Source of the DNA: Halomonas sp. BDJS001
GTDB taxonomy: Bacteria; Pseudomonadota; Gammaproteobacteria; Pseudomonadales; Halomonadaceae
Reading direction: 5' to 3'
NCBI RefSeq assembly: GCF_026104355.1
Contig: NZ_CP110535.1
Location: 620,001-684,000 of the forward strand
Length of the DNA: 64,000 nucleotides
Below are positions 1 through 64,000 of the stretch, in pieces (the stretch's first letter is position 1; each line of letters opens with the position of its first letter). Below the pieces are notes generated by a model, which saw only the letters and a program-made list of their open reading frames with translations, searched no databases and had not been told where the DNA came from. The position numbers were made by a program, and so were the translations under genes.

Positions 1-569
1 CGGCTGCCATCTGGGCGCTCCAGAGTGACACCCTTTACGCGCTGGGTGTTATCCACGTGCAAATCCACTACCCGTGCCTGGGTCAGAATATCAATGCCTG
101 CCGCTTCGGCAGCATTGAGCAACGCGCCCATCAGCTCTTCGCCGGTTCGCCTTGGCGTAGCATGCATGCGCAGGTGGCGGTGACCGGGGTAGAGAAAGCC
201 CTCCACCAGCTCAAAGGGCACGCCGTGCTGATCCGCCAGCCACTCGATGGTTTGGCCTGATTGAGTGGCGAGTAGTTCGACAATAGCGGGGTCTGCCTCA
301 AAACCGTTCTTCTTTTGAATATCTTCCGCCATGGCTTCAGCAGAGTCAGTGACGCCCAAATCATGCTGAAAGCGCGTATTGGCGGCGGGAATAAAGCCCG
401 ACGACATCGCCGTGCTGCCCCGGGGAAGCGCGTCGCGCTCTAAAACGGCAAGCTCTACGCCCGCTTCCTGGGCGGCCAATGCCGCGACCAAGCCGCAGGC
501 GCCCGCGCCGATGATCAGCAGCGGAAGGTGGGCGTCGAAGCCTTCGTGTGTATAAGGAAGTACCGCCAT
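1..569 (-). CDS. FAD-dependent oxidoreductase, fumarate reductase/tricarballylate dehydrogenase type (partial, C-terminus outside window)
   Basis: The visible 189 residues are the N-terminus of a flavoprotein of the succinate dehydrogenase/fumarate reductase/3-ketosteroid dehydrogenase superfamily. Near residues 15-35 there is a dinucleotide-binding motif (LLIIGAGACGLVAAL) followed by an acidic residue at the end of the second strand (LERD) and the family's GSTAMSSG stretch that contacts FAD. The start ATG overlaps the stop of the preceding deacetylase gene as TAATG, so it is the last visible gene of a translationally coupled operon running from about 4127. The remainder of the gene lies left of base 1. 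By family it would add or remove hydrogens across a carbon-carbon bond next to a carboxylate. The substrate cannot be read from this fragment. Confidence 0.85.
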   Translation of the reverse strand, partial: MAVLPYTHEGFDAHLPLLIIGAGACGLVAALAAQEAGVELAVLERDALPRGSTAMSSGFIPAANTRFQHDLGVTDSAEAMAEDIQKKNGFEADPAIVELLATQSGQTIEWLADQHGVPFELVEGFLYPGHRHLRMHATPRRTGEELMGALLNAAEAAGIDILTQARVVDLHVDNTQRVKGVTLERPDGS

Positions 570-1501
570 TACGCCTGCTCCGTTGCATGGTGGAAGGCAT
601 CCATAATCTCGCCCGCCGGAGCCTGCCATACCTCAGGGTGGCCACTGATATGGGCCAGCACTTCTTCCAGGCAGGCTATGCGGTGGGGCTGGCCCACCAG
701 CCAGGGGTGCAGGTTCAGGGCAAACAGGCGGCCACCCTGTTCGCGGGACTCTTCCAGCAGAAAATCGAAGGCGTCTTTTACCTGGGTTACCCAGGAGTCT
801 TCCGAATGCAGGTTCTGGCTCATCACGAACTGATCTTCAATTTCAGTCGCCAAGGGCATCATGGTCAAACTGCCCGTCTTGGTTTCACAGGAATATGGCA
901 TATCGTCATTCACCCAGTCGGCGCAGTACTCAATGCCGTTTTCTGCCAGCAGGTCAGGGGTGTTGAAACTCTGGTGCTTGGCCGGGCTTAGCCAGCCGCG
1001 AATAGGTTGACCGGTGACGCGGCGCAGAGTGTCCACAGAGCGCTTGACCAGCTCGGCTTCCTCTTCAACCGGCTGGCCGCCGTAGTGCAGGTGATCCATG
1101 TTCCAGCCGTGGGCGATAAATTCACCGCCGTGCTCTTTCAAGCGCTGCATCAGATAGGGCGTCTGCTCCGCTAACTGCGCATTGATTGCAAAGGTGGGCG
1201 TGATGTTGTGCGCCGCCAGCGCTTTGAGCACGCGATAGATTCCCACCCGGTTGCCGTAATCCCGCAGCGAGAAGTGGCGCAGATCCGGGTAGGGCATGGT
1301 CATGCCGTTAGGCACTTTAAACGGCTTGCCGCGTTGGTTAAGTGGGTAGAACTGCAGCGAGATATTGATCCACACCGCCAGGGTTTTGCCCTCGGGCCAG
1401 GTGACCGGTGGGCGTTCACTCAGCATCGACCATTCATAGCGCTCATGATCGTAGCCGTGGCGGCGGTAAGGGTAGTCGAGATAGTCGTCATTAAGCGCCA
1501 T
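569..1501 (-). CDS. polysaccharide deacetylase-fold amidohydrolase, PuuE-like (paralogue 2)
   Basis: A 310-residue cytoplasmic protein without a signal peptide. It belongs to the polysaccharide deacetylase (NodB/CE4) fold group that includes the PuuE type of allantoinase. Metal-site candidates are the histidines in IAHGWNMDH (mid-protein) and LNLHPW near the C-terminus; the classical TFDDG motif is absent and the matching stretch reads INISLQFYPL. I chose the ATG at 1501, four bases after the neighbour's stop; an open frame reaching 1654 would overlap the upstream gene by about 150 bases. It is a clear paralogue of the next gene upstream (shared RDYGNRVG, GHPxVW near the end). A cytoplasmic C-N hydrolase acting on a cyclic amide, ureide or imide is inferred; a cell-wall role is unlikely. 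Confidence 0.85.
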   Translation of the reverse strand: MALNDDYLDYPYRRHGYDHERYEWSMLSERPPVTWPEGKTLAVWINISLQFYPLNQRGKPFKVPNGMTMPYPDLRHFSLRDYGNRVGIYRVLKALAAHNITPTFAINAQLAEQTPYLMQRLKEHGGEFIAHGWNMDHLHYGGQPVEEEAELVKRSVDTLRRVTGQPIRGWLSPAKHQSFNTPDLLAENGIEYCADWVNDDMPYSCETKTGSLTMMPLATEIEDQFVMSQNLHSEDSWVTQVKDAFDFLLEESREQGGRLFALNLHPWLVGQPHRIACLEEVLAHISGHPEVWQAPAGEIMDAFHHATEQA

Positions 1502-1505
1502 AGCG

Positions 1506-2459
1506 TTACCCCTGTTTACTGGCGGTGGCGGCCTGGATCGCAATGCTGTCGAGTGCGGCATCGTAATAGTTGGCCAAGTAGTAATCGGCAATCTCACGGC
1601 CGGTGGCGACCCAAACATCCGGGTGGCCGGTGATGTACTCCAGCGCCTCTTCAAACGCCTTGATTCGGTGCGGACAGCTCACTTGGTAGTTGTGAGTGGG
1701 AATGCACATCACGGTGCCGGACTCCGCGCCTTCTAAATAGAGATGGTCAAAGTGGCGCTTGAGCATGGTGGCGTACTGGCGCGGCTCCACTTTGTTCACC
1801 GCGTAGACGATGGTGTCGTTCATCTCCAGCGAGTAGGGCATGGAGATAAACCGCTTACCGGAGCGAACGCTGATCGGCGTCGGCTGGTCGTCGTGGAATA
1901 GGTCGCAGGTGTAAAGCCCGCCTTTGTCGCCAAATAGCTCTTCGCCCACTTCGGCAAACAGATCCAGGGTGCGCTCGGAGTGGGAGAGTGCAGGGGCCAG
2001 ATAGCCCGCGCAGGCCTGACCGGTGTGGCGGTGAATGGTTTCCATGCTGTCGCGGATCATCGCCCGCTCTTGGTCTTCGCTCAGGCCGTAGGTGTAGCGG
2101 GTGTTGTAGATGCCGTGGCTGAAAAACTCCCAGTTGCGCTCGCGGCACATTTGGATAATCTCAGGGTGGTGCTCGCAGAGCGCCACCGACAGCGATATTG
2201 ATCCGCGAATGCCGTACTTCTCCAGCAACGCCATCTGGCGCTGGTGGCCAACCCGGTTGCCGTAATCGCGAATGCTGTAGCCGGGCACCGATGGGTGCGG
2301 ATGCGGCCAGGGGCTGCGCTGTGGGTTCTGCGGCGGGTCGAGTTCGTAGTACTCGATATTGGGCGCGACCCAAAAGGCCACTCTGGCACCTCCGGGCCAC
2401 TCGATTTTGGGCCGCTGGTCGTAGGCCCAGTAGTCGTAAACGCCTAATGACTCTTTCAT
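1506..2459 (-). CDS. polysaccharide deacetylase-fold amidohydrolase, PuuE-like (paralogue 1)
   Basis: A 317-residue protein of the same polysaccharide deacetylase/PuuE allantoinase-like group as its downstream neighbour, again with no signal peptide. The strand carrying the usual catalytic Asp reads VAPNIEYYEL, keeping the N-x-E pattern I associate with PuuE, and the metal-binding region reads FFSHGIYNTRYTYG with a later PTHNYQVSCPHR. The shared RDYGNRVG motif is at about residue 64. It lies 39 bases after the cysteine hydrolase gene and 4 bases before the second deacetylase gene, so the three are probably one transcript. Function in opening an amide or imide ring is inferred from family and neighbours; the substrate is not identified. 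Confidence 0.85.
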   Translation of the reverse strand: MKESLGVYDYWAYDQRPKIEWPGGARVAFWVAPNIEYYELDPPQNPQRSPWPHPHPSVPGYSIRDYGNRVGHQRQMALLEKYGIRGSISLSVALCEHHPEIIQMCRERNWEFFSHGIYNTRYTYGLSEDQERAMIRDSMETIHRHTGQACAGYLAPALSHSERTLDLFAEVGEELFGDKGGLYTCDLFHDDQPTPISVRSGKRFISMPYSLEMNDTIVYAVNKVEPRQYATMLKRHFDHLYLEGAESGTVMCIPTHNYQVSCPHRIKAFEEALEYITGHPDVWVATGREIADYYLANYYDAALDSIAIQAATASKQG

Positions 2460-2498
2460 AACCGGCTCCTCTTAAGCTTAGCGGTGGCTTGTGATGTC

Positions 2499-3164
2499 TC
2501 AGGCGTTACCGTTCAGCCACGCGAGTACATCGGCAACCGGCAACACGTCAGCATATTTAAGGTGCAGGTCGGTGAGGTTGGCGTAGTGGTAGCTTTCGTG
2601 TTTATCTGCGACGCACTCCATCGGCACGATAGTGCGGTAACCCCGGGAGAGGCTCTCCACGGCGGTGGCGCGAATGCAGCCAGAGGTAGAGCCGCCGGTG
2701 ATAATCACCGTATCGACCTGGTGCCACACCAGCAGCGACTGTAGTGGCGTTTCAAAAAACGCCGAGGGCATGCGCTTGGTGTAGATCACGTCGCGGCTGC
2801 GGTCGATGTCACAGCGCTCGTCGAACTCAGCGCGCTCGGAGCCGTACTTGATGTTTTGCAGCGAATCGGGGGTATCGGAGCGGGTGCCCCAAACGCCTGC
2901 ATCTTCGGCGGAGTCTAAAAAAGCCACATGGGTCCAGACTACCGGCCACCCTTTCTCCCGAAAACCGCGTGCCAGTTGGTTGGTGTACTCCAACTGCTTG
3001 GGGTCGGTTTCGTAAGCGGTTTTAAAGAGATCGGTGCGGGTGTAGGCCTTTTGCGGGTCAACGTTGACCAGCACCGCTTTATTGCCGAAGCCAAAAGGTA
3101 CCCGCTGGGGGTTGGCCATCACGTCGTTAAAAATCTCTTTCGCCGTTTTATCGGTGGTCTGCAT
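2499..3164 (-). CDS. isochorismatase-family cysteine hydrolase (amidohydrolase)
   Basis: 221 residues, the usual length for the isochorismatase-like cysteine hydrolase family, whose members include N-carbamoylsarcosine amidase, nicotinamidase and maleamate amidohydrolase. The catalytic triad is visible: Asp in LVNVDPQKAYT (about residue 36), Lys in YTKRMPSAF (about 130) and the nucleophilic Cys in GGSTSGCIRAT (about 163). The residues around the Asp and Cys resemble the N-carbamoylsarcosine amidase/maleamate amidohydrolase branch. It sits between the lyase and the two PuuE-like genes in one direction. A role in releasing ammonia from a half-amide made by the neighbouring ring-opening enzymes fits the context, but the substrate is an inference. 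Confidence 0.9.
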   Translation of the reverse strand: MQTTDKTAKEIFNDVMANPQRVPFGFGNKAVLVNVDPQKAYTRTDLFKTAYETDPKQLEYTNQLARGFREKGWPVVWTHVAFLDSAEDAGVWGTRSDTPDSLQNIKYGSERAEFDERCDIDRSRDVIYTKRMPSAFFETPLQSLLVWHQVDTVIITGGSTSGCIRATAVESLSRGYRTIVPMECVADKHESYHYANLTDLHLKYADVLPVADVLAWLNGNA

Positions 3165-3221
3165 TGTCGTCTCCTGAAATTGCTTATTTATAAGTCATTG
3201 GCACGCGTTGAGAAGCGAGCG

Positions 3222-4127
3222 TTAGCGATTGTCGTACTGCTCGCCAAGCTCCAGCATCGCCTGGGTGCCTAAGTAGTCGTTAAGTTGTTTGAAATCGAGC
3301 ATCTGGTCGCGGAAGGCATCGGTGGTGCCATCCTGTTTTAGCGTGGCAAAGAAACGGCTGGCCATATGGGTAATCGCTCGTACCAGCGCGCCGGGGAAAA
3401 TCACCAGTGAGAAACCAAGGTCTTCCAGCGCCTGGGCGTTCTGCAACGGGGTGTCGCCACCTTCGACCATATTGGCCATAATCGGCACCTTGCCTTTGAA
3501 CTGAGTCATGATCTTGCTGATATCTTCGTCGCTACGGATACCTTCGATAAACAGCATATCCACGCCCGCTTCGTAATAGGCCTGTGCACGCTCAATGGCG
3601 CTGTCGGTGCCTTCCACGCCAAGTGCATCGGTGCGACCGATAATCAGCGTGCTGTCGTTTTCCCGTGCGTCCAGTGCGGCATGTAGTTTGCCCACCATTT
3701 CGCTTTTGGAGACCAGGGTTTTACCGCGCAGGTGACCGCAGCGCTTCGGATAGGTTTGATCTTCCAACTGAATGGCGTTGGCGCCCGAACGCTCCAGCAA
3801 GCGCACGCTGCGCATCACGTTCATGGCGTTGCCAAAGCCGGTATCACAATCCACCACAACAGATAAATTTGTGCGTTCGCGAATATGCGACATTGCCGTA
3901 CAAATTTCGGTAATGCTGAGCAGGCCAATATCCGGCCGCCCCAGCTGGGTATAGGCCAGGCTGGCACCGGAAAGGTAGACCGTATCGAAGCCCGCCTGCT
4001 CGGCAAGTGAAGCGCCAAGGGCGTCAAACACGCCGGGGGCGACGACAATAGAGCTTTTCTGCAACTGCTGTTTAAGCTGGGTGGGCTGTCGTGAGGCCTG
4101 CTGAGAAGCAATCTGTTGGCGTGTCAT
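3222..4127 (-). CDS. isocitrate lyase/PEP mutase superfamily lyase (alkylmalate or methylisocitrate lyase-like)
   Basis: 301 residues, matching the short members of the isocitrate lyase/PEP phosphonomutase superfamily (2-methylisocitrate lyase, 2,3-dimethylmalate lyase, oxaloacetate decarboxylase). The Mg-binding strand VVDCDTGFG (about residue 92), the active-site signature KRCGH (about 128) and the loop glutamate in FIEGIRS are all present, so a true C-C lyase is likely rather than a PEP mutase. It is the first gene of the minus-strand operon, divergent from the GntR regulator gene, with a palindromic operator at 4262-4279 in its promoter region. By family it would split a 2- or 3-substituted malate-type acid to pyruvate or glyoxylate plus a smaller acid; the LeuCD-like hydro-lyase nearby would supply such a substrate. 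Confidence 0.88.
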   Translation of the reverse strand: MTRQQIASQQASRQPTQLKQQLQKSSIVVAPGVFDALGASLAEQAGFDTVYLSGASLAYTQLGRPDIGLLSITEICTAMSHIRERTNLSVVVDCDTGFGNAMNVMRSVRLLERSGANAIQLEDQTYPKRCGHLRGKTLVSKSEMVGKLHAALDARENDSTLIIGRTDALGVEGTDSAIERAQAYYEAGVDMLFIEGIRSDEDISKIMTQFKGKVPIMANMVEGGDTPLQNAQALEDLGFSLVIFPGALVRAITHMASRFFATLKQDGTTDAFRDQMLDFKQLNDYLGTQAMLELGEQYDNR

Positions 4128-4261
4128 AACAATCTCATTAAGTGTTGGTAAGCGTCAGCGCGGCTTATCGAGAGCCACCTGGTTAGCGATACTTCTGGGT
4201 GCTGGTTCTGTAATAATGGCTTTCAAAGGGCAGTAATTGTGTTACTAGTTGGCTGTTGATA

Positions 4262-4279
4262 TGTATTATATGTAATACA
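4262..4279. promoter_or_regulatory. palindromic operator TGTATTA-N4-TAATACA, probable GntR site 1
   Basis: Reads TGTATTATATGTAATACA, an inverted repeat with 7-base arms around TATG, extended by one more pair at 4261 and 4280. The same arms recur at 5181-5198 on the other side of the GntR gene. It lies just downstream of the candidate minus-strand -10 box, where a repressor would block the lyase operon, and also upstream of the regulator itself. Confidence 0.7.
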
Positions 4280-4309
4280 TTTTTATGTCTATTATTATCC
4301 CTGCGTCAA
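4280..4309 (-). promoter_or_regulatory. candidate promoter of the lyase/amidohydrolase operon
   Basis: On the minus strand a TTGACG -35 box (4309-4304) and a TAAAAA -10 box (4285-4280) are separated by 18 bases, and the palindromic operator begins directly downstream. The -10 is a weak match, so this is a candidate only. Confidence 0.4.
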
Positions 4310-4353
4310 GTATGATATGAATTTTTCGAACAACATCCTGAGGAGAGGCGTGG

Positions 4354-5160
4354 ATGAGTGAGGCACAATCCTCCGCGGTAGGCGGCACTAAATCCCACCG
4401 CATCTACCTGCTGCTGAAAGACGCTATTTTGAGTGGACGGCTGCCTGCGGGCAGTAAATTGCCCGGCGAAAATAAACTGGCGGAGCAGCATGGGGTGTCG
4501 CGAGTCACCGTTCGGCGTGCCATGGAAGCGCTGCAAGCGACAGGCATGGTAGAGCGTAAAGCCGGCGTGGGCACGGTGGTGCTGGAGCAGCCGTTGGATG
4601 CCACGGTGATGACCGCCAGTGTCTCAAATCTGATGCCCAATATGGTCAAGATGAGCCAGGCTTCCCAGGTGCGGTTGCTGGAGTTTGCCTATGTGCTGCC
4701 GCCTGAAATGATCCGCGAGCGGCTGGGTATGGCGCAGAGCGTAAAAGTTCAGCGCTCGGTACGGGTGCGCATGGTTGATGACAAGCCGTTTTCTCATTTG
4801 GTCACCCATGTGCCTGAATCGATTGCCCTGCACTACAACGAGATGGATTTAGCCAATACACCGCTGTTTGTGCTGCTAGAGCGCAGTGGGGTAAAGGTCG
4901 ACCACGCTTCCCAATCGATTTCCGCTACTTTGGCTAGCCATGAAGTGGCGGAGGCGCTGGATGTGGCCGTGGGGTCGCCACTGATCTCACTCACCCGCGT
5001 GGTGTTTGATGAGCAGGGCCGGGGGGTAGAACATCTGGATGCACTTTACCGTCCGGATCGTTATCGCTTCCAGATTGACCTGGAGCGCAACGGCGACGAT
5101 AACTCTCGCTACTGGGAGCCCAAAGTGAGCGGAATGCCCACCAGCGGGAAAGATATATAG
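4354..5160 (+). CDS. GntR-family (HutC/UTRA type) transcriptional regulator
   Basis: 268 residues. The N-terminal winged helix-turn-helix (about 14-80) shows the family pattern LKDAILSGRLPAGSKLPGE and VSRVTVRRAMEAL; the C-terminal half (about 100-245) is a UTRA ligand-binding domain, ending in the typical DALYRPDRYRF. A GAGGAG ribosome site precedes the ATG. It stands between two divergent halves of a catabolic island, with matching palindromes on both sides (4262-4279 and 5181-5198), so I infer it represses both halves until it binds a pathway substrate or intermediate. The inducer is unknown. UTRA regulators commonly respond to small carboxylates, amino acids or sugars. Confidence 0.92.
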   Translation: MSEAQSSAVGGTKSHRIYLLLKDAILSGRLPAGSKLPGENKLAEQHGVSRVTVRRAMEALQATGMVERKAGVGTVVLEQPLDATVMTASVSNLMPNMVKMSQASQVRLLEFAYVLPPEMIRERLGMAQSVKVQRSVRVRMVDDKPFSHLVTHVPESIALHYNEMDLANTPLFVLLERSGVKVDHASQSISATLASHEVAEALDVAVGSPLISLTRVVFDEQGRGVEHLDALYRPDRYRFQIDLERNGDDNSRYWEPKVSGMPTSGKDI

Positions 5161-5180
5161 AGATTTAGCCTATATTTTAA

Positions 5181-5198
5181 TGTATTAAATTTAATACA
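5181..5198. promoter_or_regulatory. palindromic operator TGTATTA-N4-TAATACA, probable GntR site 2
   Basis: Reads TGTATTAAATTTAATACA, a perfect 18-base palindrome. Its arms are identical to the site at 4262-4279. It lies between the regulator gene and the hydro-lyase/TRAP arm in an AT-rich stretch. This gives one operator in front of each transcription unit. Confidence 0.7.
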
Positions 5199-5304
5199 GA
5201 TTTAAAATTATAAAAAATACATTTGACCTGTGTTGTGAAACTGCGCTAGTTGTATTGGGTGAGAATGATAAGTCCAACAAAGGCCGAGGCAACGAGCGAC
5301 GACA

Positions 5305-6743
5305 ATGAGTACCCCAACAACGCTGTTTGACAAAGTTTGGCAGGCCCATGAGGTTCACCGCAGTGAAAGCGGACAGAGCCTGCTGTGGATTGACCGCCAT
5401 TTTGTCCACGAAGGCTCCTTTCACGCCTTCAATAAACTGGCTGAGCGCGCGTTGCCCGTAGCACGACCCGATTTAACCTTTGGCATTGCTGATCACTACG
5501 TACCGACGCTAGCCCGTGATTTGGCTGGCGTTGCCGACCCCAAAGTGCGCTCGATGATTGAGCAGCTCTCTCACAATACCCATCGGCATGGGGTGACGCT
5601 GTTTGGTCTTGATGACCCGCGCCAGGGTATCGTGCATGTGCTAGGCCCCGAGCAGGGGCTTACCCAGCCGGGCATGGTGATGGTGTGCGGCGATAGCCAC
5701 ACCGCCACCCACGGCGCCTTTGGCAGCATTGCCTTTGGGATTGGCGCCTCGGAAGTGGCCCACGTGCTGGCCACACAAACCTTGTGGCAGAGCAAGCCCA
5801 AGGTGATGCGGATTACCGTGGATGGCCAATTGGCCGAGGGCATCACCGCCAAGGATATCGCGTTGACCTGGATTTCACGCCTGGGCGCCGACGGCGCACG
5901 AGGCTACGCCATTGAGTACGCTGGCGAGGCGATTCGTTCGCTCTCCATGGAAGCGCGCTTAACGCTGTGCAATCTCTCGATCGAGGGGGGGGGCGCTGCG
6001 GCATGATTGCCCCGGACCAAACCACCTTCGATTACCTGCGCGAGCGCCCCTGGAGCCCGAAAGGGGAGACCTTCGAGCAAGCCTGCGCCTACTGGTCAAC
6101 CCTCTACAGCGATCCCGATGCCAGCTTTGATCTTGAAGTGACTCTGCATGCGGACGAAATCGCGCCCACGGTGACCTGGGGCGTCTCTCCCGAAGAGGCG
6201 CTGCCTATTGATCGCGCCGTACCTGACCCCGCACAGCTTAGCGACTCTGCAAAAGCTCGCCAGACTCGGGATAGTTTGGCCTATATGGGCTTAACGCCGG
6301 GGCAAAAGCTCACTGATATCACCATTGACCGGGTTTTTATTGGCTCCTGCACTAACGCTCGCATTGAAGACTTACGCGCCGCTGCCGCCGTGCTGGCCGG
6401 TCACAAGAGCCGCGTACCTGGCATGGTCTCACCCGGCTCGACCCTGGTAAAAAACCAGGCCGAAGCCGAGGGGTTAGACCGTATCTTTATCGATGCGGGG
6501 CTTGAGTGGCGCCACTCAGGCTGCTCCATGTGCGTAGGCATGAACGGGGATTTGGTCGCCAACGGTGAACGCTGCGCCTCCACCACCAACCGCAACTTTA
6601 AGGGCCGCCAAGGACCTGGTGCGCGTACCCACTTGATGTCACCTGCCATGGTGGCGGCGGCAGCGGTCAATGGACGGCTGACGGATGTACGTACGCTTCC
6701 AATGGCCGCTGCTTCACCCGGTCAGCCTTCAGGAGCGCGCTAA
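5305..6743 (+). pseudogene. LeuC/aconitase-type hydro-lyase large subunit, frameshifted at a G9 tract
   Basis: Two open frames together make one 4Fe-4S hydro-lyase large subunit of about 479 residues, close to the usual 465-480. The first frame (5305-6006) carries the N-terminal half with GDSHTATHGAFG and ends within the conserved NLSIEGG stretch. The second frame (entering at the G run, ending at 6743) resumes exactly at RCGMIAPD and carries all three cluster cysteines: SCTNAR (near 6348) and HSGCSMC (near 6522 and 6531). One extra G in the run at 5985-5993 would restore a continuous protein. Sequencing error, true mutation or slippage cannot be told apart here. The family isomerises or hydrates isopropylmalate, citraconate or dimethylmaleate. 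The absence of leuA/leuB and the adjacent TRAP and GntR genes argue for catabolism. The stop overlaps the small-subunit start as TAATG. Confidence 0.8.
5985..5993 (+). other. homopolymer of nine G at the frameshift
   Basis: Nine consecutive G follow TCGA inside the hydro-lyase gene. Ten would give an uninterrupted frame with an alignment of [13 protein letters not shown], equal in length to the family's usual IE-AGA-RAG-MVAPD. Such tracts are hot spots for both replication slippage and base-calling error. Confidence 0.85.
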
Positions 6744-7381
6744 TGCAACCGATTACCGTATTAAACACCCTTGGGGTGGCGCTTGCCGCAGCGAACGTGG
6801 ATACCGATCAGCTAATTCCTGCACGCTTTATGAAAGAGCCGCGCAGCGTGGGGTACGGTCAGTTTCTGCTTTACGACGTTCGCCACGACGAGCAGGGCAT
6901 ACCCAACCTAGAGTTTACGTTGCATCGCCCCAACGCGGATAAGGCCGAGGTGATGGTCAGTCGGCGTAATTTTGGTGCGGGATCCTCTCGTGAGGCGGCG
7001 GTCTATGCGCTGGTCGATTACGGCTTTCGCTGCGTGGTGGCGCCGAGCTTTGGCGATATTTTTGCCTCAAACGCCGTCAATAATGGCTTACTGCCTGCTG
7101 TCGTTGAAGAGGATGACGCCGAACGCCTGCTGGCAGCCCTTGGTGATGCACCGGCCGCAATTTACGTTGATTTGGAGAAGCAGGTTATTCGTGTCGCCGA
7201 AGTGGAAGTCAGTTTTTCCATTAACCCCGTATGGCGTACCAAACTGCTCAACGGCTGGGATGATATCGATATGACTCGCCAGCATGCTGGCACCATTACC
7301 GAGTTCGCAGCCCACTACGCAGCGCAGTTCCCCTGGACGGCGGCGCAGCCGCCAGAAAGCGCCATTATAAGTAAAGAGTAG
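6743..7381 (+). CDS. LeuD-type hydro-lyase small subunit
   Basis: 212 residues, the usual size of isopropylmalate isomerase small subunits. It has the swivelling-domain hallmarks NVDTDQLIPARF near the N-terminus and RRNFGAGSSREAAVYAL with SFGDIFASNAVNNGLLP in the middle, where the substrate-recognition loop lies. The start overlaps the large-subunit stop as TAATG, so the two are translationally coupled and should form a heterodimer. The neighbourhood (GntR regulator, TRAP transporter, ICL-family lyase) suggests hydration or dehydration of an alkyl-substituted dicarboxylate in catabolism, comparable with the dimethylmaleate hydratase of nicotinate fermenters. A leucine pathway role is possible in principle, but no leuA or leuB is near. 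Confidence 0.88.
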   Translation: MQPITVLNTLGVALAAANVDTDQLIPARFMKEPRSVGYGQFLLYDVRHDEQGIPNLEFTLHRPNADKAEVMVSRRNFGAGSSREAAVYALVDYGFRCVVAPSFGDIFASNAVNNGLLPAVVEEDDAERLLAALGDAPAAIYVDLEKQVIRVAEVEVSFSINPVWRTKLLNGWDDIDMTRQHAGTITEFAAHYAAQFPWTAAQPPESAIISKE

Positions 7382-7523
7382 TGGCAGTAACGCTATACCA
7401 AGAGTGAATGTCCATAAAAACAGCACGCACGCTTACAGCAGACGTTTATAAAAACGGCTTATAAGAAAGACACAGAAACAATAAACGCTATAACGCAGAC
7501 TACCTCGTGCAGGAGACTAACGA

Positions 7524-8522
7524 ATGAAAAAAGTAACGCTTACCCTGGGCATGCTCACCGCCCTGGCTTCCGCCCAGGCGCTGGCGCTTGATGAAATCAC
7601 CGCCGTGCATGCGTTTCCCCCCTCGCTGATCTATACCCAGAGCTTTCTCGAGTTCGTCGATAAGGTTAACGAACGCGGTGAAGGCGTGGTGAAGATCAAT
7701 GTGCGTGGCGGCCCTGAAGTCATCGGTCTCTCCGAACAGCCCGACGCAGTGCGCAACGGGGTGGTCGATATGGCCTACACTGCGGCAAGTTTCTACGCCG
7801 GTACCGTGCCTGAGCGCGATGCCATGGTGGCCTCCAATACCAATGCTATTTTCGCCCGTGAAAATGGCGGCATCGACCTGCTTAATGAAATTCATCAGGA
7901 GAAGATGGGCACCTACTACTTGGGCTGGTTCGACAGCGGGGTCAGCTACAACTTCTACACCATTGATGAGCCCACTATTGATGGCGAAGGTAATCTAAAC
8001 GTTTCAGGCCTACGCTTACGCAGTAACCCGGTATATGACGCCTTCTTCCAGGAGTACCTGGGCGCGCAGCCCATCAGCCTGCCGACCACCGATGTTTACG
8101 CGGCCCTGGAGCGGGGCGTGGTGAACGCGACCGGCTGGACGCAAATTGGCCTGAAAGACCTCAATTGGGATCGTTTTCTTAACTATCGGGTTGACCCTGC
8201 CTTCTTCTCTACCGATATGGGGGTGATCGTTAACCTGGATAAGTGGAACCAGCTCAGCGAAGAGTCGCAGCAAATTCTTCAGGAGGTCGCTATTGAGCAT
8301 GAGCGCGACAGCGCCGAACAACTGGCTGAATTAGCCAAGGAGCAGCAGGCTCAGCTTGAGGCCGAGGGCATGCAGGTCATCACTCTGGAAGGCGAAGCAG
8401 CGCAGCGTTTCGCAGACGCTGCCCGGGATGCTACCTGGGAGCGTATGCGCGGCCAGATGGAGCGCCATCCTATGGGGCTTGAACATTACGATACGCTGAT
8501 CGAAAAATTCAACGATTTATAG
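7524..8522 (+). CDS. TRAP transporter substrate-binding protein, DctP family
   Basis: 332 residues with a Sec signal peptide (MKK, hydrophobic core to about 20, probable cleavage after ALA before LDEITAV), so it is exported to the periplasm. The body matches the DctP/TAXI-like binding proteins: an arginine in the LRLRSNP strand (about residue 172), which in this family pairs with the ligand carboxylate, and the long helix-strand linker after it. An AGGAG ribosome site lies six bases before the ATG. It is followed by the two membrane subunits and preceded by the hydro-lyase genes, and probably captures the organic acid or amide acid that feeds the surrounding enzymes. Confidence 0.92.
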   Translation: MKKVTLTLGMLTALASAQALALDEITAVHAFPPSLIYTQSFLEFVDKVNERGEGVVKINVRGGPEVIGLSEQPDAVRNGVVDMAYTAASFYAGTVPERDAMVASNTNAIFARENGGIDLLNEIHQEKMGTYYLGWFDSGVSYNFYTIDEPTIDGEGNLNVSGLRLRSNPVYDAFFQEYLGAQPISLPTTDVYAALERGVVNATGWTQIGLKDLNWDRFLNYRVDPAFFSTDMGVIVNLDKWNQLSEESQQILQEVAIEHERDSAEQLAELAKEQQAQLEAEGMQVITLEGEAAQRFADAARDATWERMRGQMERHPMGLEHYDTLIEKFNDL

Positions 8523-8583
8523 AAACGTAGGGGCGCCGAGCGATCAAGCGCCCTATTTGTGTGGCTATTTTCTAGGGTTTCTT

Positions 8584-9090
8584 ATGCGCTACGCACAACG
8601 CGGCTATCTGCTGCTGCTCAACGGCATGGCCCTGCTGGCCGCCATCATGCTGGTTTGGCTGATGGTGGCCGTGGTGCTTTCGGTGGTGATTCGTAACTTG
8701 GGTCTTCAGCCCTCAGCATGGTTTTTCCTCTCCACCGAATACGCCATGTTCTACCTCACTCTGCTCGGAGCTCCCTGGCTGGTGCGCCAAAAAGGGCATG
8801 TGCACATTGAACTGCTGACCTCGGTGTTGCCACCAGCCACGCTGAATATCCTAAGCCGTGGGGTGTCACTGCTCTGTGTCATGGTGTGCGGCGTGCTGGC
8901 GTGGAAGGGGCTTGATCTGGTGCTGCTCAATATTGAGCGCACTGACTATGACGTGCGGGCTTTCTTTGTGCCGAAATGGATACTCACCATTGTCTTCCCT
9001 ATCAGCTTTACCCTGATGGCGATCGAGTTTGGCCGCTTTGTGGTGGGCCATGAAATTCTTCACAGCGGCGAAGCGGGGATTAAAGAATAA
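8584..9090 (+). CDS. TRAP transporter small membrane subunit, DctQ family
   Basis: 168 residues with four predicted membrane helices (about 10-38, 48-68, 88-110, 128-148 by eye) and the DctQ-like stretch EYAMFYLTLLGAPWLVRQKGHV between helices 2 and 3. I chose the ATG at 8584 over an upstream TTG at 8557 because the protein then starts just before the first helix. The stop and the next gene's start overlap as TAATG. It bridges the periplasmic binding protein and the DctM permease of this sodium-coupled importer. Confidence 0.9.
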   Translation: MRYAQRGYLLLLNGMALLAAIMLVWLMVAVVLSVVIRNLGLQPSAWFFLSTEYAMFYLTLLGAPWLVRQKGHVHIELLTSVLPPATLNILSRGVSLLCVMVCGVLAWKGLDLVLLNIERTDYDVRAFFVPKWILTIVFPISFTLMAIEFGRFVVGHEILHSGEAGIKE

Positions 9091-10403
9091 TGGAATGGTA
9101 CTTTGCGCTCGCTTTCCTACTCTCGCTGATTCTCCTTTTCATGGCGATTGGTACGCCCATTGCCTTGGCATTTTTGGCCGCCAATGTGATTGGTGCCTGG
9201 CACTTTATGGGCGGCCAAACCGGCATCTTGCAGATGCTCAACAACGGGTTTGGCGCACTATCGAGCTTTAATCTGGTGCCTATCCCGCTGTTTTTGCTGA
9301 TGGGTGAACTGTTTTTCCGTACTGGCTTAGGCATGAAAATGTTCAATGCCGTCGACCAGTTGATGGGCAAGCTGCCGGGGCGCTTATCGTATGTGACGGT
9401 GGTCGGTGGCACGGCGTTTTCTACCTTAAGCGGCTCCTCCATGGGCTCTACGGCGCTGATGGGATCGCTGCTGGTGCCGGAAATGGAGCGGCGCGGCTAT
9501 AAGAAGAAAATGGCGATTGGCCCCATTCTGGGCACCGGCGGTTTGGCAATCATTATTCCACCTTCTGCGTTGGCGGTGCTGTTAGCTACTTTGGCGAAAG
9601 TGGATATTGGTGCGCTACTTATCGCCGGTATTCTGCCGGGGCTAACGCTGGCGGGGTTCTATATCGCCACTATCTTTATCCAGACCAAGTTGGATCCGGA
9701 GGCCGCGCCAGTCTATGAGTTAGAGCCGGTGCCGCTTAGCGCCAAGCTCAAGTTGATAGTGACCGATATTCTGCCCATGCTCAGCGTAATGGTGATCATT
9801 GTCGCGATGATGCTGATGGGGTTTGCTACGCCTTCAGAAGCCGCCGCCTTTGGGGCTTTGGGCGTGATTATCCTGGCGTTTATTTTCCGCTGCATGACCT
9901 GGGAGGCGTTTAAGCTGTCGGTCACCGGGGCACTGAAAGTCACGCTGATGGCTTACTTAATCGTGTTTGGCTCGGCAACCTTTAGCCAGTTGCTCGGCTT
10001 CTCAGGTGCTTCAGGTGGTTTGATCGGCTGGGCAACCAGTTTTGATCTGTCGCCGATTCTGATGCTCCTGGCAATGTTTGCGGTGCTACTGGTACTGGGC
10101 ACCTTTATGGAGCAGATCTCCATCATGATGCTCACCGTGCCGATCTTCTTCCCACTTGCCCAGGCGCTTGGATTTGACCTGGTGTGGTTCGGTATCGTTG
10201 TTCTGCTGGCGCTTGAAATCAGCTTCTCAACGCCACCGTTAGGACTACTGCTTTTTGTGATGAAAGGTGTTGCGCCCGCGGGTACGACCATGAGCGAAAT
10301 ATACTCGGCGGCGATTCCCTATATCCTCTGTTCGATGCTGCTGGTGGCGGTGCTGATCGTGTTTCCGGGCCTCGCGACTTGGTTGCCCAGTATGCTGCAG
10401 TAA
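9090..10403 (+). CDS. TRAP transporter large permease subunit, DctM family
   Basis: 437 residues, nearly all hydrophobic, with about a dozen membrane segments; this matches the DctM family length and its hallmarks (AIGTPIALAFL at the start, FSTLSGSSMGSTALMGSLL and the repeat-like TPSEAAAFGALG, and the closing EISFSTPPLGLLLFVMKG). It carries out sodium-coupled import with DctQ and the DctP binding protein encoded just upstream. It is the last gene of the plus-strand arm; a strong hairpin terminator follows 30 bases after the stop. The substrate is unknown; TRAP systems usually import carboxylates or sulfonates, in line with the carboxylate-acting enzymes of this island. Confidence 0.92.
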   Translation: MEWYFALAFLLSLILLFMAIGTPIALAFLAANVIGAWHFMGGQTGILQMLNNGFGALSSFNLVPIPLFLLMGELFFRTGLGMKMFNAVDQLMGKLPGRLSYVTVVGGTAFSTLSGSSMGSTALMGSLLVPEMERRGYKKKMAIGPILGTGGLAIIIPPSALAVLLATLAKVDIGALLIAGILPGLTLAGFYIATIFIQTKLDPEAAPVYELEPVPLSAKLKLIVTDILPMLSVMVIIVAMMLMGFATPSEAAAFGALGVIILAFIFRCMTWEAFKLSVTGALKVTLMAYLIVFGSATFSQLLGFSGASGGLIGWATSFDLSPILMLLAMFAVLLVLGTFMEQISIMMLTVPIFFPLAQALGFDLVWFGIVVLLALEISFSTPPLGLLLFVMKGVAPAGTTMSEIYSAAIPYILCSMLLVAVLIVFPGLATWLPSMLQ

Positions 10404-10432
10404 GACGCTTAGCTTTAAAAAATAGGTGGCAA

Positions 10433-10460
10433 AAAAAGAGAGGCTGCAGCCTCTCTTTTT
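10433..10460. terminator. bidirectional rho-independent terminator
   Basis: A perfect palindrome with GAGAGGCTG against CAGCCTCTC, flanked by A5 and T5, lies between the convergent dctM and COG0523 genes. Both strands give a stem followed by a T run. Confidence 0.9.
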
Positions 10461-10483
10461 GTTCTTAAGCTAACTGCTAGCAC

Positions 10484-11710
10484 CTACTCCCAGGCCGGGA
10501 AAGGGTCGGGCAGTCCCTTCCATACTTCCACGCCTTCCAGTAGCTCCGCCTCGCTCAGCAGACAGGCATCCAGTGCTTCACGCATCTTGGCTTGATCCAG
10601 GTTCTGGCCGATAAACACCAGCTCCTGGCGCATATCTCCGAACGGCTCCTGCCACTTCTCCATAATAAACTGACGCGTTTCGGGGTCGGTAGGCCAACGC
10701 TCTTCAGGAATTGCCTTCCAGAATACCCCGGCTGGGCCGTGGTGGGCGATGCCGCCTGCCTGGCTCCACTGACCGGCGGCTTGGGGGCGAGTGGCGAGCC
10801 AGAAGAAGCCTTTCGAGCGCAGCAGGCCCTTACCAAACCACTCCTGATTGAGCAGGTCATGAAATTTCTGCGGATGGAAGGGGCGACGGGCATGATAAGC
10901 AAAGCTGCCAATGCCGTACTCCTCGGTTTCGGGAACGTGTTCGCCGCGCATCTCTTTTAGCCAGCCTGGGGCTAGTTGGGCGCGCTCAAAGTTGAACTTG
11001 CCGGTATCCAGAACTTTATCCAGTGGCACGCCGCCCTGGGTGATCGGCACCAGCTCAGCGTCGGGGTTCAGCGAGTATAGGATAGCCTTTAGCGCTGCTA
11101 ACTCTTTCTCACTGATCAGGTCAGTCTTGCTGATCAACAGCACATCGCAAAACTCGATTTGATCGACCAGCAGGTCGGCGACATTGCGCTCGTCGTCTTC
11201 GCCTAAGCTTTCGCCCGCTTCAGCGAGGCTTTGCGCTTCGCGGTACTGTTCAAGAAAGTTGGCGCCATCCACTACGGTCACTAGCGTATCCAGCCGGGCG
11301 ACGTGGGAGAGGCTCTGGCCGCTTTCATCTTCAAAGGTGAAGGTTTCCGCCACGGGCAGCGGCTCGGAAATCCCGGTGGACTCAATGACCAGGTAATCGA
11401 ACTTGCCTTCCCGGGCCAACTGGCTGACCTCAATCAGCAGGTCTTCGCGCAGGGTGCAGCAGATACAGCCGTTACTCATCTCTACCAAGCGCTCTTCAGA
11501 GCGGTTCAGAGCAACATCGCCATCCAGCGCCGACTCACCAGGGCCACCCCGCACCAGTGCACCGTCGATGTTCACCTCGCTCATATCGTTAACGATGACC
11601 GCCACCCGGCGGCCTTCACGGTTGGCGAGAATATGATTGAGGACGGTGGTTTTACCAGCACCCAAAAAACCCGAGAGCACCGTCACGGGCAAGGGAGTAA
11701 ATGCGGTCAT
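10484..11710 (-). CDS. COG0523 (CobW C-terminal) GTPase, zinc metallochaperone, ZigA/ZagA-like
   Basis: 408 residues. A P-loop GFLGAGKT sits near residue 14, the family metal-binding motif GCICCTLR near 82, and an altered G4 motif SKTD near 195; the CobW C-terminal domain with a WLATRP stretch follows. These GTPases deliver zinc to client enzymes under limitation. A probable Zur box lies at 11737-11756, just upstream of the start, which supports a role in zinc homeostasis rather than cobalamin synthesis. The gene stands alone, facing the TRAP operon across a shared terminator. Alternative metals cannot be ruled out from sequence only. Confidence 0.9.
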
Positions 11711-11736
11711 TGCTAGGTCACCTCTAAACGGGTTTA

Positions 11737-11756
11737 TGTTATGTGATAATATAACA
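11737..11756. promoter_or_regulatory. probable Zur box
   Basis: TGTTATGTGATAATATAACA has 6-base inverted arms (TGTTAT/ATAACA) and resembles the gammaproteobacterial Zur consensus GTTATANTATAAC. It sits 27 bases upstream of the COG0523 start codon. Confidence 0.65.
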
Positions 11757-11823
11757 CTATAAGTGCTTCGAGGAAGACCTGTTTCAGAGGAGGTCTGGTC
11801 AGTTTCGTATCTGCTATTGGATC

Positions 11824-12099
11824 TCAGCGCTTATATTGCGTCGGGCAATATCCACGTAGCACATCCGGCGAGCGCAGGGCTTGGTGTTTGGTCGTACGGC
11901 CGGTGACACGTTTGCGCCATAGGCGAAACGAGGCGGGTTTGAGCTGATGACGCATCACCTCGATGACATCCGGCTCGCCAAGGCCAAACAGTGTTTCGAT
12001 GGCTTCAAATGGCGTGCGGTCTTCCCAGGCCATTTCAATGATGCGCGACTGCTCGTCATCGGGTAAGCGGCGAAAGCGCTTAACGGGGGCTTTGGGCAT
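11824..12099 (-). CDS. TIGR03643/DUF2805 family small protein
   Basis: 91 residues, basic, soluble. The sequence shows the family pattern [27 protein letters not shown] followed by [18 protein letters not shown], which I recognise as the TIGR03643 (DUF2805) family; its helix-turn-helix-like arrangement suggests nucleic-acid binding but no function is established that I know of. The ribosome site GAGGTG overlaps the stop of the PepSY gene, and only three bases separate the two genes, so translation is likely coupled. Nothing else in the protein points to a role. Confidence 0.8.
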
Positions 12100-12102
12100 C
12101 GT

Positions 12103-13497
12103 TCACCTCATGGTATTCGAATGGCGGGCATTTAGTGTGCGGGCAGTGTAGCGCTTTTTAATAGTCCAGCGCAGCGCATCGATCACCACAAAAATCGCTA
12201 GGCTGGCGCCCAATACAGGCAGCGCCAGGCCCACTGCAATAGCACCTGCCAGCAGGCCTATTTTGGCCGAGAGCGGCAGTTGCGAAAATGGCTCAGCCAC
12301 CGTCGGAAAGCGCTGACCGCTTGCTGCGCGTAACCGCCTCCAGGCCATTAAATAACCCCATCCGATCAATGTCACAAGCCCGGCGGCGATCAACGCCAGC
12401 ACGATTTGATTCGCAACACCAAACAGCACCCCCATATGCAGGTCAATCCCCCAGCGGGTGAGTTTGGCTGCCCAAGGAAAAGTGGCAAAGTCGGTTTGAT
12501 CAGTCACTGCCATTGAGCGTGGATGCAGTGCCACTTGATCTACCTGAGTGGGCCATTGACGGTCAATTTCCGCTACCCGCCATGCCTGCTGGGGAGTGCT
12601 TGGGGGCGTTAGTTGCATGCGCGCTGCGCTGAGGCCCGCCTGACGAGCAGCATTCAGTGCCCGATCAAAATCTTCTGGCGTAATAGACGTGGCTACCATA
12701 GCCATATGGCCGTGATGTTCGGCATGTTCGTCGACGACTTGGCTATCGGTATCGTTCAACGCCGTTGAGGCGCTTGGCGTGCCCCAGCCCCAGGCATGAC
12801 GAAGTTCCGCAATATTGCCCCCCGCCCACTGTGACCATGTAAGCCCGGTGGCTGAAAAGAACAGTAACCCCAGCGAGAGTACCAGCCCAAGCGTTGCGTG
12901 GCGCCGGCGAGTCCGGTGAGGGCTGACAAGCGCTCCCAGCGAGCGGCGCTGACGAATCCATAGTAGCACACCGCCTAGCGCAGCCACCCATAGCCATGAG
13001 GCGGCCAGTTCACTATAAAGACGCCCTACGTTACCCATTAACAACTGGCGGTGAAAGTGATCAATCGCGGTGCGTAGTGGCAAGATGCCACTGGTACCGT
13101 AAACGGTTGAATCACCCGTCACTTCCAACGAAATGGGGTCAACGAATACAGCGCGGTGCTCTGATGGGCCAAGGCTTGGCTCGCTATACATCAGTCGGGT
13201 CGTGCTGCCGGGTTCCGGTGCCGGGCGCACTGCGCTTGGCAAGGTGGCACTGTCCAGGTAGCGTTGTGCCGCCGCAATTTGTTCGGCAAGTGGCTGAGGC
13301 TCTCCCTGGTTAACCCCATACAGGGTGTCGTGGTAAAGCCACTCTTCAAGCGGTGGGCTGAGTAAGTAAGCGATGCCGGAGAGGGCCGCAATTAGTATAA
13401 AAGGGCCGACGAAGAGGCCGATATAGAGGTGCAGGCGGCTAATCAGGGCAAAAAGCAGTTTGCCAGTGTGGATAGAGGGGAGGGTTGAGGCTGTCAT
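12103..13497 (-). CDS. PepSY-associated transmembrane protein
   Basis: 464 residues with the architecture of the PepSY-TM family (PiuB-like): a first helix at about 24-48, PepSY-type periplasmic region, helices near 168-185 and 205-225, a second periplasmic domain, and helices near 352-385 and 412-445. These proteins are often linked to siderophore or metal uptake and to reduction of exported metal complexes. A histidine-rich patch (DEHAEHHGHM, about residue 255-265) in the second external domain could bind metal. It is coupled to the small TIGR03643 gene downstream and lies near the Zur-controlled GTPase, but its own upstream region shows no clear Zur or Fur box. Confidence 0.85.
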   Translation of the reverse strand: MTASTLPSIHTGKLLFALISRLHLYIGLFVGPFILIAALSGIAYLLSPPLEEWLYHDTLYGVNQGEPQPLAEQIAAAQRYLDSATLPSAVRPAPEPGSTTRLMYSEPSLGPSEHRAVFVDPISLEVTGDSTVYGTSGILPLRTAIDHFHRQLLMGNVGRLYSELAASWLWVAALGGVLLWIRQRRSLGALVSPHRTRRRHATLGLVLSLGLLFFSATGLTWSQWAGGNIAELRHAWGWGTPSASTALNDTDSQVVDEHAEHHGHMAMVATSITPEDFDRALNAARQAGLSAARMQLTPPSTPQQAWRVAEIDRQWPTQVDQVALHPRSMAVTDQTDFATFPWAAKLTRWGIDLHMGVLFGVANQIVLALIAAGLVTLIGWGYLMAWRRLRAASGQRFPTVAEPFSQLPLSAKIGLLAGAIAVGLALPVLGASLAIFVVIDALRWTIKKRYTARTLNARHSNTMR

Positions 13498-13591
13498 TCG
13501 CTGGATCCGAGTGGCATCGGTAAGAGAGAGACAGCTTAGATAGTTTACTTAGCAACTGCTAGCCTACACACAGCGGTAAAAAGTCACACGC

Positions 13592-14224
13592 TTAGCGATT
13601 AGAGGGTGTGGGTTTCGCGGCTAGGAGTGCACGAAATAGGCCATTCATTAGCACCGGTTCGTCGTGGCGAATCAGGAACCCAGCGTCGGTGAGCAGAGGC
13701 TCCGCTTGTCGGGTAATGTCGGTTGCAAGGGCTGATGTAAGCAGGTTCAAGATGCGCCGGCCTGGCCCTGCAGGTTGTGCATCCGACTGAAACTTATCCA
13801 TTACACACAGTTGCCCGCCGGTTTTAAGCACCCGGTGCGCTTCGGCAAGCCCTTGTCGTGGGTCGGGCATCACCGCCAGAATCAAGTGCATAACCACTAC
13901 ATCAAAGTGCTCATCGGGGTAACTGAGTGCTTCGGCATCCATCACACCGCACTCCATGTCTCTATTCAGCGCAGCCGCCCGTTTAACCGTTCGCTTGACC
14001 ATGGCAGGGGCTATATCAGTGGCGTGTAATTCGATGTCCTGGGGCAGGAAAGGCAGATCCAACCCTGTCCCCGCGCCTACCAACAGCACGCGCATGCCGG
14101 GCTCCCAGTCCACTTGGCCAAGCGCTATGCGCCGCGGCCTGCGAAACACGCGGGCCGCGACCGGATCATAAAAAGGTGCGTAAACCGTATAGCGCAGTCG
14201 GTTCCAGGCAGTGGTGTTGAGCAT
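13592..14224 (-). CDS. class I SAM-dependent methyltransferase
   Basis: 210 residues. Motif I VLLVGAGTGLDLPFLP is near residue 45, an acidic residue follows in HATDIAP, and motifs for the central sheet (DVVVMHLILAVMP, LKTGGQLCVMDKF) follow in order. The N-terminus (WNRLRYTVYAPFYDPV) and overall size resemble small phospholipid or quinone-type methyltransferases, but the substrate cannot be assigned. I chose the ATG at 14224 because an AGAGG ribosome site stands five bases before it; a longer frame to 14314 lacks one. It stands alone between the PepSY gene and an AT-rich patch. Confidence 0.85.
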   Translation of the reverse strand: MLNTTAWNRLRYTVYAPFYDPVAARVFRRPRRIALGQVDWEPGMRVLLVGAGTGLDLPFLPQDIELHATDIAPAMVKRTVKRAAALNRDMECGVMDAEALSYPDEHFDVVVMHLILAVMPDPRQGLAEAHRVLKTGGQLCVMDKFQSDAQPAGPGRRILNLLTSALATDITRQAEPLLTDAGFLIRHDEPVLMNGLFRALLAAKPTPSNR

Positions 14225-14475
14225 AGCGCCTCTTTGCAGCGCAGCGCTGCGATGGCTGAGCAGTGGTGACTGGTTACCTATAGCATAAACGCCATTATTC
14301 AACCAATAGGGCACTGACGGTGTGGTGCTGGTTTATAAGTCTGATATTTAAAAATGAGTTCCTTTATTTATGTTGAATCAAGATTTTTGAGTTTTGAAAA
14401 AGATTAATTTTTTTGATTATAAGGTTTATTATGGTCTGATTTTTAAATCGTGGATGTGTTGTTGTCATTATTTTT

Positions 14476-14823
14476 TTACCCTTTCTGAAGGCGCGTAGTT
14501 AAGTTTTCAACAATATCGATCACTAATTTTCTATCATTTTGATTTAAAGGGGCTAAAAGTTGCTTCATTCTGCTTGACTGGTCATCAATATGAAAGCTTG
14601 CTTGGCCAAGCAGCTCCGCGGCTTCGCAGTTGAAAATTTCAGCAAGCTCAATTAAGCGCACGATATTAGGGATCACCCGCCCGCGCTCGATACGCGAAAC
14701 GGCTTCATTGCCAACGCCTAAGCGCTCAGCAACCTCTTCTTGGGTCAATTGACTGCGAACCCGCTGTTTGGCAATGGCTCGGCCAATACTGCCCGCTAGC
14801 CGTTCCTGTTCTGTTTTGTTCAC
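14476..14823 (-). CDS. XRE-family helix-turn-helix transcriptional regulator
   Basis: 115 residues with a Cro/C1-type helix-turn-helix at about 10-65 (QLTQEEVAERLGVGNEAVSRIERG). The remainder is a short helical tail with no recognisable ligand domain. I chose the GTG at 14823 because a GGAGG site lies five bases upstream; the alternative ATG at 14835 has no such site and would add four residues. Base composition around it is markedly AT-richer than the rest of the window, which suggests recent acquisition. Such small regulators occur in mobile elements and toxin loci, but no partner gene is visible beside it. Confidence 0.8.
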   Translation of the reverse strand: MNKTEQERLAGSIGRAIAKQRVRSQLTQEEVAERLGVGNEAVSRIERGRVIPNIVRLIELAEIFNCEAAELLGQASFHIDDQSSRMKQLLAPLNQNDRKLVIDIVENLTTRLQKG

Positions 14824-14835
14824 GATGCCCTCCAT

Positions 14836-15293
14836 TAGACCTAGATGGTTGAGGAACGACCTATTGACATGAAGGACTGTTTAGGTTGAATATCATCTTC
14901 TAAGGTTGATTTGGATGCTGATAGTTACTTTTTGTTTCATTTGCTTACTCGCTGAAATGAATAATTGTCGGATATGAATTTAATCAACTATCTAAAAACA
15001 TAGCTGGAGAAATGAAAAACCTCAGCTATGAAGTGCACGGCTGAAGGTTATTTGAGAGGTAGAAGCTGAATAGATTGAATGTTCGTGTTTGAGTTGAGTT
15101 TGCTTTTAAGATTGGCATCAATGTTTTAAAGAAGAGTTATCGTTAGCGTTGAATGATGTTCGTTTTTTAAGTTTTAGCGTTTGAATAAAACTGTCGAATA
15201 ACGTTTGTGCGGTAGACGTATGTGTTTTTCAAATAGAGTGTTCAAGAAAACGGGATAGAAGCTTGATATTTAAATCTGAAGGCGCTTAATAGC
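14836..15293. other. AT-rich intergenic region without genes
   Basis: This 458-base gap has no open frame with coding character on either strand. Composition is clearly AT-rich compared with the surrounding genes, continuing the AT-rich block that starts near 14330. A TTGACA box at 14864-14869 is followed 17 bases later by TGAATA, a weak plus-strand promoter candidate. No strong hairpin or repeat was seen. Confidence 0.6.
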
Positions 15294-17639
15294 ATGCACC
15301 CTACTTCTGCACCAGAGATTTTTCGACAGCTGGCGGATAAGTTGTCCTATGTCAGTGAAGAGGGGTTTTTTCACCACCTCGTGAGATCCTTGGCGGATAT
15401 TCTCGGCGTGGATCACGTTGTTGTTGAACATGTTGATAGCCATCAGAGTATTTCGACAACCCTGGCGGTGTGGTCTCAAGGTGAGTTCATTGAGCTGGCT
15501 CCCTATTCGCTCCAGGACACACCATGCCAGCAGGTCGCCAATCACTCACGTCTATTCGTTGCCTGCCAGATTCGCGAGCAGTTTCCGGATGACCAGCGTC
15601 TGGCGGCCTTGAAGGCAGAAGGGTATTTGGGCATCTCTATCGCGGCACCTGGCGGCGGCTTTTTGGGCGCTATTGTACTGATGCACTCCTCTGTCCTGAG
15701 GCTTCCTCCGTATGCCGACGAAGTATTACGTATCGCAGCGGCGTTGGCAGGCGCCGAATTGGCGCGCCAGTTAGCGGAGAGTCAAACACGCGAACGTCTG
15801 TTACATAAAAAGCTAGCGCTGCAGCGCATTGGTCGATACAACGAAGATTTGATTAACACCCTTCATGAGCAGCAACGTTTCCAGCACGCTGTGGTTAGCG
15901 TGGCCACTGCTGTATCAGCGGAAAATGGCGAAGCGTTTCTGCATCAATTAACCGCCCATATGGCTGAGGCGTTATCTGCCGAAGTGGGGTTTATAGCGTT
16001 ACTGGATGAGCAGGATGCCGATATTGCTCATACCTTAACGCTGTATTTCCATGGTCAGTGCCAGGATAATTTTGCTTATTATCTTCCCGGCGTCCCTTGT
16101 CACAAGGTCATGATAGAGCAGGAGTGTATCGTGCACGAGGGCGCCGCCATTATGCTGCCTGCCGAGAGCAACGGGGCGCTTTCGTGGGTAAACGGCTATG
16201 TTGGGCGGCGGTTGGATGATAGCCATGGCCAGCCCATGGGGCTTATTGGTGTCATGTTTAAAAAGCCGCTGAACGATGTGGAGGTGATGCGCAACGTACT
16301 GCAGATATTCGCCGCGCGGGCCGCTTCAGAGCTAGAGCGCCAGCAAGACGAAGTACGTATTCGCCAATTGGCCTTTTGTGATGCTGGCACCCAATTGCCT
16401 AATCGGTCGGCCTTTATGCGCCACTTGGAATGCGTGGTCGCTGATCCCCAAACCACTGAACTGGCGCTATTGCTGCTGGATCTTAATCATTTCAAAGAGA
16501 TCAATGATACCGCTGGCCACGATCTGGGTGATTTAGTCCTTAAGGCCGTGGCCGAACGCTTTGCGGCGTCGCTAACGGAGGGGCAGTACCTGGCCCGTTT
16601 AGGTGGCGATGAGTTTGTGGTGGTATGCCCCGGTGTCCAGGCAAACAGCGCGTTAGCGACGGCTCAGCGGCTGTGTGACAGCATCGCACTGCCCTTTATG
16701 GTTGAGCAACACTCTTTCGAGCTTTCCGTGGGCATCGGCCTCGCGCTTTATCCCCAGGATGCGGTAACGCCATTAGAGCTGCTGAAACACGCCGACATTG
16801 CCATGTACCAAGCAAAACGGCAAAAGCTTCCCGTGTGCGTATTTGAGCCCTGGATGGAGCGCATTGTGGCTGAACAGCTGCATATCGCCAAACGCTTAGC
16901 ATCAGCCATTGCAGAGAAACAGCTGAGTTTGCACTTTCAGCCTCAGGTAGATTTACACAGCGGCCGGTTAATTGGCGCCGAGGCACTGTGCCGGTGGCAC
17001 GATGAGGAGCTGGGCCAGGTTTCACCGGGCAAATTTATCCCCATTGCCGAGGAGCGCGGCATGATCGTTGCGCTTGGCAACTGGGTCATTGAAGAAGCCT
17101 GCAGGCAGCTTGCTGCATGGCGAGAGCAGGGGCACTCCATGCCTGGCCAGTTGGCGATTAATATTGCCGCCCAGCAGTTTGAAGAGGATGACCTGGTCGC
17201 CATCGTACTCAATCGCTGTGCCCAGTTCGCCGTTGAAGCGTCACAGCTGAGTCTTGAAATTACCGAAAGCGGCATCATGGAGAGCCCTGAAAAGGCAATT
17301 GCAATCACTGAAGTGTTAAAGAGCAAGGGGTTAGGGTTGTCTATTGATGATTTTGGCACCGGGTACTCGTCGCTTGCTTACTTGAAGCGCTTTGCCGCCG
17401 ATAAGATCAAAATCGACATCTCCTTCGTCCGCGATATGCTCACCAGCGACAATGACCGTGTCATTGTGGCAACGATTATTGCCATGGCGAATACGCTGGG
17501 TCTAGAGACCATTGCGGAAGGGATTGAAAACCGCAACCAGATTAATGCATTGCTCGCAATGGGCTGTGCCCAGGGGCAAGGCTACTACTTTGATCGGCCC
17601 TTGGCAGCTTCACAGTTTGCCCATCGTTGGCTCAGTTAG
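15294..17639 (+). CDS. GAF-GAF-GGDEF-EAL cyclic-di-GMP signalling protein
   Basis: 781 residues, no membrane segment. Two GAF-like sensory domains (about 15-165 and 190-345) precede a GGDEF domain (about 360-525, intact RLGGDEF near 436) and an EAL domain (about 535-780). EAL catalytic positions appear kept: AEALCRW, NIAAQQF, ITES, IDDFGTGYSS, KIDISF and AEGIEN. Either synthesis or breakdown of cyclic-di-GMP is possible, with the GAF domains setting the balance; the sequence does not say which dominates. It stands alone behind the AT-rich gap, so its control is probably independent. The RxxD inhibitory motif before GGDEF is not evident. Confidence 0.92.
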   Translation: MHPTSAPEIFRQLADKLSYVSEEGFFHHLVRSLADILGVDHVVVEHVDSHQSISTTLAVWSQGEFIELAPYSLQDTPCQQVANHSRLFVACQIREQFPDDQRLAALKAEGYLGISIAAPGGGFLGAIVLMHSSVLRLPPYADEVLRIAAALAGAELARQLAESQTRERLLHKKLALQRIGRYNEDLINTLHEQQRFQHAVVSVATAVSAENGEAFLHQLTAHMAEALSAEVGFIALLDEQDADIAHTLTLYFHGQCQDNFAYYLPGVPCHKVMIEQECIVHEGAAIMLPAESNGALSWVNGYVGRRLDDSHGQPMGLIGVMFKKPLNDVEVMRNVLQIFAARAASELERQQDEVRIRQLAFCDAGTQLPNRSAFMRHLECVVADPQTTELALLLLDLNHFKEINDTAGHDLGDLVLKAVAERFAASLTEGQYLARLGGDEFVVVCPGVQANSALATAQRLCDSIALPFMVEQHSFELSVGIGLALYPQDAVTPLELLKHADIAMYQAKRQKLPVCVFEPWMERIVAEQLHIAKRLASAIAEKQLSLHFQPQVDLHSGRLIGAEALCRWHDEELGQVSPGKFIPIAEERGMIVALGNWVIEEACRQLAAWREQGHSMPGQLAINIAAQQFEEDDLVAIVLNRCAQFAVEASQLSLEITESGIMESPEKAIAITEVLKSKGLGLSIDDFGTGYSSLAYLKRFAADKIKIDISFVRDMLTSDNDRVIVATIIAMANTLGLETIAEGIENRNQINALLAMGCAQGQGYYFDRPLAASQFAHRWLS

Positions 17640-18020
17640 CTTAGGCAGCTAGGTTATGAAAGGTTATGCATGCCAATGGCTACTGCGGCTTACAATAGTT
17701 CTCAGTGAAAAGGCTTAAGTCTGTAGACGACCACCTTACTATAGCGCCTAATCACACTTGCTCAACATATTGAGCAAGTTCTAATTTTTTCTTCATCCCT
17801 TTCAAAAAGCCCGGTCAGTCAGGGTGCCAAGTAGTCTAGACTCATGCTATACCTAAGCTGTAATCTCAACTTCATATGCGCTCACGGTGTGTGCTTTAGC
17901 GATGGTGAGTAATAGCAAAAGGACGCATTTAGCTGATCGAAAGGACTCTATACGTATGTCGGTTCGGCAAATAAGCGAATTTGAATTCAGTCAAAGGATT
18001 GTACAGGAGCATTGCGCTAA
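17640..18020. other. intergenic region between the GGDEF-EAL gene and opgG
   Basis: This 381-base gap holds one terminator-like hairpin (17756-17787) and the presumed opgG promoter and leader. I found no coding frame and no promoter boxes good enough to name. Confidence 0.5.
17756..17787 (+). terminator. terminator-like hairpin
   Basis: ACTTGCTCAA and TTGAGCAAGT form a 10-base stem around CATA, followed by TCTAATTTTTT. It lies 116 bases after the GGDEF-EAL stop and likely ends that transcript. Confidence 0.65.
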
Positions 18021-19604
18021 ATGAGTGAATCGACCCTGCAAAGTAAATTCTCAAGTCGCAAAGGTTGTTTTTCAGCAGCGCTTCTATGCGGGCTGCTTGT
18101 TGGGAGCATCCCCCTTGAGGCTTTTGCGTTTGGCTTTGATGATGTCGCTCGAAGGGCCGAGGAACTGGCCCAGCAGGGCTACCGTGCCCCAGAAACGTCC
18201 TTGCCGGATCAGTTGCGTGAACTCAGCTATACCGAGTATTCGCAAATACAGTACAAGCGCGATCGCGACGTATGGAGCGGTAAAGGCGCACCTTTTACGC
18301 TGAGCTTTATCCCTGAAGGAATGCATTATGCCAGTGCTATCCAATTAAACAGTATTGATCAGGAGGGCGAGGTTCACGGCTTTGCTTACAGTCCTGACGA
18401 CTTTACCTATGGTGATTTAGACATCTCCGACGATGTTATGCAGAGCGATGGCGTGGGTATCGCCGGCGTCAGAATCAACCACTCACCCAACGGCGTTGAT
18501 AGTAAGGAGGTGATGGTATTTCTAGGCGCAAGCTATTTTCGCGCCGTGGGCAGTGGTCAGGTTTACGGTCTTTCAGGACGAGGGTTGGCCGTTGACACAG
18601 GATTATCGTCGGGCGAAGAGTTCCCACGCTTTAGCGAAATTTGGATTGTCGAACCAAGCCCAGAAAGTCAGTACTTGACGATTTTCGCCCTGCTTGACTC
18701 GCCAAGCGTTACCGGTGCCTACCGCTTCGTGCTACGTCCCGGAGAAGACACCATCGTCGACGTACAGTCGCGGCTATATTTGCGTCGGGCTGTCGAGAAG
18801 CTGGGGATTGCACCGTTAACCAGTATGTATCTCTACGGCCCGGAGCAGCCTTCCTCGACACAACACTATATCCCGGCCATGCATGACTCGAATGGGCTAT
18901 TAATCAGCGATGCTCAGAATGGCTGGCTGTGGCGCCCGCTAGCCAATCCGGCCAGATTGATGATGAATAGGCATGCCACACCTCAGTTACGCGGTTATGG
19001 CTTGATGCAGCGTGGCCATAATTTTAGCGATTATCAGGATATTGATGCACGTTATGATTTGCGCCCAAGCGCCTGGGTTGAGCCACGCAACGAGTGGGGA
19101 GCCGGTAGCGTTGAGCTGATTCAGATTCCGACAGACAACGAGACCAATGACAACATCGTCTCGATGTGGCTGGCTGACGAAACGTATGAACCAGGAGCAC
19201 CGCTGGAATTCGATTACCGCATTACGTTCACCGCAAATGAAAGCCGTCACCTTGATCCTGAGCTTGCCTGGGTGGCAGAGACGCGTCGCTCACGGGGTGA
19301 GGTGATTCGCGATGACCTGGTGCGTGAGCCCGATGGTACACTTGCCTTCGTTCTAGACTTTGTCGGGCCCTCGCTTGAAGGTATCGGCAACGGCGCCAAT
19401 CTGAGCGTTGAAGCCAGCGTAGGCGATAATGGCGAATTGGCCGCTAGTCGCGTTGTGCATAATCCGGCCACGAACGGTTGGCGTGTGTTTGTCAATGTGA
19501 AGCGCAATAACGGCAATCAGCCTTTGGATATCAGGGCCAGGCTAATGCTTGATGGCAAGCCACTATCTGAGACTTGGTACTATAGGTTGCCCGCCAATGG
19601 CTGA
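18021..19604 (+). CDS. opgG: osmoregulated periplasmic glucan biosynthesis protein OpgG
   Basis: 527 residues, the usual MdoG/OpgG length. A signal peptide ends near AFA|FGFDD, then the family start FGFDDVARRAEELAQQGYRAP follows. The protein is periplasmic and acts on nascent glucan backbones during branching and release. Conserved stretches include MYLYGPEQP, NGWLWRPLANP and RGYGLMQRGHNFSDYQD. The C-terminal immunoglobulin-like part ends in TWYYRLPANG. Its last eight bases overlap the OpgH start (ATGGCTGA), a tight operon arrangement. Periplasmic glucans are a low-osmolarity adaptation, which fits an organism that meets shifting salinity. Confidence 0.95.
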   Translation: MSESTLQSKFSSRKGCFSAALLCGLLVGSIPLEAFAFGFDDVARRAEELAQQGYRAPETSLPDQLRELSYTEYSQIQYKRDRDVWSGKGAPFTLSFIPEGMHYASAIQLNSIDQEGEVHGFAYSPDDFTYGDLDISDDVMQSDGVGIAGVRINHSPNGVDSKEVMVFLGASYFRAVGSGQVYGLSGRGLAVDTGLSSGEEFPRFSEIWIVEPSPESQYLTIFALLDSPSVTGAYRFVLRPGEDTIVDVQSRLYLRRAVEKLGIAPLTSMYLYGPEQPSSTQHYIPAMHDSNGLLISDAQNGWLWRPLANPARLMMNRHATPQLRGYGLMQRGHNFSDYQDIDARYDLRPSAWVEPRNEWGAGSVELIQIPTDNETNDNIVSMWLADETYEPGAPLEFDYRITFTANESRHLDPELAWVAETRRSRGEVIRDDLVREPDGTLAFVLDFVGPSLEGIGNGANLSVEASVGDNGELAASRVVHNPATNGWRVFVNVKRNNGNQPLDIRARLMLDGKPLSETWYYRLPANG

Positions 19605-22104
19605 AACACTGTCTTCTTTGCAGGCAACGCCAACGGATATCTATTTAGAGCGGTTAGCGCTGGAGACCCAGGATCGTGAGGAGCGCTACAAGTTACTGGT
19701 CGGTGATCTTGATAAACACGAGATGGCTTCGCTTCACGCGGCGTTGGGTGGTGAGAGAGAGTGGCAGAGTAAAGAGAGTGATGATCCGGCAGCCTTGTCA
19801 GTGGGTAGGCGCTTGGCGCTTGCTTATGCAGAGCCGCCACTAGCGCCACCGGAAGTGCTGTCAACGGACGCATCGGGCATTACACGTCTCCGCACTGCGC
19901 CAGCAATGAAGCGAACGCCGCTGGCCCCCCAGCAGTGGTCGACGAATCCTTTTGTGAATATTGGTCGCCGCTTCAAGCGCTGGGCAAATGGTGATTTTCG
20001 TCGGCGCAGAAGAGAGTCACCCTCCGCGTCCTGGAAGTGGGTCGCCACTAGGCGACGCTGGGTTTTGCTAGTGCTGATTTTCGGTCAAAGTATCATCGCT
20101 GCCAATCAGATGCGTACCGTCCTCCCTGGCCAGGGCCTGCAGTGGCTTGAGATAGCTATCCTGTCGTTATTTGTGTTGCTATTCGCCTGGGTATCCGCCG
20201 GGTTTTGGACTGCCTTGATGGGGTTTTTCCAGCTATTACGAAGCCATGACCGCTACGCCATAGACAGCGAGGTTGGCGACGAGCCGATTGATGATGAGGC
20301 ACGCACAGCGTTGCTGGTGCCCATCTGTAACGAGGACGTTGCCAGGGTATTTGCCGGGGTGCGCGCCACTCTGGAGTCTTTGCGCAGCACGGGTAATGAT
20401 CGCCATTTTGACATCTTCATCCTGAGCGATACGTCCGATCCCGATACTGCCATTCAAGAAACCTATGCCTGGTTGGTGTTGTGCCGCGACCTGGAGGCCT
20501 TCGGACAGGTCTTCTATCGCCGTCGACAGCGTCGTGTGAAACGTAAGAGCGGAAACCTTGACGATTTTTGCCGGCGCTGGGGAGCACTCTATCGCTATAT
20601 GCTGGTATTGGATGCCGATAGCGTCATGAGTGGCCAATGCCTTACCCGGCTGGTGCAAATGATGGAGGTGCACGCCAATGTTGGTATTATCCAAACGGCG
20701 CCACGTGCTTCCGGACGTCTCAATTTATACGCGCGCATGCAGCAGTTTGCGACGCGGGTTTACGGGCCGCTGTTTACCGCCGGGCTGCATTTTTGGCAGT
20801 TAGGTGAGTCGCATTACTGGGGCCATAACGCGATCATTCGCCTCGCCCCGTTTATGCAGCACTGCATCCTGGCGCCACTGCCCGGTAAAGGCTCGATGTC
20901 TGGGGAGATTTTATCCCATGATTTTGTCGAAGCGGCGCTGATGCGCCGCGCCGGTTGGGGGGTATGGATTGCCTACCAACTGGAAGGCAGCTATGAGGAA
21001 ATGCCGCCGAATCTGCTCGATGAGCTCAATCGCGACCGACGTTGGTGCCACGGCAATTTGATGAACTTCCGGCTGTTTTTTTCCCAAGGCATTCATCCCG
21101 TGCACCGTGCCGTTTTTCTGACCGGTTTAATGTCTTATCTTTCTGCGCCGCTATGGTGTCTTTTCCTAGTACTGTCTACCGCACTTTTAGCCGTACATAC
21201 GTTTAGCACCCCCGACTACTTTCCTGAGCCGGGGATGCTGTTTCCTGTTTGGCCGCAGTGGAACCCCTCCTTAGCAGTAGGACTGTTTGGTGTGACGGCT
21301 TTACTGCTGTTCTTGCCTAAGCTGCTCAGCGTATTGCTGGTGTGGATACAGGGTAGTCGTCAATTTGGCGGGCCACTCAAGGTGTTGGCGAGCATGGTGC
21401 TTGAGTCGCTATTCTCGATGCTATTGGCGCCAGTCAGGATGCTGTTTCACACTCGCTTTGTGCTTACGTCATTAATGGGGCGGGCGGTTCAGTGGCGCTC
21501 ACCATCGCGGGAAAATAGCGACACGACCTGGGGGGATGCCTTTCGCGCTCATTGGAGTCAAACCCTAATAGGGGCTGTGTGGGCAGCGGGTGTTTACGTT
21601 ATGGAACCAACCTTTCTGTGGTGGCTCTCGCCCATCGTCGTCGCCTTGATGCTGTCGATCCCGGTATCCGCGCTGTCGAGCCGTGTCTCGTTAGGGCGGT
21701 TCTGCTTCCGAAGGCGGTTGTTCCGGATTCCCGACGAAACGCAACCGCCTCGGGTACTGCGGCGCATGGTGAGCTTGCTCTCCCGTATGAACACAGGCAT
21801 GGCGGCGCCCTCTTTTGCCCAAGTGGTGGTAGACCCTGTGCCCAATGCGTTGGCCACTGCCTTAGCTACATCACGGCATACCGATGTTGAACCAATACGT
21901 CGACGCCGGGCCGAGCGGGTGGCACGTGGTGTAAGAATGGGGCCAGCGGCGATGAGTCGGTTGGAGCGTTTGGATTTTCTAGATGACCCGGTGATGCTGT
22001 CGCAACTGCATTATCACATTTGGGACAACAGCAAGGCGCACCACAGTTGGTTTGATTGTGGTCTGCCAGGGCGTGAATCCAAGCACCTGCCGACCTTTAA
22101 CTAA
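19597..22104 (+). CDS. opgH: glucans biosynthesis glucosyltransferase OpgH
   Basis: 835 residues from the ATG at 19597, which overlaps the opgG stop; an in-frame start at 19549 would lie well inside opgG. A cytoplasmic N-terminal region is followed by two membrane helices (about 165-230), a family-2 glycosyltransferase domain with LVPICNED, the LDADSVMS metal/UDP site and the NRDRRW (QxxRW-like) motif, and then a cluster of membrane helices (about 505-710). It polymerises glucose from UDP-glucose and passes the chain to the periplasm, where OpgG acts. The C-terminal tail is basic and cytoplasmic. Confidence 0.95.
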   Translation: MAETLSSLQATPTDIYLERLALETQDREERYKLLVGDLDKHEMASLHAALGGEREWQSKESDDPAALSVGRRLALAYAEPPLAPPEVLSTDASGITRLRTAPAMKRTPLAPQQWSTNPFVNIGRRFKRWANGDFRRRRRESPSASWKWVATRRRWVLLVLIFGQSIIAANQMRTVLPGQGLQWLEIAILSLFVLLFAWVSAGFWTALMGFFQLLRSHDRYAIDSEVGDEPIDDEARTALLVPICNEDVARVFAGVRATLESLRSTGNDRHFDIFILSDTSDPDTAIQETYAWLVLCRDLEAFGQVFYRRRQRRVKRKSGNLDDFCRRWGALYRYMLVLDADSVMSGQCLTRLVQMMEVHANVGIIQTAPRASGRLNLYARMQQFATRVYGPLFTAGLHFWQLGESHYWGHNAIIRLAPFMQHCILAPLPGKGSMSGEILSHDFVEAALMRRAGWGVWIAYQLEGSYEEMPPNLLDELNRDRRWCHGNLMNFRLFFSQGIHPVHRAVFLTGLMSYLSAPLWCLFLVLSTALLAVHTFSTPDYFPEPGMLFPVWPQWNPSLAVGLFGVTALLLFLPKLLSVLLVWIQGSRQFGGPLKVLASMVLESLFSMLLAPVRMLFHTRFVLTSLMGRAVQWRSPSRENSDTTWGDAFRAHWSQTLIGAVWAAGVYVMEPTFLWWLSPIVVALMLSIPVSALSSRVSLGRFCFRRRLFRIPDETQPPRVLRRMVSLLSRMNTGMAAPSFAQVVVDPVPNALATALATSRHTDVEPIRRRRAERVARGVRMGPAAMSRLERLDFLDDPVMLSQLHYHIWDNSKAHHSWFDCGLPGRESKHLPTFN

Positions 22105-22147
22105 GCTTACTAACGCGTGTTTAATAACTACCGCAGTTAATCAGGCC

Positions 22148-22179
22148 CGCGGAAGGCTGGCTTGTATAGCCTATCCGCG
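22148..22179. terminator. hairpin between convergent opgH and AraC gene
   Basis: CGCGGA-AGGCT pairs with AGCCT-A-TCCGCG, with one bulged base and a nine-base loop. No T run follows, so termination is plausible but not certain. Confidence 0.4.
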
Positions 22180-22185
22180 ATTGGC

Positions 22186-23133
22186 TCAAAACGCTTTCCC
22201 ATTAAGTGTTTGAGAAGGTGACTCCCCAAACTGCTGCTTATAGTCGTGGGCAAATTGGCCCAGATGCCAGAAGCCCCAATAGGTCGCAATGTCTGTTACC
22301 GACTGCTCCGGCGATGCCGCCCGCAGCGCCCGGCGTACGCGATTCAGCCGTGTCAGGCGTAAAAACTGTAGTGGGCTAATGCCTAAAATGGTCGTAAAAC
22401 TGTATTGCAGCGTGCGACGGCTAACATGGGTCAACTGGCAAAGCTCCTCCATGGTCACCGGGCCATCCAAATGTTCGTCTACATAGCGCTTAACACGATC
22501 AACCACGTCCTTGCGATGGGCGTAGCTGGGGGGCAGTTCGGCGCTAGGCTGCTCTGCCTGTAGCAGTTCCAGTAGCGCCATAAGCAGAATATCTTGATGA
22601 ATATGGCTGGCGATCGTCAGCGTTTGGCTGGTGAGTAAACGTTCGATAAGAAACGATAAGGCATTCAGCGTCTGCTTGGGCGCAGGCCGACGTGGTCTCT
22701 CCTGCCAGCGTTTATCCAGGCTCACACCCTGCCGTTGGGCAGCCTCTGCTAACGCTGGTAGCTGAATCACTAGTCCATAGATATCGAAGGTTTCGGGGGT
22801 GACCAGCTCAAAGTCCCGTCCGCCAGGGCGGCACATCACCTCGCCCGCGCTAAGCGGTTGACCATTGATACGCGTACCCTGGCGAGTGGTAGGAATCCCG
22901 ATCCACAGCGAGTTTGGCCACACCCGGCAATCCTGACGTAGTGCCTGCCCGGTGTACTCCTTAAACACCTGCATGGTTTCAAGTGCCACTTCATCCAGGC
23001 GGCCATAGAAGCTGCCAGGGCTAAGCTGATCGTACTCCTGCTGCCAGCGCGTCAGGTTTTGCGCATGCTCATCGGCATCAAAGGCCTCTTGAATGCACCT
23101 TGTTGGTGCAAATGAGCTGTCGAGCGTGGTCAT
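22186..23133 (-). CDS. AraC-family regulator, EutR-like
   Basis: 315 residues from the ATG at 23133, chosen because GAGGTG lies six bases before it; a GTG nine bases earlier is also in frame. The C-terminal AraC DNA-binding domain (about 210-312) has both helix-turn-helix units, the first at VTMEELCQLTHVSRRTLQYSF and the second at SVTDIATYWGFWHLGQFAHDYKQQFG. The latter strongly resembles EutR and related ethanolamine regulators. The gene is divergent from eutBC, so activation of the ethanolamine genes in response to ethanolamine (in enteric EutR, with adenosylcobalamin) is likely. The ligand is an inference from family and position. Confidence 0.85.
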   Translation of the reverse strand: MTTLDSSFAPTRCIQEAFDADEHAQNLTRWQQEYDQLSPGSFYGRLDEVALETMQVFKEYTGQALRQDCRVWPNSLWIGIPTTRQGTRINGQPLSAGEVMCRPGGRDFELVTPETFDIYGLVIQLPALAEAAQRQGVSLDKRWQERPRRPAPKQTLNALSFLIERLLTSQTLTIASHIHQDILLMALLELLQAEQPSAELPPSYAHRKDVVDRVKRYVDEHLDGPVTMEELCQLTHVSRRTLQYSFTTILGISPLQFLRLTRLNRVRRALRAASPEQSVTDIATYWGFWHLGQFAHDYKQQFGESPSQTLNGKAF

Positions 23134-23360
23134 GAAGCGCACCTCGCAGTGTTAATTTGGCTAATCATAATTTATGTTTTGCCATAACGTTTTGTATTTA
23201 TTTGAATTTGTGAAATGTTAGTGGGTTTGCCAAAACTCGATACTACCTGACTAGTGATAGCGCTATGGTAGAAACAAGCAAGTTTTATACCTCAACGCGT
23301 ATGCCTGACGCTGTGTCTAAAAATATACGTAGAAATTGAAATATAAAAAAGGAAGGCCCC

Positions 23361-24776
23361 ATGACGCAGACCTATCACACGACGGTGGGGAGCCGCCGCT
23401 ACCGTTTTGCCAGTCTAGCTGAGCTGATGGCCAAAGCCACACCGCCCCGTTCCGGCGACCGCTTGGCCGGGGTAATGGCCGAGAGCGCCGAAGAGCGGGT
23501 GGTCGCTCAAATGGTTTTGGCGGAACTGCCGCTCACCACCTTTTTGAATGAGGTCTTGATCCCCTACGAAGAGGATGAAATCACTCGGCTGATTATCGAT
23601 GACCATGACGCCGACGCTTTCGCCCCCCTCCGTCACCTTACCGTCGGCGATTTTCGTAACTGGCTACTCTCCGATCACGCGACTAGTGACGTATTAACGC
23701 AGGTAAAAGCGGGTATTACCCCCGAAATGGCCGCTGCCGTCAGCAAGCTGATGCGCAACCAGGATTTGATCCTCGTGGCTAAAAAGTGCCAAGTCACGAC
23801 TGCTTTTCGCAATACGATTGGTCTGCCGGGAAGACTCTCCACACGACTGCAGCCCAATCACCCCACCGATGATGTGACCGGCATTGCGGCGAGCATACTG
23901 GATGGCCTGCTCTACGGCAGCGGTGATGCGGTGATTGGCATCAACCCCGCGACGGATAACGTCGCCCAGAGCGTCAAGCTGATGCGCCTGATGGATGAGG
24001 TGATTCAGAAGTATCAGATCCCCACCCAATCCTGCGTGCTTACCCACGTAACGAACACGCTGGAAGCTATAGAGCAGGGCGCCCCGGTCGATCTGGTGTT
24101 TCAATCCATTGGCGGCACCGAGGCCACCAACCGTAGCTTTGGTTTTGACTTGAGTACTCTCGCCGAAGCCGAAGCAGCGGCGCAGTCGCTCAATCGCGGC
24201 ACAGTGGGGCGCAACGTAATGTATTTCGAAACCGGCCAGGGCAGCTCGCTCTCCGCTGACGCTCATCACGGGCTCGACCAGCAAACCTGCGAGGCTCGCG
24301 CTTACGCGGTGGCGCGCAAATTTAATCCGCTGTTGGTTAACACCGTAGTGGGGTTTATCGGCCCCGAGTACTTGTTCGACGGTAAAGAGATCACCCGGGC
24401 CGGGCTGGAGGATCACTTCTGCGGCAAGCTGCTGGGCGTGCCCATGGGCTGCGATGTCTGCTACACCAACCACGCCGAAGCTGACCAGAACGATATGGAT
24501 AACCTGCTCACGCTGCTCGGCGTGGCGGGCTGCAACTTCATAATGGGTATCCCCGGCTCTGATGACATTATGCTCAATTACCAGACTACCTCCTTTCACG
24601 ACGCGCTCTACGCCCGGCGGGTGCTGGGGCTGAAGGCCGCGCCGGAGTTTGAGCGTTGGCTCGAAGAGATGCAGATTTTCCAGGATGTGAGCACCCACCG
24701 GCTCAACGACCAGTTTCCCGCCGCCTTTGCCAACAGCCTGCGCCACCTGCCCAAGGAGCCGCACCATGGCACATGA
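23361..24776 (+). CDS. eutB: ethanolamine ammonia-lyase large subunit
   Basis: 471 residues, close to the family's 453-465. This is the substrate-binding barrel subunit of the adenosylcobalamin-dependent enzyme that turns ethanolamine into acetaldehyde and ammonia. Family stretches are clear: FNEVL-like start of the barrel, VGxNPATDN (as GINPATDN), FQSIGGTE, MYFETGQGSSLSADAHHG, NTVVGFIGPEYL and GVPMGCDVCYTNHAEADQNDMDNL. A GGAAGG ribosome site precedes the ATG. The gene overlaps eutC by 11 bases. A cobalamin requirement follows from the family, but no cobalamin gene or riboswitch is in the window. Confidence 0.97.
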   Translation: MTQTYHTTVGSRRYRFASLAELMAKATPPRSGDRLAGVMAESAEERVVAQMVLAELPLTTFLNEVLIPYEEDEITRLIIDDHDADAFAPLRHLTVGDFRNWLLSDHATSDVLTQVKAGITPEMAAAVSKLMRNQDLILVAKKCQVTTAFRNTIGLPGRLSTRLQPNHPTDDVTGIAASILDGLLYGSGDAVIGINPATDNVAQSVKLMRLMDEVIQKYQIPTQSCVLTHVTNTLEAIEQGAPVDLVFQSIGGTEATNRSFGFDLSTLAEAEAAAQSLNRGTVGRNVMYFETGQGSSLSADAHHGLDQQTCEARAYAVARKFNPLLVNTVVGFIGPEYLFDGKEITRAGLEDHFCGKLLGVPMGCDVCYTNHAEADQNDMDNLLTLLGVAGCNFIMGIPGSDDIMLNYQTTSFHDALYARRVLGLKAAPEFERWLEEMQIFQDVSTHRLNDQFPAAFANSLRHLPKEPHHGT

Positions 24777-25602
24777 TCCATCATCACCCATCGTGGTGGA
24801 GAACCCCTGGGAGCGGCTAAACGCCTTTACCGACGCACGAATTGGCCTGGGGCGCGCTGGGGTCAGCCTGCCGACCAGCAAACTGCTGGCGTTTCAACTC
24901 GCCCATGCCCAAGCCCAGGATGCGGTTCACTGCCCGCTGGATGTGGAAGCACTCTCCGCAGAGCTAACCCAAGCCCTAAGTTTGTCTGAAGCACCGCTCC
25001 GCCTGCACAGCCACGCCCAGGATCGTGCCATGTACCTGCAGCGGCCCGACTATGGCCGTCGCCTTAACGACCAGACCCGTGAGTACCTACAGAAAGCCGC
25101 TGAGTCTCAGCAGCGCTATGACCTTGCGGTGGTGATTGTCGATGGGCTTTCTGCGCTGGCCGTTCAGCAAAACAGTGCGCCGTTTCTTAGCGCGCTTTAT
25201 CAGATGCTTGATAAAGATGCCGCGGATTGGCAGCTAGCGCCGCTAACCATAGTTGAGCAGGGCCGAGTGGCCATAGGTGATGAGGTGGGTGCACTGCTTA
25301 ATGCCGATGCCGTGCTGGTGATGATCGGTGAACGACCAGGGCTAAGCTCGCCGGACAGCCTGGGGCTGTATATGACCTGGGCACCGGAACCGGGGCTAAA
25401 AGATGATCGGCGCAACTGTATTTCCAACGTACGCCCGGCAGGTCTACAAGTGGAGGAGGCTGCTCGACGCTTCTTTCTGCTGTTAAAAGAGGCCCGGCAG
25501 CTCAAGGTATCCGGGGTTAAGTTAAAAGACCGCAGTGAAGACGATGTGCTGGAAGGTGATGCCTCTTCCGGTTCAACACGCAACTTTCTGGTCGCTGATT
25601 AA
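24766..25602 (+). CDS. eutC: ethanolamine ammonia-lyase small subunit
   Basis: 278 residues from the ATG at 24766, preceded by AAGGAG; an in-frame codon at 24727 lies deep inside eutB and lacks support. The protein completes the cobalamin-binding site of the lyase. Recognisable features are TPARIGLGRAG-type DARIGLGRAGVSLPT at the start, DLAVVIVDGLSA and MIGERPGLSSPDSLGLYMTWAP, and the closing SNVRPxGL. No encapsulation peptide typical of microcompartment EutC is obvious at the N-terminus (about 15 residues before WERLNAFT), in keeping with the absence of shell genes nearby. Confidence 0.96.
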   Translation: MAHDPSSPIVVENPWERLNAFTDARIGLGRAGVSLPTSKLLAFQLAHAQAQDAVHCPLDVEALSAELTQALSLSEAPLRLHSHAQDRAMYLQRPDYGRRLNDQTREYLQKAAESQQRYDLAVVIVDGLSALAVQQNSAPFLSALYQMLDKDAADWQLAPLTIVEQGRVAIGDEVGALLNADAVLVMIGERPGLSSPDSLGLYMTWAPEPGLKDDRRNCISNVRPAGLQVEEAARRFFLLLKEARQLKVSGVKLKDRSEDDVLEGDASSGSTRNFLVAD

Positions 25603-25643
25603 CGACATTGGCCCACGGCAAACGCTGTATAGCAGCAGACGTA

Positions 25644-25692
25644 TAACAATAAACGTTTAACAATCAGGGCGTAACAATTCTCCCATAACAAT
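25644..25692 (+). repeat. four TAACAAT repeats at a 14-bp period
   Basis: TAACAAT occurs at 25644, 25658, 25672 and 25686, exactly 14 bases apart, with unrelated 7-base spacers. The last copy ends 75 bases before the permease ATG. The first copy continues as AACAATAA. Regular spacing with unlike spacers points to repeated protein binding on DNA or RNA rather than recent duplication. Confidence 0.8.
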
Positions 25693-25767
25693 ATGGAACG
25701 CAGTAAGCAGCCTATAGCAAAGCACGCCGCTGACGACACTTTCGTTCCACACCATGAGGGTAAAAAG

Positions 25768-27207
25768 ATGACACAACCATCTGTTGATCAAGCGTATTTG
25801 GCCAAGCGCCAACTGCGCAAAGGCACCGCCGGCTGGATGCTGCTGGCGGGGCTAGGGGTTTCCTATGTGATTTCCGGTGACTTCGCTGGCTGGAACTTTG
25901 GTATCGCCGAAGCGGGGTGGGGCGGCTTTGCGATTGCTGCCTGTTTAATGGCACTGATGTATTTAGCGCTGGTGCTTTCACTGGCGGAAATGTCGGCGGC
26001 GATACCTGCGGCTGGGGGCGGCTACAGCTTTGCCCGCCAGGCAATGGGGCCTGCTGGCGGCTATCTGACCGGGCTGGCCGTATTGATCGAGTATGCCCTG
26101 GCACCGGCGGCCATTGTGATCTTCATCGGTGCCGCCGTAGAGTCGTTGCTGGGTATCAACGGACCGCTGGTCTACCTCATTTTCTACGCGCTGTTTATCG
26201 GCATTCACTTGGCGGGTGTGGGGGAAGCGCTAAAGGTCATGATGGTCATCAGTGGCTTGGCAGTGTTTGCCATCCTGGCCACTGCGGTCGCCCTGATCGG
26301 TGATTTTGATGCCGCCAACCTGTTCGATATTGCCCCCACCGATGCGGCGGGTGCGAGCACCTTTATGCCCTTTGGCTGGTACGGCGTCTGGGCGGCACTA
26401 CCCTTTGGTATGTGGCTGTTCCTGGCGGTAGAAGGCGTACCGCTGGCTGCCGAAGAGGCTAAGGATGCTGCCCGGGACATGCCCAAAGGCATTATCGGTG
26501 CGATGCTGTTCCTGCTCTTCACCGCGCTGTTAGTCGTGGTGCTGCTGGCCGGTGCGGCGGGTGCCGAGATGATCGGTCAAAGCGGCGTGCCGCTGGTGGA
26601 TGCGTTGAATGCAGCAGGTAACCCGACCCTGGCAACCGTGGTGAACGTGCTGGGCCTGGCGGGGCTGATTGCCTCCTTCTTCTCTATCATTTACGGCTAC
26701 AGCCGGTTGGTGTTTGCGCTCTCCCGTGCGGGGTACCTGCCCAAGGCACTGTCGCTGACCAGTGGCCGTAAAGTGCCTTATCTTGCCCTGATCGTGCCCG
26801 GCGTGTTTGGCTTTCTGGTGTCGTTAAGCGGTGAAGGCGACCTGATGCTGGGAATGGCCGTGGTCGGTGCGACGATCTCTTATGCACTGATGGCACTTAG
26901 CCATATTCTACTGCGGGTAAAACAGCCCGACCTGCCGCGTCCGTATAAAACACCTGGTGGTGTCGTCACCTCAGGGATTGCACTGGTGCTTTCTCTGGTC
27001 GCGCTCACCGGGGTATATGCCTTCGACCCACGCGCCTTTAACTACACCATCGTGCTGTTTATTGTTGGTGCAGCTTACTTCTTCCTCTACAGCAAGAATC
27101 ACCTCGTAGCGAAAACCGCCGAGGAGGAGTTTGCGCTGGTGGTCGCGTCACCTGAAGAACTGGATGATAGTGATTCAGAACCAGCGGTCACGACAGCGAA
27201 GCTGTAA
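25768..27207 (+). CDS. eat: ethanolamine permease, APC superfamily
   Basis: 479 residues with twelve predicted membrane segments. The N-terminal RKGTAGWMLLAGLGVSYVISGDFAGWNFG and the later PFGMWLFLAVEGVPLAAEEAKD resemble the Eat ethanolamine permeases of pseudomonads. I chose the ATG at 25768, with GAGGGT seven bases ahead; an earlier in-frame ATG at 25693 begins within the repeat array and would add 25 residues without a ribosome site. It imports ethanolamine for EutBC, encoded just upstream, in place of the EutH transporter found in microcompartment operons. A strong terminator follows. Confidence 0.92.
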   Translation: MTQPSVDQAYLAKRQLRKGTAGWMLLAGLGVSYVISGDFAGWNFGIAEAGWGGFAIAACLMALMYLALVLSLAEMSAAIPAAGGGYSFARQAMGPAGGYLTGLAVLIEYALAPAAIVIFIGAAVESLLGINGPLVYLIFYALFIGIHLAGVGEALKVMMVISGLAVFAILATAVALIGDFDAANLFDIAPTDAAGASTFMPFGWYGVWAALPFGMWLFLAVEGVPLAAEEAKDAARDMPKGIIGAMLFLLFTALLVVVLLAGAAGAEMIGQSGVPLVDALNAAGNPTLATVVNVLGLAGLIASFFSIIYGYSRLVFALSRAGYLPKALSLTSGRKVPYLALIVPGVFGFLVSLSGEGDLMLGMAVVGATISYALMALSHILLRVKQPDLPRPYKTPGGVVTSGIALVLSLVALTGVYAFDPRAFNYTIVLFIVGAAYFFLYSKNHLVAKTAEEEFALVVASPEELDDSDSEPAVTTAKL

Positions 27208-27235
27208 TTTGCGAGGCTAATCGCCTAGGCTGAAC

Positions 27236-27267
27236 AAGCCTCTTTGCCCTGCGGCAAAGAGGCTTTT
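27236..27267 (+). terminator. rho-independent terminator after the ethanolamine genes
   Basis: AAGCCTCTTTGCC and GGCAAAGAGGCTT form a 13-base perfect stem with a CTGC loop, followed by TTCT. It ends the eutBC-eat transcript. Confidence 0.9.
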
Positions 27268-27290
27268 CTGGCTAATGATAAGGAGTCGCC

Positions 27291-27785
27291 ATGGCGTTGA
27301 CATTTAATAGTCGAAACGAGCAGCAGCGCTGGTACTCCGTTGATGATGGCGTGATGGGCGGCGTTTCAAGGAGTGGTTTTTGCGTTACCGATGGCGTAGG
27401 TCGCTTTCAGGGCGAGGTGTCGCTTGAAAACGGGGGTGGCTTTGCCTCCGTTCGCCGCGAGCCCAACGGTTTTGAGCCAACACTAGCGGATGCGCAGGGC
27501 ATCGCGCTGACCGTGCGGGGCGACGGGCGTACCTATCAACTACGTCTGAAAAGCACCGCTCTGGGCGATGCTTCAGCGTACCGAGTGAAATTTGCACCTG
27601 ATCAAGATGCCTGGGAGACGCTGCACTTTTCATGGGATGCTTTTGAGGCAGTGCAGCGGGGAACGGTATTGAGTGACGCCCCAGCAATAACGCCAAGCGA
27701 GATTCACCAGCTCGGCTTTTTGATTGCTGACCGCACTTCCGGAGCCTTTTGCTTAGAGGTCAAACATATAGAGCCCTTGCGCTAA
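27291..27785 (+). CDS. CIA30-family protein
   Basis: 164 residues, soluble, no signal peptide. The start FNSRNEQQRWYSVDDGVMGGVSRS and the core FQGEVSLENGGGFASVRR are typical of the CIA30 domain, a galactose-binding-like jelly roll first described in a complex I assembly factor. In bacteria such proteins are common and not understood. A GATAAGGAG site lies close to the ATG. It stands between a terminator and aceK, so probably has its own promoter. No function can be given beyond the fold. Confidence 0.85.
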   Translation: MALTFNSRNEQQRWYSVDDGVMGGVSRSGFCVTDGVGRFQGEVSLENGGGFASVRREPNGFEPTLADAQGIALTVRGDGRTYQLRLKSTALGDASAYRVKFAPDQDAWETLHFSWDAFEAVQRGTVLSDAPAITPSEIHQLGFLIADRTSGAFCLEVKHIEPLR

Positions 27786-27869
27786 CTGAGCACAGGGTAC
27801 CCACCAAGGTCGTCTCGCATATGGTTTCCAGTTACGCGAAGCTGGTAAAAATAATCTGGAGCCTGGCCC

Positions 27870-29630
27870 GTGAAGCACTCCCCTGCATACCGCTTAGCGA
27901 CGACGATTTTGCATGGCTTCGATGAGTATCGCGCGCGTTTTAAAGAGATCACTGCCGATGCCAGCCGTCGTTTCCGTGACGCGGCGTGGCGCGAAACGCA
28001 GCAAGCATCCGCCGAGCGCATCAATCTCTATAAGGAAAAGATTGATGACACTCTGGGGCGCTTAAAGCGTACTTTTGATCCCGAGGTGGTTTCTCACTGT
28101 GAGTGCTGGCGCGAGGCGCGCAACCACTACGCTGAGTTGATCAGTCACCGACTCGATTATGAACTCGCTGAAACCTTCTTTAACTCGCTGTTCTGCGCCA
28201 TTTTCCACCACCGCCATATCCGCAACGATTGGATGTTTGTATATAGCTCCCGGGAGGATGCCGCCCACCGCTCGGGAATTGACCTATGCCGTCGCAAACA
28301 GGTTAACGGCGACTGGCAGGGCGCGCTCAAATGGGCGCTTATCGATGCGCCCTTCGAAAATCGCTTTGCGGAAATAGACCAGGATACCCATCTCGGCGCC
28401 ACCTTCTTACGGCAGCACTTACCCTCGGCGATTTTGAACGCCAGTGATGCTGAAATCGAGTTGCTGAATAGTGTCTTTTATCGCAATAAAGGCGCCTATT
28501 TGGTGGGGCGGATCCTGGGCGGCGGCGAGCAGGTGCCGCTGGTACTGCCGGTACTCCACGGGGAAGGATTTGGTGAGCAGCAAGGGGGCGACTCCAGCCT
28601 GCACCTTGATACGGTACTGATCGAAACCGACGAGGTGTCGATTATTTTCTCCTTCACCCGCGCCTACTTCCAGGTTGAGGTAGCGGTGCCCAGGGAGTTT
28701 GTCGACTACCTTCAGCAGTTGATGCCGCACAAACCGGAAGGCGAACTCTACGCAGCTATCGGCTTCTTTAAGCATGGTAAAACCGAGTTTTTCCGGGCCT
28801 TGAACCGTCAGGTCGCCAAGCGCGCAGATCAATTTATTATTGCGCCGGGGGTGCGCGGCATGGTCATGGCGGTGTTTGTACTGCCCAGCTTTCGCACCGT
28901 GTTTAAGATCATTAAAGATAAATTCGACCCGGCCAAAGAGGTGACCCATGCCGTGGTGCGCGAGAAGTATCGGCTGGTAAAGCGCCATGACCGGGTAGGG
29001 CGCATGGCTGATACCCAGGAGTTTTCAAACTTTATTGTTCGTCAGGATCACTTTGCCCCCGAGTGTTTGGAGCATCTGCTGGAAGTGGCGCCTTCAACGG
29101 TGGTGCTACGAGATGACAAAGTCATCATCAAGCACTGCTATACCGAGCGGATGATGACACCGCTGAATATCTATCTGGAGCAGTGCAACGACAAAGAAAA
29201 GGAGATGGTACTCAAGGATTACGGCAACGCCATTAAGCAGATGGCGGCAGCGAATATTTTCCCTGGCGATATGCTGCTGAAAAACTTTGGTGTGACGCGC
29301 CATGGCCGGGTGATCTTCTACGACTATGATGAGGTCTGCTACCTCACCGAGTGCCGTTTCCGACATATCCCAAAATCCTACGGTAATGACTTTCAGGGAG
29401 GCGAAACGCTCTCCATCGGCCCCAACGATATCTTTCCAGAAGAGTTTGGGCCTTTTATGTTTGCCAATAAAGCGCTGCGCGATATGTTCATGCACCAGCA
29501 TCCTGAACTCTTTGACCCGGATTACTGGCTGGAACTGCAGCAGGCTATTATCGATGGTCGCGTCATTGATGTTTACCCTTATCGCAATAAGCAGCGCTTT
29601 GCAGGCAGTATTGGCCAGCTAGTATATTAG
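27870..29630 (+). CDS. aceK: isocitrate dehydrogenase kinase/phosphatase
   Basis: 586 residues, matching AceK at about 575-600. The bifunctional enzyme switches isocitrate dehydrogenase off by phosphorylation and back on, diverting carbon into the glyoxylate shunt during growth on acetate or other two-carbon sources. The C-terminal kinase part shows the regulatory nucleotide loop (GVRGMVMAVFVLPSF), FPGDMLLKNFGVTRHGR and the metal-binding FYDYDE. The start is GTG with TGGAG nine bases upstream; no in-frame ATG fits better. It is not beside aceAB here. It lies next to ethanolamine genes that yield acetaldehyde and acetyl units. Confidence 0.95.
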   Translation: MKHSPAYRLATTILHGFDEYRARFKEITADASRRFRDAAWRETQQASAERINLYKEKIDDTLGRLKRTFDPEVVSHCECWREARNHYAELISHRLDYELAETFFNSLFCAIFHHRHIRNDWMFVYSSREDAAHRSGIDLCRRKQVNGDWQGALKWALIDAPFENRFAEIDQDTHLGATFLRQHLPSAILNASDAEIELLNSVFYRNKGAYLVGRILGGGEQVPLVLPVLHGEGFGEQQGGDSSLHLDTVLIETDEVSIIFSFTRAYFQVEVAVPREFVDYLQQLMPHKPEGELYAAIGFFKHGKTEFFRALNRQVAKRADQFIIAPGVRGMVMAVFVLPSFRTVFKIIKDKFDPAKEVTHAVVREKYRLVKRHDRVGRMADTQEFSNFIVRQDHFAPECLEHLLEVAPSTVVLRDDKVIIKHCYTERMMTPLNIYLEQCNDKEKEMVLKDYGNAIKQMAAANIFPGDMLLKNFGVTRHGRVIFYDYDEVCYLTECRFRHIPKSYGNDFQGGETLSIGPNDIFPEEFGPFMFANKALRDMFMHQHPELFDPDYWLELQQAIIDGRVIDVYPYRNKQRFAGSIGQLVY

Positions 29631-29673
29631 ATGGCGATTGAAGGTGTAGTGAATCATAACCGACGAGGTAGTC

Positions 29674-30387
29674 ATGGCAGCAAGCCCGCATTTGGTGGTG
29701 TTTACCGGCTCGGGGATTAGCGCCGAGAGCGGGATTAAAACCTTTCGTGCCAGTGATGGCCTGTGGGAGAACCATCCAGTTGAGGATGTGGCTACCCCCG
29801 AAGCGTGGCAGCGTAACCCGCAGCAGGTGTTGGATTTTTACAATCAGCGCCGGGAGCAGATTCGCCGCGCTAAGCCCAACGCCGCCCATAGAGCGTTGGC
29901 TGCTCTTGAGCAAGACGGTTTCAGCGTCAGTATCATTACCCAGAATATTGATGACCTGCACGAGCGGGCAGGCTCCCGCCAGGTGCTTCACTTACATGGT
30001 GAAATCTTGAAAGCGCGCTCCTCCATCGACGAACGCATGCGCTACCCACTGCTCAAGGGGGGAATTGAGCTGGGTCAGGTCTGCGATAAAGGCAGCCAGC
30101 TACGTCCCGATGTGGTTTGGTTTGGCGAGTCAGTGCCGCTGTTTGCCGATGCCTGTGAGCTTGTTAGTCAGGCCGACTTTTTGCTGGTCGTCGGTACGTC
30201 GCTGGCGGTCATGCCCGCCGCTTCGCTGCTTTCGTACATCGATTACGACACCCCCTGCGCACTGGTCGACCCAGAAGCGGATAGCCTTAGCCCGCCGGGC
30301 GTGCTGGCGATTAACACCACCGCCGGTGAGGGGGTGCCAGCGCTGGTAAATCGCTGGAAACAGCAGGGTAATCTACTGCTTTCCTGA
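29674..30387 (+). CDS. SIR2-family NAD-dependent protein deacylase
   Basis: 237 residues, a short bacterial sirtuin. The NAD-binding motif TGSGISAESGIKTFR is at about residue 9, the catalytic region TQNIDDLHERAG is near 88, and HLHGEIL (catalytic His) near 108. The usual four zinc cysteines in two CxxC pairs after HGE are missing; only one Cys (QVCDKG) remains there. Comparable zinc-less bacterial sirtuins exist, so the protein may still be active. A GAGGT site lies before the ATG. It follows aceK by 43 bases in the same direction and ends five bases from the convergent bioA. Confidence 0.88.
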   Translation: MAASPHLVVFTGSGISAESGIKTFRASDGLWENHPVEDVATPEAWQRNPQQVLDFYNQRREQIRRAKPNAAHRALAALEQDGFSVSIITQNIDDLHERAGSRQVLHLHGEILKARSSIDERMRYPLLKGGIELGQVCDKGSQLRPDVVWFGESVPLFADACELVSQADFLLVVGTSLAVMPAASLLSYIDYDTPCALVDPEADSLSPPGVLAINTTAGEGVPALVNRWKQQGNLLLS

Positions 30388-30392
30388 GCTGT

Positions 30393-31664
30393 TTATTGAT
30401 CCAGAAACCACGCTTTCATGACGTCGGTAATCTTTGCCATCTCCGCTTCAGAGGTGATATAGGCGGGCATGGTATAGAGCCAGCGGCCAATGGGGCGCAG
30501 CCAGACGCCCCGCTCCCGGGCGAAGTCGCCTACGCCTTTTAGTGCCTCGGCGGAGTGCGCTTCAATCACCGCAGTGGCGCCCAGCACCCGCACGTCGGCA
30601 ACGCCGGTATGCGCGTTGAGCGCGCGGTCTTCCAGCAGTTCGCGGCGCAGTAAGCGGTTAAGTGCCGCTATCTTGCCAAGGTAATCCTCTTCCTCGAATA
30701 CCCGCAGGCTCTCCAGTGCCACGCGGCAGGCCAGCGGGTTGCCCATAAACGTCGGCCCGTGCATAAAGGCGTGCTGGGGGCTGTCGCCGATAAAGGCGTC
30801 GTGAACTCGATCCGTCGCCAAGGTGGCGGCGTGGCCTAAATAGCCGCCGGTCAAACCTTTGGAGAGAACCATTATATCTGGCGTAATGCCCGCGTGGTCA
30901 GCGGCAAATAGCTTGCCGGTGCGGCCAAAACCGGTGGCCACTTCGTCAAAGATCAGCAGCACATTAAACTCATCGCACAGTGCCCTGGCGCCAGCAACAT
31001 AGGCGGGCGAGGTCATATTGAGGCCGCCCGCCGCTTGTAAAAGCGGTTCCATCAGCAGCGCGGCAATCTCATGATGGTGGCGCTCCAATACGCTACGCAG
31101 AGCGCTAAGATCGTGTTCGATCTGCTCATCGGTGGCATCAAAAGGGGCTGTGGGCGCCGGGGCGAAGTGGTGCTGGGGCAGCAGACTGGCAAACAGGCTG
31201 TGCATGCCTTCTTCAGGGTCGCACACCGCCATGCAGCCGGTGGTGTCGCCGTGGTACGCCTTCATCAGCGAGAGCATCTTTTGCTTGCCGGGGTGGCCGG
31301 TAAGCACCTGGTACTGCAGCGCCATTTTCATCGCCACTTCCATACCCACCGAGCCGCTGTCCGAATAGAAAACGTGATTCAGACCGGCGGGGGTAATGCG
31401 CACCAGTTCGCGGGCCAGGTGGTCGGCGGGCTCATGGGTTAAGCCGCCAAGCATCACATGGCACAGCTCGCCGGCCTGTTCGCGAATGGCCGATACCAGG
31501 CGTGGGTGGCCGTAGCCGTGGATCATGCACCACCAGGAGCAGGTGGCATCCAGCAGACGCTCGCCGCTCTCAAGCACAAAGTGAGCGCCGTCACCGCCCA
31601 TCACCTTGGGCGCGGGCGTTTGGGTTTTTAGGTGTGCATAAGGATGCCAAACCGGTGTTTTCAT
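30393..31664 (-). CDS. bioA: adenosylmethionine-8-amino-7-oxononanoate aminotransferase
   Basis: 423 residues, the usual BioA length. It makes 7,8-diaminononanoate from KAPA with SAM as amino donor. Landmarks are the WHPYAHL start, LLDATCSWWCMIHGYGHP, VFYSDSGSVGMEVAMKMA, LIFDEVATGFGRTGKLFA and the PLP lysine in LSKGLTGGYLG. The start overlaps the bioD stop by four bases (ATGA type), so it is the last gene of the bioBFHCDA operon. It meets the sirtuin gene end to end with five bases between and no obvious terminator. Confidence 0.96.
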   Translation of the reverse strand: MKTPVWHPYAHLKTQTPAPKVMGGDGAHFVLESGERLLDATCSWWCMIHGYGHPRLVSAIREQAGELCHVMLGGLTHEPADHLARELVRITPAGLNHVFYSDSGSVGMEVAMKMALQYQVLTGHPGKQKMLSLMKAYHGDTTGCMAVCDPEEGMHSLFASLLPQHHFAPAPTAPFDATDEQIEHDLSALRSVLERHHHEIAALLMEPLLQAAGGLNMTSPAYVAGARALCDEFNVLLIFDEVATGFGRTGKLFAADHAGITPDIMVLSKGLTGGYLGHAATLATDRVHDAFIGDSPQHAFMHGPTFMGNPLACRVALESLRVFEEEDYLGKIAALNRLLRRELLEDRALNAHTGVADVRVLGATAVIEAHSAEALKGVGDFARERGVWLRPIGRWLYTMPAYITSEAEMAKITDVMKAWFLDQ

Positions 31665-32350
31665 AACGGCTCCAGGGAGAGATAGGGGGCGGCAGCCTCT
31701 GCACTGGGGGCATCAAGATGGGGAATAATGCCTAAACAGGGGGCGGCCAGTTTAGTATTTAGATGCGCGATGTTGGCTTCAAAACGGGCAGGTTCGGCCG
31801 CAAAGGCAGGATCCACCACGCTGCCCGCCCAACCGGCGAGTGCCAAGCCGTCGGCACGAATGGCTTCCGCCGTTAAGCGGGCATGATTTAAGCAGCCTAG
31901 CTTTAAGCCGACGACCAGGATCACCGGTAACTCTAGGGCTATCGCCAGGTCGGCAAAATCCTGCTGGTCGTTTAATGGCACGCGCCAGCCACCGGCGCCT
32001 TCAATCAGGGTGAAGTCCCTGGGTGTTTGGCTAAGCGTTTCGCCTAGTGAACTCACGATGGCACTAACCTCAAGCGGCTGGCCCGCCTCCTTCGCGGCGA
32101 GATGAGGCGCTATGGCGGGGGCAAAGGCGATGGAATTCACCGTGGCATAGTCGACCGGAGGCACACTCTGCTGCTGTAACGCCACTGCATCATCGTTACG
32201 CAGGCCTTCGCTGGTCTGCTCGCTACCTGAAGCCACCGGCTTAAGGCCCAGCGTGCTCAACTGCTGTTGGTGGGCGGCGTGCAGTAAGCCGCTGGTCACT
32301 AATGTTTTACCCGCATCGGTATCGGTGCCCGTTACAAACCAGACGTTCAT
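31661..32350 (-). CDS. bioD: dethiobiotin synthetase
   Basis: 229 residues. It forms the ureido ring of dethiobiotin from diaminononanoate, CO2 and ATP. The P-loop variant GTDTDAGKT at residue 8 and LIEGAGGWRVPL near 120 are characteristic. The ATG overlaps the stop of bioC read in its corrected frame (ATGA at 32350-32347), evidence that the bioC frame as written is off by one base near its end. It overlaps bioA by four bases downstream. Confidence 0.95.
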   Translation of the reverse strand: MNVWFVTGTDTDAGKTLVTSGLLHAAHQQQLSTLGLKPVASGSEQTSEGLRNDDAVALQQQSVPPVDYATVNSIAFAPAIAPHLAAKEAGQPLEVSAIVSSLGETLSQTPRDFTLIEGAGGWRVPLNDQQDFADLAIALELPVILVVGLKLGCLNHARLTAEAIRADGLALAGWAGSVVDPAFAAEPARFEANIAHLNTKLAAPCLGIIPHLDAPSAEAAAPYLSLEPL

Positions 32351-32387
32351 GGCGATTTTTCCAGTTGCAGCGTTAAACAGCGATAGC

Positions 32388-33128
32388 TCACCGGTAGGCC
32401 CTCCGGCTGGCGCAGTTGCTCAAAGCGCGCTTTGCAGCGGCGATATCCGCTCGGGTAAGGCTTGTGTTCGGCCGGGGAAGCTGCGCGCCAACGCCTTTAA
32501 TGGATGCCATCACGGCTTGCAGGTCGGGGTAGTAAAAGCGCTCAACGGTGGTCGTTTGTTGGTTGATAGTTAAGCCGCTTTTACTAATAGCCCGTTCGAC
32601 GTTGGCGCGATGAGGTGGTTGCAGCAACGCTTCGGGGCGCTGCCAGGCAAAGGCGATCTCTTCCAGAGTACCGGGTAGCAGCGTAGTGATATGCACTTGC
32701 CCTCTGGGAGTGAGAACGCGGTAAAGCTGATGCATCACCGCGCCGATATCGCGGCACCACTGCACCGCCAAGTTGGAAAACACCAGATCAAAGGCATGGG
32801 CATCAAACGGTAGCGCCGCCGCGTCGCCCTGCTGCCAGTGGATATTGTCACCATAGCGCTGGCGGGCTTTCGCCAGCATACCGGGCGCTAAATCTAACCC
32901 GGTCACCTGAGCGCGGGGGTAGCGTTCAGCCAAGCGCTGCGTCCAGTAGCCGGTGCCGCACCCTAGATCGAGTATTTTATAGGCGCTGTCGGGTAGCGAA
33001 TCCCTCAGCCGTTGACCTATTTGCCGCTGTGCGCTGGCGAGCATATCGTAGCGTGGGGCGGCCCGGGAGAAAGCGTGAGCAACCCGTGCCTGCCAGTTGG
33101 CATCGCTTTTCATCGTTAGCGCGTTCAT
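32388..33128 (-). CDS. bioC: malonyl-ACP O-methyltransferase, C-terminus frameshifted
   Basis: As read, 246 residues, with SAM motif ILDLGCGTGYWTQRLAERYP and LAVQWCRD. BioC masks the malonyl-ACP carboxyl so that fatty acid synthesis can build pimelate. The last 18 residues look wrong: after AAKRAL the frame yields SNCASRRAYR, whereas shifting by one base at 32422-32424 gives FEQLRQPEGLPVSYR and ends in LQLEKSP, the normal BioC tail, with its stop at 32347 overlapping the bioD start. One missing T in a short T run on the coding strand explains this. Sequencing error and real mutation are both possible. The start overlaps the bioH stop. Confidence 0.92.
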   Translation of the reverse strand: MNALTMKSDANWQARVAHAFSRAAPRYDMLASAQRQIGQRLRDSLPDSAYKILDLGCGTGYWTQRLAERYPRAQVTGLDLAPGMLAKARQRYGDNIHWQQGDAAALPFDAHAFDLVFSNLAVQWCRDIGAVMHQLYRVLTPRGQVHITTLLPGTLEEIAFAWQRPEALLQPPHRANVERAISKSGLTINQQTTTVERFYYPDLQAVMASIKGVGAQLPRPNTSLTRADIAAAKRALSNCASRRAYR

Positions 33129-33853
33129 AAAACCGCCCTATCGGCGTTAGCCATCTGGGTGGCATGGTGGGTAATCGCAGCAGCCAGCGCCTGGGGCTGG
33201 GAGAGCATGGGACAGTGGCCAACACCGGTTAAAAGCTCGCTGGCGCGGCGTTGGGCGGGGCCGATTAATGGATCGTGTTCGCCAGTGAGCCGTACCACTG
33301 GGCAAGGTGCCGCCGCTAGGCGCTGGCGATTATCAATCGACGCCAGCCAGTCCAGGCCTGCAGCGAGTGTGGTGATGTCGGCGGGTAGCGTATCCCCCAG
33401 TAAATCACCCAACTGCCGGTATGCCTGTCTGGGGCTGGGCTCGCCTTGCGCCTGCCAGCGCAAAAAGTGCTGCCAGGTCGCGGTGGGGTCGCGCTGAAAG
33501 GCGCGTCGAAAGGCGCTTAGTTCGCCGGAAGTGACACCGTCGGTAGCGCAGAAGGTGTTACCGGCACCGAGTAGAATCAGCCCGCGTGGTGGGGGCAGTT
33601 CCTCAAGTAGTGCCGCTGCCAGTAACCCACCCAATGACCAGCCGACCCATACCGCATCGCTGGCTAGTGGCACGGCCATCTCCTTCGCGAGCCCTGAAAG
33701 CGTAGCGTTAGCGCCTAGCGCAAGGGCTTCGCCATAACCAGGCCAATCGACCCCCTGGGCAGCCAAATGGGCGGGCCAGTGCTCCTCCAGTGGCTGCCAG
33801 ATACGCTGGTCGACTCCCCAGCCGGAGAGCAGCATTAAACGCAGGGGCTGCAT
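33125..33853 (-). CDS. bioH: pimeloyl-ACP methyl ester carboxylesterase
   Basis: 242 residues of alpha/beta hydrolase fold. The nucleophile elbow GWSLGG is near residue 75, the Asp is in GEHDPL and the His in GVGHCP, giving an intact triad. BioH removes the methyl ester that BioC adds, ending chain growth of the pimeloyl moiety. The ATG at 33853 is preferred because AGAGG stands five bases ahead; an in-frame codon at 33874 is possible. It overlaps bioF upstream and bioC downstream, as expected in a coupled operon. Confidence 0.92.
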   Translation of the reverse strand: MQPLRLMLLSGWGVDQRIWQPLEEHWPAHLAAQGVDWPGYGEALALGANATLSGLAKEMAVPLASDAVWVGWSLGGLLAAALLEELPPPRGLILLGAGNTFCATDGVTSGELSAFRRAFQRDPTATWQHFLRWQAQGEPSPRQAYRQLGDLLGDTLPADITTLAAGLDWLASIDNRQRLAAAPCPVVRLTGEHDPLIGPAQRRASELLTGVGHCPMLSQPQALAAAITHHATQMANADRAVL

Positions 33854-34998
33854 AACGCCTCTTGATGCTGGCACTGGTCGAGCGCGGCTAACAGCGAGTC
33901 AATATCGCACCGCTGGTGGCGGGCGCTTAGGGTGATGCGCAGCCGGGCCTCTCCCTTGGGCACCGTTGGCGGGCGAATGGCGCCCACGGAAATACCTCGT
34001 GTTTGCAACTGACCCGCCCAGCGTAAAGTGCGCGCTTCATCTGCCAAGATTAGCGGCTGAATAGGTGTGGCAGAGCTGCTGAGTGGTAGCCCTAGTTTCA
34101 GCGCTTCGCGGCGGAAGTAAGTAGTATTGGCGTTGAGCTGGGCACGGTGTTCGGGTTCACCCTGAACGATCTCAAGCGCTTTGAGGGTGGCGGCGGCAAT
34201 GGCTGGCGGCTGGGCGGTGGTGTAAATATAGCTGCGCGAAAACTGAATCAGGTGGTCGATAAGGGCAGCATCGCCGGCCACAAAGGCCCCAGCGGTACCC
34301 AGTGCTTTGCTCAGGGTGCCAACCAAAATCGGCACCTCGGTACTGCCCCAGGCGCTACCCACGCAGCCGCTGCCATTTTCACCCAGTACGCCTACGCCGT
34401 GAGCGTCGTCCACCATTAGCCATGCACTTTGGCGTTGGCTGACGGTGACCAAACTGGCGATGTCAGCCACATCGCCATCCATGCTAAACACGCCATCGCT
34501 AACCACGAGTTTATGTGCGCACTCACTGCGCCCCAGCAGGTTTTCCAGATCGCTTATGTCACGGTGATGGTAGCGCCGTGAGCGGGCGCCGCTTAACGCA
34601 GCGCCATCGATGAGCGATGCGTGGTTGAGGCGATCTTGGAAAATAGCGGTATGACGATCTGCCAGCGCTTGCAGCACGCCCAGGTTGGCCATATAGCCGG
34701 TAGAGAACAGCAGAGCACGCTCGCGGCCTGTCCAGCGCGCCAGGGCCTCTTCCAGAGCGTCGTGAACTTCCCTATGGCCGCTGACCAGATGCGATGCACC
34801 GGCGCCTGCACCGTAAAGGCGAGCGCCCGCTGCCTGGGCCTCGCTAACACGCGGGTCTTGGGCAAGACCCAGGTAGTCGTTACCTGCAAAGTCGAGGGTA
34901 TTGCTTTTGGCTACCTGACGAGTTCGCCAGCGCTCCGTGTGTTGACGATGGGCGCGGGCGTCGGCCAGACGCTGTTGCCACGCTTTAGACACTGGCAT
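33835..34998 (-). CDS. bioF: 8-amino-7-oxononanoate synthase
   Basis: 387 residues, the usual length. A PLP-dependent alpha-oxoamine synthase that joins pimeloyl-ACP and alanine. Recognisable are [53 protein letters not shown] and the PLP lysine in [13 protein letters not shown]. It overlaps bioB by 14 bases upstream and bioH downstream. Confidence 0.96.
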
Positions 34999-36085
34999 CT
35001 ACCGCCAGCTCGGCAACCAGTTCGGCGTGCACCTGCTGTTGGGCCTGTTGGGCGAGGCGCGCCGCTTGGGTATCTTCGCTCTCGCAGGTCTCACGCTTTT
35101 CCGGATGCAGGCCCAGCTTAGCAAATAGAGCACGGTCACGATCCGCCTGAGGGTTGCCGGTGGTCAGCAGTTTGTCGCCGTAGAAGATCGAGTTGGCGCC
35201 TGCCAAAAACGCTAGCGCCTGGGTCGATTCGTTCATCTGCTCACGGCCAGCGGAGAGCCGCACATGGCTCTGGGGCATCATAATACGGGCGACAGCAATG
35301 GCGCGGATAAACTCGATGGGGTCTAGATCTTCGACGTTTTCCAGCGGTGTGCCGGGGACTTTCACCAGCATATTGATGGGCACGGATTCCGGGTGCGGGG
35401 AGAGCTTGGCCAGCTGTTGCAGCAGGGCGCTACGATCCTGGGCATCTTCGCCCATGCCGAGAATGCCGCCGGAGCAGACCTTCATGCCTGCATCGCGCAC
35501 GTTAGAGAGGGTTTCCAGTCGGTCGCTGTAGGTGCGAGTGGTGATGATTTCGCCGTAGAACTCCGGCGAGGTATCCAGGTTGTGGTTGTAGTAATCGAGC
35601 CCGGCGGTGGCCAGTCGGCTGGCCTGTTCACCGTCCACCATACCCAGCGTCATACAGGTCTCCAGGCCCACTGCTTTTACCTGACGAACCATCTCTTCCA
35701 CCAGCAGCAAGTCTTTATCCCGGGGGCTGCGCCATGCCGCGCCCATACAAAAACGGCTGGCACCGGCTTCTTTCGCTGCCTTGGCTTGTTCGACGACTTT
35801 TTCGATTTCCAGCAGTTTCTCTTTCTCTAGCTGAGTATTGTAGTGGCCGGATTGTGGGCAGTATTTGCAGTCCTCTGGACAGGCGCCAGTTTTAATCGAG
35901 AGAAGAGTTGAGACCTGCACCGCGTTGGCATCGAAATGGGCACGGTGTGCCTGCTGGGCTTGAAACAGCAGGTCGTTGAACGGTAGCGCAAACAGCGCGT
36001 TGATCTCATCCAGCGTCCAGTCGTGACGCTGCGGATAGCCTTGCTCTTGGCGCTGCTGGTGGGATAGCTCATGGGGCACGGTCAT
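34985..36085 (-). CDS. bioB: biotin synthase
   Basis: 366 residues of radical-SAM enzyme that inserts sulfur into dethiobiotin. The radical-SAM cysteines are in [14 protein letters not shown] (about residue 68), and later [21 protein letters not shown] and [15 protein letters not shown] mark the second Fe-S cluster side and substrate pocket. It is the first gene of the operon, behind a promoter and a probable BirA operator that reaches almost to the start codon. The C-terminal tail after the core is Ala/Gln-rich, a common variable region. Confidence 0.96.
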
Positions 36086-36088
36086 GGG

Positions 36089-36120
36089 GTGTAAACCTTT
36101 TTACCTTTAATAGTTGACGA
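36089..36120 (-). promoter_or_regulatory. probable BirA (biotin repressor) operator
   Basis: GTGTAAACC (36089-36097) and AGTTGACGA (36112-36120) lie 14 bases apart, close to the BirA pattern TTGTAAACC-N14-16-GGTTTACAA (about 8 of 9 and 6 of 9 matches). The site overlaps the presumed transcription start and the ribosome site of bioB. Confidence 0.6.
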
Positions 36121-36121
36121 G

Positions 36122-36151
36122 ACTTTAGCGGCGTTGCGCTTTGGGTGTCAA
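36122..36151 (-). promoter_or_regulatory. candidate bioB promoter
   Basis: On the minus strand TTGACA (36151-36146) and TAAAGT (36127-36122) are 18 bases apart, just upstream of the BirA operator. The -35 is perfect; the -10 is a fair match. Confidence 0.55.
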
Positions 36152-36268
36152 CGTTGAAAGGTTTTTAGGTTTACGGTGGTGTGGTGGAAACATTCGTCAA
36201 AATATGGCGCGTTCATTTATACTCCACGCCCTTTTCACTGTTAGTTGTTTCCCTCTTCTGGAGCGCGG

Positions 36269-37078
36269 ATGTCTGCTTTTGAAAGCGCTGTGAATGATCG
36301 CTCTGTCGTTGGTTCTGAAGATGTTCCCACCAGTGAATATCCGCGGCCGCCCAGGCGTGAGTTTAAAGCCCGCGGCAGTTTTGTTACCCGCTGCGAAGGC
36401 TGCAATTTGCCGGTACTCAATTGCTTGTGCCCGTATAAAGTGAAGGCGGAGAGCGTGGCTCAGGTGTGGCTGTTAACGCACCCCTTGGAGCACTTTAAAC
36501 CGACCAATACCGGGCGCTTGATTGGCGATGTGATCACCACGACCCAGGTGTTTACCTGGTACCGTACGGCGCCGGATGCCCAGCTAGCCGCGTTGCTGAA
36601 AGATCCCCGCTACGCGCCCTTTGTGATTTTTCCGGACGATCAGCCCGACTATGCCGACCGTGTGGTGGGGATAGAAACTGTTCATGCGGCGAAAGCCCAG
36701 GCGCGCATCCCGGTATTTGTTATTTTGGATGGTACTTGGCGTCAGGCGCGGCGTATGTTCCGCAAAAGCCCTTACCTGGATGATTTGCCTGTGCTGCCCT
36801 TGCAAACCGAACGCGAGACGCGCTATCGGCTGCGCAAACCGGCGTCAAAAGCGCATTTATGCACGGCGGAAGTGGCAATTGAGCTGCTCCGCCAGGGGGG
36901 CGATACAGCGGCAGCGGACGTGTTGGATGACTACTTTGATGTGTTCAACGATAGCTATGCGGCGAGCCGATTGCATCATAAAATCGACCCGCCTACTGCG
37001 GCGATGCGGCGCCTAGCCGCCAAACAGAGCGCCAGCAATTCGGAATCCGGCCACCCAGGTGCCCACCGCGGAGCCTAG
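36269..37078 (+). CDS. tapT: DTW-domain tRNA-uridine aminocarboxypropyltransferase
   Basis: 269 residues from the ATG at 36269, with GGAG ahead; an earlier in-frame ATG at 36245 lacks a site. The family cysteines (RCEGCNLPVLNCLC, about residue 42-56) that bind zinc, the LLTHPLEHFKPTNTGRL motif and the name-giving DGTW (LDGTWRQARRMF) are all present. These enzymes add an aminocarboxypropyl group from SAM to U47 of tRNAs. The last 66 bases overlap the convergent TraB-family gene, so the C-terminal 20 residues here are shared DNA with that gene's end. Confidence 0.9.
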   Translation: MSAFESAVNDRSVVGSEDVPTSEYPRPPRREFKARGSFVTRCEGCNLPVLNCLCPYKVKAESVAQVWLLTHPLEHFKPTNTGRLIGDVITTTQVFTWYRTAPDAQLAALLKDPRYAPFVIFPDDQPDYADRVVGIETVHAAKAQARIPVFVILDGTWRQARRMFRKSPYLDDLPVLPLQTERETRYRLRKPASKAHLCTAEVAIELLRQGGDTAAADVLDDYFDVFNDSYAASRLHHKIDPPTAAMRRLAAKQSASNSESGHPGAHRGA

Positions 37079-38287
37079 CGTGGCGAGAATAAACACTAGC
37101 AGGGTGCGCGATACCCGGTTTTGCCACCAGCCTTTTAACTGGGTGACATCGTGGCGTAGCGATGAAAAATCGCGCACTTTGGGTTTGCGCATAAAGAGCT
37201 CAACCCCCGCCGCCACAAAGCCCGCACCGATAGTGGGATTCAGCGAAGTGAGCGGCGCGGCAAAGAAGGTGGCAATCACGGTCACCGGATGCGCCATGGC
37301 GATAATGGTTGCGCCGCCGGAGAGAATCCCGTTAATCAGGAACCACTCAACGACCAGTTGCCAGCCAAGGTCGGTGTTGCGGGAAAAACCAATCGCAAAA
37401 CCGGTCAGCACCAGTGCGGTAATCAACCATGGTAGCGCTTTCCAAATCCTGGACGGCGGCGGGGTGGCTTCCAGCGCTTCGCGCTCGACCTTTGGCTCGG
37501 CGGGCAGTGGGGCTTCAAGATGCTCGCCGGTGCCTTTGAGGTGGCCTGCGCCAAGCACCACTAACACGTGTTGGTAGCGCCCCGGCGGCGCCTCCTCGGC
37601 CAAACGCAGCGCCATATAACGGTCGCGTTCACGAATCAGCGGTGTATAGAGCGCTTCGGATTCGGCGGCAAACTCGCTGAAGGTGGCCTCCAGCATATCG
37701 CCCTCTTTGAGCTTTTCGATATCCTCTTTGGAGATATCCTGGCGGGATAACACGCTGCCCAGCAGGCCTGAGAAGAGCGAGAAGCGCTGCCACCAGGGCA
37801 CATTGCTGTAAATGCGCTTCAGCGTTATGCCGACATCGCGATCGACCAGCAGCAGCGGTAGCTGACGACGGCTGGCTTCCTCAACGGCGGCACGCATTTC
37901 GGCACCCGGCTGAATGCCGGATTGATCGGCAATCCGCTGCTGAAAGGCGCCCAGCGCCAGGCTCGCGGCCACCATGCCCGCTTTACCCTGTTTAAAGACT
38001 TGAAACAGATCCTGTTCGCCCATGGCATCCGGGTTAGCCATGCTGTGGTGACGGGCATCGCAGAGCTCAATGGCGACGGCGTCAAACGCACCGCTATCCA
38101 ATAGGGTGCGAACATCGTCGGCGCTTTCCGCCGACACGTGAGCAGTGCCCAGCAGCGTGTAGCGGGTTTCGCCAATGGTGAACGTTTTTAATGGCCCACT
38201 GGTAGGGGGAAGCGGGGTCGCTGTTTCAGCCAGCGACCCCGCCTCTGCGTTGGGCGTTTCTTGGGGAGATGTATCATCGTGGTTCAT
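37013..38287 (-). CDS. TraB/PrgY-family membrane protein
   Basis: 424 residues. The TraB domain is at about 35-240 with the start TLLGTAHVSAESADDV and later ALELCD-like IELCDARHHSM and LGAGHLKG; glutamate and histidines in these motifs suggest a metal-dependent hydrolase fold. A proline- and glutamate-rich linker leads to four C-terminal membrane helices (about 283-420). Homologues range from enterococcal pheromone-shutdown proteins to mitochondrial TRABD; the bacterial role is unclear. It is 44 bases downstream of trkH but probably separately read. Its 3' end overlaps tapT by 66 bases in opposite orientation. Confidence 0.85.
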   Translation of the reverse strand: MNHDDTSPQETPNAEAGSLAETATPLPPTSGPLKTFTIGETRYTLLGTAHVSAESADDVRTLLDSGAFDAVAIELCDARHHSMANPDAMGEQDLFQVFKQGKAGMVAASLALGAFQQRIADQSGIQPGAEMRAAVEEASRRQLPLLLVDRDVGITLKRIYSNVPWWQRFSLFSGLLGSVLSRQDISKEDIEKLKEGDMLEATFSEFAAESEALYTPLIRERDRYMALRLAEEAPPGRYQHVLVVLGAGHLKGTGEHLEAPLPAEPKVEREALEATPPPSRIWKALPWLITALVLTGFAIGFSRNTDLGWQLVVEWFLINGILSGGATIIAMAHPVTVIATFFAAPLTSLNPTIGAGFVAAGVELFMRKPKVRDFSSLRHDVTQLKGWWQNRVSRTLLVFILATLGSAVGTWVAGFRIAGALFGG

Positions 38288-38330
38288 TAACAGCTCTCAA
38301 TTCGATCAAATAAGTGGGTCTGGTGGAGGT

Positions 38331-39779
38331 TCAACGCCGCCAGAAAGCGGGCGTAAACAGCACCAGTACCGTAAAAATTTCCAGGCGACCGAGCAGCATG
38401 GCCATGACCAATATCCATTTGGCCAGGCTGGGCATGTCGCCGTAGTGCGTGTGGGATTCACCCAGCGCAGGGCCGAGGTTGTTGAGGGCCGAGCCCACCG
38501 TCGACCAGGCGGTTACCTGGTCAACCCCGGTTGCCATTACCCCCACCAGCATTAAAAAGAACAGCAGAACGTAAACCGAAAAGAACCCCCAGACTGCTTG
38601 GGCAATGCTGTCGGGAACGCTGACCTTGCCCACTTTGACCGCAATCACCGCGTTGGGGTGAATCAGCCGCATAATCTCGCGCATGCCCTGTTTGATGATC
38701 AAAATAATCCGGATAACCTTCATGCCGCCGCCGGTAGAGCCGGAGCAGCCACCTACGAAGGCTGCCACAAACAGCAGAAAGGGCAGGGCACCGGGCCACA
38801 TGGAGAAGTCGGCAACGCTAAAGCCTGCGGTGGTGGCCACCGACACAACTTGGAAAACCCCGTGGCGCAGGCCGCGCAGCGCGTCATAGGTGTCGGTTAA
38901 CCAAAGAGAGAGCACGGTGATCACTGACAGCGCGAGCAAAAATAGCATTAAAAAACGCGCTTCGGGGTCGTGAAAGTAGTGCATCAAGCTTTTTTCACGC
39001 CAGGCGATAAAGTGCAGGCTAAAGCTGAACGCTGAAATCAACATAAAGCCGACACAGATCATTTCGATGGCGGCGCTATCGAAGTAGCCGATGCTGGCGT
39101 CGTAGGTGGAAAAACCACCGATAGCAACCGTCGAAAAGCTATGGCTCAAGGCATCGAACCAGCTCATGCCCGCTAGCATATAGGCAATCATGCAAGCTAA
39201 CGTCAGCGTGGCGTAGATGTACCACAGCGCCTTGGCGGTCTCGGTGATACGCGGTGTGAGTTTGGAGTCTTTAAGCGGCCCTGGGATCTCGGTGCGGTAA
39301 AGCGCCATACCACCCACCCCCAGGGTCGGCAAAATGGCAACGGCCAGAACGACGATACCCATGCCGCCCAGCCACTGAAGCTGCTGGCGGTAGTAGAGAA
39401 TCGATTCGGGTAAAAAATCGATACCGGTGATCACCGTGGCGCCGGTGGTGGTTAAACCGGAAAACGACTCAAACACCGCATCGGTGATACCCAGTGAACC
39501 TTCACCAAATAGCATTAGCGGAAGCGAGCCGAACAGTGCCAGCACCGTCCAGAACATCGCGGCAATAATAAAGCCGTCGCGGATGCGCAGCTCTTTTTGC
39601 GAGCGTCGATTAGGCAGGTAGAGCAGCAGCCCGGTGGAGACTGAGATCGCAATGCCGCTAATAAAGGCACTCCACACGCCGTCGCGAAACCACAGTGAGA
39701 TCAGCGTAGGGGGGAGCATGGTCAGGCTGAACAGCATGAGCAGCAGCCCTAAAATACGCAAAATAACCCGCAGACTCAT
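38331..39779 (-). CDS. trkH: Trk potassium uptake channel subunit
   Basis: 482 residues with the four membrane-pore-membrane repeats of the TrkH/KtrB family. Selectivity-filter loops can be seen at SGLTTTGATVI, TVAIGGFSTYDAS, SVATTAGFSVAD and SALNNLGPALG, of which the first three keep the TxG-type glycine. The protein forms the inner-membrane potassium pore gated by TrkA, encoded 52 bases upstream on the same strand. Potassium import is the first response to salt upshock, so trk is central in a halophile. Confidence 0.95.
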   Translation of the reverse strand: MSLRVILRILGLLLMLFSLTMLPPTLISLWFRDGVWSAFISGIAISVSTGLLLYLPNRRSQKELRIRDGFIIAAMFWTVLALFGSLPLMLFGEGSLGITDAVFESFSGLTTTGATVITGIDFLPESILYYRQQLQWLGGMGIVVLAVAILPTLGVGGMALYRTEIPGPLKDSKLTPRITETAKALWYIYATLTLACMIAYMLAGMSWFDALSHSFSTVAIGGFSTYDASIGYFDSAAIEMICVGFMLISAFSFSLHFIAWREKSLMHYFHDPEARFLMLFLLALSVITVLSLWLTDTYDALRGLRHGVFQVVSVATTAGFSVADFSMWPGALPFLLFVAAFVGGCSGSTGGGMKVIRIILIIKQGMREIMRLIHPNAVIAVKVGKVSVPDSIAQAVWGFFSVYVLLFFLMLVGVMATGVDQVTAWSTVGSALNNLGPALGESHTHYGDMPSLAKWILVMAMLLGRLEIFTVLVLFTPAFWRR

Positions 39780-39831
39780 GGTTGTCGCATGCTCCTGTTA
39801 TTAGCTGCCATTGGCAGTAGCTCGGGGGTTA

Positions 39832-41205
39832 TCAAAAGAACGTTAAACCGACTTGGAACAGGCGCTCCACATCGCGAATGCGGCGCTTGTCGATCACAAA
39901 CAGAATCACGTGGTCGCCACTCTCTATCATCACATCGCCGTGGGCGATGATGACCTCTTTGCCGCGCACAATCGCACCAATCGTGGTGCCATCGGGCAGG
40001 TCGATCTCACGAATAGTGCGGCCCACCACTTTCGATGACTGCTTATCGCCGTGGGCGATGGCTTCAATGGCCTCGGCGGCGCCGCGACGCAGGGAGTGGA
40101 CGTTGACGATATCGCCCCGGCGCACGTGGGTGAGCAGGCTGCCGATGGTGGCCTGCTGGGGTGAGATGGCAATATCGATCTCGCCGCCCTGCACAAGGTC
40201 AACGTAAGCAGCGTTGTTAATCAGCGTCAGCACCTTCTTCGCCCCCAAGCGCTTGGCGAGCAGCGACGACATGATATTGACTTCGTCGTCGTTGGTCAGC
40301 GCGCAGAAGATATCGCACTCTTCGATATTCTCCTCTTCCAGTAGACGCTTGCTGGTGGCACTGCCGTGGAGCACCACGGTGCGATCTAGCCGCTCGGAGA
40401 GGGTGGTACAGCGCTCCAGGCTGTGTTCGATGATCTTGACCTGGTGACTATGCTCCAAATGCTCCGCCAGCCGCTCGCCGATATTGCCGCCCCCGGCAAT
40501 CACGACGCGGCGGAAATCCCGTTCGACCCGGCGTAGCTCGCTCATCACTGCGCGGATATCACGACGGGCAGCGAGGAAGAAGACCTCATCGTCGGCTTCG
40601 ATCACCGTGTCGCCGCGGGGGATGATCGGCCGGTTACGCCGGTAAATGGCGGCTACGCGGGTATCCACGTTGGGCATATGGCGGCGCAGAAAGGCTAAGT
40701 CCTGGCCCACCAGCGGGCCGCCGTAGAAGGCTTTCACCGCCACCAGCTGTACCAGCCCACCGGCAAACTCCAGCACCTGTAGGGCGCCGGGGTGCTCAAT
40801 CAGGCGGCGTACGTGGTCGGTGACCACCTGCTCGGGGCTGATGAGTACATCAATGGGAATCGCTTCGTGAGCGAAGAGGCCTTTACGGGTCAGGTACGCC
40901 GTGGCGCGCACCCGGGCAATTTTGGTCGGGGTGCGGAATAGTGTGTGGGCAACCTGGCAGGCGATCATATTGATCTCGTCGCTATTGGTGACGGCGATCA
41001 GCATATCGGCGTCTTCGCAGCCCGCCTGGCGCAGTACAATGGGGTAGGAGCCCGCTCCGGTGACGGTGCGGATATCGAGTTTGGTGTGCAGCTCACGCAG
41101 TTTTTTGGCGTCAGTATCAACGACGGTGATGTCGTTCTCCTCGCGGGCGAGGTGCTCTGCCAGTGTGCCGCCGACCTGGCCGGCGCCGAGAATGATGATT
41201 TTCAT
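39832..41205 (-). CDS. trkA: Trk potassium uptake regulatory subunit
   Basis: 457 residues with two RCK domains, each starting with a Rossmann fold: [17 protein letters not shown] at residue 3 and [17 protein letters not shown] near 233. TrkA binds NAD(H) and adenine nucleotides on the cytoplasmic face and gates TrkH. The gene lies directly ahead of trkH, which differs from the scattered trk genes of enteric bacteria and fits an operon. The usual fmu/rsmB-fmt-def neighbours follow upstream, with a dodecin gene in between. Confidence 0.95.
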
Positions 41206-41297
41206 TGCTGAGCATCGGTTCCATTAAAAGCGCCAGCGCGCGATGCCATTAAGACCAAGCGGTAAGGCCGGTCGGTGACCTATCATGCGCTGCAATA

Positions 41298-41327
41298 AAG
41301 ACGGCGGCCAGTGTAAACCAGCCGCCG
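41298..41327 (-). terminator. terminator after dodecin gene
   Basis: On the minus strand CGGCGGCTGG pairs with CTGGCCGCCG (two wobble pairs) around TTTACA, followed by TCTTTATT. It lies just past the dodecin stop, separating it from trkA. Confidence 0.6.
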
Positions 41328-41345
41328 CCGAAAAGCAGGTGGGGA

Positions 41346-41552
41346 TTACTCTAGCGTAAAGCCCACTTTAACCGTGACCTGCCAGTGGGCTACTTGACCA
41401 TCTTCAATATGGCCGCGGGTATCGACGACTTCCAGCCAACGCATGTGGTTAATCGTTTCTGATGCTTTGGCCAGTGCGTTCTGTACCGCTTCCTCAATAC
41501 CCTTCTCGGAAGAGCCGGTCAGTTCCACATGCTTGTAGGTGTGATGACTCAT
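41346..41552 (-). CDS. dodecin family flavin-binding protein
   Basis: 68 residues, standard for dodecins, starting at the ATG at 41552 (GGAGA upstream) rather than in a longer frame to 41594. The family pattern [26 protein letters not shown], then [16 protein letters not shown] with the flavin-stacking Trp and the [10 protein letters not shown] end strand, are clear. Dodecins form hollow dodecamers storing flavins or CoA in the cytoplasm. It stands alone between rsmB and trkA. Confidence 0.93.
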
Positions 41553-41604
41553 AAATGTCTCCTTCCTTGTCATAAATTCACTGCCACACAGCAACAGTTA
41601 GCAT

Positions 41605-42942
41605 CTAGGCAGTGCGCTTCTCTAGTCTGGCATAAAAAAAGCCATCGTGACTGCTCTGGGCCGGAAACAGTTGGCGACCCGCGCCGCTGGTGATTCCCCA
41701 GGCAACATCGTTAGGCGTGGTGACGTGGGCGTTGGGGGTACGGGCGAGAAACGCCTCGATCTGCTCTCTGTTCTCTTCCGGTAGCACCGAGCAGGTGGCG
41801 TACAGCAGGGTACCGCCTTCGCGCAGCATGGGCCAAAGGTTGTCTAACAGCTGGCGCTGAAGCTTGGCAAGCGGCCGGATATCATCCTTGCGGCGCAGCT
41901 TTTTGATATCGGGATGGCGGCGAATAACGCCAGTGCCGGAGCAGGGGGCGTCGAGCAGAATGGCATCAAAGGGGGTGCCGCTCCACCAGTCGCGCTCGGT
42001 GGCATCGGCGTGTTCTAGCACCGCCTCAACACCCAGGCGGCTGAGCGTATCTTCCACCCGCGCCAAGCGCTGGTTATCGCTATCGATCGCCGTTAGGGCA
42101 ATATCAAACTGCTCGAGCAAGTGGGCCGTTTTACCGCCTGGCGCGCAGCATGCATCAAGTACGCGAGCGCCTGGCCGTGGTGCCAGGGCTGGGCCAAGCA
42201 GTGCCGCTGAGAGCTGAGCGGCCTCGTCCTGAACGCTAACGTGGCCCTCGTCAAAGCCGGGCAACGCGGTGACATCGCAGGGCGTTTCCAGGGTGATGGC
42301 GTCTGGGGCGTGGGGGCATAAGTGGCCGTTTAACCCCTGTTCGGTGAGCATGCCCAAATAGGCTTCACGGTCGTTGTAGCGCTGATTGACCCTTAATGTC
42401 ATCGGCCCAGGGTGGTTGTTGGCCTCAATAATATTGCGCCACTGCTCTGGCCATGCTTGACGCAAGGCGTTGAGGAGCCACGGCGGATGTTCTAGCGCGA
42501 CGCTCTCGTCCCGGTCTACCTGGGCCTGGAGTGCCTCGGATTCGCGCTGTAGCCGCCGCAAGCAACCATTTAATACGCGAGTGGCCCACTCCTTATTCAG
42601 TAAGCGCGCAGCGCCAGCGGTTTCGCCTACCGCCGCATGGGCGGGAATACGCATATACAGCAACTGGTAAATACCCAGCAGCAGCAGCGCCTGAATATCG
42701 CTGTCGCGTTTTTTAAACGGCTGTTTCAGCAGCACGCCGGCAAGGGCTTCCAAGCGTGGTAAGCGGCGGCAGGTGCCGAAGCAGAGCTCTTTGAGCAATC
42801 CGCGGTCGCGGGCCACCACGCTGTGCTCATCCAGCCCCGCCAGGGAACCCTGGTCGCTAAGCACCGGGGCCAAGGCGCGGGCCGCAGCAGCGCGGACTTC
42901 CTGACCACTGCCACCACCTTGAGGGGAGCGCTTTTGGCTCAT
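41605..42942 (-). CDS. rsmB: 16S rRNA (cytosine-967-C5)-methyltransferase
   Basis: 445 residues. An N-terminal NusB-like RNA-binding domain (about 15-140, with RDRGLLKELCFGTCRRL) precedes a class I methyltransferase domain with motif I VLDACCAPGGKTAHLLE (about 255), LLDAPCSGTGVIRRHPD and the catalytic Cys region LLYATCSVLPEEN. It methylates C967 of 16S rRNA. The start overlaps the fmt stop by four bases; def-fmt-rsmB form the classical operon. Confidence 0.95.
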   Translation of the reverse strand: MSQKRSPQGGGSGQEVRAAAARALAPVLSDQGSLAGLDEHSVVARDRGLLKELCFGTCRRLPRLEALAGVLLKQPFKKRDSDIQALLLLGIYQLLYMRIPAHAAVGETAGAARLLNKEWATRVLNGCLRRLQRESEALQAQVDRDESVALEHPPWLLNALRQAWPEQWRNIIEANNHPGPMTLRVNQRYNDREAYLGMLTEQGLNGHLCPHAPDAITLETPCDVTALPGFDEGHVSVQDEAAQLSAALLGPALAPRPGARVLDACCAPGGKTAHLLEQFDIALTAIDSDNQRLARVEDTLSRLGVEAVLEHADATERDWWSGTPFDAILLDAPCSGTGVIRRHPDIKKLRRKDDIRPLAKLQRQLLDNLWPMLREGGTLLYATCSVLPEENREQIEAFLARTPNAHVTTPNDVAWGITSGAGRQLFPAQSSHDGFFYARLEKRTA

Positions 42943-43955
42943 GGTGCTTCTCCTTCGCTGGCCTGGGCCGCTGGTTTATCAAAAAGAGCATCAAAACGAG
43001 CACCAAGACGAGTGCCGGTAGCAAGGCGCGCGTGGCGCGCATTCAGTAAGTCACGTACGGACATGGCTTTACCGCCAGGCAACTGTGCGCTAGTCACACA
43101 AAGTACCTCGCGGCCGTTTTGCCCACAGGCAATCCGCAGATGATCATCGCCGTGATTGAGTAGTGTGCCGGGCTCGCAGGCTGGATGCTCGCCCTCTTCG
43201 ACGTTCGCCATTAGTAGCCGCAAGCGATCATCGCCTAATGCGCACCAGGCCACCGGCCAGGGGTTAAAGGCACGAATCTTGCTGGCGAGCAGGTGAGCTG
43301 GCTGGTTAAAGTCGAGCTCGGCTTCCGCTTTGCTCAGCTTGGCGGCATAGGTAACGCCCTCTTCCGGCTGAGGCGTGGCGCGAGCGGTGCCAGTGGCCAG
43401 ATCGTCCAGGGTATTGATCAGCGCATTGGCGCCTTGAATGGCGAGGCGGTCATGCAAATCGCCGCCGGTGGTGCGCTCTGTAATAGGCGTGCGCACTTCC
43501 GTGAGCATCGCGCCGGTATCCAGGCCAGCATCCATCTGCATAATGGTTACGCCGGATACCTTGTCGCCCGCTTCAATTGCGCGCTGAATCGGCGCTGCGC
43601 CACGCCACCGGGGCAGCAGCGAAGCGTGAACGTTAATGCAGCCGAGTCGCGGTATGTCCAGCACGGCCTGGGGTAGCAGCAGACCATAGGCGACGACAAC
43701 CATAATGTCGGCCTCGAGCGCGGCCAGCTCGGCTTGAGCCTCTGGCGCTTTTAACGTTTGGGGCTGATAGACAGGCAGGCTGTGTGCCAGAGCCAGCTGT
43801 TTGACCGGGCCGGGCGTTAGCTTGCGGCCACGGCCAGCGGGGCGGTCGGGTTGGGTATACACCGCCACCACCTCGTGCTGGCTTTCCAGCAGCGCGGCAA
43901 GGCTGGAGGCGGCGAATTCAGGCGTGCCGGCAAAAACAACGCGCAATCTTGACAT
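42939..43955 (-). CDS. fmt: methionyl-tRNA formyltransferase
   Basis: 338 residues, a little longer than the 310-315 of the enteric enzyme owing to an extended tail after the C-terminal domain. VFAGTPEFAASSLAALL at the start, the catalytic stretch INVHASLLPRWRGAAPIQRAI and MQMDAGLDTGAML identify it. It formylates initiator Met-tRNA using 10-formyltetrahydrofolate. It overlaps rsmB and follows def by 47 bases. Confidence 0.96.
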   Translation of the reverse strand: MSRLRVVFAGTPEFAASSLAALLESQHEVVAVYTQPDRPAGRGRKLTPGPVKQLALAHSLPVYQPQTLKAPEAQAELAALEADIMVVVAYGLLLPQAVLDIPRLGCINVHASLLPRWRGAAPIQRAIEAGDKVSGVTIMQMDAGLDTGAMLTEVRTPITERTTGGDLHDRLAIQGANALINTLDDLATGTARATPQPEEGVTYAAKLSKAEAELDFNQPAHLLASKIRAFNPWPVAWCALGDDRLRLLMANVEEGEHPACEPGTLLNHGDDHLRIACGQNGREVLCVTSAQLPGGKAMSVRDLLNARHARLATGTRLGARFDALFDKPAAQASEGEAP

Positions 43956-44002
43956 AGAGAGAGGGCTACCTGGCTTAGCTGAAATGTAAGTAGGAAAAAG
44001 GC

Positions 44003-44515
44003 TTAGGCGTCCTGCATCTGCTTATGGCGTTTCTGCATTTTCTTGCGGATACGGTCACGCTTTAGCGGCGACAGGTAGTCCACAAACAGCACGCCCTCAA
44101 GATGGTCGTACTCGTGCTGGATACAGTGTGCCAACAGGCCCTCCGCTTCCAGTTCGTAGGCATCGCCATTACGATCCAGCGCGTTGAGCTGCACTTTAAG
44201 GTAGCGCGGCACTTCGGCGTAATGCTCGGGAATCGACAGGCAGCCTTCTGAGAGCGGCTCTTTCTCGTCGCCAATCGGGGTATAGCGCGGATTGATAAGC
44301 ACCAGCGGCTGGGAGTTATCGTCGCTGACATCCATGACCACGACACGGCGATGGACATCGATCTGGGTCGCGGCTAGGCCGATACCCCGTGCGTCATACA
44401 TGGTCTCCAGCATATCGTCGACGAGTTGGCGTACCTCATCGTCGACGGTTTCCACCGGAGCGGCCTTGGTGCGCAGGCGCTCATCGGGGAATTCAAGAAT
44501 AGGAAGTTTGGCCAT
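44003..44515 (-). CDS. def: peptide deformylase
   Basis: 170 residues, type 1 deformylase. All three active-site motifs are present: [17 protein letters not shown] (metal Cys) and [12 protein letters not shown] (metal His pair and catalytic Glu). It removes the N-formyl group added through Fmt. First gene of def-fmt-rsmB, divergent from the exported protein gene at 44710; 194 bases separate them and hold no other gene. Confidence 0.97.
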
Positions 44516-44709
44516 GGCGTTACAATCACCGTTATGCTGAGTCTGAATTAAGTCAAGCTAGGCAGTGACGAGCGTCTTCTAACCTAGGTACTTTATGATG
44601 GGTCACTATAACATGCTGTCAACGTTTCTGGGCATGCGCACCCGATACGCACAGGGTTTCAGCAGCAACATAATCATCGCGCTGATGCATTTTATTGGGG
44701 GAGAGCAGA

Positions 44710-45555
44710 ATGGCGGTAAAGCAATACGCCTATCGGTTAGCTTTAAGCGGTTTGCTGATGAGTGCAGTGCTGCTTTTGAGTGTCGATGCCGCTGCTGGGG
44801 AGCGTGATCAAAGCGTCATAAAACTCTCTCCGCAGGTACGTACTTTGCCCCATCGTGAAGCGATCGAACCTATCGTCTTGGAGGAAGCGCGAGCCTTTCT
44901 ACGCGAGCACCGCGTTGTCGATGATGCCGAGGCGTTGCAGGAGCTGGCCTACGTAGTGGCGGGAGATGATCGCCGCTTGATCAGCGGTGCGGGGGATCGG
45001 TTATACGTGCGGGGTGATGTGCCACGCCATGGTCAGTTGGGCATCTATCGGCAGTCGGAGCCCTACCTGGCAATGGATGGCACGCCGCTGGGCTTAGAGC
45101 TGATTAACGTGGGCCTCGCTCGCCATGTCAGCAGTGACGGCGATATTGCGCAGCTTGACGTCGTTAGCTCCCATCAGGAAGTACGGGTTAACGATATCGT
45201 GTTGCCATTGGAGGCGCGCGAGCTGAGCGAGGAGTTTTTGCCCCGTGCGCCGCTCAATGCCGTCGAAGGTCATGTGATTGCCGTGCCAGGTGGCGTGCGC
45301 TTTATTGGCCGTTTCCAGATCGTCGCGCTGGATCTTGGCACCCTGGATGGGTTACAGGCGGGTCATGTGCTGCAAGTCAATCAACAGGGTGAGCTGATTA
45401 ACGACCCGCGTACCCAAGAACTGGTTCAGTTGCCGAGCAGTGAAGCGGGCACAGTGATGGTATTTAAGCCCTATGATCGCGTCAGCTATGCCTTGGTGAC
45501 CCAGGCGTCACGGATGCTGGAGGTGGGCGATGAGGTTGGGTCAGCGACGAACTAA
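44710..45555 (+). CDS. exported protein related to the LysM protein beside dprA, LysM domain absent
   Basis: 281 residues. A signal peptide (about 1-28, ending near AAAGE) leads straight into IKLSPQVRTLPHREAIEPIVLEEARAFLREHRVVDD, which resembles the region after the LysM domain in the pseudomonad protein encoded upstream of dprA. The peptidoglycan-binding LysM repeat I would expect between signal peptide and this point is missing. The C-terminal part (VEGHVIAVPGG ... GLQAGHVLQV) is kept. The ATG at 44710 has GGGAGA upstream; a TTG at 44695 is also in frame. Function unknown; a cell-wall-associated role is suggested only by the relatives. Confidence 0.75.
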   Translation: MAVKQYAYRLALSGLLMSAVLLLSVDAAAGERDQSVIKLSPQVRTLPHREAIEPIVLEEARAFLREHRVVDDAEALQELAYVVAGDDRRLISGAGDRLYVRGDVPRHGQLGIYRQSEPYLAMDGTPLGLELINVGLARHVSSDGDIAQLDVVSSHQEVRVNDIVLPLEARELSEEFLPRAPLNAVEGHVIAVPGGVRFIGRFQIVALDLGTLDGLQAGHVLQVNQQGELINDPRTQELVQLPSSEAGTVMVFKPYDRVSYALVTQASRMLEVGDEVGSATN

Positions 45556-45593
45556 CGGGCGGTAAATCAAGACGTTTAAAGATAGGAGGGAGT

Positions 45594-46730
45594 ATGGACG
45601 CCCAGGCGTGGCTGGTGGTCAATGCGTTGCCGGGTATGGGGGCGCTGAGAATTGCGCAATTATTAGCTCGTCAGCCGCAGTGGCCGGAAGGCTGGCTGGC
45701 AGCGCTGCCCAGCCGTGCAGCCAGCGAGTTGCGCCTGTGGCTTGAACATCCCGCCCGCAGCTCGTTGCAAAAGGTGGTTGATGAGGCCCTGGCGTGGCAG
45801 CAGAGCGGCCCAAGTCGCCATGTGCTGCATCGCGACCACCCCGCCTGGCCTGCGCTGTTAAATGAGTTGCCCGACCCACCCGTGGTGCTCTGGGCCCAGG
45901 GGGATCTTGACGCCCTGGAGGGCCCCAAACTTGCTATAGTCGGCACGCGCCGTCCAACCGGCGAAGGTAACCACAATGCGCAAATTTTTGCCCGAGATCT
46001 GGCCCGCCGCGGTTGGTGTGTGGTCAGCGGCATGGCGTTAGGGGTTGACGGCGTAGCCCAGCGGGCGGCCCTGAATGCCGGTGGGCGCACAATTGCCGTA
46101 CTCGGTTGCGGTGTGGATGTGATCTATCCCGCCTCCCACCGTGATCTTCACGAGCAGCTTAGTTCTCTACCCGGTGGCCTGGTGGTGTCGGAACATCCGC
46201 CAGGCACCGTGGCCCGCCCGGCATTTTTTCCGCGCCGTAATCGAATCGTTACTGGCCTCTCACTCGGCACGTTAGTGGTCGAAGCCACCGAAAAAAGCGG
46301 CTCGCTGGTGAGCGCGCGGCTCACCTTAGAGCAAGATCGGGAGCTGTTTGTGCTGCCCGGCTCGCTGCACAACGTCCAGGCCCGCGGCTGCCTGACACTG
46401 CTGCGTCAGGGCAGCGCCCACCTGGCCTGCAGTGTCGACGACATCATTAGCGATCTTGGCCACTGGGCGGAGGCGTTTATCCCGTCCGATGACGCCACTC
46501 AGCCAACCTCACCCGAGCAAGCCGAAAAACCACCTGAACAAGCGCCGCTGCCCGAGACCTTGCCCGACCCCTTATTAATGTCACTCTCGGCCACGCCGAC
46601 GCCGATTGATCTGTTGGTGCACGCCACCGGTGTGGCGGTCAGCGACTGCCAGCAGCGCTTGCTGATGCTGGAGTTAGAGGGGTGGGTAACCCAGCAGGCG
46701 GGAGGCTGGGTGCGGCTGCCAAGGCCATGA
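45594..46730 (+). CDS. dprA: DNA-processing protein DprA
   Basis: 378 residues. A helical N-terminal part, then the Rossmann-like core with LAIVGTRRPTGEGNHNAQIFARDLARRGWCVVSGMALGVDG and FFPRRNRIVTGLSLGTLVVEATEKSGSL, and a C-terminal winged-helix (DML1-like, about 315-375) after a proline-rich linker. DprA protects incoming single-stranded DNA and loads RecA in natural transformation. The gene is also common in non-competent species, so competence is not shown by it alone. Confidence 0.95.
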   Translation: MDAQAWLVVNALPGMGALRIAQLLARQPQWPEGWLAALPSRAASELRLWLEHPARSSLQKVVDEALAWQQSGPSRHVLHRDHPAWPALLNELPDPPVVLWAQGDLDALEGPKLAIVGTRRPTGEGNHNAQIFARDLARRGWCVVSGMALGVDGVAQRAALNAGGRTIAVLGCGVDVIYPASHRDLHEQLSSLPGGLVVSEHPPGTVARPAFFPRRNRIVTGLSLGTLVVEATEKSGSLVSARLTLEQDRELFVLPGSLHNVQARGCLTLLRQGSAHLACSVDDIISDLGHWAEAFIPSDDATQPTSPEQAEKPPEQAPLPETLPDPLLMSLSATPTPIDLLVHATGVAVSDCQQRLLMLELEGWVTQQAGGWVRLPRP

Positions 46731-46773
46731 TAGGATAAAGCCATTAAAGGCATGTTAGCCGTGAGGAGAGAGC

Positions 46774-47331
46774 ATGAGTTTGGCGACCGATCTAGCCCCT
46801 GCGATTAGCGCGTTACGTGCCGGTGGGGTGATTGCCTGCCCCACCGAAGCGGTTTGGGGGCTGAGCTGTGACCCCGAAAACGACGCAGCCTTAGCCCATC
46901 TAATGCGCATGAAAGAGCGCGACCCCGCCAAAGGCGTTATCCTCGTTGCTGCTAATGTGGCCCAGTTTCAACCCTGGCTGAGCCAGCTCCCCCTTGCGAT
47001 GCATGCGCCCCTGGCGGCAAGCTGGCCGGGGCCCAATACCTGGCTAGTGCCTGATTATGGTCGCAGCCATGGGCTGGTGCGCGGTGCCCACGACCGTGTA
47101 GCGCTGCGGGTGACCGACCACCCGGTAATGAAAGCCTTGTGCGAAGCCTTTGGGGGCCCGCTGGTCTCCACCTCGGCCAATCGTTCGGGGGAGCCGCCCG
47201 CCATGAGCGCTGACGAGATTACTAAAATTTTTGGCGATGAAGTGGCTCATGTGGTGCAAGGCGAGCTAGGCGGCAATGCTAAGCCCAGCACCATTAGAGA
47301 CCTGGCCACCGGTAAAATCATGCGCTCTTAA
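46774..47331 (+). CDS. tsaC: L-threonylcarbamoyladenylate synthase, TsaC/YrdC
   Basis: 185 residues, the short TsaC form. CPTEAVWGLSCDPEN, MKERDPAKGVILVAAN and LVSTSANRSGEPPAMS are the family motifs for threonine, ATP and bicarbonate binding. It makes threonylcarbamoyl-AMP for the t6A37 modification of ANN-decoding tRNAs. It follows dprA by 43 bases, the common gammaproteobacterial order dprA-tsaC-hemF-aroE. Confidence 0.95.
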   Translation: MSLATDLAPAISALRAGGVIACPTEAVWGLSCDPENDAALAHLMRMKERDPAKGVILVAANVAQFQPWLSQLPLAMHAPLAASWPGPNTWLVPDYGRSHGLVRGAHDRVALRVTDHPVMKALCEAFGGPLVSTSANRSGEPPAMSADEITKIFGDEVAHVVQGELGGNAKPSTIRDLATGKIMRS

Positions 47332-47343
47332 CCGGCTCTCTAA

Positions 47344-49183
<1,840 letters not shown>

Positions 49184-49210
49184 CCGCATCCAACTAACGC
49201 TGCTAAAAAA

Positions 49211-49245
49211 GCGGGGGCGGATACAGTATCCGCCCCCGTTGTTTA
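49211..49245 (+). terminator. rho-independent terminator after aroE
   Basis: CGGGGGCGGAT pairs with ATCCGCCCCCG around ACAGT, followed by TTGTTT. It separates aroE from the convergent small membrane protein gene. Confidence 0.85.
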
Positions 49246-49265
49246 GTGACCCTGCTAAATACGCT

Positions 49266-49526
49266 TCACTTAGCGCGCTTAACGTACAACCCCACCGTAC
49301 ACATCGCCAGCCCCACTACTGAAAGCAGCATGCCGCCATTAACTAACAGCGGCGAGCGTTGGAGCCAGGAGACAAACGGCTGTGGCGTGTCGCGACAGAC
49401 CCCCTCGAGATAGTCCCAATGGCCGCCATCAAGCTGGCACGCACGGACGTCGTTGAGCTCCCAAAAGTAGACGCCCATTAGCACAAACAGCGGCAATACC
49501 AGCAGCAGTAAACCCAGCTTAACCAT
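49266..49526 (-). CDS. small hypothetical membrane protein
   Basis: 86 residues that I do not recognise. Two hydrophobic helices (about 3-22 and 60-82) flank a short polar loop with two cysteines (ACQLDGGHWDYLEGVCRD), which would face the periplasm if the N-terminus is inside and could form a disulfide. The C-terminus YVKRAK is positively charged. It follows the M48 protease gene by 17 bases on the same strand, so the two may be co-transcribed. Confidence 0.7.
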   Translation of the reverse strand: MVKLGLLLLVLPLFVLMGVYFWELNDVRACQLDGGHWDYLEGVCRDTPQPFVSWLQRSPLLVNGGMLLSVVGLAMCTVGLYVKRAK

Positions 49527-49543
49527 TTAAACCTCAAGCGCCG

Positions 49544-50347
49544 TTAAGGACGTGGGCAGTTGGGGGTGCGACCACTGCTGCGCGCCTGTTCATAGCGGGC
49601 CAGGGCACGATCCATATTGGCTTGCAGGCCTTCAATGCGCTGGCCCTGTCCTGGGTGGGTCGACATCCAGGGAGGCGGTGATGCGCCGCCCGAAACCGCC
49701 TGCATATTTTCCCACAGGGTAACGCTTTCACGTGGATCAAAACCGGCCTGTGCCATTAGATCCAGGCCGATGACATCTGCCTCACTCTCATGGGCTCGTG
49801 AGAACGGCAGTACAATGCCGTACTGCGCGCCCATACCGAGTACGCCCATCAATTGTTGACCTCCGGCGGACTGCATGCCCGAGCTACTGGAAATAACTGA
49901 CAGGCCTAACGAGGTGGCGCTCTCGGTAGAGGCGCGTTCATTGGCATGATTGGCCAGTACGTGACCAATTTCGTGACCAATTACGGAAGCCAACTGGTCT
50001 TGGCTAGTGGCAATATCCAGCATGCCGGTATTCACGCCCATATAGCCGCCGGGTAGCGCGAAGGCATTGGGTTGTTCGGATTTAAATACGCGAATTTGCC
50101 AATCTAGCTGTTGCTGTTGGGCGGGGAGCTCCGCCACGATGGCGTCGGCAATACACTGCACGTAGCGATGACTGGCCTGATCGGCCGTGGGTAGTTCCTG
50201 CTGATACTGCGTGAATGCCTGACGGCCCATCTCGTTTAGTTCGCTATCCGAGAGCAACAACAGTTGTGAGCGCCCGGTAGGCGAGGTAGTACAAGCGGCG
50301 ATAGACGCACTTAGTGCGGTAATAGCAAGGGGGCGAAGCCAGCGCAT
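49544..50347 (-). CDS. M48-family metalloprotease, lipoprotein
   Basis: 267 residues from the ATG at 50347 (AAGGAAA upstream); an in-frame start at 50386 is less likely. The N-terminus carries a lipoprotein signal with lipobox IAAC, so it should be anchored to a membrane on the periplasmic side. The zinc site is VIGHEIGHVLANH (HExxH), followed by a downstream glutamate in HESEADVIG. Related small M48 lipoproteins (LoiP/YcaL and the BepA catalytic part) handle outer-membrane quality control, but the TPR domain of BepA is absent here. Confidence 0.88.
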   Translation of the reverse strand: MRWLRPLAITALSASIAACTTSPTGRSQLLLLSDSELNEMGRQAFTQYQQELPTADQASHRYVQCIADAIVAELPAQQQQLDWQIRVFKSEQPNAFALPGGYMGVNTGMLDIATSQDQLASVIGHEIGHVLANHANERASTESATSLGLSVISSSSGMQSAGGQQLMGVLGMGAQYGIVLPFSRAHESEADVIGLDLMAQAGFDPRESVTLWENMQAVSGGASPPPWMSTHPGQGQRIEGLQANMDRALARYEQARSSGRTPNCPRP

Positions 50348-50522
50348 AAGACGGTTTCCTTCTAGACGGATAGGTTTCTTGGACACAAGATAACCGCTGA
50401 TAGCAGTAAATCAATCCCCCCATCATAACCCACCTAGAGGATGAGTATGGATGCTGAATTGGCCACCTCTGAACCAAGGCTAGGTCGCAGACGATCGGCT
50501 GCAAGCTCCTAGACACAAATCC

Positions 50523-51137
50523 TCAACGCTGGGGGACTAACTGCCCGTCGGCACCTACGTTTAGTCGAATGGTGGGCGTTAGCAAACCAGCAGGAAGCCG
50601 CATGCCTAAGCCGCGCAGATCCCCTGGCGTGATGGCCAGTTGACTGCCGGGCGGTAGCTCGCCTTGGGAGGCCAGCTGGCTGGCAAGCTCCAGCACGGGC
50701 GCCATGCGTTGGGTGTCGGTGGCGAGAACATCAAAGGCAACCGGTAGGCGTAAATTGGCATCGTCGCCAGAGGTCAGCGTGACGTCCTGTTCATAGTTAC
50801 CTTCCACAGGATCAACGCCAGGCATGTCGAGCATCCAGCGAAAGCCCGACATCTCCACCGGGGGCATACCTGCGGGTAAGCCCAGTCCCATGGCAATGGT
50901 GGCCTGAACGGGCAGGCTGCCAGCGCCAAGGCTGGAAGCAATCAGGCTGGTTAGATCACTTGTATCTAGCCCCGCATTGATACTGTAAGGCCCAATGCGA
51001 ACATCCTCGACCCCCAGTGAGGTTACCGCCAAACGAAACGCAAACAGGCCGGTTTGGGGGAGAGCGAGACAGCCCGTGAGCAGGCTGGCAAAGCCAAACA
51101 GGGTCAGCCAACGCCAGTAGCGAGCAATATAAAGCAT
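50523..51137 (-). CDS. hypothetical lipoprotein
   Basis: 204 residues, not assigned to a family. A lipoprotein signal peptide with lipobox LTGC at about residue 20-23 is clear. The remainder is rich in Leu, Pro and Gly, with no catalytic motif; the alternation of short beta-like stretches (IGPYSINAGL, VEMSGFRWMLDMPG, ANLRLPVAFDVLA) is compatible with a LEA14/WHy-like domain, but this is a guess. It lies between the M48 protease gene and der; 225 bases separate it from the der terminator side. Confidence 0.65.
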   Translation of the reverse strand: MLYIARYWRWLTLFGFASLLTGCLALPQTGLFAFRLAVTSLGVEDVRIGPYSINAGLDTSDLTSLIASSLGAGSLPVQATIAMGLGLPAGMPPVEMSGFRWMLDMPGVDPVEGNYEQDVTLTSGDDANLRLPVAFDVLATDTQRMAPVLELASQLASQGELPPGSQLAITPGDLRGLGMRLPAGLLTPTIRLNVGADGQLVPQR

Positions 51138-51304
51138 AAGACTCCCCTTAAGTAGGGCGTAAGGTAGTGGGATATAACAATGCCAAGCGTAAGGTATTGA
51201 TGCGAACTTACTAGGTTCGGGCTAATAAACGCGGCTATTTGAGGGCCGAAGTCATTTTCTGTCAAGAGAATTTGAGCGCTCAGGCGCTTATTTAAGGCTA
51301 GAAC

Positions 51305-51335
51305 CAAAACGCCCGCTTGACGATACAAGCGGGCG
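51305..51335 (-). terminator. terminator after der
   Basis: CGCCCGCTTG and CAAGCGGGCG form a 10-base stem with a six-base loop; on the minus strand it is followed by TTTTGG. It ends the bamB-der transcript. Confidence 0.85.
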
Positions 51336-51362
51336 AATTCAAATAGCAATAAACTAGACGTT

Positions 51363-52766
51363 CTAGCGACGGCTCTTGCGCGCCTCTTTAGTGCGGTTCA
51401 GCTCGCGCTTTTTGGCTTTCTCTTTGTCGCTGGCGCCCGCCATGTTATCGAACGGGTTGCTGCCCGAGCGAAACTCGAAGCGTATCGGCGTGCCACGTAC
51501 CTTGAGCACCTTGCGGAAGGTGTTGGTCAGGTAGCGACGGTAGGCTTCCGGCAGTGCTTCGGTTTGGTTGCCGTGGACGACGATAATCGGCGGGTTGCTG
51601 CCGCCCTGGTGAGCCATGCGCAATTTAATGCGTCGCCCGTGTACCATCGGCGGTGGGTTTTGGCTGACCGCGTCCTGGAGCAGGGTGGTGAGGCGGTTGG
51701 TAGACCAATGGGCATTAGCGGCGGCAAAGGCGCGATCAATCGAGGGGTAGAGATCACCCACCGCCGTGCCGTGCAGGGCCGAAATAAAGTGCAGCTCGGC
51801 GTAATCCGCAAAGCCCAGGCGGCGCTTCACCTCGGTGCGCATTTTATCCTTGGCTTCGGTTTCCAGGCCGTCCCACTTATTCACCGCCAGTACCAGCGCA
51901 CGACCGGTGGTCAATACGTAGTCGAGCAGGTGCAGGTCTTGTTCCACCAGACCGCTGGAGCCATCCAGTACCATGATCACCACATGGGACTCTTTGATCG
52001 CATCCAGTGTCTTGATGATGGAAAACTTCTCGGCGATTTCGCGCACGTTCTTGCGCCGCCGAATACCCGCGGTATCAATCAGTACATAGGGCTTGCCGCG
52101 GCGCTCAAAAGGAATCTCGATGGCATCGCGGGTAGTGCCCGCCTCATCAAATACGACGACCCGATCTTCGCCCAGCAGGCGATTGACCAGGGTCGATTTA
52201 CCCACGTTGGGGCGACCAATGACGCCAATGCGAATGCCTTTGCTGCCGGTGTCCGCGGGAATGCTGGCATCACGTTCGGGAAACGGTTCGAGTACCACAT
52301 CAATCAGAGTGGAAACGTTGCGCCCATGGGCGGCCGCAATGGGCCAGGGGTCGCCGAGGCCGAGCGACCAGAAGTCGCCCATAGCCGAATGCTCTTCCAG
52401 CCCGTCGGTTTTATTCACCACCAGCCAGGTTTTTTTCTGATTAACCCGCAGGTGGTTGGCAATCGCCTGGTCAGCGGCGATAAGGCCGGCGCGAGCGTCG
52501 ACCATAAACAGCACGATATCGGCTTCATCAATGGCGGCGAGTGACTGCTCCGCCATGGCGGCGTCGATGCCTTCTTCGTCACCGCTGATACCGCCGGTAT
52601 CAATCACGGTATAGACCTTATCGCCCAGCATGCCATTGCCGTACTTGCGGTCGCGGGTGAGGCCAGGAAAGTCGGCCACCAGTGCATCACGCGAGCGCGT
52701 TAGGCGGTTAAACAGCGTCGATTTACCCACATTGGGGCGACCGACTAAAGCAATGACGGGTGTCAT
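51363..52766 (-). CDS. der: ribosome biogenesis GTPase Der (EngA)
   Basis: 467 residues with two tandem GTPase domains, each with the P-loop GRPNVGKST (about residue 8 and 185), NKTDG/NKWDG G4 motifs, and a C-terminal KH-like domain ending in the basic tail [18 protein letters not shown]. It is needed for 50S subunit maturation. The start overlaps the bamB stop by four bases. Confidence 0.97.
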
Positions 52767-53932
52767 GGAGTTACTTCCAGGGTTTCCAGGCGACCGTTGT
52801 TGGCCTGGACATGAATGGTGCTGCCTTCCGTGACCGGACGAACGCTAATGCCCGAGCTGTGCACCCGAGTACGGCCGACGATGTTGCCTTCACGTGCATC
52901 GATCAGGTGTAGATAGCCTTCAAAATCACCAAAGACCAAGCGGCCATCGGCGAAGGCCGGGGCGGTCAACCAGCGATCTTCTAAATCGTCGTTGCGCCAA
53001 ATTTCGCGGCCGCTATTAGCGTCGAGAGCGACCACCTGGCTGTCATCGGTGACCACAAACAGGAAGTCGCCAACCAGAATCGGGGTATGACGACTGGAGA
53101 GATCCGCTTCCCAAAGCACGTCACCTTGGGTCGCTTCCAGCGCCACCACACGGCCGTTATAGCTGGTCACAAACAGGCGGCCATCGGGGCTGATGATCGG
53201 CTGGCCGGAAAGATCAACCAAGCGCTCTACTTCGCTCCGCCCGCGTGGGGTGGCTATCTGCATCTCCCACAGCGGCTGGCCGCTGCGGTTATCCAGGGTG
53301 GCCAGGCGGCCATTGGCCAAGCCAACGAAACTGACCGGATCAATGACCATCGGCGTACCGGTGCCGCGCAGGGTGAGTGACGGCTGTGAACTGGTGTATA
53401 CCCAGCGCTCTGAACCCGTGGCGCGATCCAAAGCAGTCACTTGACCATCGACACTTTGTACGACCAGCAGTTGCTGGTTAGCCTGGGGCGCGGCGAGTAC
53501 TTCGCTGGAGACCCGTGAGCGCCACTCTTCGCTGCCGTCACGTTGATCCAACGCAATCACTTCACCGTTTCCGCTGGCCAGGTAAACCTGACCGGCAATC
53601 GCCGTTAACGCGCTGGAAATAGGCGTATCCAGGTCGATTTTCCACTCGACGTCGCCGCTATCGGCGTTCATCGCCATCACCACACCTTCGGCATCTGCCG
53701 CAAACACGGTGTCGCCTTCACGGGAAGGGGCGATGGGGTAACGGGCATGGCCCAGGCCATCGCCCACATTGCGCCGCCACTGCGTCTCTAACGAGGAAGT
53801 TTCGTCGAAACTGCGCAGCTCTTTAGGTGTATAAGCAGGTTCGCCTTTGCTCGCGCAACCGACCAGCAGGGCCAGCGACAGCGCGCCTAAGCTTGCGCGT
53901 ACTAGCTGTTTCGTTGGGTTACCAAACGTCAT
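52763..53932 (-). CDS. bamB: outer-membrane assembly lipoprotein BamB
   Basis: 389 residues. A lipoprotein signal with lipobox LVGC near residue 25, then an eight-bladed beta-propeller of PQQ-like repeats (for example [52 protein letters not shown]). BamB joins BamA in inserting beta-barrel proteins into the outer membrane. It overlaps yfgM upstream and der downstream by four bases each. Confidence 0.96.
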
Positions 53933-54585
53933 TGTGTCGCCTCCTCAGCGCCGAGATCATCAAGCTTGAACTGCACGCCGTAAAGCGGCTGGTCTTGAGT
54001 TTGTGCCAGTTGCAGAGCGGTCTCCCATGCCTCGCGGGCCGCCTCGGTATCGCCCTGGGCGAAAAAGGCATCGCCGCGCACGTTGGCGCGTTGGGCCGCT
54101 AGCGCGTCGCTAATCGGCTCGTCTAGCAGCGCCAGTGCCTGGGTCGGGTTGCCGTCAGCGAGCTCGACTCGGGCCAGCCGCAGCCACGCAAGACTCTGCA
54201 CATAGCGGCGTGAGGAGTTGGCTGCGCTTTCCAGTGCGGTTCGCGCGCCTTCCAAATTGCCCTGTTGAACCGCCAGACGTGCATCAAGCAGCAGAGCGAG
54301 TTCGGCGTAGAGCGTTTTGCCATGCTCGTCGGTCAGTTCGCTGACCATTTCCCGGGCGCTTGCCAACTGCTCTTCGTCAAGCTCGTCGCCAGCGGTCATA
54401 TTGACCAGCTGTTGGTAGCGCATGGAGGCTGCTTCGGCTTGGCCCTGTTGATAGTTTTGCCAGGCGTTCCAGCCGAATACCCCCGCCGCTGCCAGGACAG
54501 CGCCTGCAATCAACGACATGCCGTTCTCTTTCCACCAGCGCTTGACGGCGTCTAGCTGCTCTTCTTCGCTTCTCAGCTCCACCAC
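53929..54585 (-). CDS. yfgM: YfgM-family tetratricopeptide repeat protein
   Basis: 218 residues. A short cytoplasmic segment (RSEEEQLDAVKRWWKENG) precedes one membrane helix (about 24-42); the rest is periplasmic and helical with TPR-like repeats. YfgM is an ancillary SecYEG translocon partner that works with PpiD in periplasmic folding. It lies in the conserved hisS-yfgM-bamB order. Confidence 0.92.
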   Translation of the reverse strand: MVELRSEEEQLDAVKRWWKENGMSLIAGAVLAAAGVFGWNAWQNYQQGQAEAASMRYQQLVNMTAGDELDEEQLASAREMVSELTDEHGKTLYAELALLLDARLAVQQGNLEGARTALESAANSSRRYVQSLAWLRLARVELADGNPTQALALLDEPISDALAAQRANVRGDAFFAQGDTEAAREAWETALQLAQTQDQPLYGVQFKLDDLGAEEATQ

Positions 54586-54691
54586 GGGCGGGCTCCTATT
54601 TCTAGATGTTCACATGCAAAATGTTCATATGTGCAAACAGTCGTGTTCGAGCAGGCTAGCCGCCTGCCAAGCTTATACGCGCGGCCTGGGC

Positions 54692-55993
54692 TTACGCGTC
54701 AGTGGTTAGTAGTTCGCGCAGCGTGTGACCCAATGCTGCTTGGGAGACGCTTTGCTGTTCGCGGTCGTCGCGCAGAAATTTGACGGTGGCCGACTGCTGG
54801 TTGATTTCATCTTCGCCGAGCAGGATAGCTATTGAGGCACTACTCTTATCGGCTTTTTTAATGCGGCTTTTAAAACTGCCGCCGCCGCAATGAAGCTGCA
54901 GTCGCAGTTCAGGCAGCTCGCCACGCAGTTGCTCCGCCAGGGTGATGGCGGCCGTGGTGGCGCTATCATCCATGGGCAGCAAGTAGACATCGCAGCCGCC
55001 CAGGGCGTCCGCGGGAATCAGCTCAAGGGTGTCGAGTAGCAGGATCAGCCGCTCAATACCCATGGCAAAGCCCACTGCCGGGGTTGGCTTGCCGCCCAGC
55101 TGTTCGACCAGGCCATCGTAACGCCCGCCAGCGCAGACGGTACCCTGGCTGCCCAGTGCCGTCGTCGTCCACTCGAAGACGGTGCGGCAGTAGTAGTCGA
55201 GCCCACGCACCAGGCGCGGATTAATCACATAATGTATTCCCGCCGCTTCGAGCATCTTGGTGAGCTGCTCAAAGTGTTTCCGGGATTCGTCATCCAGGTG
55301 ATCCATCAGCTGTGGCGCGGCGTCGAGCATCTCCGCCATGGCCGGGTTCTTTGAGTCAAGAATACGCAGTGGATTACTGGTTAAACGGCGCTTGGAGTCT
55401 TCATCGAGGATGTCTAGGTGCTGCTCGAAGTAGCCGACCAGCGTATCCCGATAAGCCGCCCGCGCCTCAGAGGAACCCAGCGAGTTAAGCTCCAGGGTGA
55501 CGTGCTCCATCAACCCCAGTTCTTGCCACAGGCGTGCCGAAAGCAGGATCACCTCGGCGTCGATATCCGGACCATCAAAACCGAAGGTCTCAACGCCAAT
55601 CTGGTGGAACTGGCGGTAGCGGCCTTTTTGCGGGCGCTCATAGCGGAACATCGGCCCCTGGTACCACAGCCGCTGAGTCTGGTTGTACAGCAGGCCGTGC
55701 TCCATGGCCGCGCGCACGCAGCTGGCGGTGCCTTCGGGGCGCAGGGTCAAACTCTCGCTGTTGCGATCGTCGAAGGTGTACATCTCTTTTTCGACGATAT
55801 CGGTGACTTCACCGATCGAGCGTGCAAACAGCGCGGTTTGCTCAACGATAGGCGTGCGAATTTCATTAAAGCCATAACGCAGCATCAACTGGCGTACTTT
55901 GGCTTCAAAAAATTGCCAGCGTGGGCTATCGCTGGGCAGTAGGTCGTTCATACCACGAATGGCTTGAATCTTTTTAACGGCGGACTTGCTCAA
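54692..55993 (-). CDS. hisS: histidyl-tRNA synthetase
   Basis: 433 residues of a class II synthetase. IRGMNDLLP at the start, the motif 2 region [20 protein letters not shown], the HisA signature [12 protein letters not shown] and the motif 3 GFAMGIERL are present, with the C-terminal anticodon-binding domain from about residue 330. It lies 62 bases downstream of ispG. Confidence 0.97.
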
Positions 55994-56054
55994 AGAAAAC
56001 TCCTTATTCTGCCATCAGGCGTGGTTCACCCAGGCTGGCAGCCAGCCCCAGCGG

Positions 56055-57182
56055 TTAAACGCTGCGGGCAATCATCGCGTCTTGCTGCTGCTGTTTTTCG
56101 CGCACTTTTTCGCGAATCAGCTGCTCCAGGTCATCTACCAGGTGGTCGTTACGCAGTTTGCTGGCGGGCTTGCCGTCGATATACACCAGGTTGGCGGGGC
56201 TGCCGCCGGTCAGGCCGATATCGGTCTCTTTGGCTTCGCCGGGGCCGTTGACCACGCAGCCGATCACTGAGACGTTGAGCGGCGTCATCACGTCTTCCAG
56301 CCGCTCTTCGAGCTGGTTCATGGTGCTGATAACGTCAAAATTCTGCCGCGAGCAGCTGGGGCAGGCGATGAAGTTAATACCTTTAGAGCGCAGTTTGAGG
56401 CTGCGCAGCATATCAAAGCCGACCTTGATCTCTTCCACCGGGTCGGCCGCCAGCGAGACGCGAATCGTGTCGCCGATGCCGTCCATCAGCAGCATGCCCA
56501 GGCCAATCGATGATTTTACCGTGCCCGAACGCAGTCCACCCGCTTCGGTAATGCCTAAGTGCAGCGGTTGTTCGATGCGTGCGGCAAGGTCGCGATAGGC
56601 GGCCACGGCCATAAACACATCCGAGGCTTTGACGCTGACTTTGAAGTCGGGGAAATCCAGGCGATCCAGGTAATCAATATGGCGCATGGCGGATTCCACC
56701 AGCGCTGCTGGGGTGGGCTCGCCATACTTCTTCTGCAGGTCTTTTTCCAACGACCCTGCGTTGACGCCGATCCGGATCGGAATGCCATGGTCGCGGGCGG
56801 CGCTAACCACCGCGCGTACCCGGTCTTCACGGCCGATGTTGCCTGGGTTGATGCGTAGGCAGTCAACGCCGAGTTCGGCGACCCGTAGGGCGATTTTGTA
56901 GTCAAAATGGATATCGGCAACGAGCGGTACATTGACCAGCTTTTTGATCTGACCAAAGGTTTCGGCGGCGTCCATATCGGGCACTGAGACGCGCACGATA
57001 TCCGCACCGGCTTTTTCCAGCTGCTGGATTTGGGCCATGGTCGCGGCGACATCCAGGGTGTTGGTATTGGTCATGCTTTGAACGGCAATGGGGGCATCAC
57101 CGCCCACCGCGACGTTTCCGACCTGAATCTGGCGGGAATGGCGGCGTTTTATCGGAGAAGGGGCGTGCATAAGACGGGTCAC
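56055..57182 (-). CDS. ispG: 4-hydroxy-3-methylbut-2-enyl-diphosphate synthase
   Basis: 375 residues. The enzyme reduces MEcPP in the MEP isoprenoid pathway using a 4Fe-4S cluster. The start [22 protein letters not shown] and the barrel precede the cluster cysteines in CPSCSRQ (about 272) and [22 protein letters not shown]. Overlaps rodZ by four bases. Confidence 0.97.
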
Positions 57183-58237
57183 TCTCCCAAGGTAAATCGG
57201 GCGACGTTGTTGGCGCCTGCGCGGGCGGGAAGGTCGACTTCCTCGCCTTGGTAGCGCAGTTCGACGCCGGTGGCATTTCCCACGGTTAAACGAAACGGGG
57301 GCTCACCCTCGACGGTCGTCGAGGTGCCGGGCGTTTGTAGGCCAACGAAGACGCGCTGGTTGGTGGCATCAAAAATTTCCGTCCATGACTGCTCGTTAAA
57401 CGTCAGCTCAAGGACATTGGCATTGGCGGTTTGCTCGGTGCCAGCGGTTTGCTCACTCTCGGCGCTGTCCTGCTCGGTAGCGCTCTGCTCACCTTCACCC
57501 TGGCCAGTGCTGCTCGGTTCATCGCTTTCGGCGTCAGCGCCGCTGTCGCTATCCAGAATAGACTCGTCCAGCCCTGCAATGGCGTCAGCGTCATCCTGCG
57601 CACTAGGAGCTTGATCTTGCTCAGCCGTCGATGAAGGCGTGACGTTGGTGGCATTACTGGGCAGCGTCGCGCTTTCGTCGCCACTGGTGAAGCTTGAACC
57701 GTCGCTCTCTTCTGTTTCAGCTGCTTCACTGGCAGGTTCTGCTGGTGCAGTAGCGGTCTCTTCCGGGGTAGTGGAGCCAAAGCCCGGCGGCTCGTTACCC
57801 CCCCGGCTCTGCCACCACATCACGGTGACGGCAATGAGCCCCACAATGACCAGCAGAGTCACCAGCTTAAACAGCCAAGCGCCAATGCGGGAGGGCGGCC
57901 TGGCAGTGGAGACCGGGGTGACTTTGCGTTCGGTGTCGGTGGCGCCGCTACGGGCTTGATAAGCCTCAAGCACCAGCCGGTCATCCATGCCCAGGTATTT
58001 GGCATAAGAGCGCAGGTAGCCGCGGCGATAAGTAGCGACAGGAATCTCTTGGTAGTCATCCCGCTCAAGCCCTGCCACCACGGCGGGGCGCAAGTTGAGC
58101 GCCCGGGCCGCGTCGGTGAGCGGAATGCCCAACTGCTCGCGCTGGCGTGCAAGTAGTTCGCCAGGAGAGGCGCTAGTGGGTGTAACGTGAGTGCTTGGGC
58201 TATCAATGACGTTTTCTTGTGACTGTGTATCGCTCAT
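57179..58237 (-). CDS. rodZ: cytoskeleton protein RodZ
   Basis: 352 residues. An Xre-type helix-turn-helix (about 27-95, [24 protein letters not shown]) that binds MreB is followed by a single membrane helix (about 120-140). A long low-complexity linker rich in Ser, Glu, Ala and Thr follows (about 150-260), then a DUF4115-type periplasmic domain. The linker is strongly acidic, as expected for an exported segment in a salt-adapted cell. RodZ couples MreB filaments to cell-wall synthesis. Confidence 0.94.
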
Positions 58238-58284
58238 GGCTGAGCATCCTTCATTAAATAAGCGGTGATCAGGGCGTCTATCAG

Positions 58285-59019
58285 TCAGTCGTTGCCAAGC
58301 AGGCGCTGGTATTCGGCGGCGACGCTATGCTCGCCGCGCTTCTGTGCGATATCAACCGCCATTCTTAGCGCTGCTTGGTCGGGCTCGGCAAGCTGTAAAT
58401 AGGTTTGCAGCGGTGCCCAGGCCTGAGAGTAATTGCCCTGCGAATATTCGAGTTCAGCTAACATTAAATAGCCGCGTGAGTTACGCGGATCAATACTTTG
58501 CGCGCGCTCCAACCGAGCACGCGCTTTGTCATATTCTTCCAGCGCCAGGTAGCACTGCCCCAGGTTAGTAAACAGCTGGGCACGGTTGGCGTACTGGGCA
58601 TCCTGTGATGCGGTTTCTAACTGCTCACAGGCGGCATTGAACTGGCCCTGGCCGTACAAGAATGCGGCATAGTTATTACGGGCGCGGGTGAAGTCAGGTT
58701 CGGCATTCACCGCCTGTTGAAAATAGTCGTTGGCAAGGTCGCTTTCGCCCTGACGCTGGTAAACCAGGGCCAGTGCCTGCAGTGCTTCGGCATGGCGTGG
58801 GGCAATTTCAAGCGCTCGATCCAGTGCGTTGAGTGCGCGGGGAAGATTGTCACGCTCCAGATAGGCAACGCCTAGCTGGGTATAAGCGTCTGCCGCCGCG
58901 GGATTGGTTTGCGCTGTATGGTTGTTGGACGAGGCACAGCCGGCCAGCCACAAGCTACCGATCAGTACGGTGAGCATGGGCACCCGTGATGGGTGTTGGC
59001 GCCTGCAGTGAGCGATCAT
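58285..59019 (-). CDS. pilW: type IV pilus biogenesis/stability lipoprotein PilW (PilF)
   Basis: 244 residues from the ATG at 59019, which has GAGGA five bases upstream; a longer frame to 59070 lacks one. The lipobox LAGC is near residue 28, and six TPR units follow (for example YTQLGVAYLERDNLPRALNALDRAL). PilW/PilF pilots the PilQ secretin to the outer membrane. Its position between rodZ and rlmN is the conserved one; no other pilus gene is in the window. Confidence 0.93.
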   Translation of the reverse strand: MIAHCRRQHPSRVPMLTVLIGSLWLAGCASSNNHTAQTNPAAADAYTQLGVAYLERDNLPRALNALDRALEIAPRHAEALQALALVYQRQGESDLANDYFQQAVNAEPDFTRARNNYAAFLYGQGQFNAACEQLETASQDAQYANRAQLFTNLGQCYLALEEYDKARARLERAQSIDPRNSRGYLMLAELEYSQGNYSQAWAPLQTYLQLAEPDQAALRMAVDIAQKRGEHSVAAEYQRLLGND

Positions 59020-59155
59020 GTAAATCCTCGTGTGGTGAACGTCCAACAGCTCGTAAGGCAATACATACAACAGTGTTCATCTAAATAAAAACCGTGACCA
59101 TCAAAGCGCCGTGCCAAGCGGAAGTCAAGACAAGGCCGGTTTTCTACCCTTTACC

Positions 59156-60355
59156 CTAGTCCGCATCAAGCTGTACTGACTGGATATAGCGTGCACTGCG
59201 TTTGGTGCGGTCTTTCACGCGACCAACCAACTGACCACAAGCGGCATCAATATCTTCACCTCGGGTCGTTCTTACCGTCGCGTTGTAGCCTAAATCATAT
59301 AACCACTGCTGGAAGCGCATCACTTGGTTGCGCGACGGTTTTTCGTATCCAGAGTTGGGAAACGGGTTAAAAGGGATCAAATTGATCTTGCACGGCAGCT
59401 CTTTAAGCAGTGCAGCAAGCTGCTCGGCGTGCTCCTGCTGATCATTGACGTCCTTGATCAGCGTGTACTCAATGGTGACCTGACGGTTATCCGGGCACTT
59501 GGAGAGGTAGCGGTGGCAAGCATCCAACAGCGCGCGAATATTGTACTTACGGTTGATGGGCACCAGCTCATTGCGCAATTCGTCAGTCGACGCATGCAGT
59601 GAAATCGCCAGACTAACGTCCATTTCGTCGCCAAGCTTGTCGATCATCGGCACCACGCCAGAGGTCGACAGCGTCACACGGCGCTTGGACAAGCCATAGC
59701 CGTTGTCATCGAGCATCAGCTTCATGGCGGGCACAACGTTATCGAAGTTGAGCAGCGGTTCGCCCATGCCCATCATTACCACGTTGGTCACCGGACGGTT
59801 CGCCGTATCCCGCCGCGGGCCAACGCTGCGCTGAGCGACCCACACCTGGCCGATAATTTCAGCAGCGGTCAAGTTGCGCTGAAAGCCCTGTTTGCCGGTG
59901 GAGCAGAAACTGCAGTCCAGCGAGCAACCGACCTGGGAGGAAACGCATAGCGTGCGGCGCTTGCCGTTCTCCGCCGGGATCAGCACCGTTTCTACATAGC
60001 TGCCATCCTCCACTTCCAACACCCACTTACGGGTGCCATCACTGGAGGTGCCTTCATAGACAACCCCAGGGCCACGTATCTCTGCCAGTCTGGCCAGTTT
60101 TTCACGCAGCGCTTTGGAGAGATTCGTCATGGCAGCAAAGTCATCGCTGCCTTCCTGGTGAATCCACTTCATCAGCTGCGCAGCACGGAACTTCTTTTCG
60201 CCAATCGACAGAAAGAAGGCTTCCATCTGCTCGCGGGACATGCCAAGCAGGTTTTGACGCTCAGGGGGCGCTTTTGCAGCAGGCGTGCTGGCGGCATCTG
60301 AGCTATTGGCGTCAGTCGGTGGGGCGGGCGTATGTTGGGCTACAGTGGTGGTCAT
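59156..60355 (-). CDS. rlmN: dual-specificity 23S rRNA/tRNA adenine-C2 methyltransferase
   Basis: 399 residues, with about 30 extra Ala/Thr/Pro-rich residues ahead of the usual [14 protein letters not shown] start. The radical-SAM triad is in [11 protein letters not shown] (about 150), the methyl-carrying cysteine in DAACGQL near the C-terminus. It methylates A2503 of 23S rRNA and A37 of some tRNAs. A shorter start is possible but none has a better ribosome site. Confidence 0.95.
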
Positions 60356-60444
60356 GGCGGTCAGCGTTATAGAAAGGGGCGGGGGACTAGCCCCCGCAAA
60401 ATGGCCGGCAACGAAAGTTGATTCGGCGGCGCTACCTTAAAGGC

Positions 60445-60870
60445 TTAGCGCGGGCAGATTTCGTCGTTGCCAAAGAAGTAGCTAATTTCGCGCTCAGCGC
60501 TTTCCGGGGAGTCAGAACCATGGACAGCATTGGCGTCGATTGTTTCCGCGAAATCGGCGCGAATAGTGCCGGGTGCCGCTTCTTTCGGGTTAGTCGCGCC
60601 CATCAGGTCACGGTTTTTAGCGATGGCGCCTTCACCTTCAAGCACTTGTACAACGACCGGGCCAGAGGTCATGAAACCCACCAGGTCTTTAAAGAACGGA
60701 CGCTCTTTGTGCTCTGCATAGAAGCCACCCGCCTTCTCTTCAGAGAGATGAACCATTTTGGCTGCGACGACTTTTAGGCCAGCTTTTTCAAAGCGGGCAA
60801 TGATCTCGCCGATGGCATTTTTGGCAACGGCGTCAGGCTTGATAATAGAAAGAGTGCGTTCAGTAGCCAT
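60445..60870 (-). CDS. ndk: nucleoside diphosphate kinase
   Basis: 141 residues, the standard length. [16 protein letters not shown] at the start and the phosphohistidine site NAVHGSDS (about 115-122) are intact. It balances nucleoside triphosphate pools. An AAGGAG-type site lies before the ATG. A terminator upstream at 60901-60931 shows that it is transcribed separately from iscA. Confidence 0.97.
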
Positions 60871-60900
60871 GTAAATGGTCTCCTTGAAAAAGGCTTAAGC

Positions 60901-60931
60901 AAAAAGTGCCGCCCTAGAAGGCCAGGGCGGC
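60901..60931 (-). terminator. terminator between iscA and ndk
   Basis: GCCGCCCT and AGGGCGGC form the stem with an eight-base loop; read on the minus strand it is followed by ACTTTTTGC. It ends the iscRSA transcript. Confidence 0.75.
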
Positions 60932-61092
60932 CCAGAAATGAGTCAGTTAATAGTGCTTCGGCAGCTAGCGTTTTTAAGCAGCAGTGCATTGAAAAAAGCA
61001 TGCTGGCGTAACCCAGCTACCGGAGCCTGTGTATCCAGGGGCGCGATTATAGCGCTTAAGCCCGGGGATGAATACCGGCGATGAAGTTGGCG

Positions 61093-61419
61093 TTAGACAG
61101 TAAAGCTTTCACCGCAGCCGCACTCATCTTTGACGTTGGGGTTATTGAAGCGGAAAAAGCGGTTCAGCCCTTCGCTGACGTAATCCACTTCGCTGCCGTT
61201 GAGCATCTCCACCGCATCGGGGGCGACATAAACGCTGGCGCCATGGGCTTCAAAATGCACTTCGTCATCATTGACGGTATCGGCAAAATCAAGCACATAG
61301 CTATAGCCAGAGCAGCCGCTTGGCTTGACCGAGACGCGTAGGCCAAGGCCTTGGCCGCGCTCGTCGAGCACGTGGCGAATCTGTTGTGCGGCAGCCGGGG
61401 TAATATTGAGTGTTGCCAT
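61093..61419 (-). CDS. iscA: A-type iron-sulfur carrier IscA
   Basis: 108 residues, the A-type carrier family with conserved cysteines in KPSGCSGYSY and CGCGESF at the end. It accepts or passes on Fe-S clusters. It starts 25 bases after iscS with no iscU between them, unlike the usual iscRSUA order. The assignment to IscA rather than ErpA or SufA rests mainly on the operon. Confidence 0.92.
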   Translation of the reverse strand: MATLNITPAAAQQIRHVLDERGQGLGLRVSVKPSGCSGYSYVLDFADTVNDDEVHFEAHGASVYVAPDAVEMLNGSEVDYVSEGLNRFFRFNNPNVKDECGCGESFTV

Positions 61420-61444
61420 GGGGCGTCCTCCTTAAAATAGTCAG

Positions 61445-62623
61445 CTAGTCAGCCGCTTGACGGGGCGGTGTACGTAAACCGCTCACCGCATGGCGTATGA
61501 GTGTTAGCGCATGGTCAATGTCGGCTTCAGTGGTAAAGCGCCCGAAGCTAAAACGCAGCGATGAGAGTGCCAGCGCGCGGGGCGTGCCGATGCCGAGCAG
61601 CACGTAGGATGGATCGACGCTGGCAGAGTTGCACGCCGAACCGGTCGAAACCGCAACATCGCGCAGCGCCATTAGCAGCGACTCTCCATCCACGCCTTCA
61701 AACGCCAGGTTGAGAATATTGGGAACAGCACGGTCGAGAGGTGTATTGGCAAAAATGCCCTCGACGCCTTCCAGGCCGTCCAGAAAGCGCTGTTGCAAGC
61801 GCGTAATATGGGCGTTGTCTTCGTCGTACTGCTGCTGCATCAGCGCAAAGGCTTCACCCATGCCGGCAATTTGGTGGGTCGGCAGGGTGCCTGAACGCAT
61901 ACCGCGTTCATGGCCACCGCCATGTATCAGCGCCTCAACGCGAATATCCGGGTGGCGTTTCACATACAGCGCCCCAACGCCTTTGGGGCCGTAGGTTTTA
62001 TGGCCAGACAGCGACATCAGATCAATCTGCTGGCCGACCACGTCCAGGGGGATTCGGCCAACCGCCTGGGCGGCATCGGTATGAAACGCTGCGCCAAACT
62101 CATGGGCAACGGCCGATAGAGCGGCAATGTCGTTAATGCTGCCCAGCTCGTTGTTAACCGCCATCAGTGAGACCAGCGCGGTGTCGTCGCGCATCGCGGC
62201 GCGCAGCTGCTCGGGTTGAATGCAGCCATCTCGCCCCGGCGTTAGCCAGGTGACCTCGAAGCCCTCTTGTTCCAGCGCATGGGCAGTATCCACCACCGCT
62301 TTGTGCTCGATAGTTGAGGTTACCAAGTGCAGACCGCGCTCGCGGTTAGCGCGCATAAAGCCAATCAGCGCCAGGTTGTCTGCTTCGGTAGCGCCGCTGG
62401 TCCAGACGATCTCTCTCGGATCGGCACCAATGGCGTCGGCCACCTGGCGTCGCGCCTGCTCAATCACCTGCTCTGCCTGCCAGCCTAACATATGGCTGCG
62501 CGAAGCCGGGTTGGCAAATAGCTGGTCAACCGTCAGGTAGCGCTGCATCACCTCAACCACGCGGGCATCCGCCGGCGCGGTGGCGGCGTAGTCCAGGTAA
62601 ATGGGCAGCGTGGGTGTGGTCAT
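61445..62623 (-). CDS. iscS: cysteine desulfurase IscS
   Basis: 392 residues from the ATG at 62623; a longer frame to 62743 would run into iscR. PLP-dependent enzyme with YLDYAATAPADARV at the start, the PLP lysine in LSGHKTYGPKG (about 203) and the catalytic loop cysteine in VSTGSACNSASVDPSYVL. It supplies sulfur for clusters and tRNA thiolation. The C-terminus ends HAVSGLRTPPRQAAD, and lacks the SPLWE-type tail that contacts IscU in E. coli, which agrees with the absence of iscU here. Confidence 0.92.
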   Translation of the reverse strand: MTTPTLPIYLDYAATAPADARVVEVMQRYLTVDQLFANPASRSHMLGWQAEQVIEQARRQVADAIGADPREIVWTSGATEADNLALIGFMRANRERGLHLVTSTIEHKAVVDTAHALEQEGFEVTWLTPGRDGCIQPEQLRAAMRDDTALVSLMAVNNELGSINDIAALSAVAHEFGAAFHTDAAQAVGRIPLDVVGQQIDLMSLSGHKTYGPKGVGALYVKRHPDIRVEALIHGGGHERGMRSGTLPTHQIAGMGEAFALMQQQYDEDNAHITRLQQRFLDGLEGVEGIFANTPLDRAVPNILNLAFEGVDGESLLMALRDVAVSTGSACNSASVDPSYVLLGIGTPRALALSSLRFSFGRFTTEADIDHALTLIRHAVSGLRTPPRQAAD

Positions 62624-62675
62624 CGTTACGTTCCAGCGGTTGATCGTTTTGGGTAATCGGGTCTGTACTGTAGCG

Positions 62676-63143
62676 TCAGGGTGAAGAGGCGAGAATGCCT
62701 GCCTCAGCACGCTGTTTTTGTCGCGACGCAATACGTATGACATCAGGGCGGAGCATCAGTTGTGCCAGGGTCATATCGTCAAGGAAATGGCGTATCTGCA
62801 CAGAGAGCTCGCACCACAAATGGTGGGTCAAGCAGGTGTCACCCTGTTGGCAGTCGGAAAGCCCCTGGCAGCGGGTGGCATCGACGCTTTCGTTTACCGC
62901 GTCAATCACCTTTGAAACGCTGATGGCATCCGCCGGCTGCGAAAGCAGATAGCCGCCGCCTGGGCCGCGCACGCTATTGACCAAACCTGCACGGCGCAGG
63001 CGAGCAAAAAGCTGCTCTAAATAGGAGAGCGATATCTCTTGGCGCTGGGAGATATCGCTTAAGCTGGTTGGGCCGTTGTGGGCATGCAAGGCTAAATCGA
63101 GCATGGCAGTAACGGCGTAACGGCCTTTGGTGGTCAAGCGCAT
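62676..63143 (-). CDS. iscR: iron-sulfur cluster regulator IscR
   Basis: 155 residues of the Rrf2 family. [20 protein letters not shown] and the winged helix with [30 protein letters not shown] are typical; the cluster-binding cysteines are in [14 protein letters not shown] (about 92-105). It represses isc genes when carrying its cluster. A matching site overlaps its promoter at 63196-63228. Confidence 0.95.
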
Positions 63144-63195
63144 GGCAAGCCCCTCGACGCTGTATGCTCAGCGCACTAACGGCAAATGTGCTGCC

Positions 63196-63228
63196 ATTAT
63201 GGGAAAACCTGAGTGCTTTGGTCAACCA
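63196..63228 (-). promoter_or_regulatory. iscR promoter with probable IscR type 1 site
   Basis: On the minus strand TTGACC (63225-63220) and CATAAT (63201-63196) are 18 bases apart. The stretch TTGACCAAAGCACTCAGGT resembles the type 1 IscR site in the E. coli iscR promoter. It lies over the end of cysE. Confidence 0.6.
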
Positions 63229-64000
63229 TTACGCGGCGGCAGCGTTTCTTGCTCACTGGCCGACGCGTCTGCCGAGTGCTTGCCAAGGCCAGCGCAGCCG
63301 GTATCGCTTTCGTCCAGGATGTCGGCAAAATCTTCGTCACGCAGCGCCGGTAGCTGGCCGTCGCGGTAGTTGTCATCCAGCTTGCGCAGGGTCGAACACA
63401 TGCGCTCGATGCGCTCATCCACGGCGTGCATATGGTCGAGCATCGCCTGCATGGAGCGGGCCACGGGGTCGGGCATATCCTGGCTGACGCCGTAGGCATC
63501 AAAGCCAAACTTCTGACAGATCGCTTCGCGGCGTGCCGGATCTACATCCAGCGCCTCTTCCACATCGGGGTCAGCGCGTTTAACGATTTTACCGGGAATG
63601 CCCACCACCGTGGCGCCCGGCGGTACTTCCTTGGTGACGACTGCATTAGAGCCAATTTTTGCCCCAGCGCCCACCGTAAAGGGCCCCAATATTTTGGCAC
63701 CCGCGCCGACAATGACTCCATCCCCCAAGGTGGGATGGCGCTTGCCTTTGTTCCAACTGGTGCCGCCCAGGGTGACCCCTTGATAGAGTGTAACGTTATC
63801 GCCCACTAACGCTGTTTCGCCAATCACCACGCCCATGCCGTGATCAATAAAAAACCGTCGCCCAATAGTGGCGCCTGGATGAATCTCAATGCCGGTCAGC
63901 CAGCGTGAAAATGTCGATAGCGTCCGTGCCAGCCACTTGAGGTTTTTTTTCCACAGCCAGTGGCCGCAGCGATGCAGCAATAGGGCGTGCAGGCCCGGGT
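63222..64000 (-). CDS. cysE: serine O-acetyltransferase (partial, N-terminus outside window)
   Basis: The visible 258 residues begin inside the N-terminal helical domain ([16 protein letters not shown]), which continues past base 64000. The left-handed beta-helix of hexapeptide repeats follows, with [27 protein letters not shown] and the [23 protein letters not shown] loop. It makes O-acetylserine for cysteine synthesis. The frame stays open to the window edge, so no start can be named. A cysE-iscR-iscS order is common and links cysteine supply to desulfurase demand. The C-terminal tail is longer than usual and of low complexity. Confidence 0.93.

What the first reader, a model, noticed from the sequence alone, without database searches (positions are those of the whole stretch)
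1..10403. Undescribed catabolic island: PuuE-like amidohydrolases, cysteine hydrolase, LeuCD-type hydro-lyase, ICL-family lyase, flavoprotein and TRAP importer under one GntR/UTRA regulator
The sequence shows a self-contained set with an importer, a regulator and six kinds of enzyme. Known chemistry gives an order: in Eubacterium barkeri nicotinate fermentation a LeuCD-like dimethylmaleate hydratase makes dimethylmalate, and an ICL-family dimethylmalate lyase cleaves it to propionate and pyruvate. Here the same two families stand with two ring-opening-type amidohydrolases (the PuuE allantoinase fold) and an isochorismatase-type amidase like maleamate amidohydrolase. My inference is: TRAP uptake, opening of a cyclic imide or amide, release of ammonia from the half-amide, hydration of an alkylmaleate, C-C cleavage. 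Alkylmaleimides (for example breakdown products of tetrapyrroles) would be logical substrates, but other N-containing carboxylates are possible. The flavoprotein may saturate or desaturate an intermediate.
Basis: partly seen in the sequence, partly recalled or inferred. Interest (0 to 1): 0.8.

Follow-up and report, generated by a model that had tools for sequence, protein, structure and literature searches.

The report
Bacterial maleimide-degradation gene cluster
A Halomonas-type bacterium carries a conserved gene set that looks built to import a small nitrogen ring compound, open it and cut it into ordinary metabolites, and relatives of its core genes sit near chlorophyll-breakdown-like genes in some marine bacteria, which suggests the ring compounds may be leftovers of chlorophyll or heme.

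Summary
Two divergent runs: two PuuE-fold amidohydrolases, a cysteine hydrolase, an ICL-family lyase and a flavoprotein (its gene leaves the window) against GntR/UTRA, LeuC, LeuD and a TRAP importer. LeuC is frameshifted here. Of 80 loci fetched with imidase A, 28 carry at least 10 of the 11 genes; the triad (cysteine hydrolase, imidases A and B) is colinear in 79. Elsewhere the triad stands with other LeuC subfamilies and a second lyase route (CaiB plus HMG-CoA-lyase-like). Both lyase families cut tertiary 2-methyl hydroxy-acids (recalled), which fits a methyl-alkylmaleimide. In marine gammaproteobacteria the triad lies 6.6-68 kb from red-chlorophyll-catabolite-reductase-like (RCCR) genes in all 10 genomes above that family's cut-off, of 37 searched. 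I read the cluster as a terminal module for tetrapyrrole-derived maleimides, best guess hematinic acid, giving pyruvate plus a short acid. All steps are inferred. Against: the window's genome has no RCCR match; 72 of 80 loci show no RCCR, Rieske or chlorophyllase-like gene nearby; in one other family RCCR is common without the triad and unlinked to it.

The parts
1..569 (-). FAD_binding_2 flavoprotein (flavocytochrome c/fumarate reductase/urocanate reductase relatives), N-terminal part; the gene continues beyond base 1
   Evidence: PF00890 2.2e-58; best PDB 1qo8 3.2e-59. The Arg of the NRLGGN stretch of fumarate reductases (recalled as a substrate ligand) is not conserved in the alignment.
569..1501 (-). 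imidase B: PuuE-fold amidohydrolase
   Evidence: Polysacc_deac_1 2.9e-11; TIGR03212 119.3 bits (cut-off 424.6). Colinear with imidase A and the cysteine hydrolase in 79 of 80 loci.
1506..2459 (-). imidase A: PuuE-fold amidohydrolase
   Evidence: PuuE allantoinase 3cl6 6.9e-21; TIGR03212 108.2 bits (cut-off 424.6). 48-95% identical to the eight relatives aligned.
2499..3164 (-). isochorismatase-type cysteine hydrolase, presumed half-amide (maleamate-type) amidase
   Evidence: PF00857 3.1e-27; best PDB 4l07 1.4e-27, then 4l08, 26st (N-carbamoylsarcosine amidohydrolase, 2.4e-24) and 3ot4/3uao (3.2e-20); its Cys aligns with the Cys of 4l07 that reads Ala in 4l08.
3222..4127 (-). ICL/PEP-mutase family C-C lyase with KRCGH motif
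   Evidence: PF13714 4.2e-44; prpB TIGR02317 296 bits (cut-off 354.4); PDB 3eoo 3.2e-58, 1zlp petal death protein 5.8e-55, 3fa3 dimethylmalate lyase 1.7e-46.
4354..5160 (+). GntR/UTRA regulator
   Evidence: UTRA 9.7e-32, GntR 9.3e-21.
5305..6743 (+). LeuC-type hydro-lyase large subunit, frameshifted (frames 5305-6006 and 5967-6743)
   Evidence: one frame in L016 and L017. A separate LeuC lies elsewhere in the genome (G000:C1:2642083-2643519, 55% identical to the L016 protein).
6743..7381 (+). LeuD-type hydro-lyase small subunit
   Evidence: Aconitase_C 5.2e-22; TIGR00171 173.6 bits (cut-off 116.25).
7524..8522 (+). TRAP solute-binding protein DctP
   Evidence: PF03480 1e-30; best PDB 4mnc 6.6e-50.
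8557..9090 (+). TRAP small permease DctQ (not scanned; named by place)
   Evidence: ORF; homolog in 29 of 80 loci.
9090..10403 (+). TRAP large permease DctM
   Evidence: TIGR00786 274.7 bits (cut-off 268.45).

Best explanation
The cluster is a catabolic pathway for methyl-alkylmaleimides, most likely those left by tetrapyrrole (chlorophyll/heme) breakdown, with hematinic acid (methyl plus propionate side chain) as the best-fitting imported substrate. Proposed steps: TRAP uptake of the carboxylated imide; imidases A and B (separate enzymes or one heteromer) open the ring to a maleamate; the cysteine hydrolase releases ammonia to give a 2-methyl-3-alkylmaleate; LeuCD adds water with the hydroxyl on the methyl-bearing carbon; the ICL-family lyase cleaves to pyruvate plus the alkyl acid (glutarate from hematinic acid, butyrate from methyl-ethyl-maleimide). 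The flavoprotein may desaturate the succinimide that the reduced ring of chlorophyll would give. Shown here: gene content, families, conservation, context. Inferred: every substrate, product and step order.
For: Triad colinear in 79 of 80 loci; at least 10 of 11 genes in 28 of 80. A proposed fungal cyclic imide hydrolase is of a related fold; both imidases are far below the allantoinase cut-off. Cysteine hydrolase nearest 4l07. Of the 52 loci without the full cluster, 22 have a LeuC homolog within the fetched flanks (up to 10 kb) and 29 an ICL or HMGL lyase, 20 both kinds together; LeuC copies fall in separate clades. CaiB-like and HMGL-like genes occur in 28 and 20 of these 52 and in 0 of the 28 full clusters: an alternative cleavage route. 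RCCR-like genes: 11 of 37 triad genomes that I picked to span lineages (10 above cut-off) against 3 of 369 class genomes; in all 10 one lies on the triad's contig, 6.6-68 kb away; PDB match to plant RCC reductase 3.5e-13. Chlorophyllase-family (E 3.7e-13, 1.7e-10), Rieske/VanA_C and Amdase-family genes near triads. Hematinic acid occurs in leaves (PMC7318184, passages).
Against: The window's genome has no RCCR match and none of the cluster's own genes is a tetrapyrrole gene. Only 5 of 80 loci have an RCCR-like, 5 a Rieske and 3 a chlorophyllase-like gene in the fetched flanks, 8 loci in all. In family f185, 33 of 40 genomes match RCCR and 15 imidase A; all 15 are among the 33 (p 0.026), but above the curated cut-off it is 12 of 15 against 18 of 25 (p 0.43); in 14 of the 15 the two lie on different contigs (most of these genomes are fragmented) and in the single-contig G419 about 620 kb apart. 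Staygreen: 0 of 37, no positive control rang; PaO not linked. A N-carbamoylsarcosine amidohydrolase ranks among the cysteine hydrolase's nearest structures. Distant triads stand with other genes (Salipiger, Terrarubrum). LeuC is frameshifted here. Superlocus genomes are related, so counts are not independent.
Confidence: 0.45

Rival explanations
1. The same chemistry (imide, half-amide, alkylmaleate, alkylmalate, lyase) but for imides unrelated to tetrapyrroles, for example fungal or plant alkylmaleimides or alkylsuccinimides; the tetrapyrrole genes near other triads mark only a few lineages.
For: 72 of 80 triad loci show no RCCR, Rieske or chlorophyllase-like gene in the fetched flanks; the window's genome has no RCCR match; in f185 RCCR and imidase are not linked; triads occur on plasmids of soil and plant bacteria.
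Against: Ten of ten genomes above the RCCR cut-off among the 37 searched have one on the triad's contig within 68 kb.
Confidence: 0.28
2. The substrate is a pyridine- or pyrimidine-type ring (as in nicotinate or uracil breakdown); the imidases open a glutarimide or a cyclic ureide.
For: HxnM is proposed to act on a 3-hydroxyglutarimide in nicotinate breakdown; Terrarubrum's triad lies near a gene annotated rutA and Salipiger's near hydantoinase/oxoprolinase genes; an N-carbamoylsarcosine amidohydrolase is among the near structures of the cysteine hydrolase.
Against: Among the proteins scanned none is a nicotinate hydroxylase, ring dioxygenase or pyrimidine enzyme; RutB and biuret hydrolase models match the cysteine hydrolase at 20.7 and 28.8 bits, far below their cut-offs.
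Confidence: 0.17
3. An ordinary spare leucine/propionate-type module (LeuCD plus methylisocitrate-lyase-like enzyme) next to unrelated amidohydrolases.
For: LeuC (of relative L016) and LeuD pass the 3-isopropylmalate dehydratase cut-offs.
Against: A separate LeuC and two further lyases of this family, one about 2 kb from an aconitase-type gene, exist in the genome; 10 or more of the 11 genes travel together in 28 of 80 loci.
Confidence: 0.06

Closest known systems
Nicotinate fermentation end steps of Eubacterium barkeri (dimethylmaleate hydratase, 2,3-dimethylmalate lyase; recalled)
   Same: LeuCD-type hydratase with an ICL-family lyase
   Different: Here with imidases and an amidase; LeuD scores 74.1 bits to the LeuD/DmdB model (cut-off 108.95); the lyase scores better to methylisocitrate lyases than to dimethylmalate lyase 3fa3
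Aspergillus nidulans HxnM/HxnN (cyclic imide hydrolase, amide hydrolase; PMC9304392, passages read)
   Same: Imidase of a fold related to PuuE/peptidoglycan deacetylase HP0310, followed by an amidase
   Different: Proposed substrate is a 3-hydroxyglutarimide; no hydratase or lyase in the passages read; the HxnM sequence was not held, so not compared
Maleamate amidases NicF/Ami (names of 3uao and 4l07 recalled)
   Same: Among the nearest solved structures of the cysteine hydrolase
   Different: Those act on maleamate from nicotinate/nicotine (recalled); no such genes among those scanned here
Methylcitrate cycle lyase PrpB
   Same: Family, KRCGH motif, presumed 2-methyl hydroxy-acid substrate giving pyruvate
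   Different: 296 bits against cut-off 354.4; a KRCGH paralog lies elsewhere in the genome
Plant chlorophyll breakdown (chlorophyllase, PaO, RCC reductase)
   Same: RCC-reductase-family and chlorophyllase-family genes near the triad in some marine relatives
   Different: PaO not linked, Staygreen not found; none of these in the window's cluster

Membership tests
Allantoinase PuuE (TIGR03212) | score above the curated cut-off 424.6 bits | tested here: not met
   108.2 and 119.3 bits
Cyclic imide hydrolase (P. putida YZ-26/HxnM type) | PuuE/polysaccharide-deacetylase fold family | tested here: met
   (PuuE and deacetylase structures; family only, not the imidase subgroup)
Cyclic imide hydrolase (P. 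putida YZ-26/HxnM type) | close sequence kinship to YZ-26 imidase or HxnM | not tested
   Those sequences were not held
Cyclic imide hydrolase (P. putida YZ-26/HxnM type) | hydrolysis of a cyclic imide | not testable with these tools
   Needs an assay
Maleamate amidase-like cysteine hydrolase | Cys conserved with the solved relative | tested here: met
   query Cys aligns with the Cys of 4l07 that reads Ala in 4l08
Maleamate amidase-like cysteine hydrolase | activity on maleamates | not testable with these tools
   Needs an assay; an N-carbamoylsarcosine amidohydrolase is also near
3-isopropylmalate dehydratase LeuCD | family cut-offs | tested here: met
   LeuC of L016 669.9 bits (cut-off 560.25), LeuD 173.6 (116.25); the window's own LeuC is frameshifted
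3-isopropylmalate dehydratase LeuCD | the genome's only LeuC | tested here: not met
   Another LeuC at G000:C1:2642083-2643519
Dimethylmaleate hydratase DmdAB | LeuD/DmdB model TIGR02087 cut-off 108.95 | tested here: not met
   74.1 bits
Methylisocitrate lyase PrpB | TIGR02317 cut-off 354.4 | tested here: not met
   296 bits; KRCGH motif present
2,3-dimethylmalate lyase | closer to 3fa3 than to other ICL-family lyases | tested here: not met
   3fa3 ranks below 11 other distinct sequences
Tricarballylate dehydrogenase TcuA | NF006130 cut-off 369 | tested here: not met
   166.7 bits
RCC reductase (genes near triads in other genomes) | PF06405 cut-off 24.9 bits | tested here: met
   10 of 37 triad genomes above cut-off; PDB 3agb 3.5e-13; no match in the window's genome

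The most novel reading that the evidence does not exclude
The triad is the signature of an undescribed bacterial route that mineralises chlorophyll and heme: marine bacteria carry loci of up to about 100 kb (RCC-reductase-like enzymes, Rieske oxygenase, chlorophyllase-like hydrolases, several maleate/alkylmalate branches, perhaps one per kind of pyrrole ring), and Halomonas-type bacteria keep only the last module and live on the maleimides that others release.
Probability: 0.32. Interest if true: 0.92.

Novelty: new variant of a known kind. Interest (0 to 1): 0.72.

Why it matters
[quoted passage not shown] In the listings of my ten paper searches (several were capped at 10-20 rows of thousands, and most subscription papers are not held) I saw no paper that names genes for bacterial use of alkylmaleimides or for bacterial chlorophyll mineralisation. 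If the reading is right, three adjacent genes become a marker for the last steps of tetrapyrrole mineralisation, and a cultured Halomonas relative makes the question testable with simple growth and enzyme assays.

Tried and rejected
Allantoinase: rejected by score. Nicotinate or pyrimidine pathway: none of the proteins scanned belongs to one. Leucine biosynthesis as the cluster's job: a separate LeuC exists. PaO-type ring opening: PF08417 matched 6 of 37 genomes, 2 above cut-off; G390, G395 and G402 have it on another contig than the triad; in the single-contig G000 it lies at 4.78 Mb against 0.62 Mb for the cluster; for G379 and G392 I did not place the triad in these coordinates. Staygreen: 0 of 37, but nothing rang in the controls, so absence is not shown. 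Reverse test of RCCR in one family: weak at best and unlinked. A Pfam scan of a 60-residue fragment gave nothing. The comparison of the G-run with relatives printed no relative, so it was not made. My gene caller misses genes in G+C-rich loci, so counts rest on tblastn. Trees used a chosen subset of loci (28 named; 24 lyase and 28 LeuC rows) and carry long-branch warnings. Structure prediction and fold search were not used. Neighbour names are leads; only those checked with Pfam are named as families.
Full report
WHAT IS THERE. The window is bases 620001-684000 of a 4.97-Mb, one-contig genome; the closest named loci are Halomonas/Vreelandella. Two divergent runs start around 4130-4350. Minus strand: ICL-family lyase, cysteine hydrolase, imidase A, imidase B, flavoprotein (the last ends about 850 bases before the window; L015). 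Plus strand: GntR/UTRA, LeuC, LeuD, DctP, DctQ, DctM. Families by Pfam and NCBIfam: (DctQ not scanned). LeuC is split in two frames at a run of nine G but is one frame in two same-genus genomes; whether this is an assembly error or a loss cannot be told.

IS IT MORE THAN CHANCE. A search with the lyase found a close copy (93 and 96% identical) in 2 of 9 other genomes, and the whole neighbourhood was read in both. By tblastn on these 80, cysteine hydrolase, imidase A and imidase B are colinear in 79 (the miss, L066, is a contig that starts inside imidase A); at least 10 of 11 genes at 50% identity or more stand together in 28, in Halomonas, Vreelandella, Billgrantia, Marinobacter, Saccharospirillum and several alpha- and betaproteobacterial MAGs. 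In a class draw of 369 genomes, 7 have an imidase-A match at E 1e-40 or better, 4 (own included) at 60% identity or more. Among plasmids, 84 records match imidase A at 1e-20. I fetched 8 of them; 7 are annotated and show an isochorismatase-family gene followed by imidase A and B homologs (in Terrarubrum the third is annotated 'hypothetical' and matches imidase B at 33%); Burkholderia plantarii also has GntR, LeuCD, a flavoprotein and an ICL-family gene beside them.

HOW IT MIGHT WORK. Imidases: each has its own set of near-invariant polar residues, and both keep two aligned histidines (H115/H131 in 100% and 95%, H256/H265 in 100% and 95% of the 70 and 76 sequences aligned); they are far below the allantoinase cut-off. 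HxnM, 64% identical to a P. putida cyclic imide hydrolase homolog and structurally like HP0310, is proposed to open a cyclic imide (PMC9304392, passages). The cysteine hydrolase is nearest to 4l07, then 26st (N-carbamoylsarcosine amidohydrolase) and 3ot4/3uao; I recall 4l07 and 3uao as maleamate amidases. LeuCD: family cut-offs are passed, but another LeuC lies at 2.64 Mb. The lyase has KRCGH and scores best to a methylisocitrate lyase and petal death protein. The flavoprotein resembles soluble fumarate and urocanate reductases but lacks the arginine of the NRLGGN stretch (its role is recalled), so its substrate need not be a fumarate-like diacid. DctP is nearest to 4mnc (I recall benzoylformate as its ligand).

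WHY A METHYL-ALKYLMALEIMIDE. In the 52 of 80 loci without the full set, 22 have a LeuC homolog within the fetched flanks, 13 an ICL-family lyase, 20 an HMG-CoA-lyase-like gene and 28 a CaiB-like CoA-transferase; 20 have LeuC together with an ICL or HMGL lyase. None of the 28 full clusters has CaiB or HMGL. A rough binomial estimate for 22 of 52 (assuming 6 LeuC-like places per genome and a 21-kb window) is 1e-21, an overstatement because the loci are related. Triad-linked LeuC proteins fall in separate clades, including Bacteroidota at 27-30% identity to the window type. So different hydratases and two unrelated lyase chemistries stand with the same core. Methylisocitrate lyase and HMG-CoA lyase both cut next to a tertiary carbon bearing hydroxyl and methyl (established enzymology, recalled); hydrating a 2-methyl-3-alkylmaleate on the methyl carbon gives just that. 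The maleimides named in PMC7318184 (methyl, methyl-ethyl, methyl-vinyl) and hematinic acid carry the methyl (the structure of hematinic acid recalled). This is inference.

WHY TETRAPYRROLES. A gene 6.8 kb from the triad in Pseudohalioglobus matched red chlorophyll catabolite reductase (PF06405, 1.8e-15); the Halioglobus homolog scored 1.5e-19 and finds only plant RCC reductase structures in the PDB at E up to 1 (3.5e-13). Of 37 genomes searched (36 through loci that I chose to span lineages, plus the window's own; a 38th was not held), 11 match, 10 above cut-off, against 3 of 369 in the class draw; one of these three, G377, is one of the four with a close imidase. In all 10 above cut-off an RCCR-like gene lies on the triad's contig at 6.6-68 kb. 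Around five of these triads I read 60-100 kb: each genome has two RCCR matches there, and all five share genes of the acyl-CoA dehydrogenase, CN_hydrolase and Amdase families (Pfam on the Litorivivens members) and HMGL- and CaiB-like genes; four also have a Rieske oxygenase and LeuCD and ICL genes, not seen in the Litorivivens stretch. Chlorophyllase-family genes: 3.7e-13 in Halioglobus, 1.7e-10 in Litorivivens (other alpha/beta-hydrolase families match them too).

RESULTS AGAINST. In family f185, chosen because G377 belongs to it, 33 of 40 genomes match RCCR and 15 of 40 have imidase A; all 15 are among the 33 (p 0.026), but above the curated cut-off the numbers are 12 of 15 against 18 of 25 (p 0.43). 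In 14 of the 15 the two genes are on different contigs (most of these genomes are fragmented) and in the single-contig G419 about 620 kb apart. So RCCR-like genes do not need the triad, and the linkage is not general. Within the fetched flanks 5 of 80 loci have an RCCR-like, 5 a Rieske, 3 a chlorophyllase-like gene, 8 in all; none of the 8 is from Bacteroidota, and two Bacteroidota genomes searched whole (G396, G407) have no RCCR match. The window's genome has none. PaO and Staygreen give no support. Published trees place RCC reductases as an outgroup of bilin reductases (PMC10151467, passages), so a bacterial member may act on another bilin.

LITERATURE. In ten searches I saw no paper that describes this gene set; the search for four or more of six family words returned none; other listings were capped. 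PMC7318184 (passages): hematinic acid found in leaves in amounts like propentdyopents; maleimides not detected in that study but reported earlier in senescent leaves and sediments. PMC8669743 (passages): names pyrrole-maleimides as degradation products of tetrapyrrole pigments; its reference list holds a paper on hematinic acid release from heme by ChuS (title only).

VERDICT. A real, widely conserved catabolic cluster. Imide-to-alkylmalate chemistry: about 0.73 likely. Tetrapyrrole-derived methyl-alkylmaleimides as the physiological substrate: about 0.45.

Noticed in passing
window 5305-6743: LeuC is frameshifted at a run of nine G in an otherwise complete cluster; error or real loss unknown.
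   Followed up: partly
L077:3548-4408 and L085:3077-3898: Bacterial proteins of the red chlorophyll catabolite reductase family in marine gammaproteobacteria; the L077 one hits only plant RCC reductase in the PDB.
   Followed up: partly
L129-L147 (five genomes): Conserved stretches of 60-100 kb with RCCR-like, Amdase-like, CN_hydrolase, CaiB-like and HMGL-like genes and in four of five LeuCD/ICL genes near the triad.
   Followed up: partly
L090, L093, L100, L102, L103: Flavobacteria keep a long fixed order around the triad (aldehyde dehydrogenase-, HMGL-, LeuC-, LeuD-, carboxymuconolactone decarboxylase-, CaiB-like genes before it; transporter-, SDR-, hydrolase-, nitrilase-like genes after it); names mostly by resemblance, not scanned.
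   Followed up: no
window 10484-11710: A gene that looks like a CobW-type GTPase (not scanned) follows the cluster on the other strand here and in L016, but not in L017, where that flank differs.
   Followed up: no
L028 (Burkholderia plantarii plasmid): The triad with LeuCD, ICL, flavoprotein and GntR lies on a plasmid typed as conjugative, with ETF and acyl-CoA dehydrogenase genes.
   Followed up: no
f185 genomes: A gammaproteobacterial family in which 33 of 40 genomes match RCC reductase, often without the imidase triad; what it does there is unknown.
   Followed up: no
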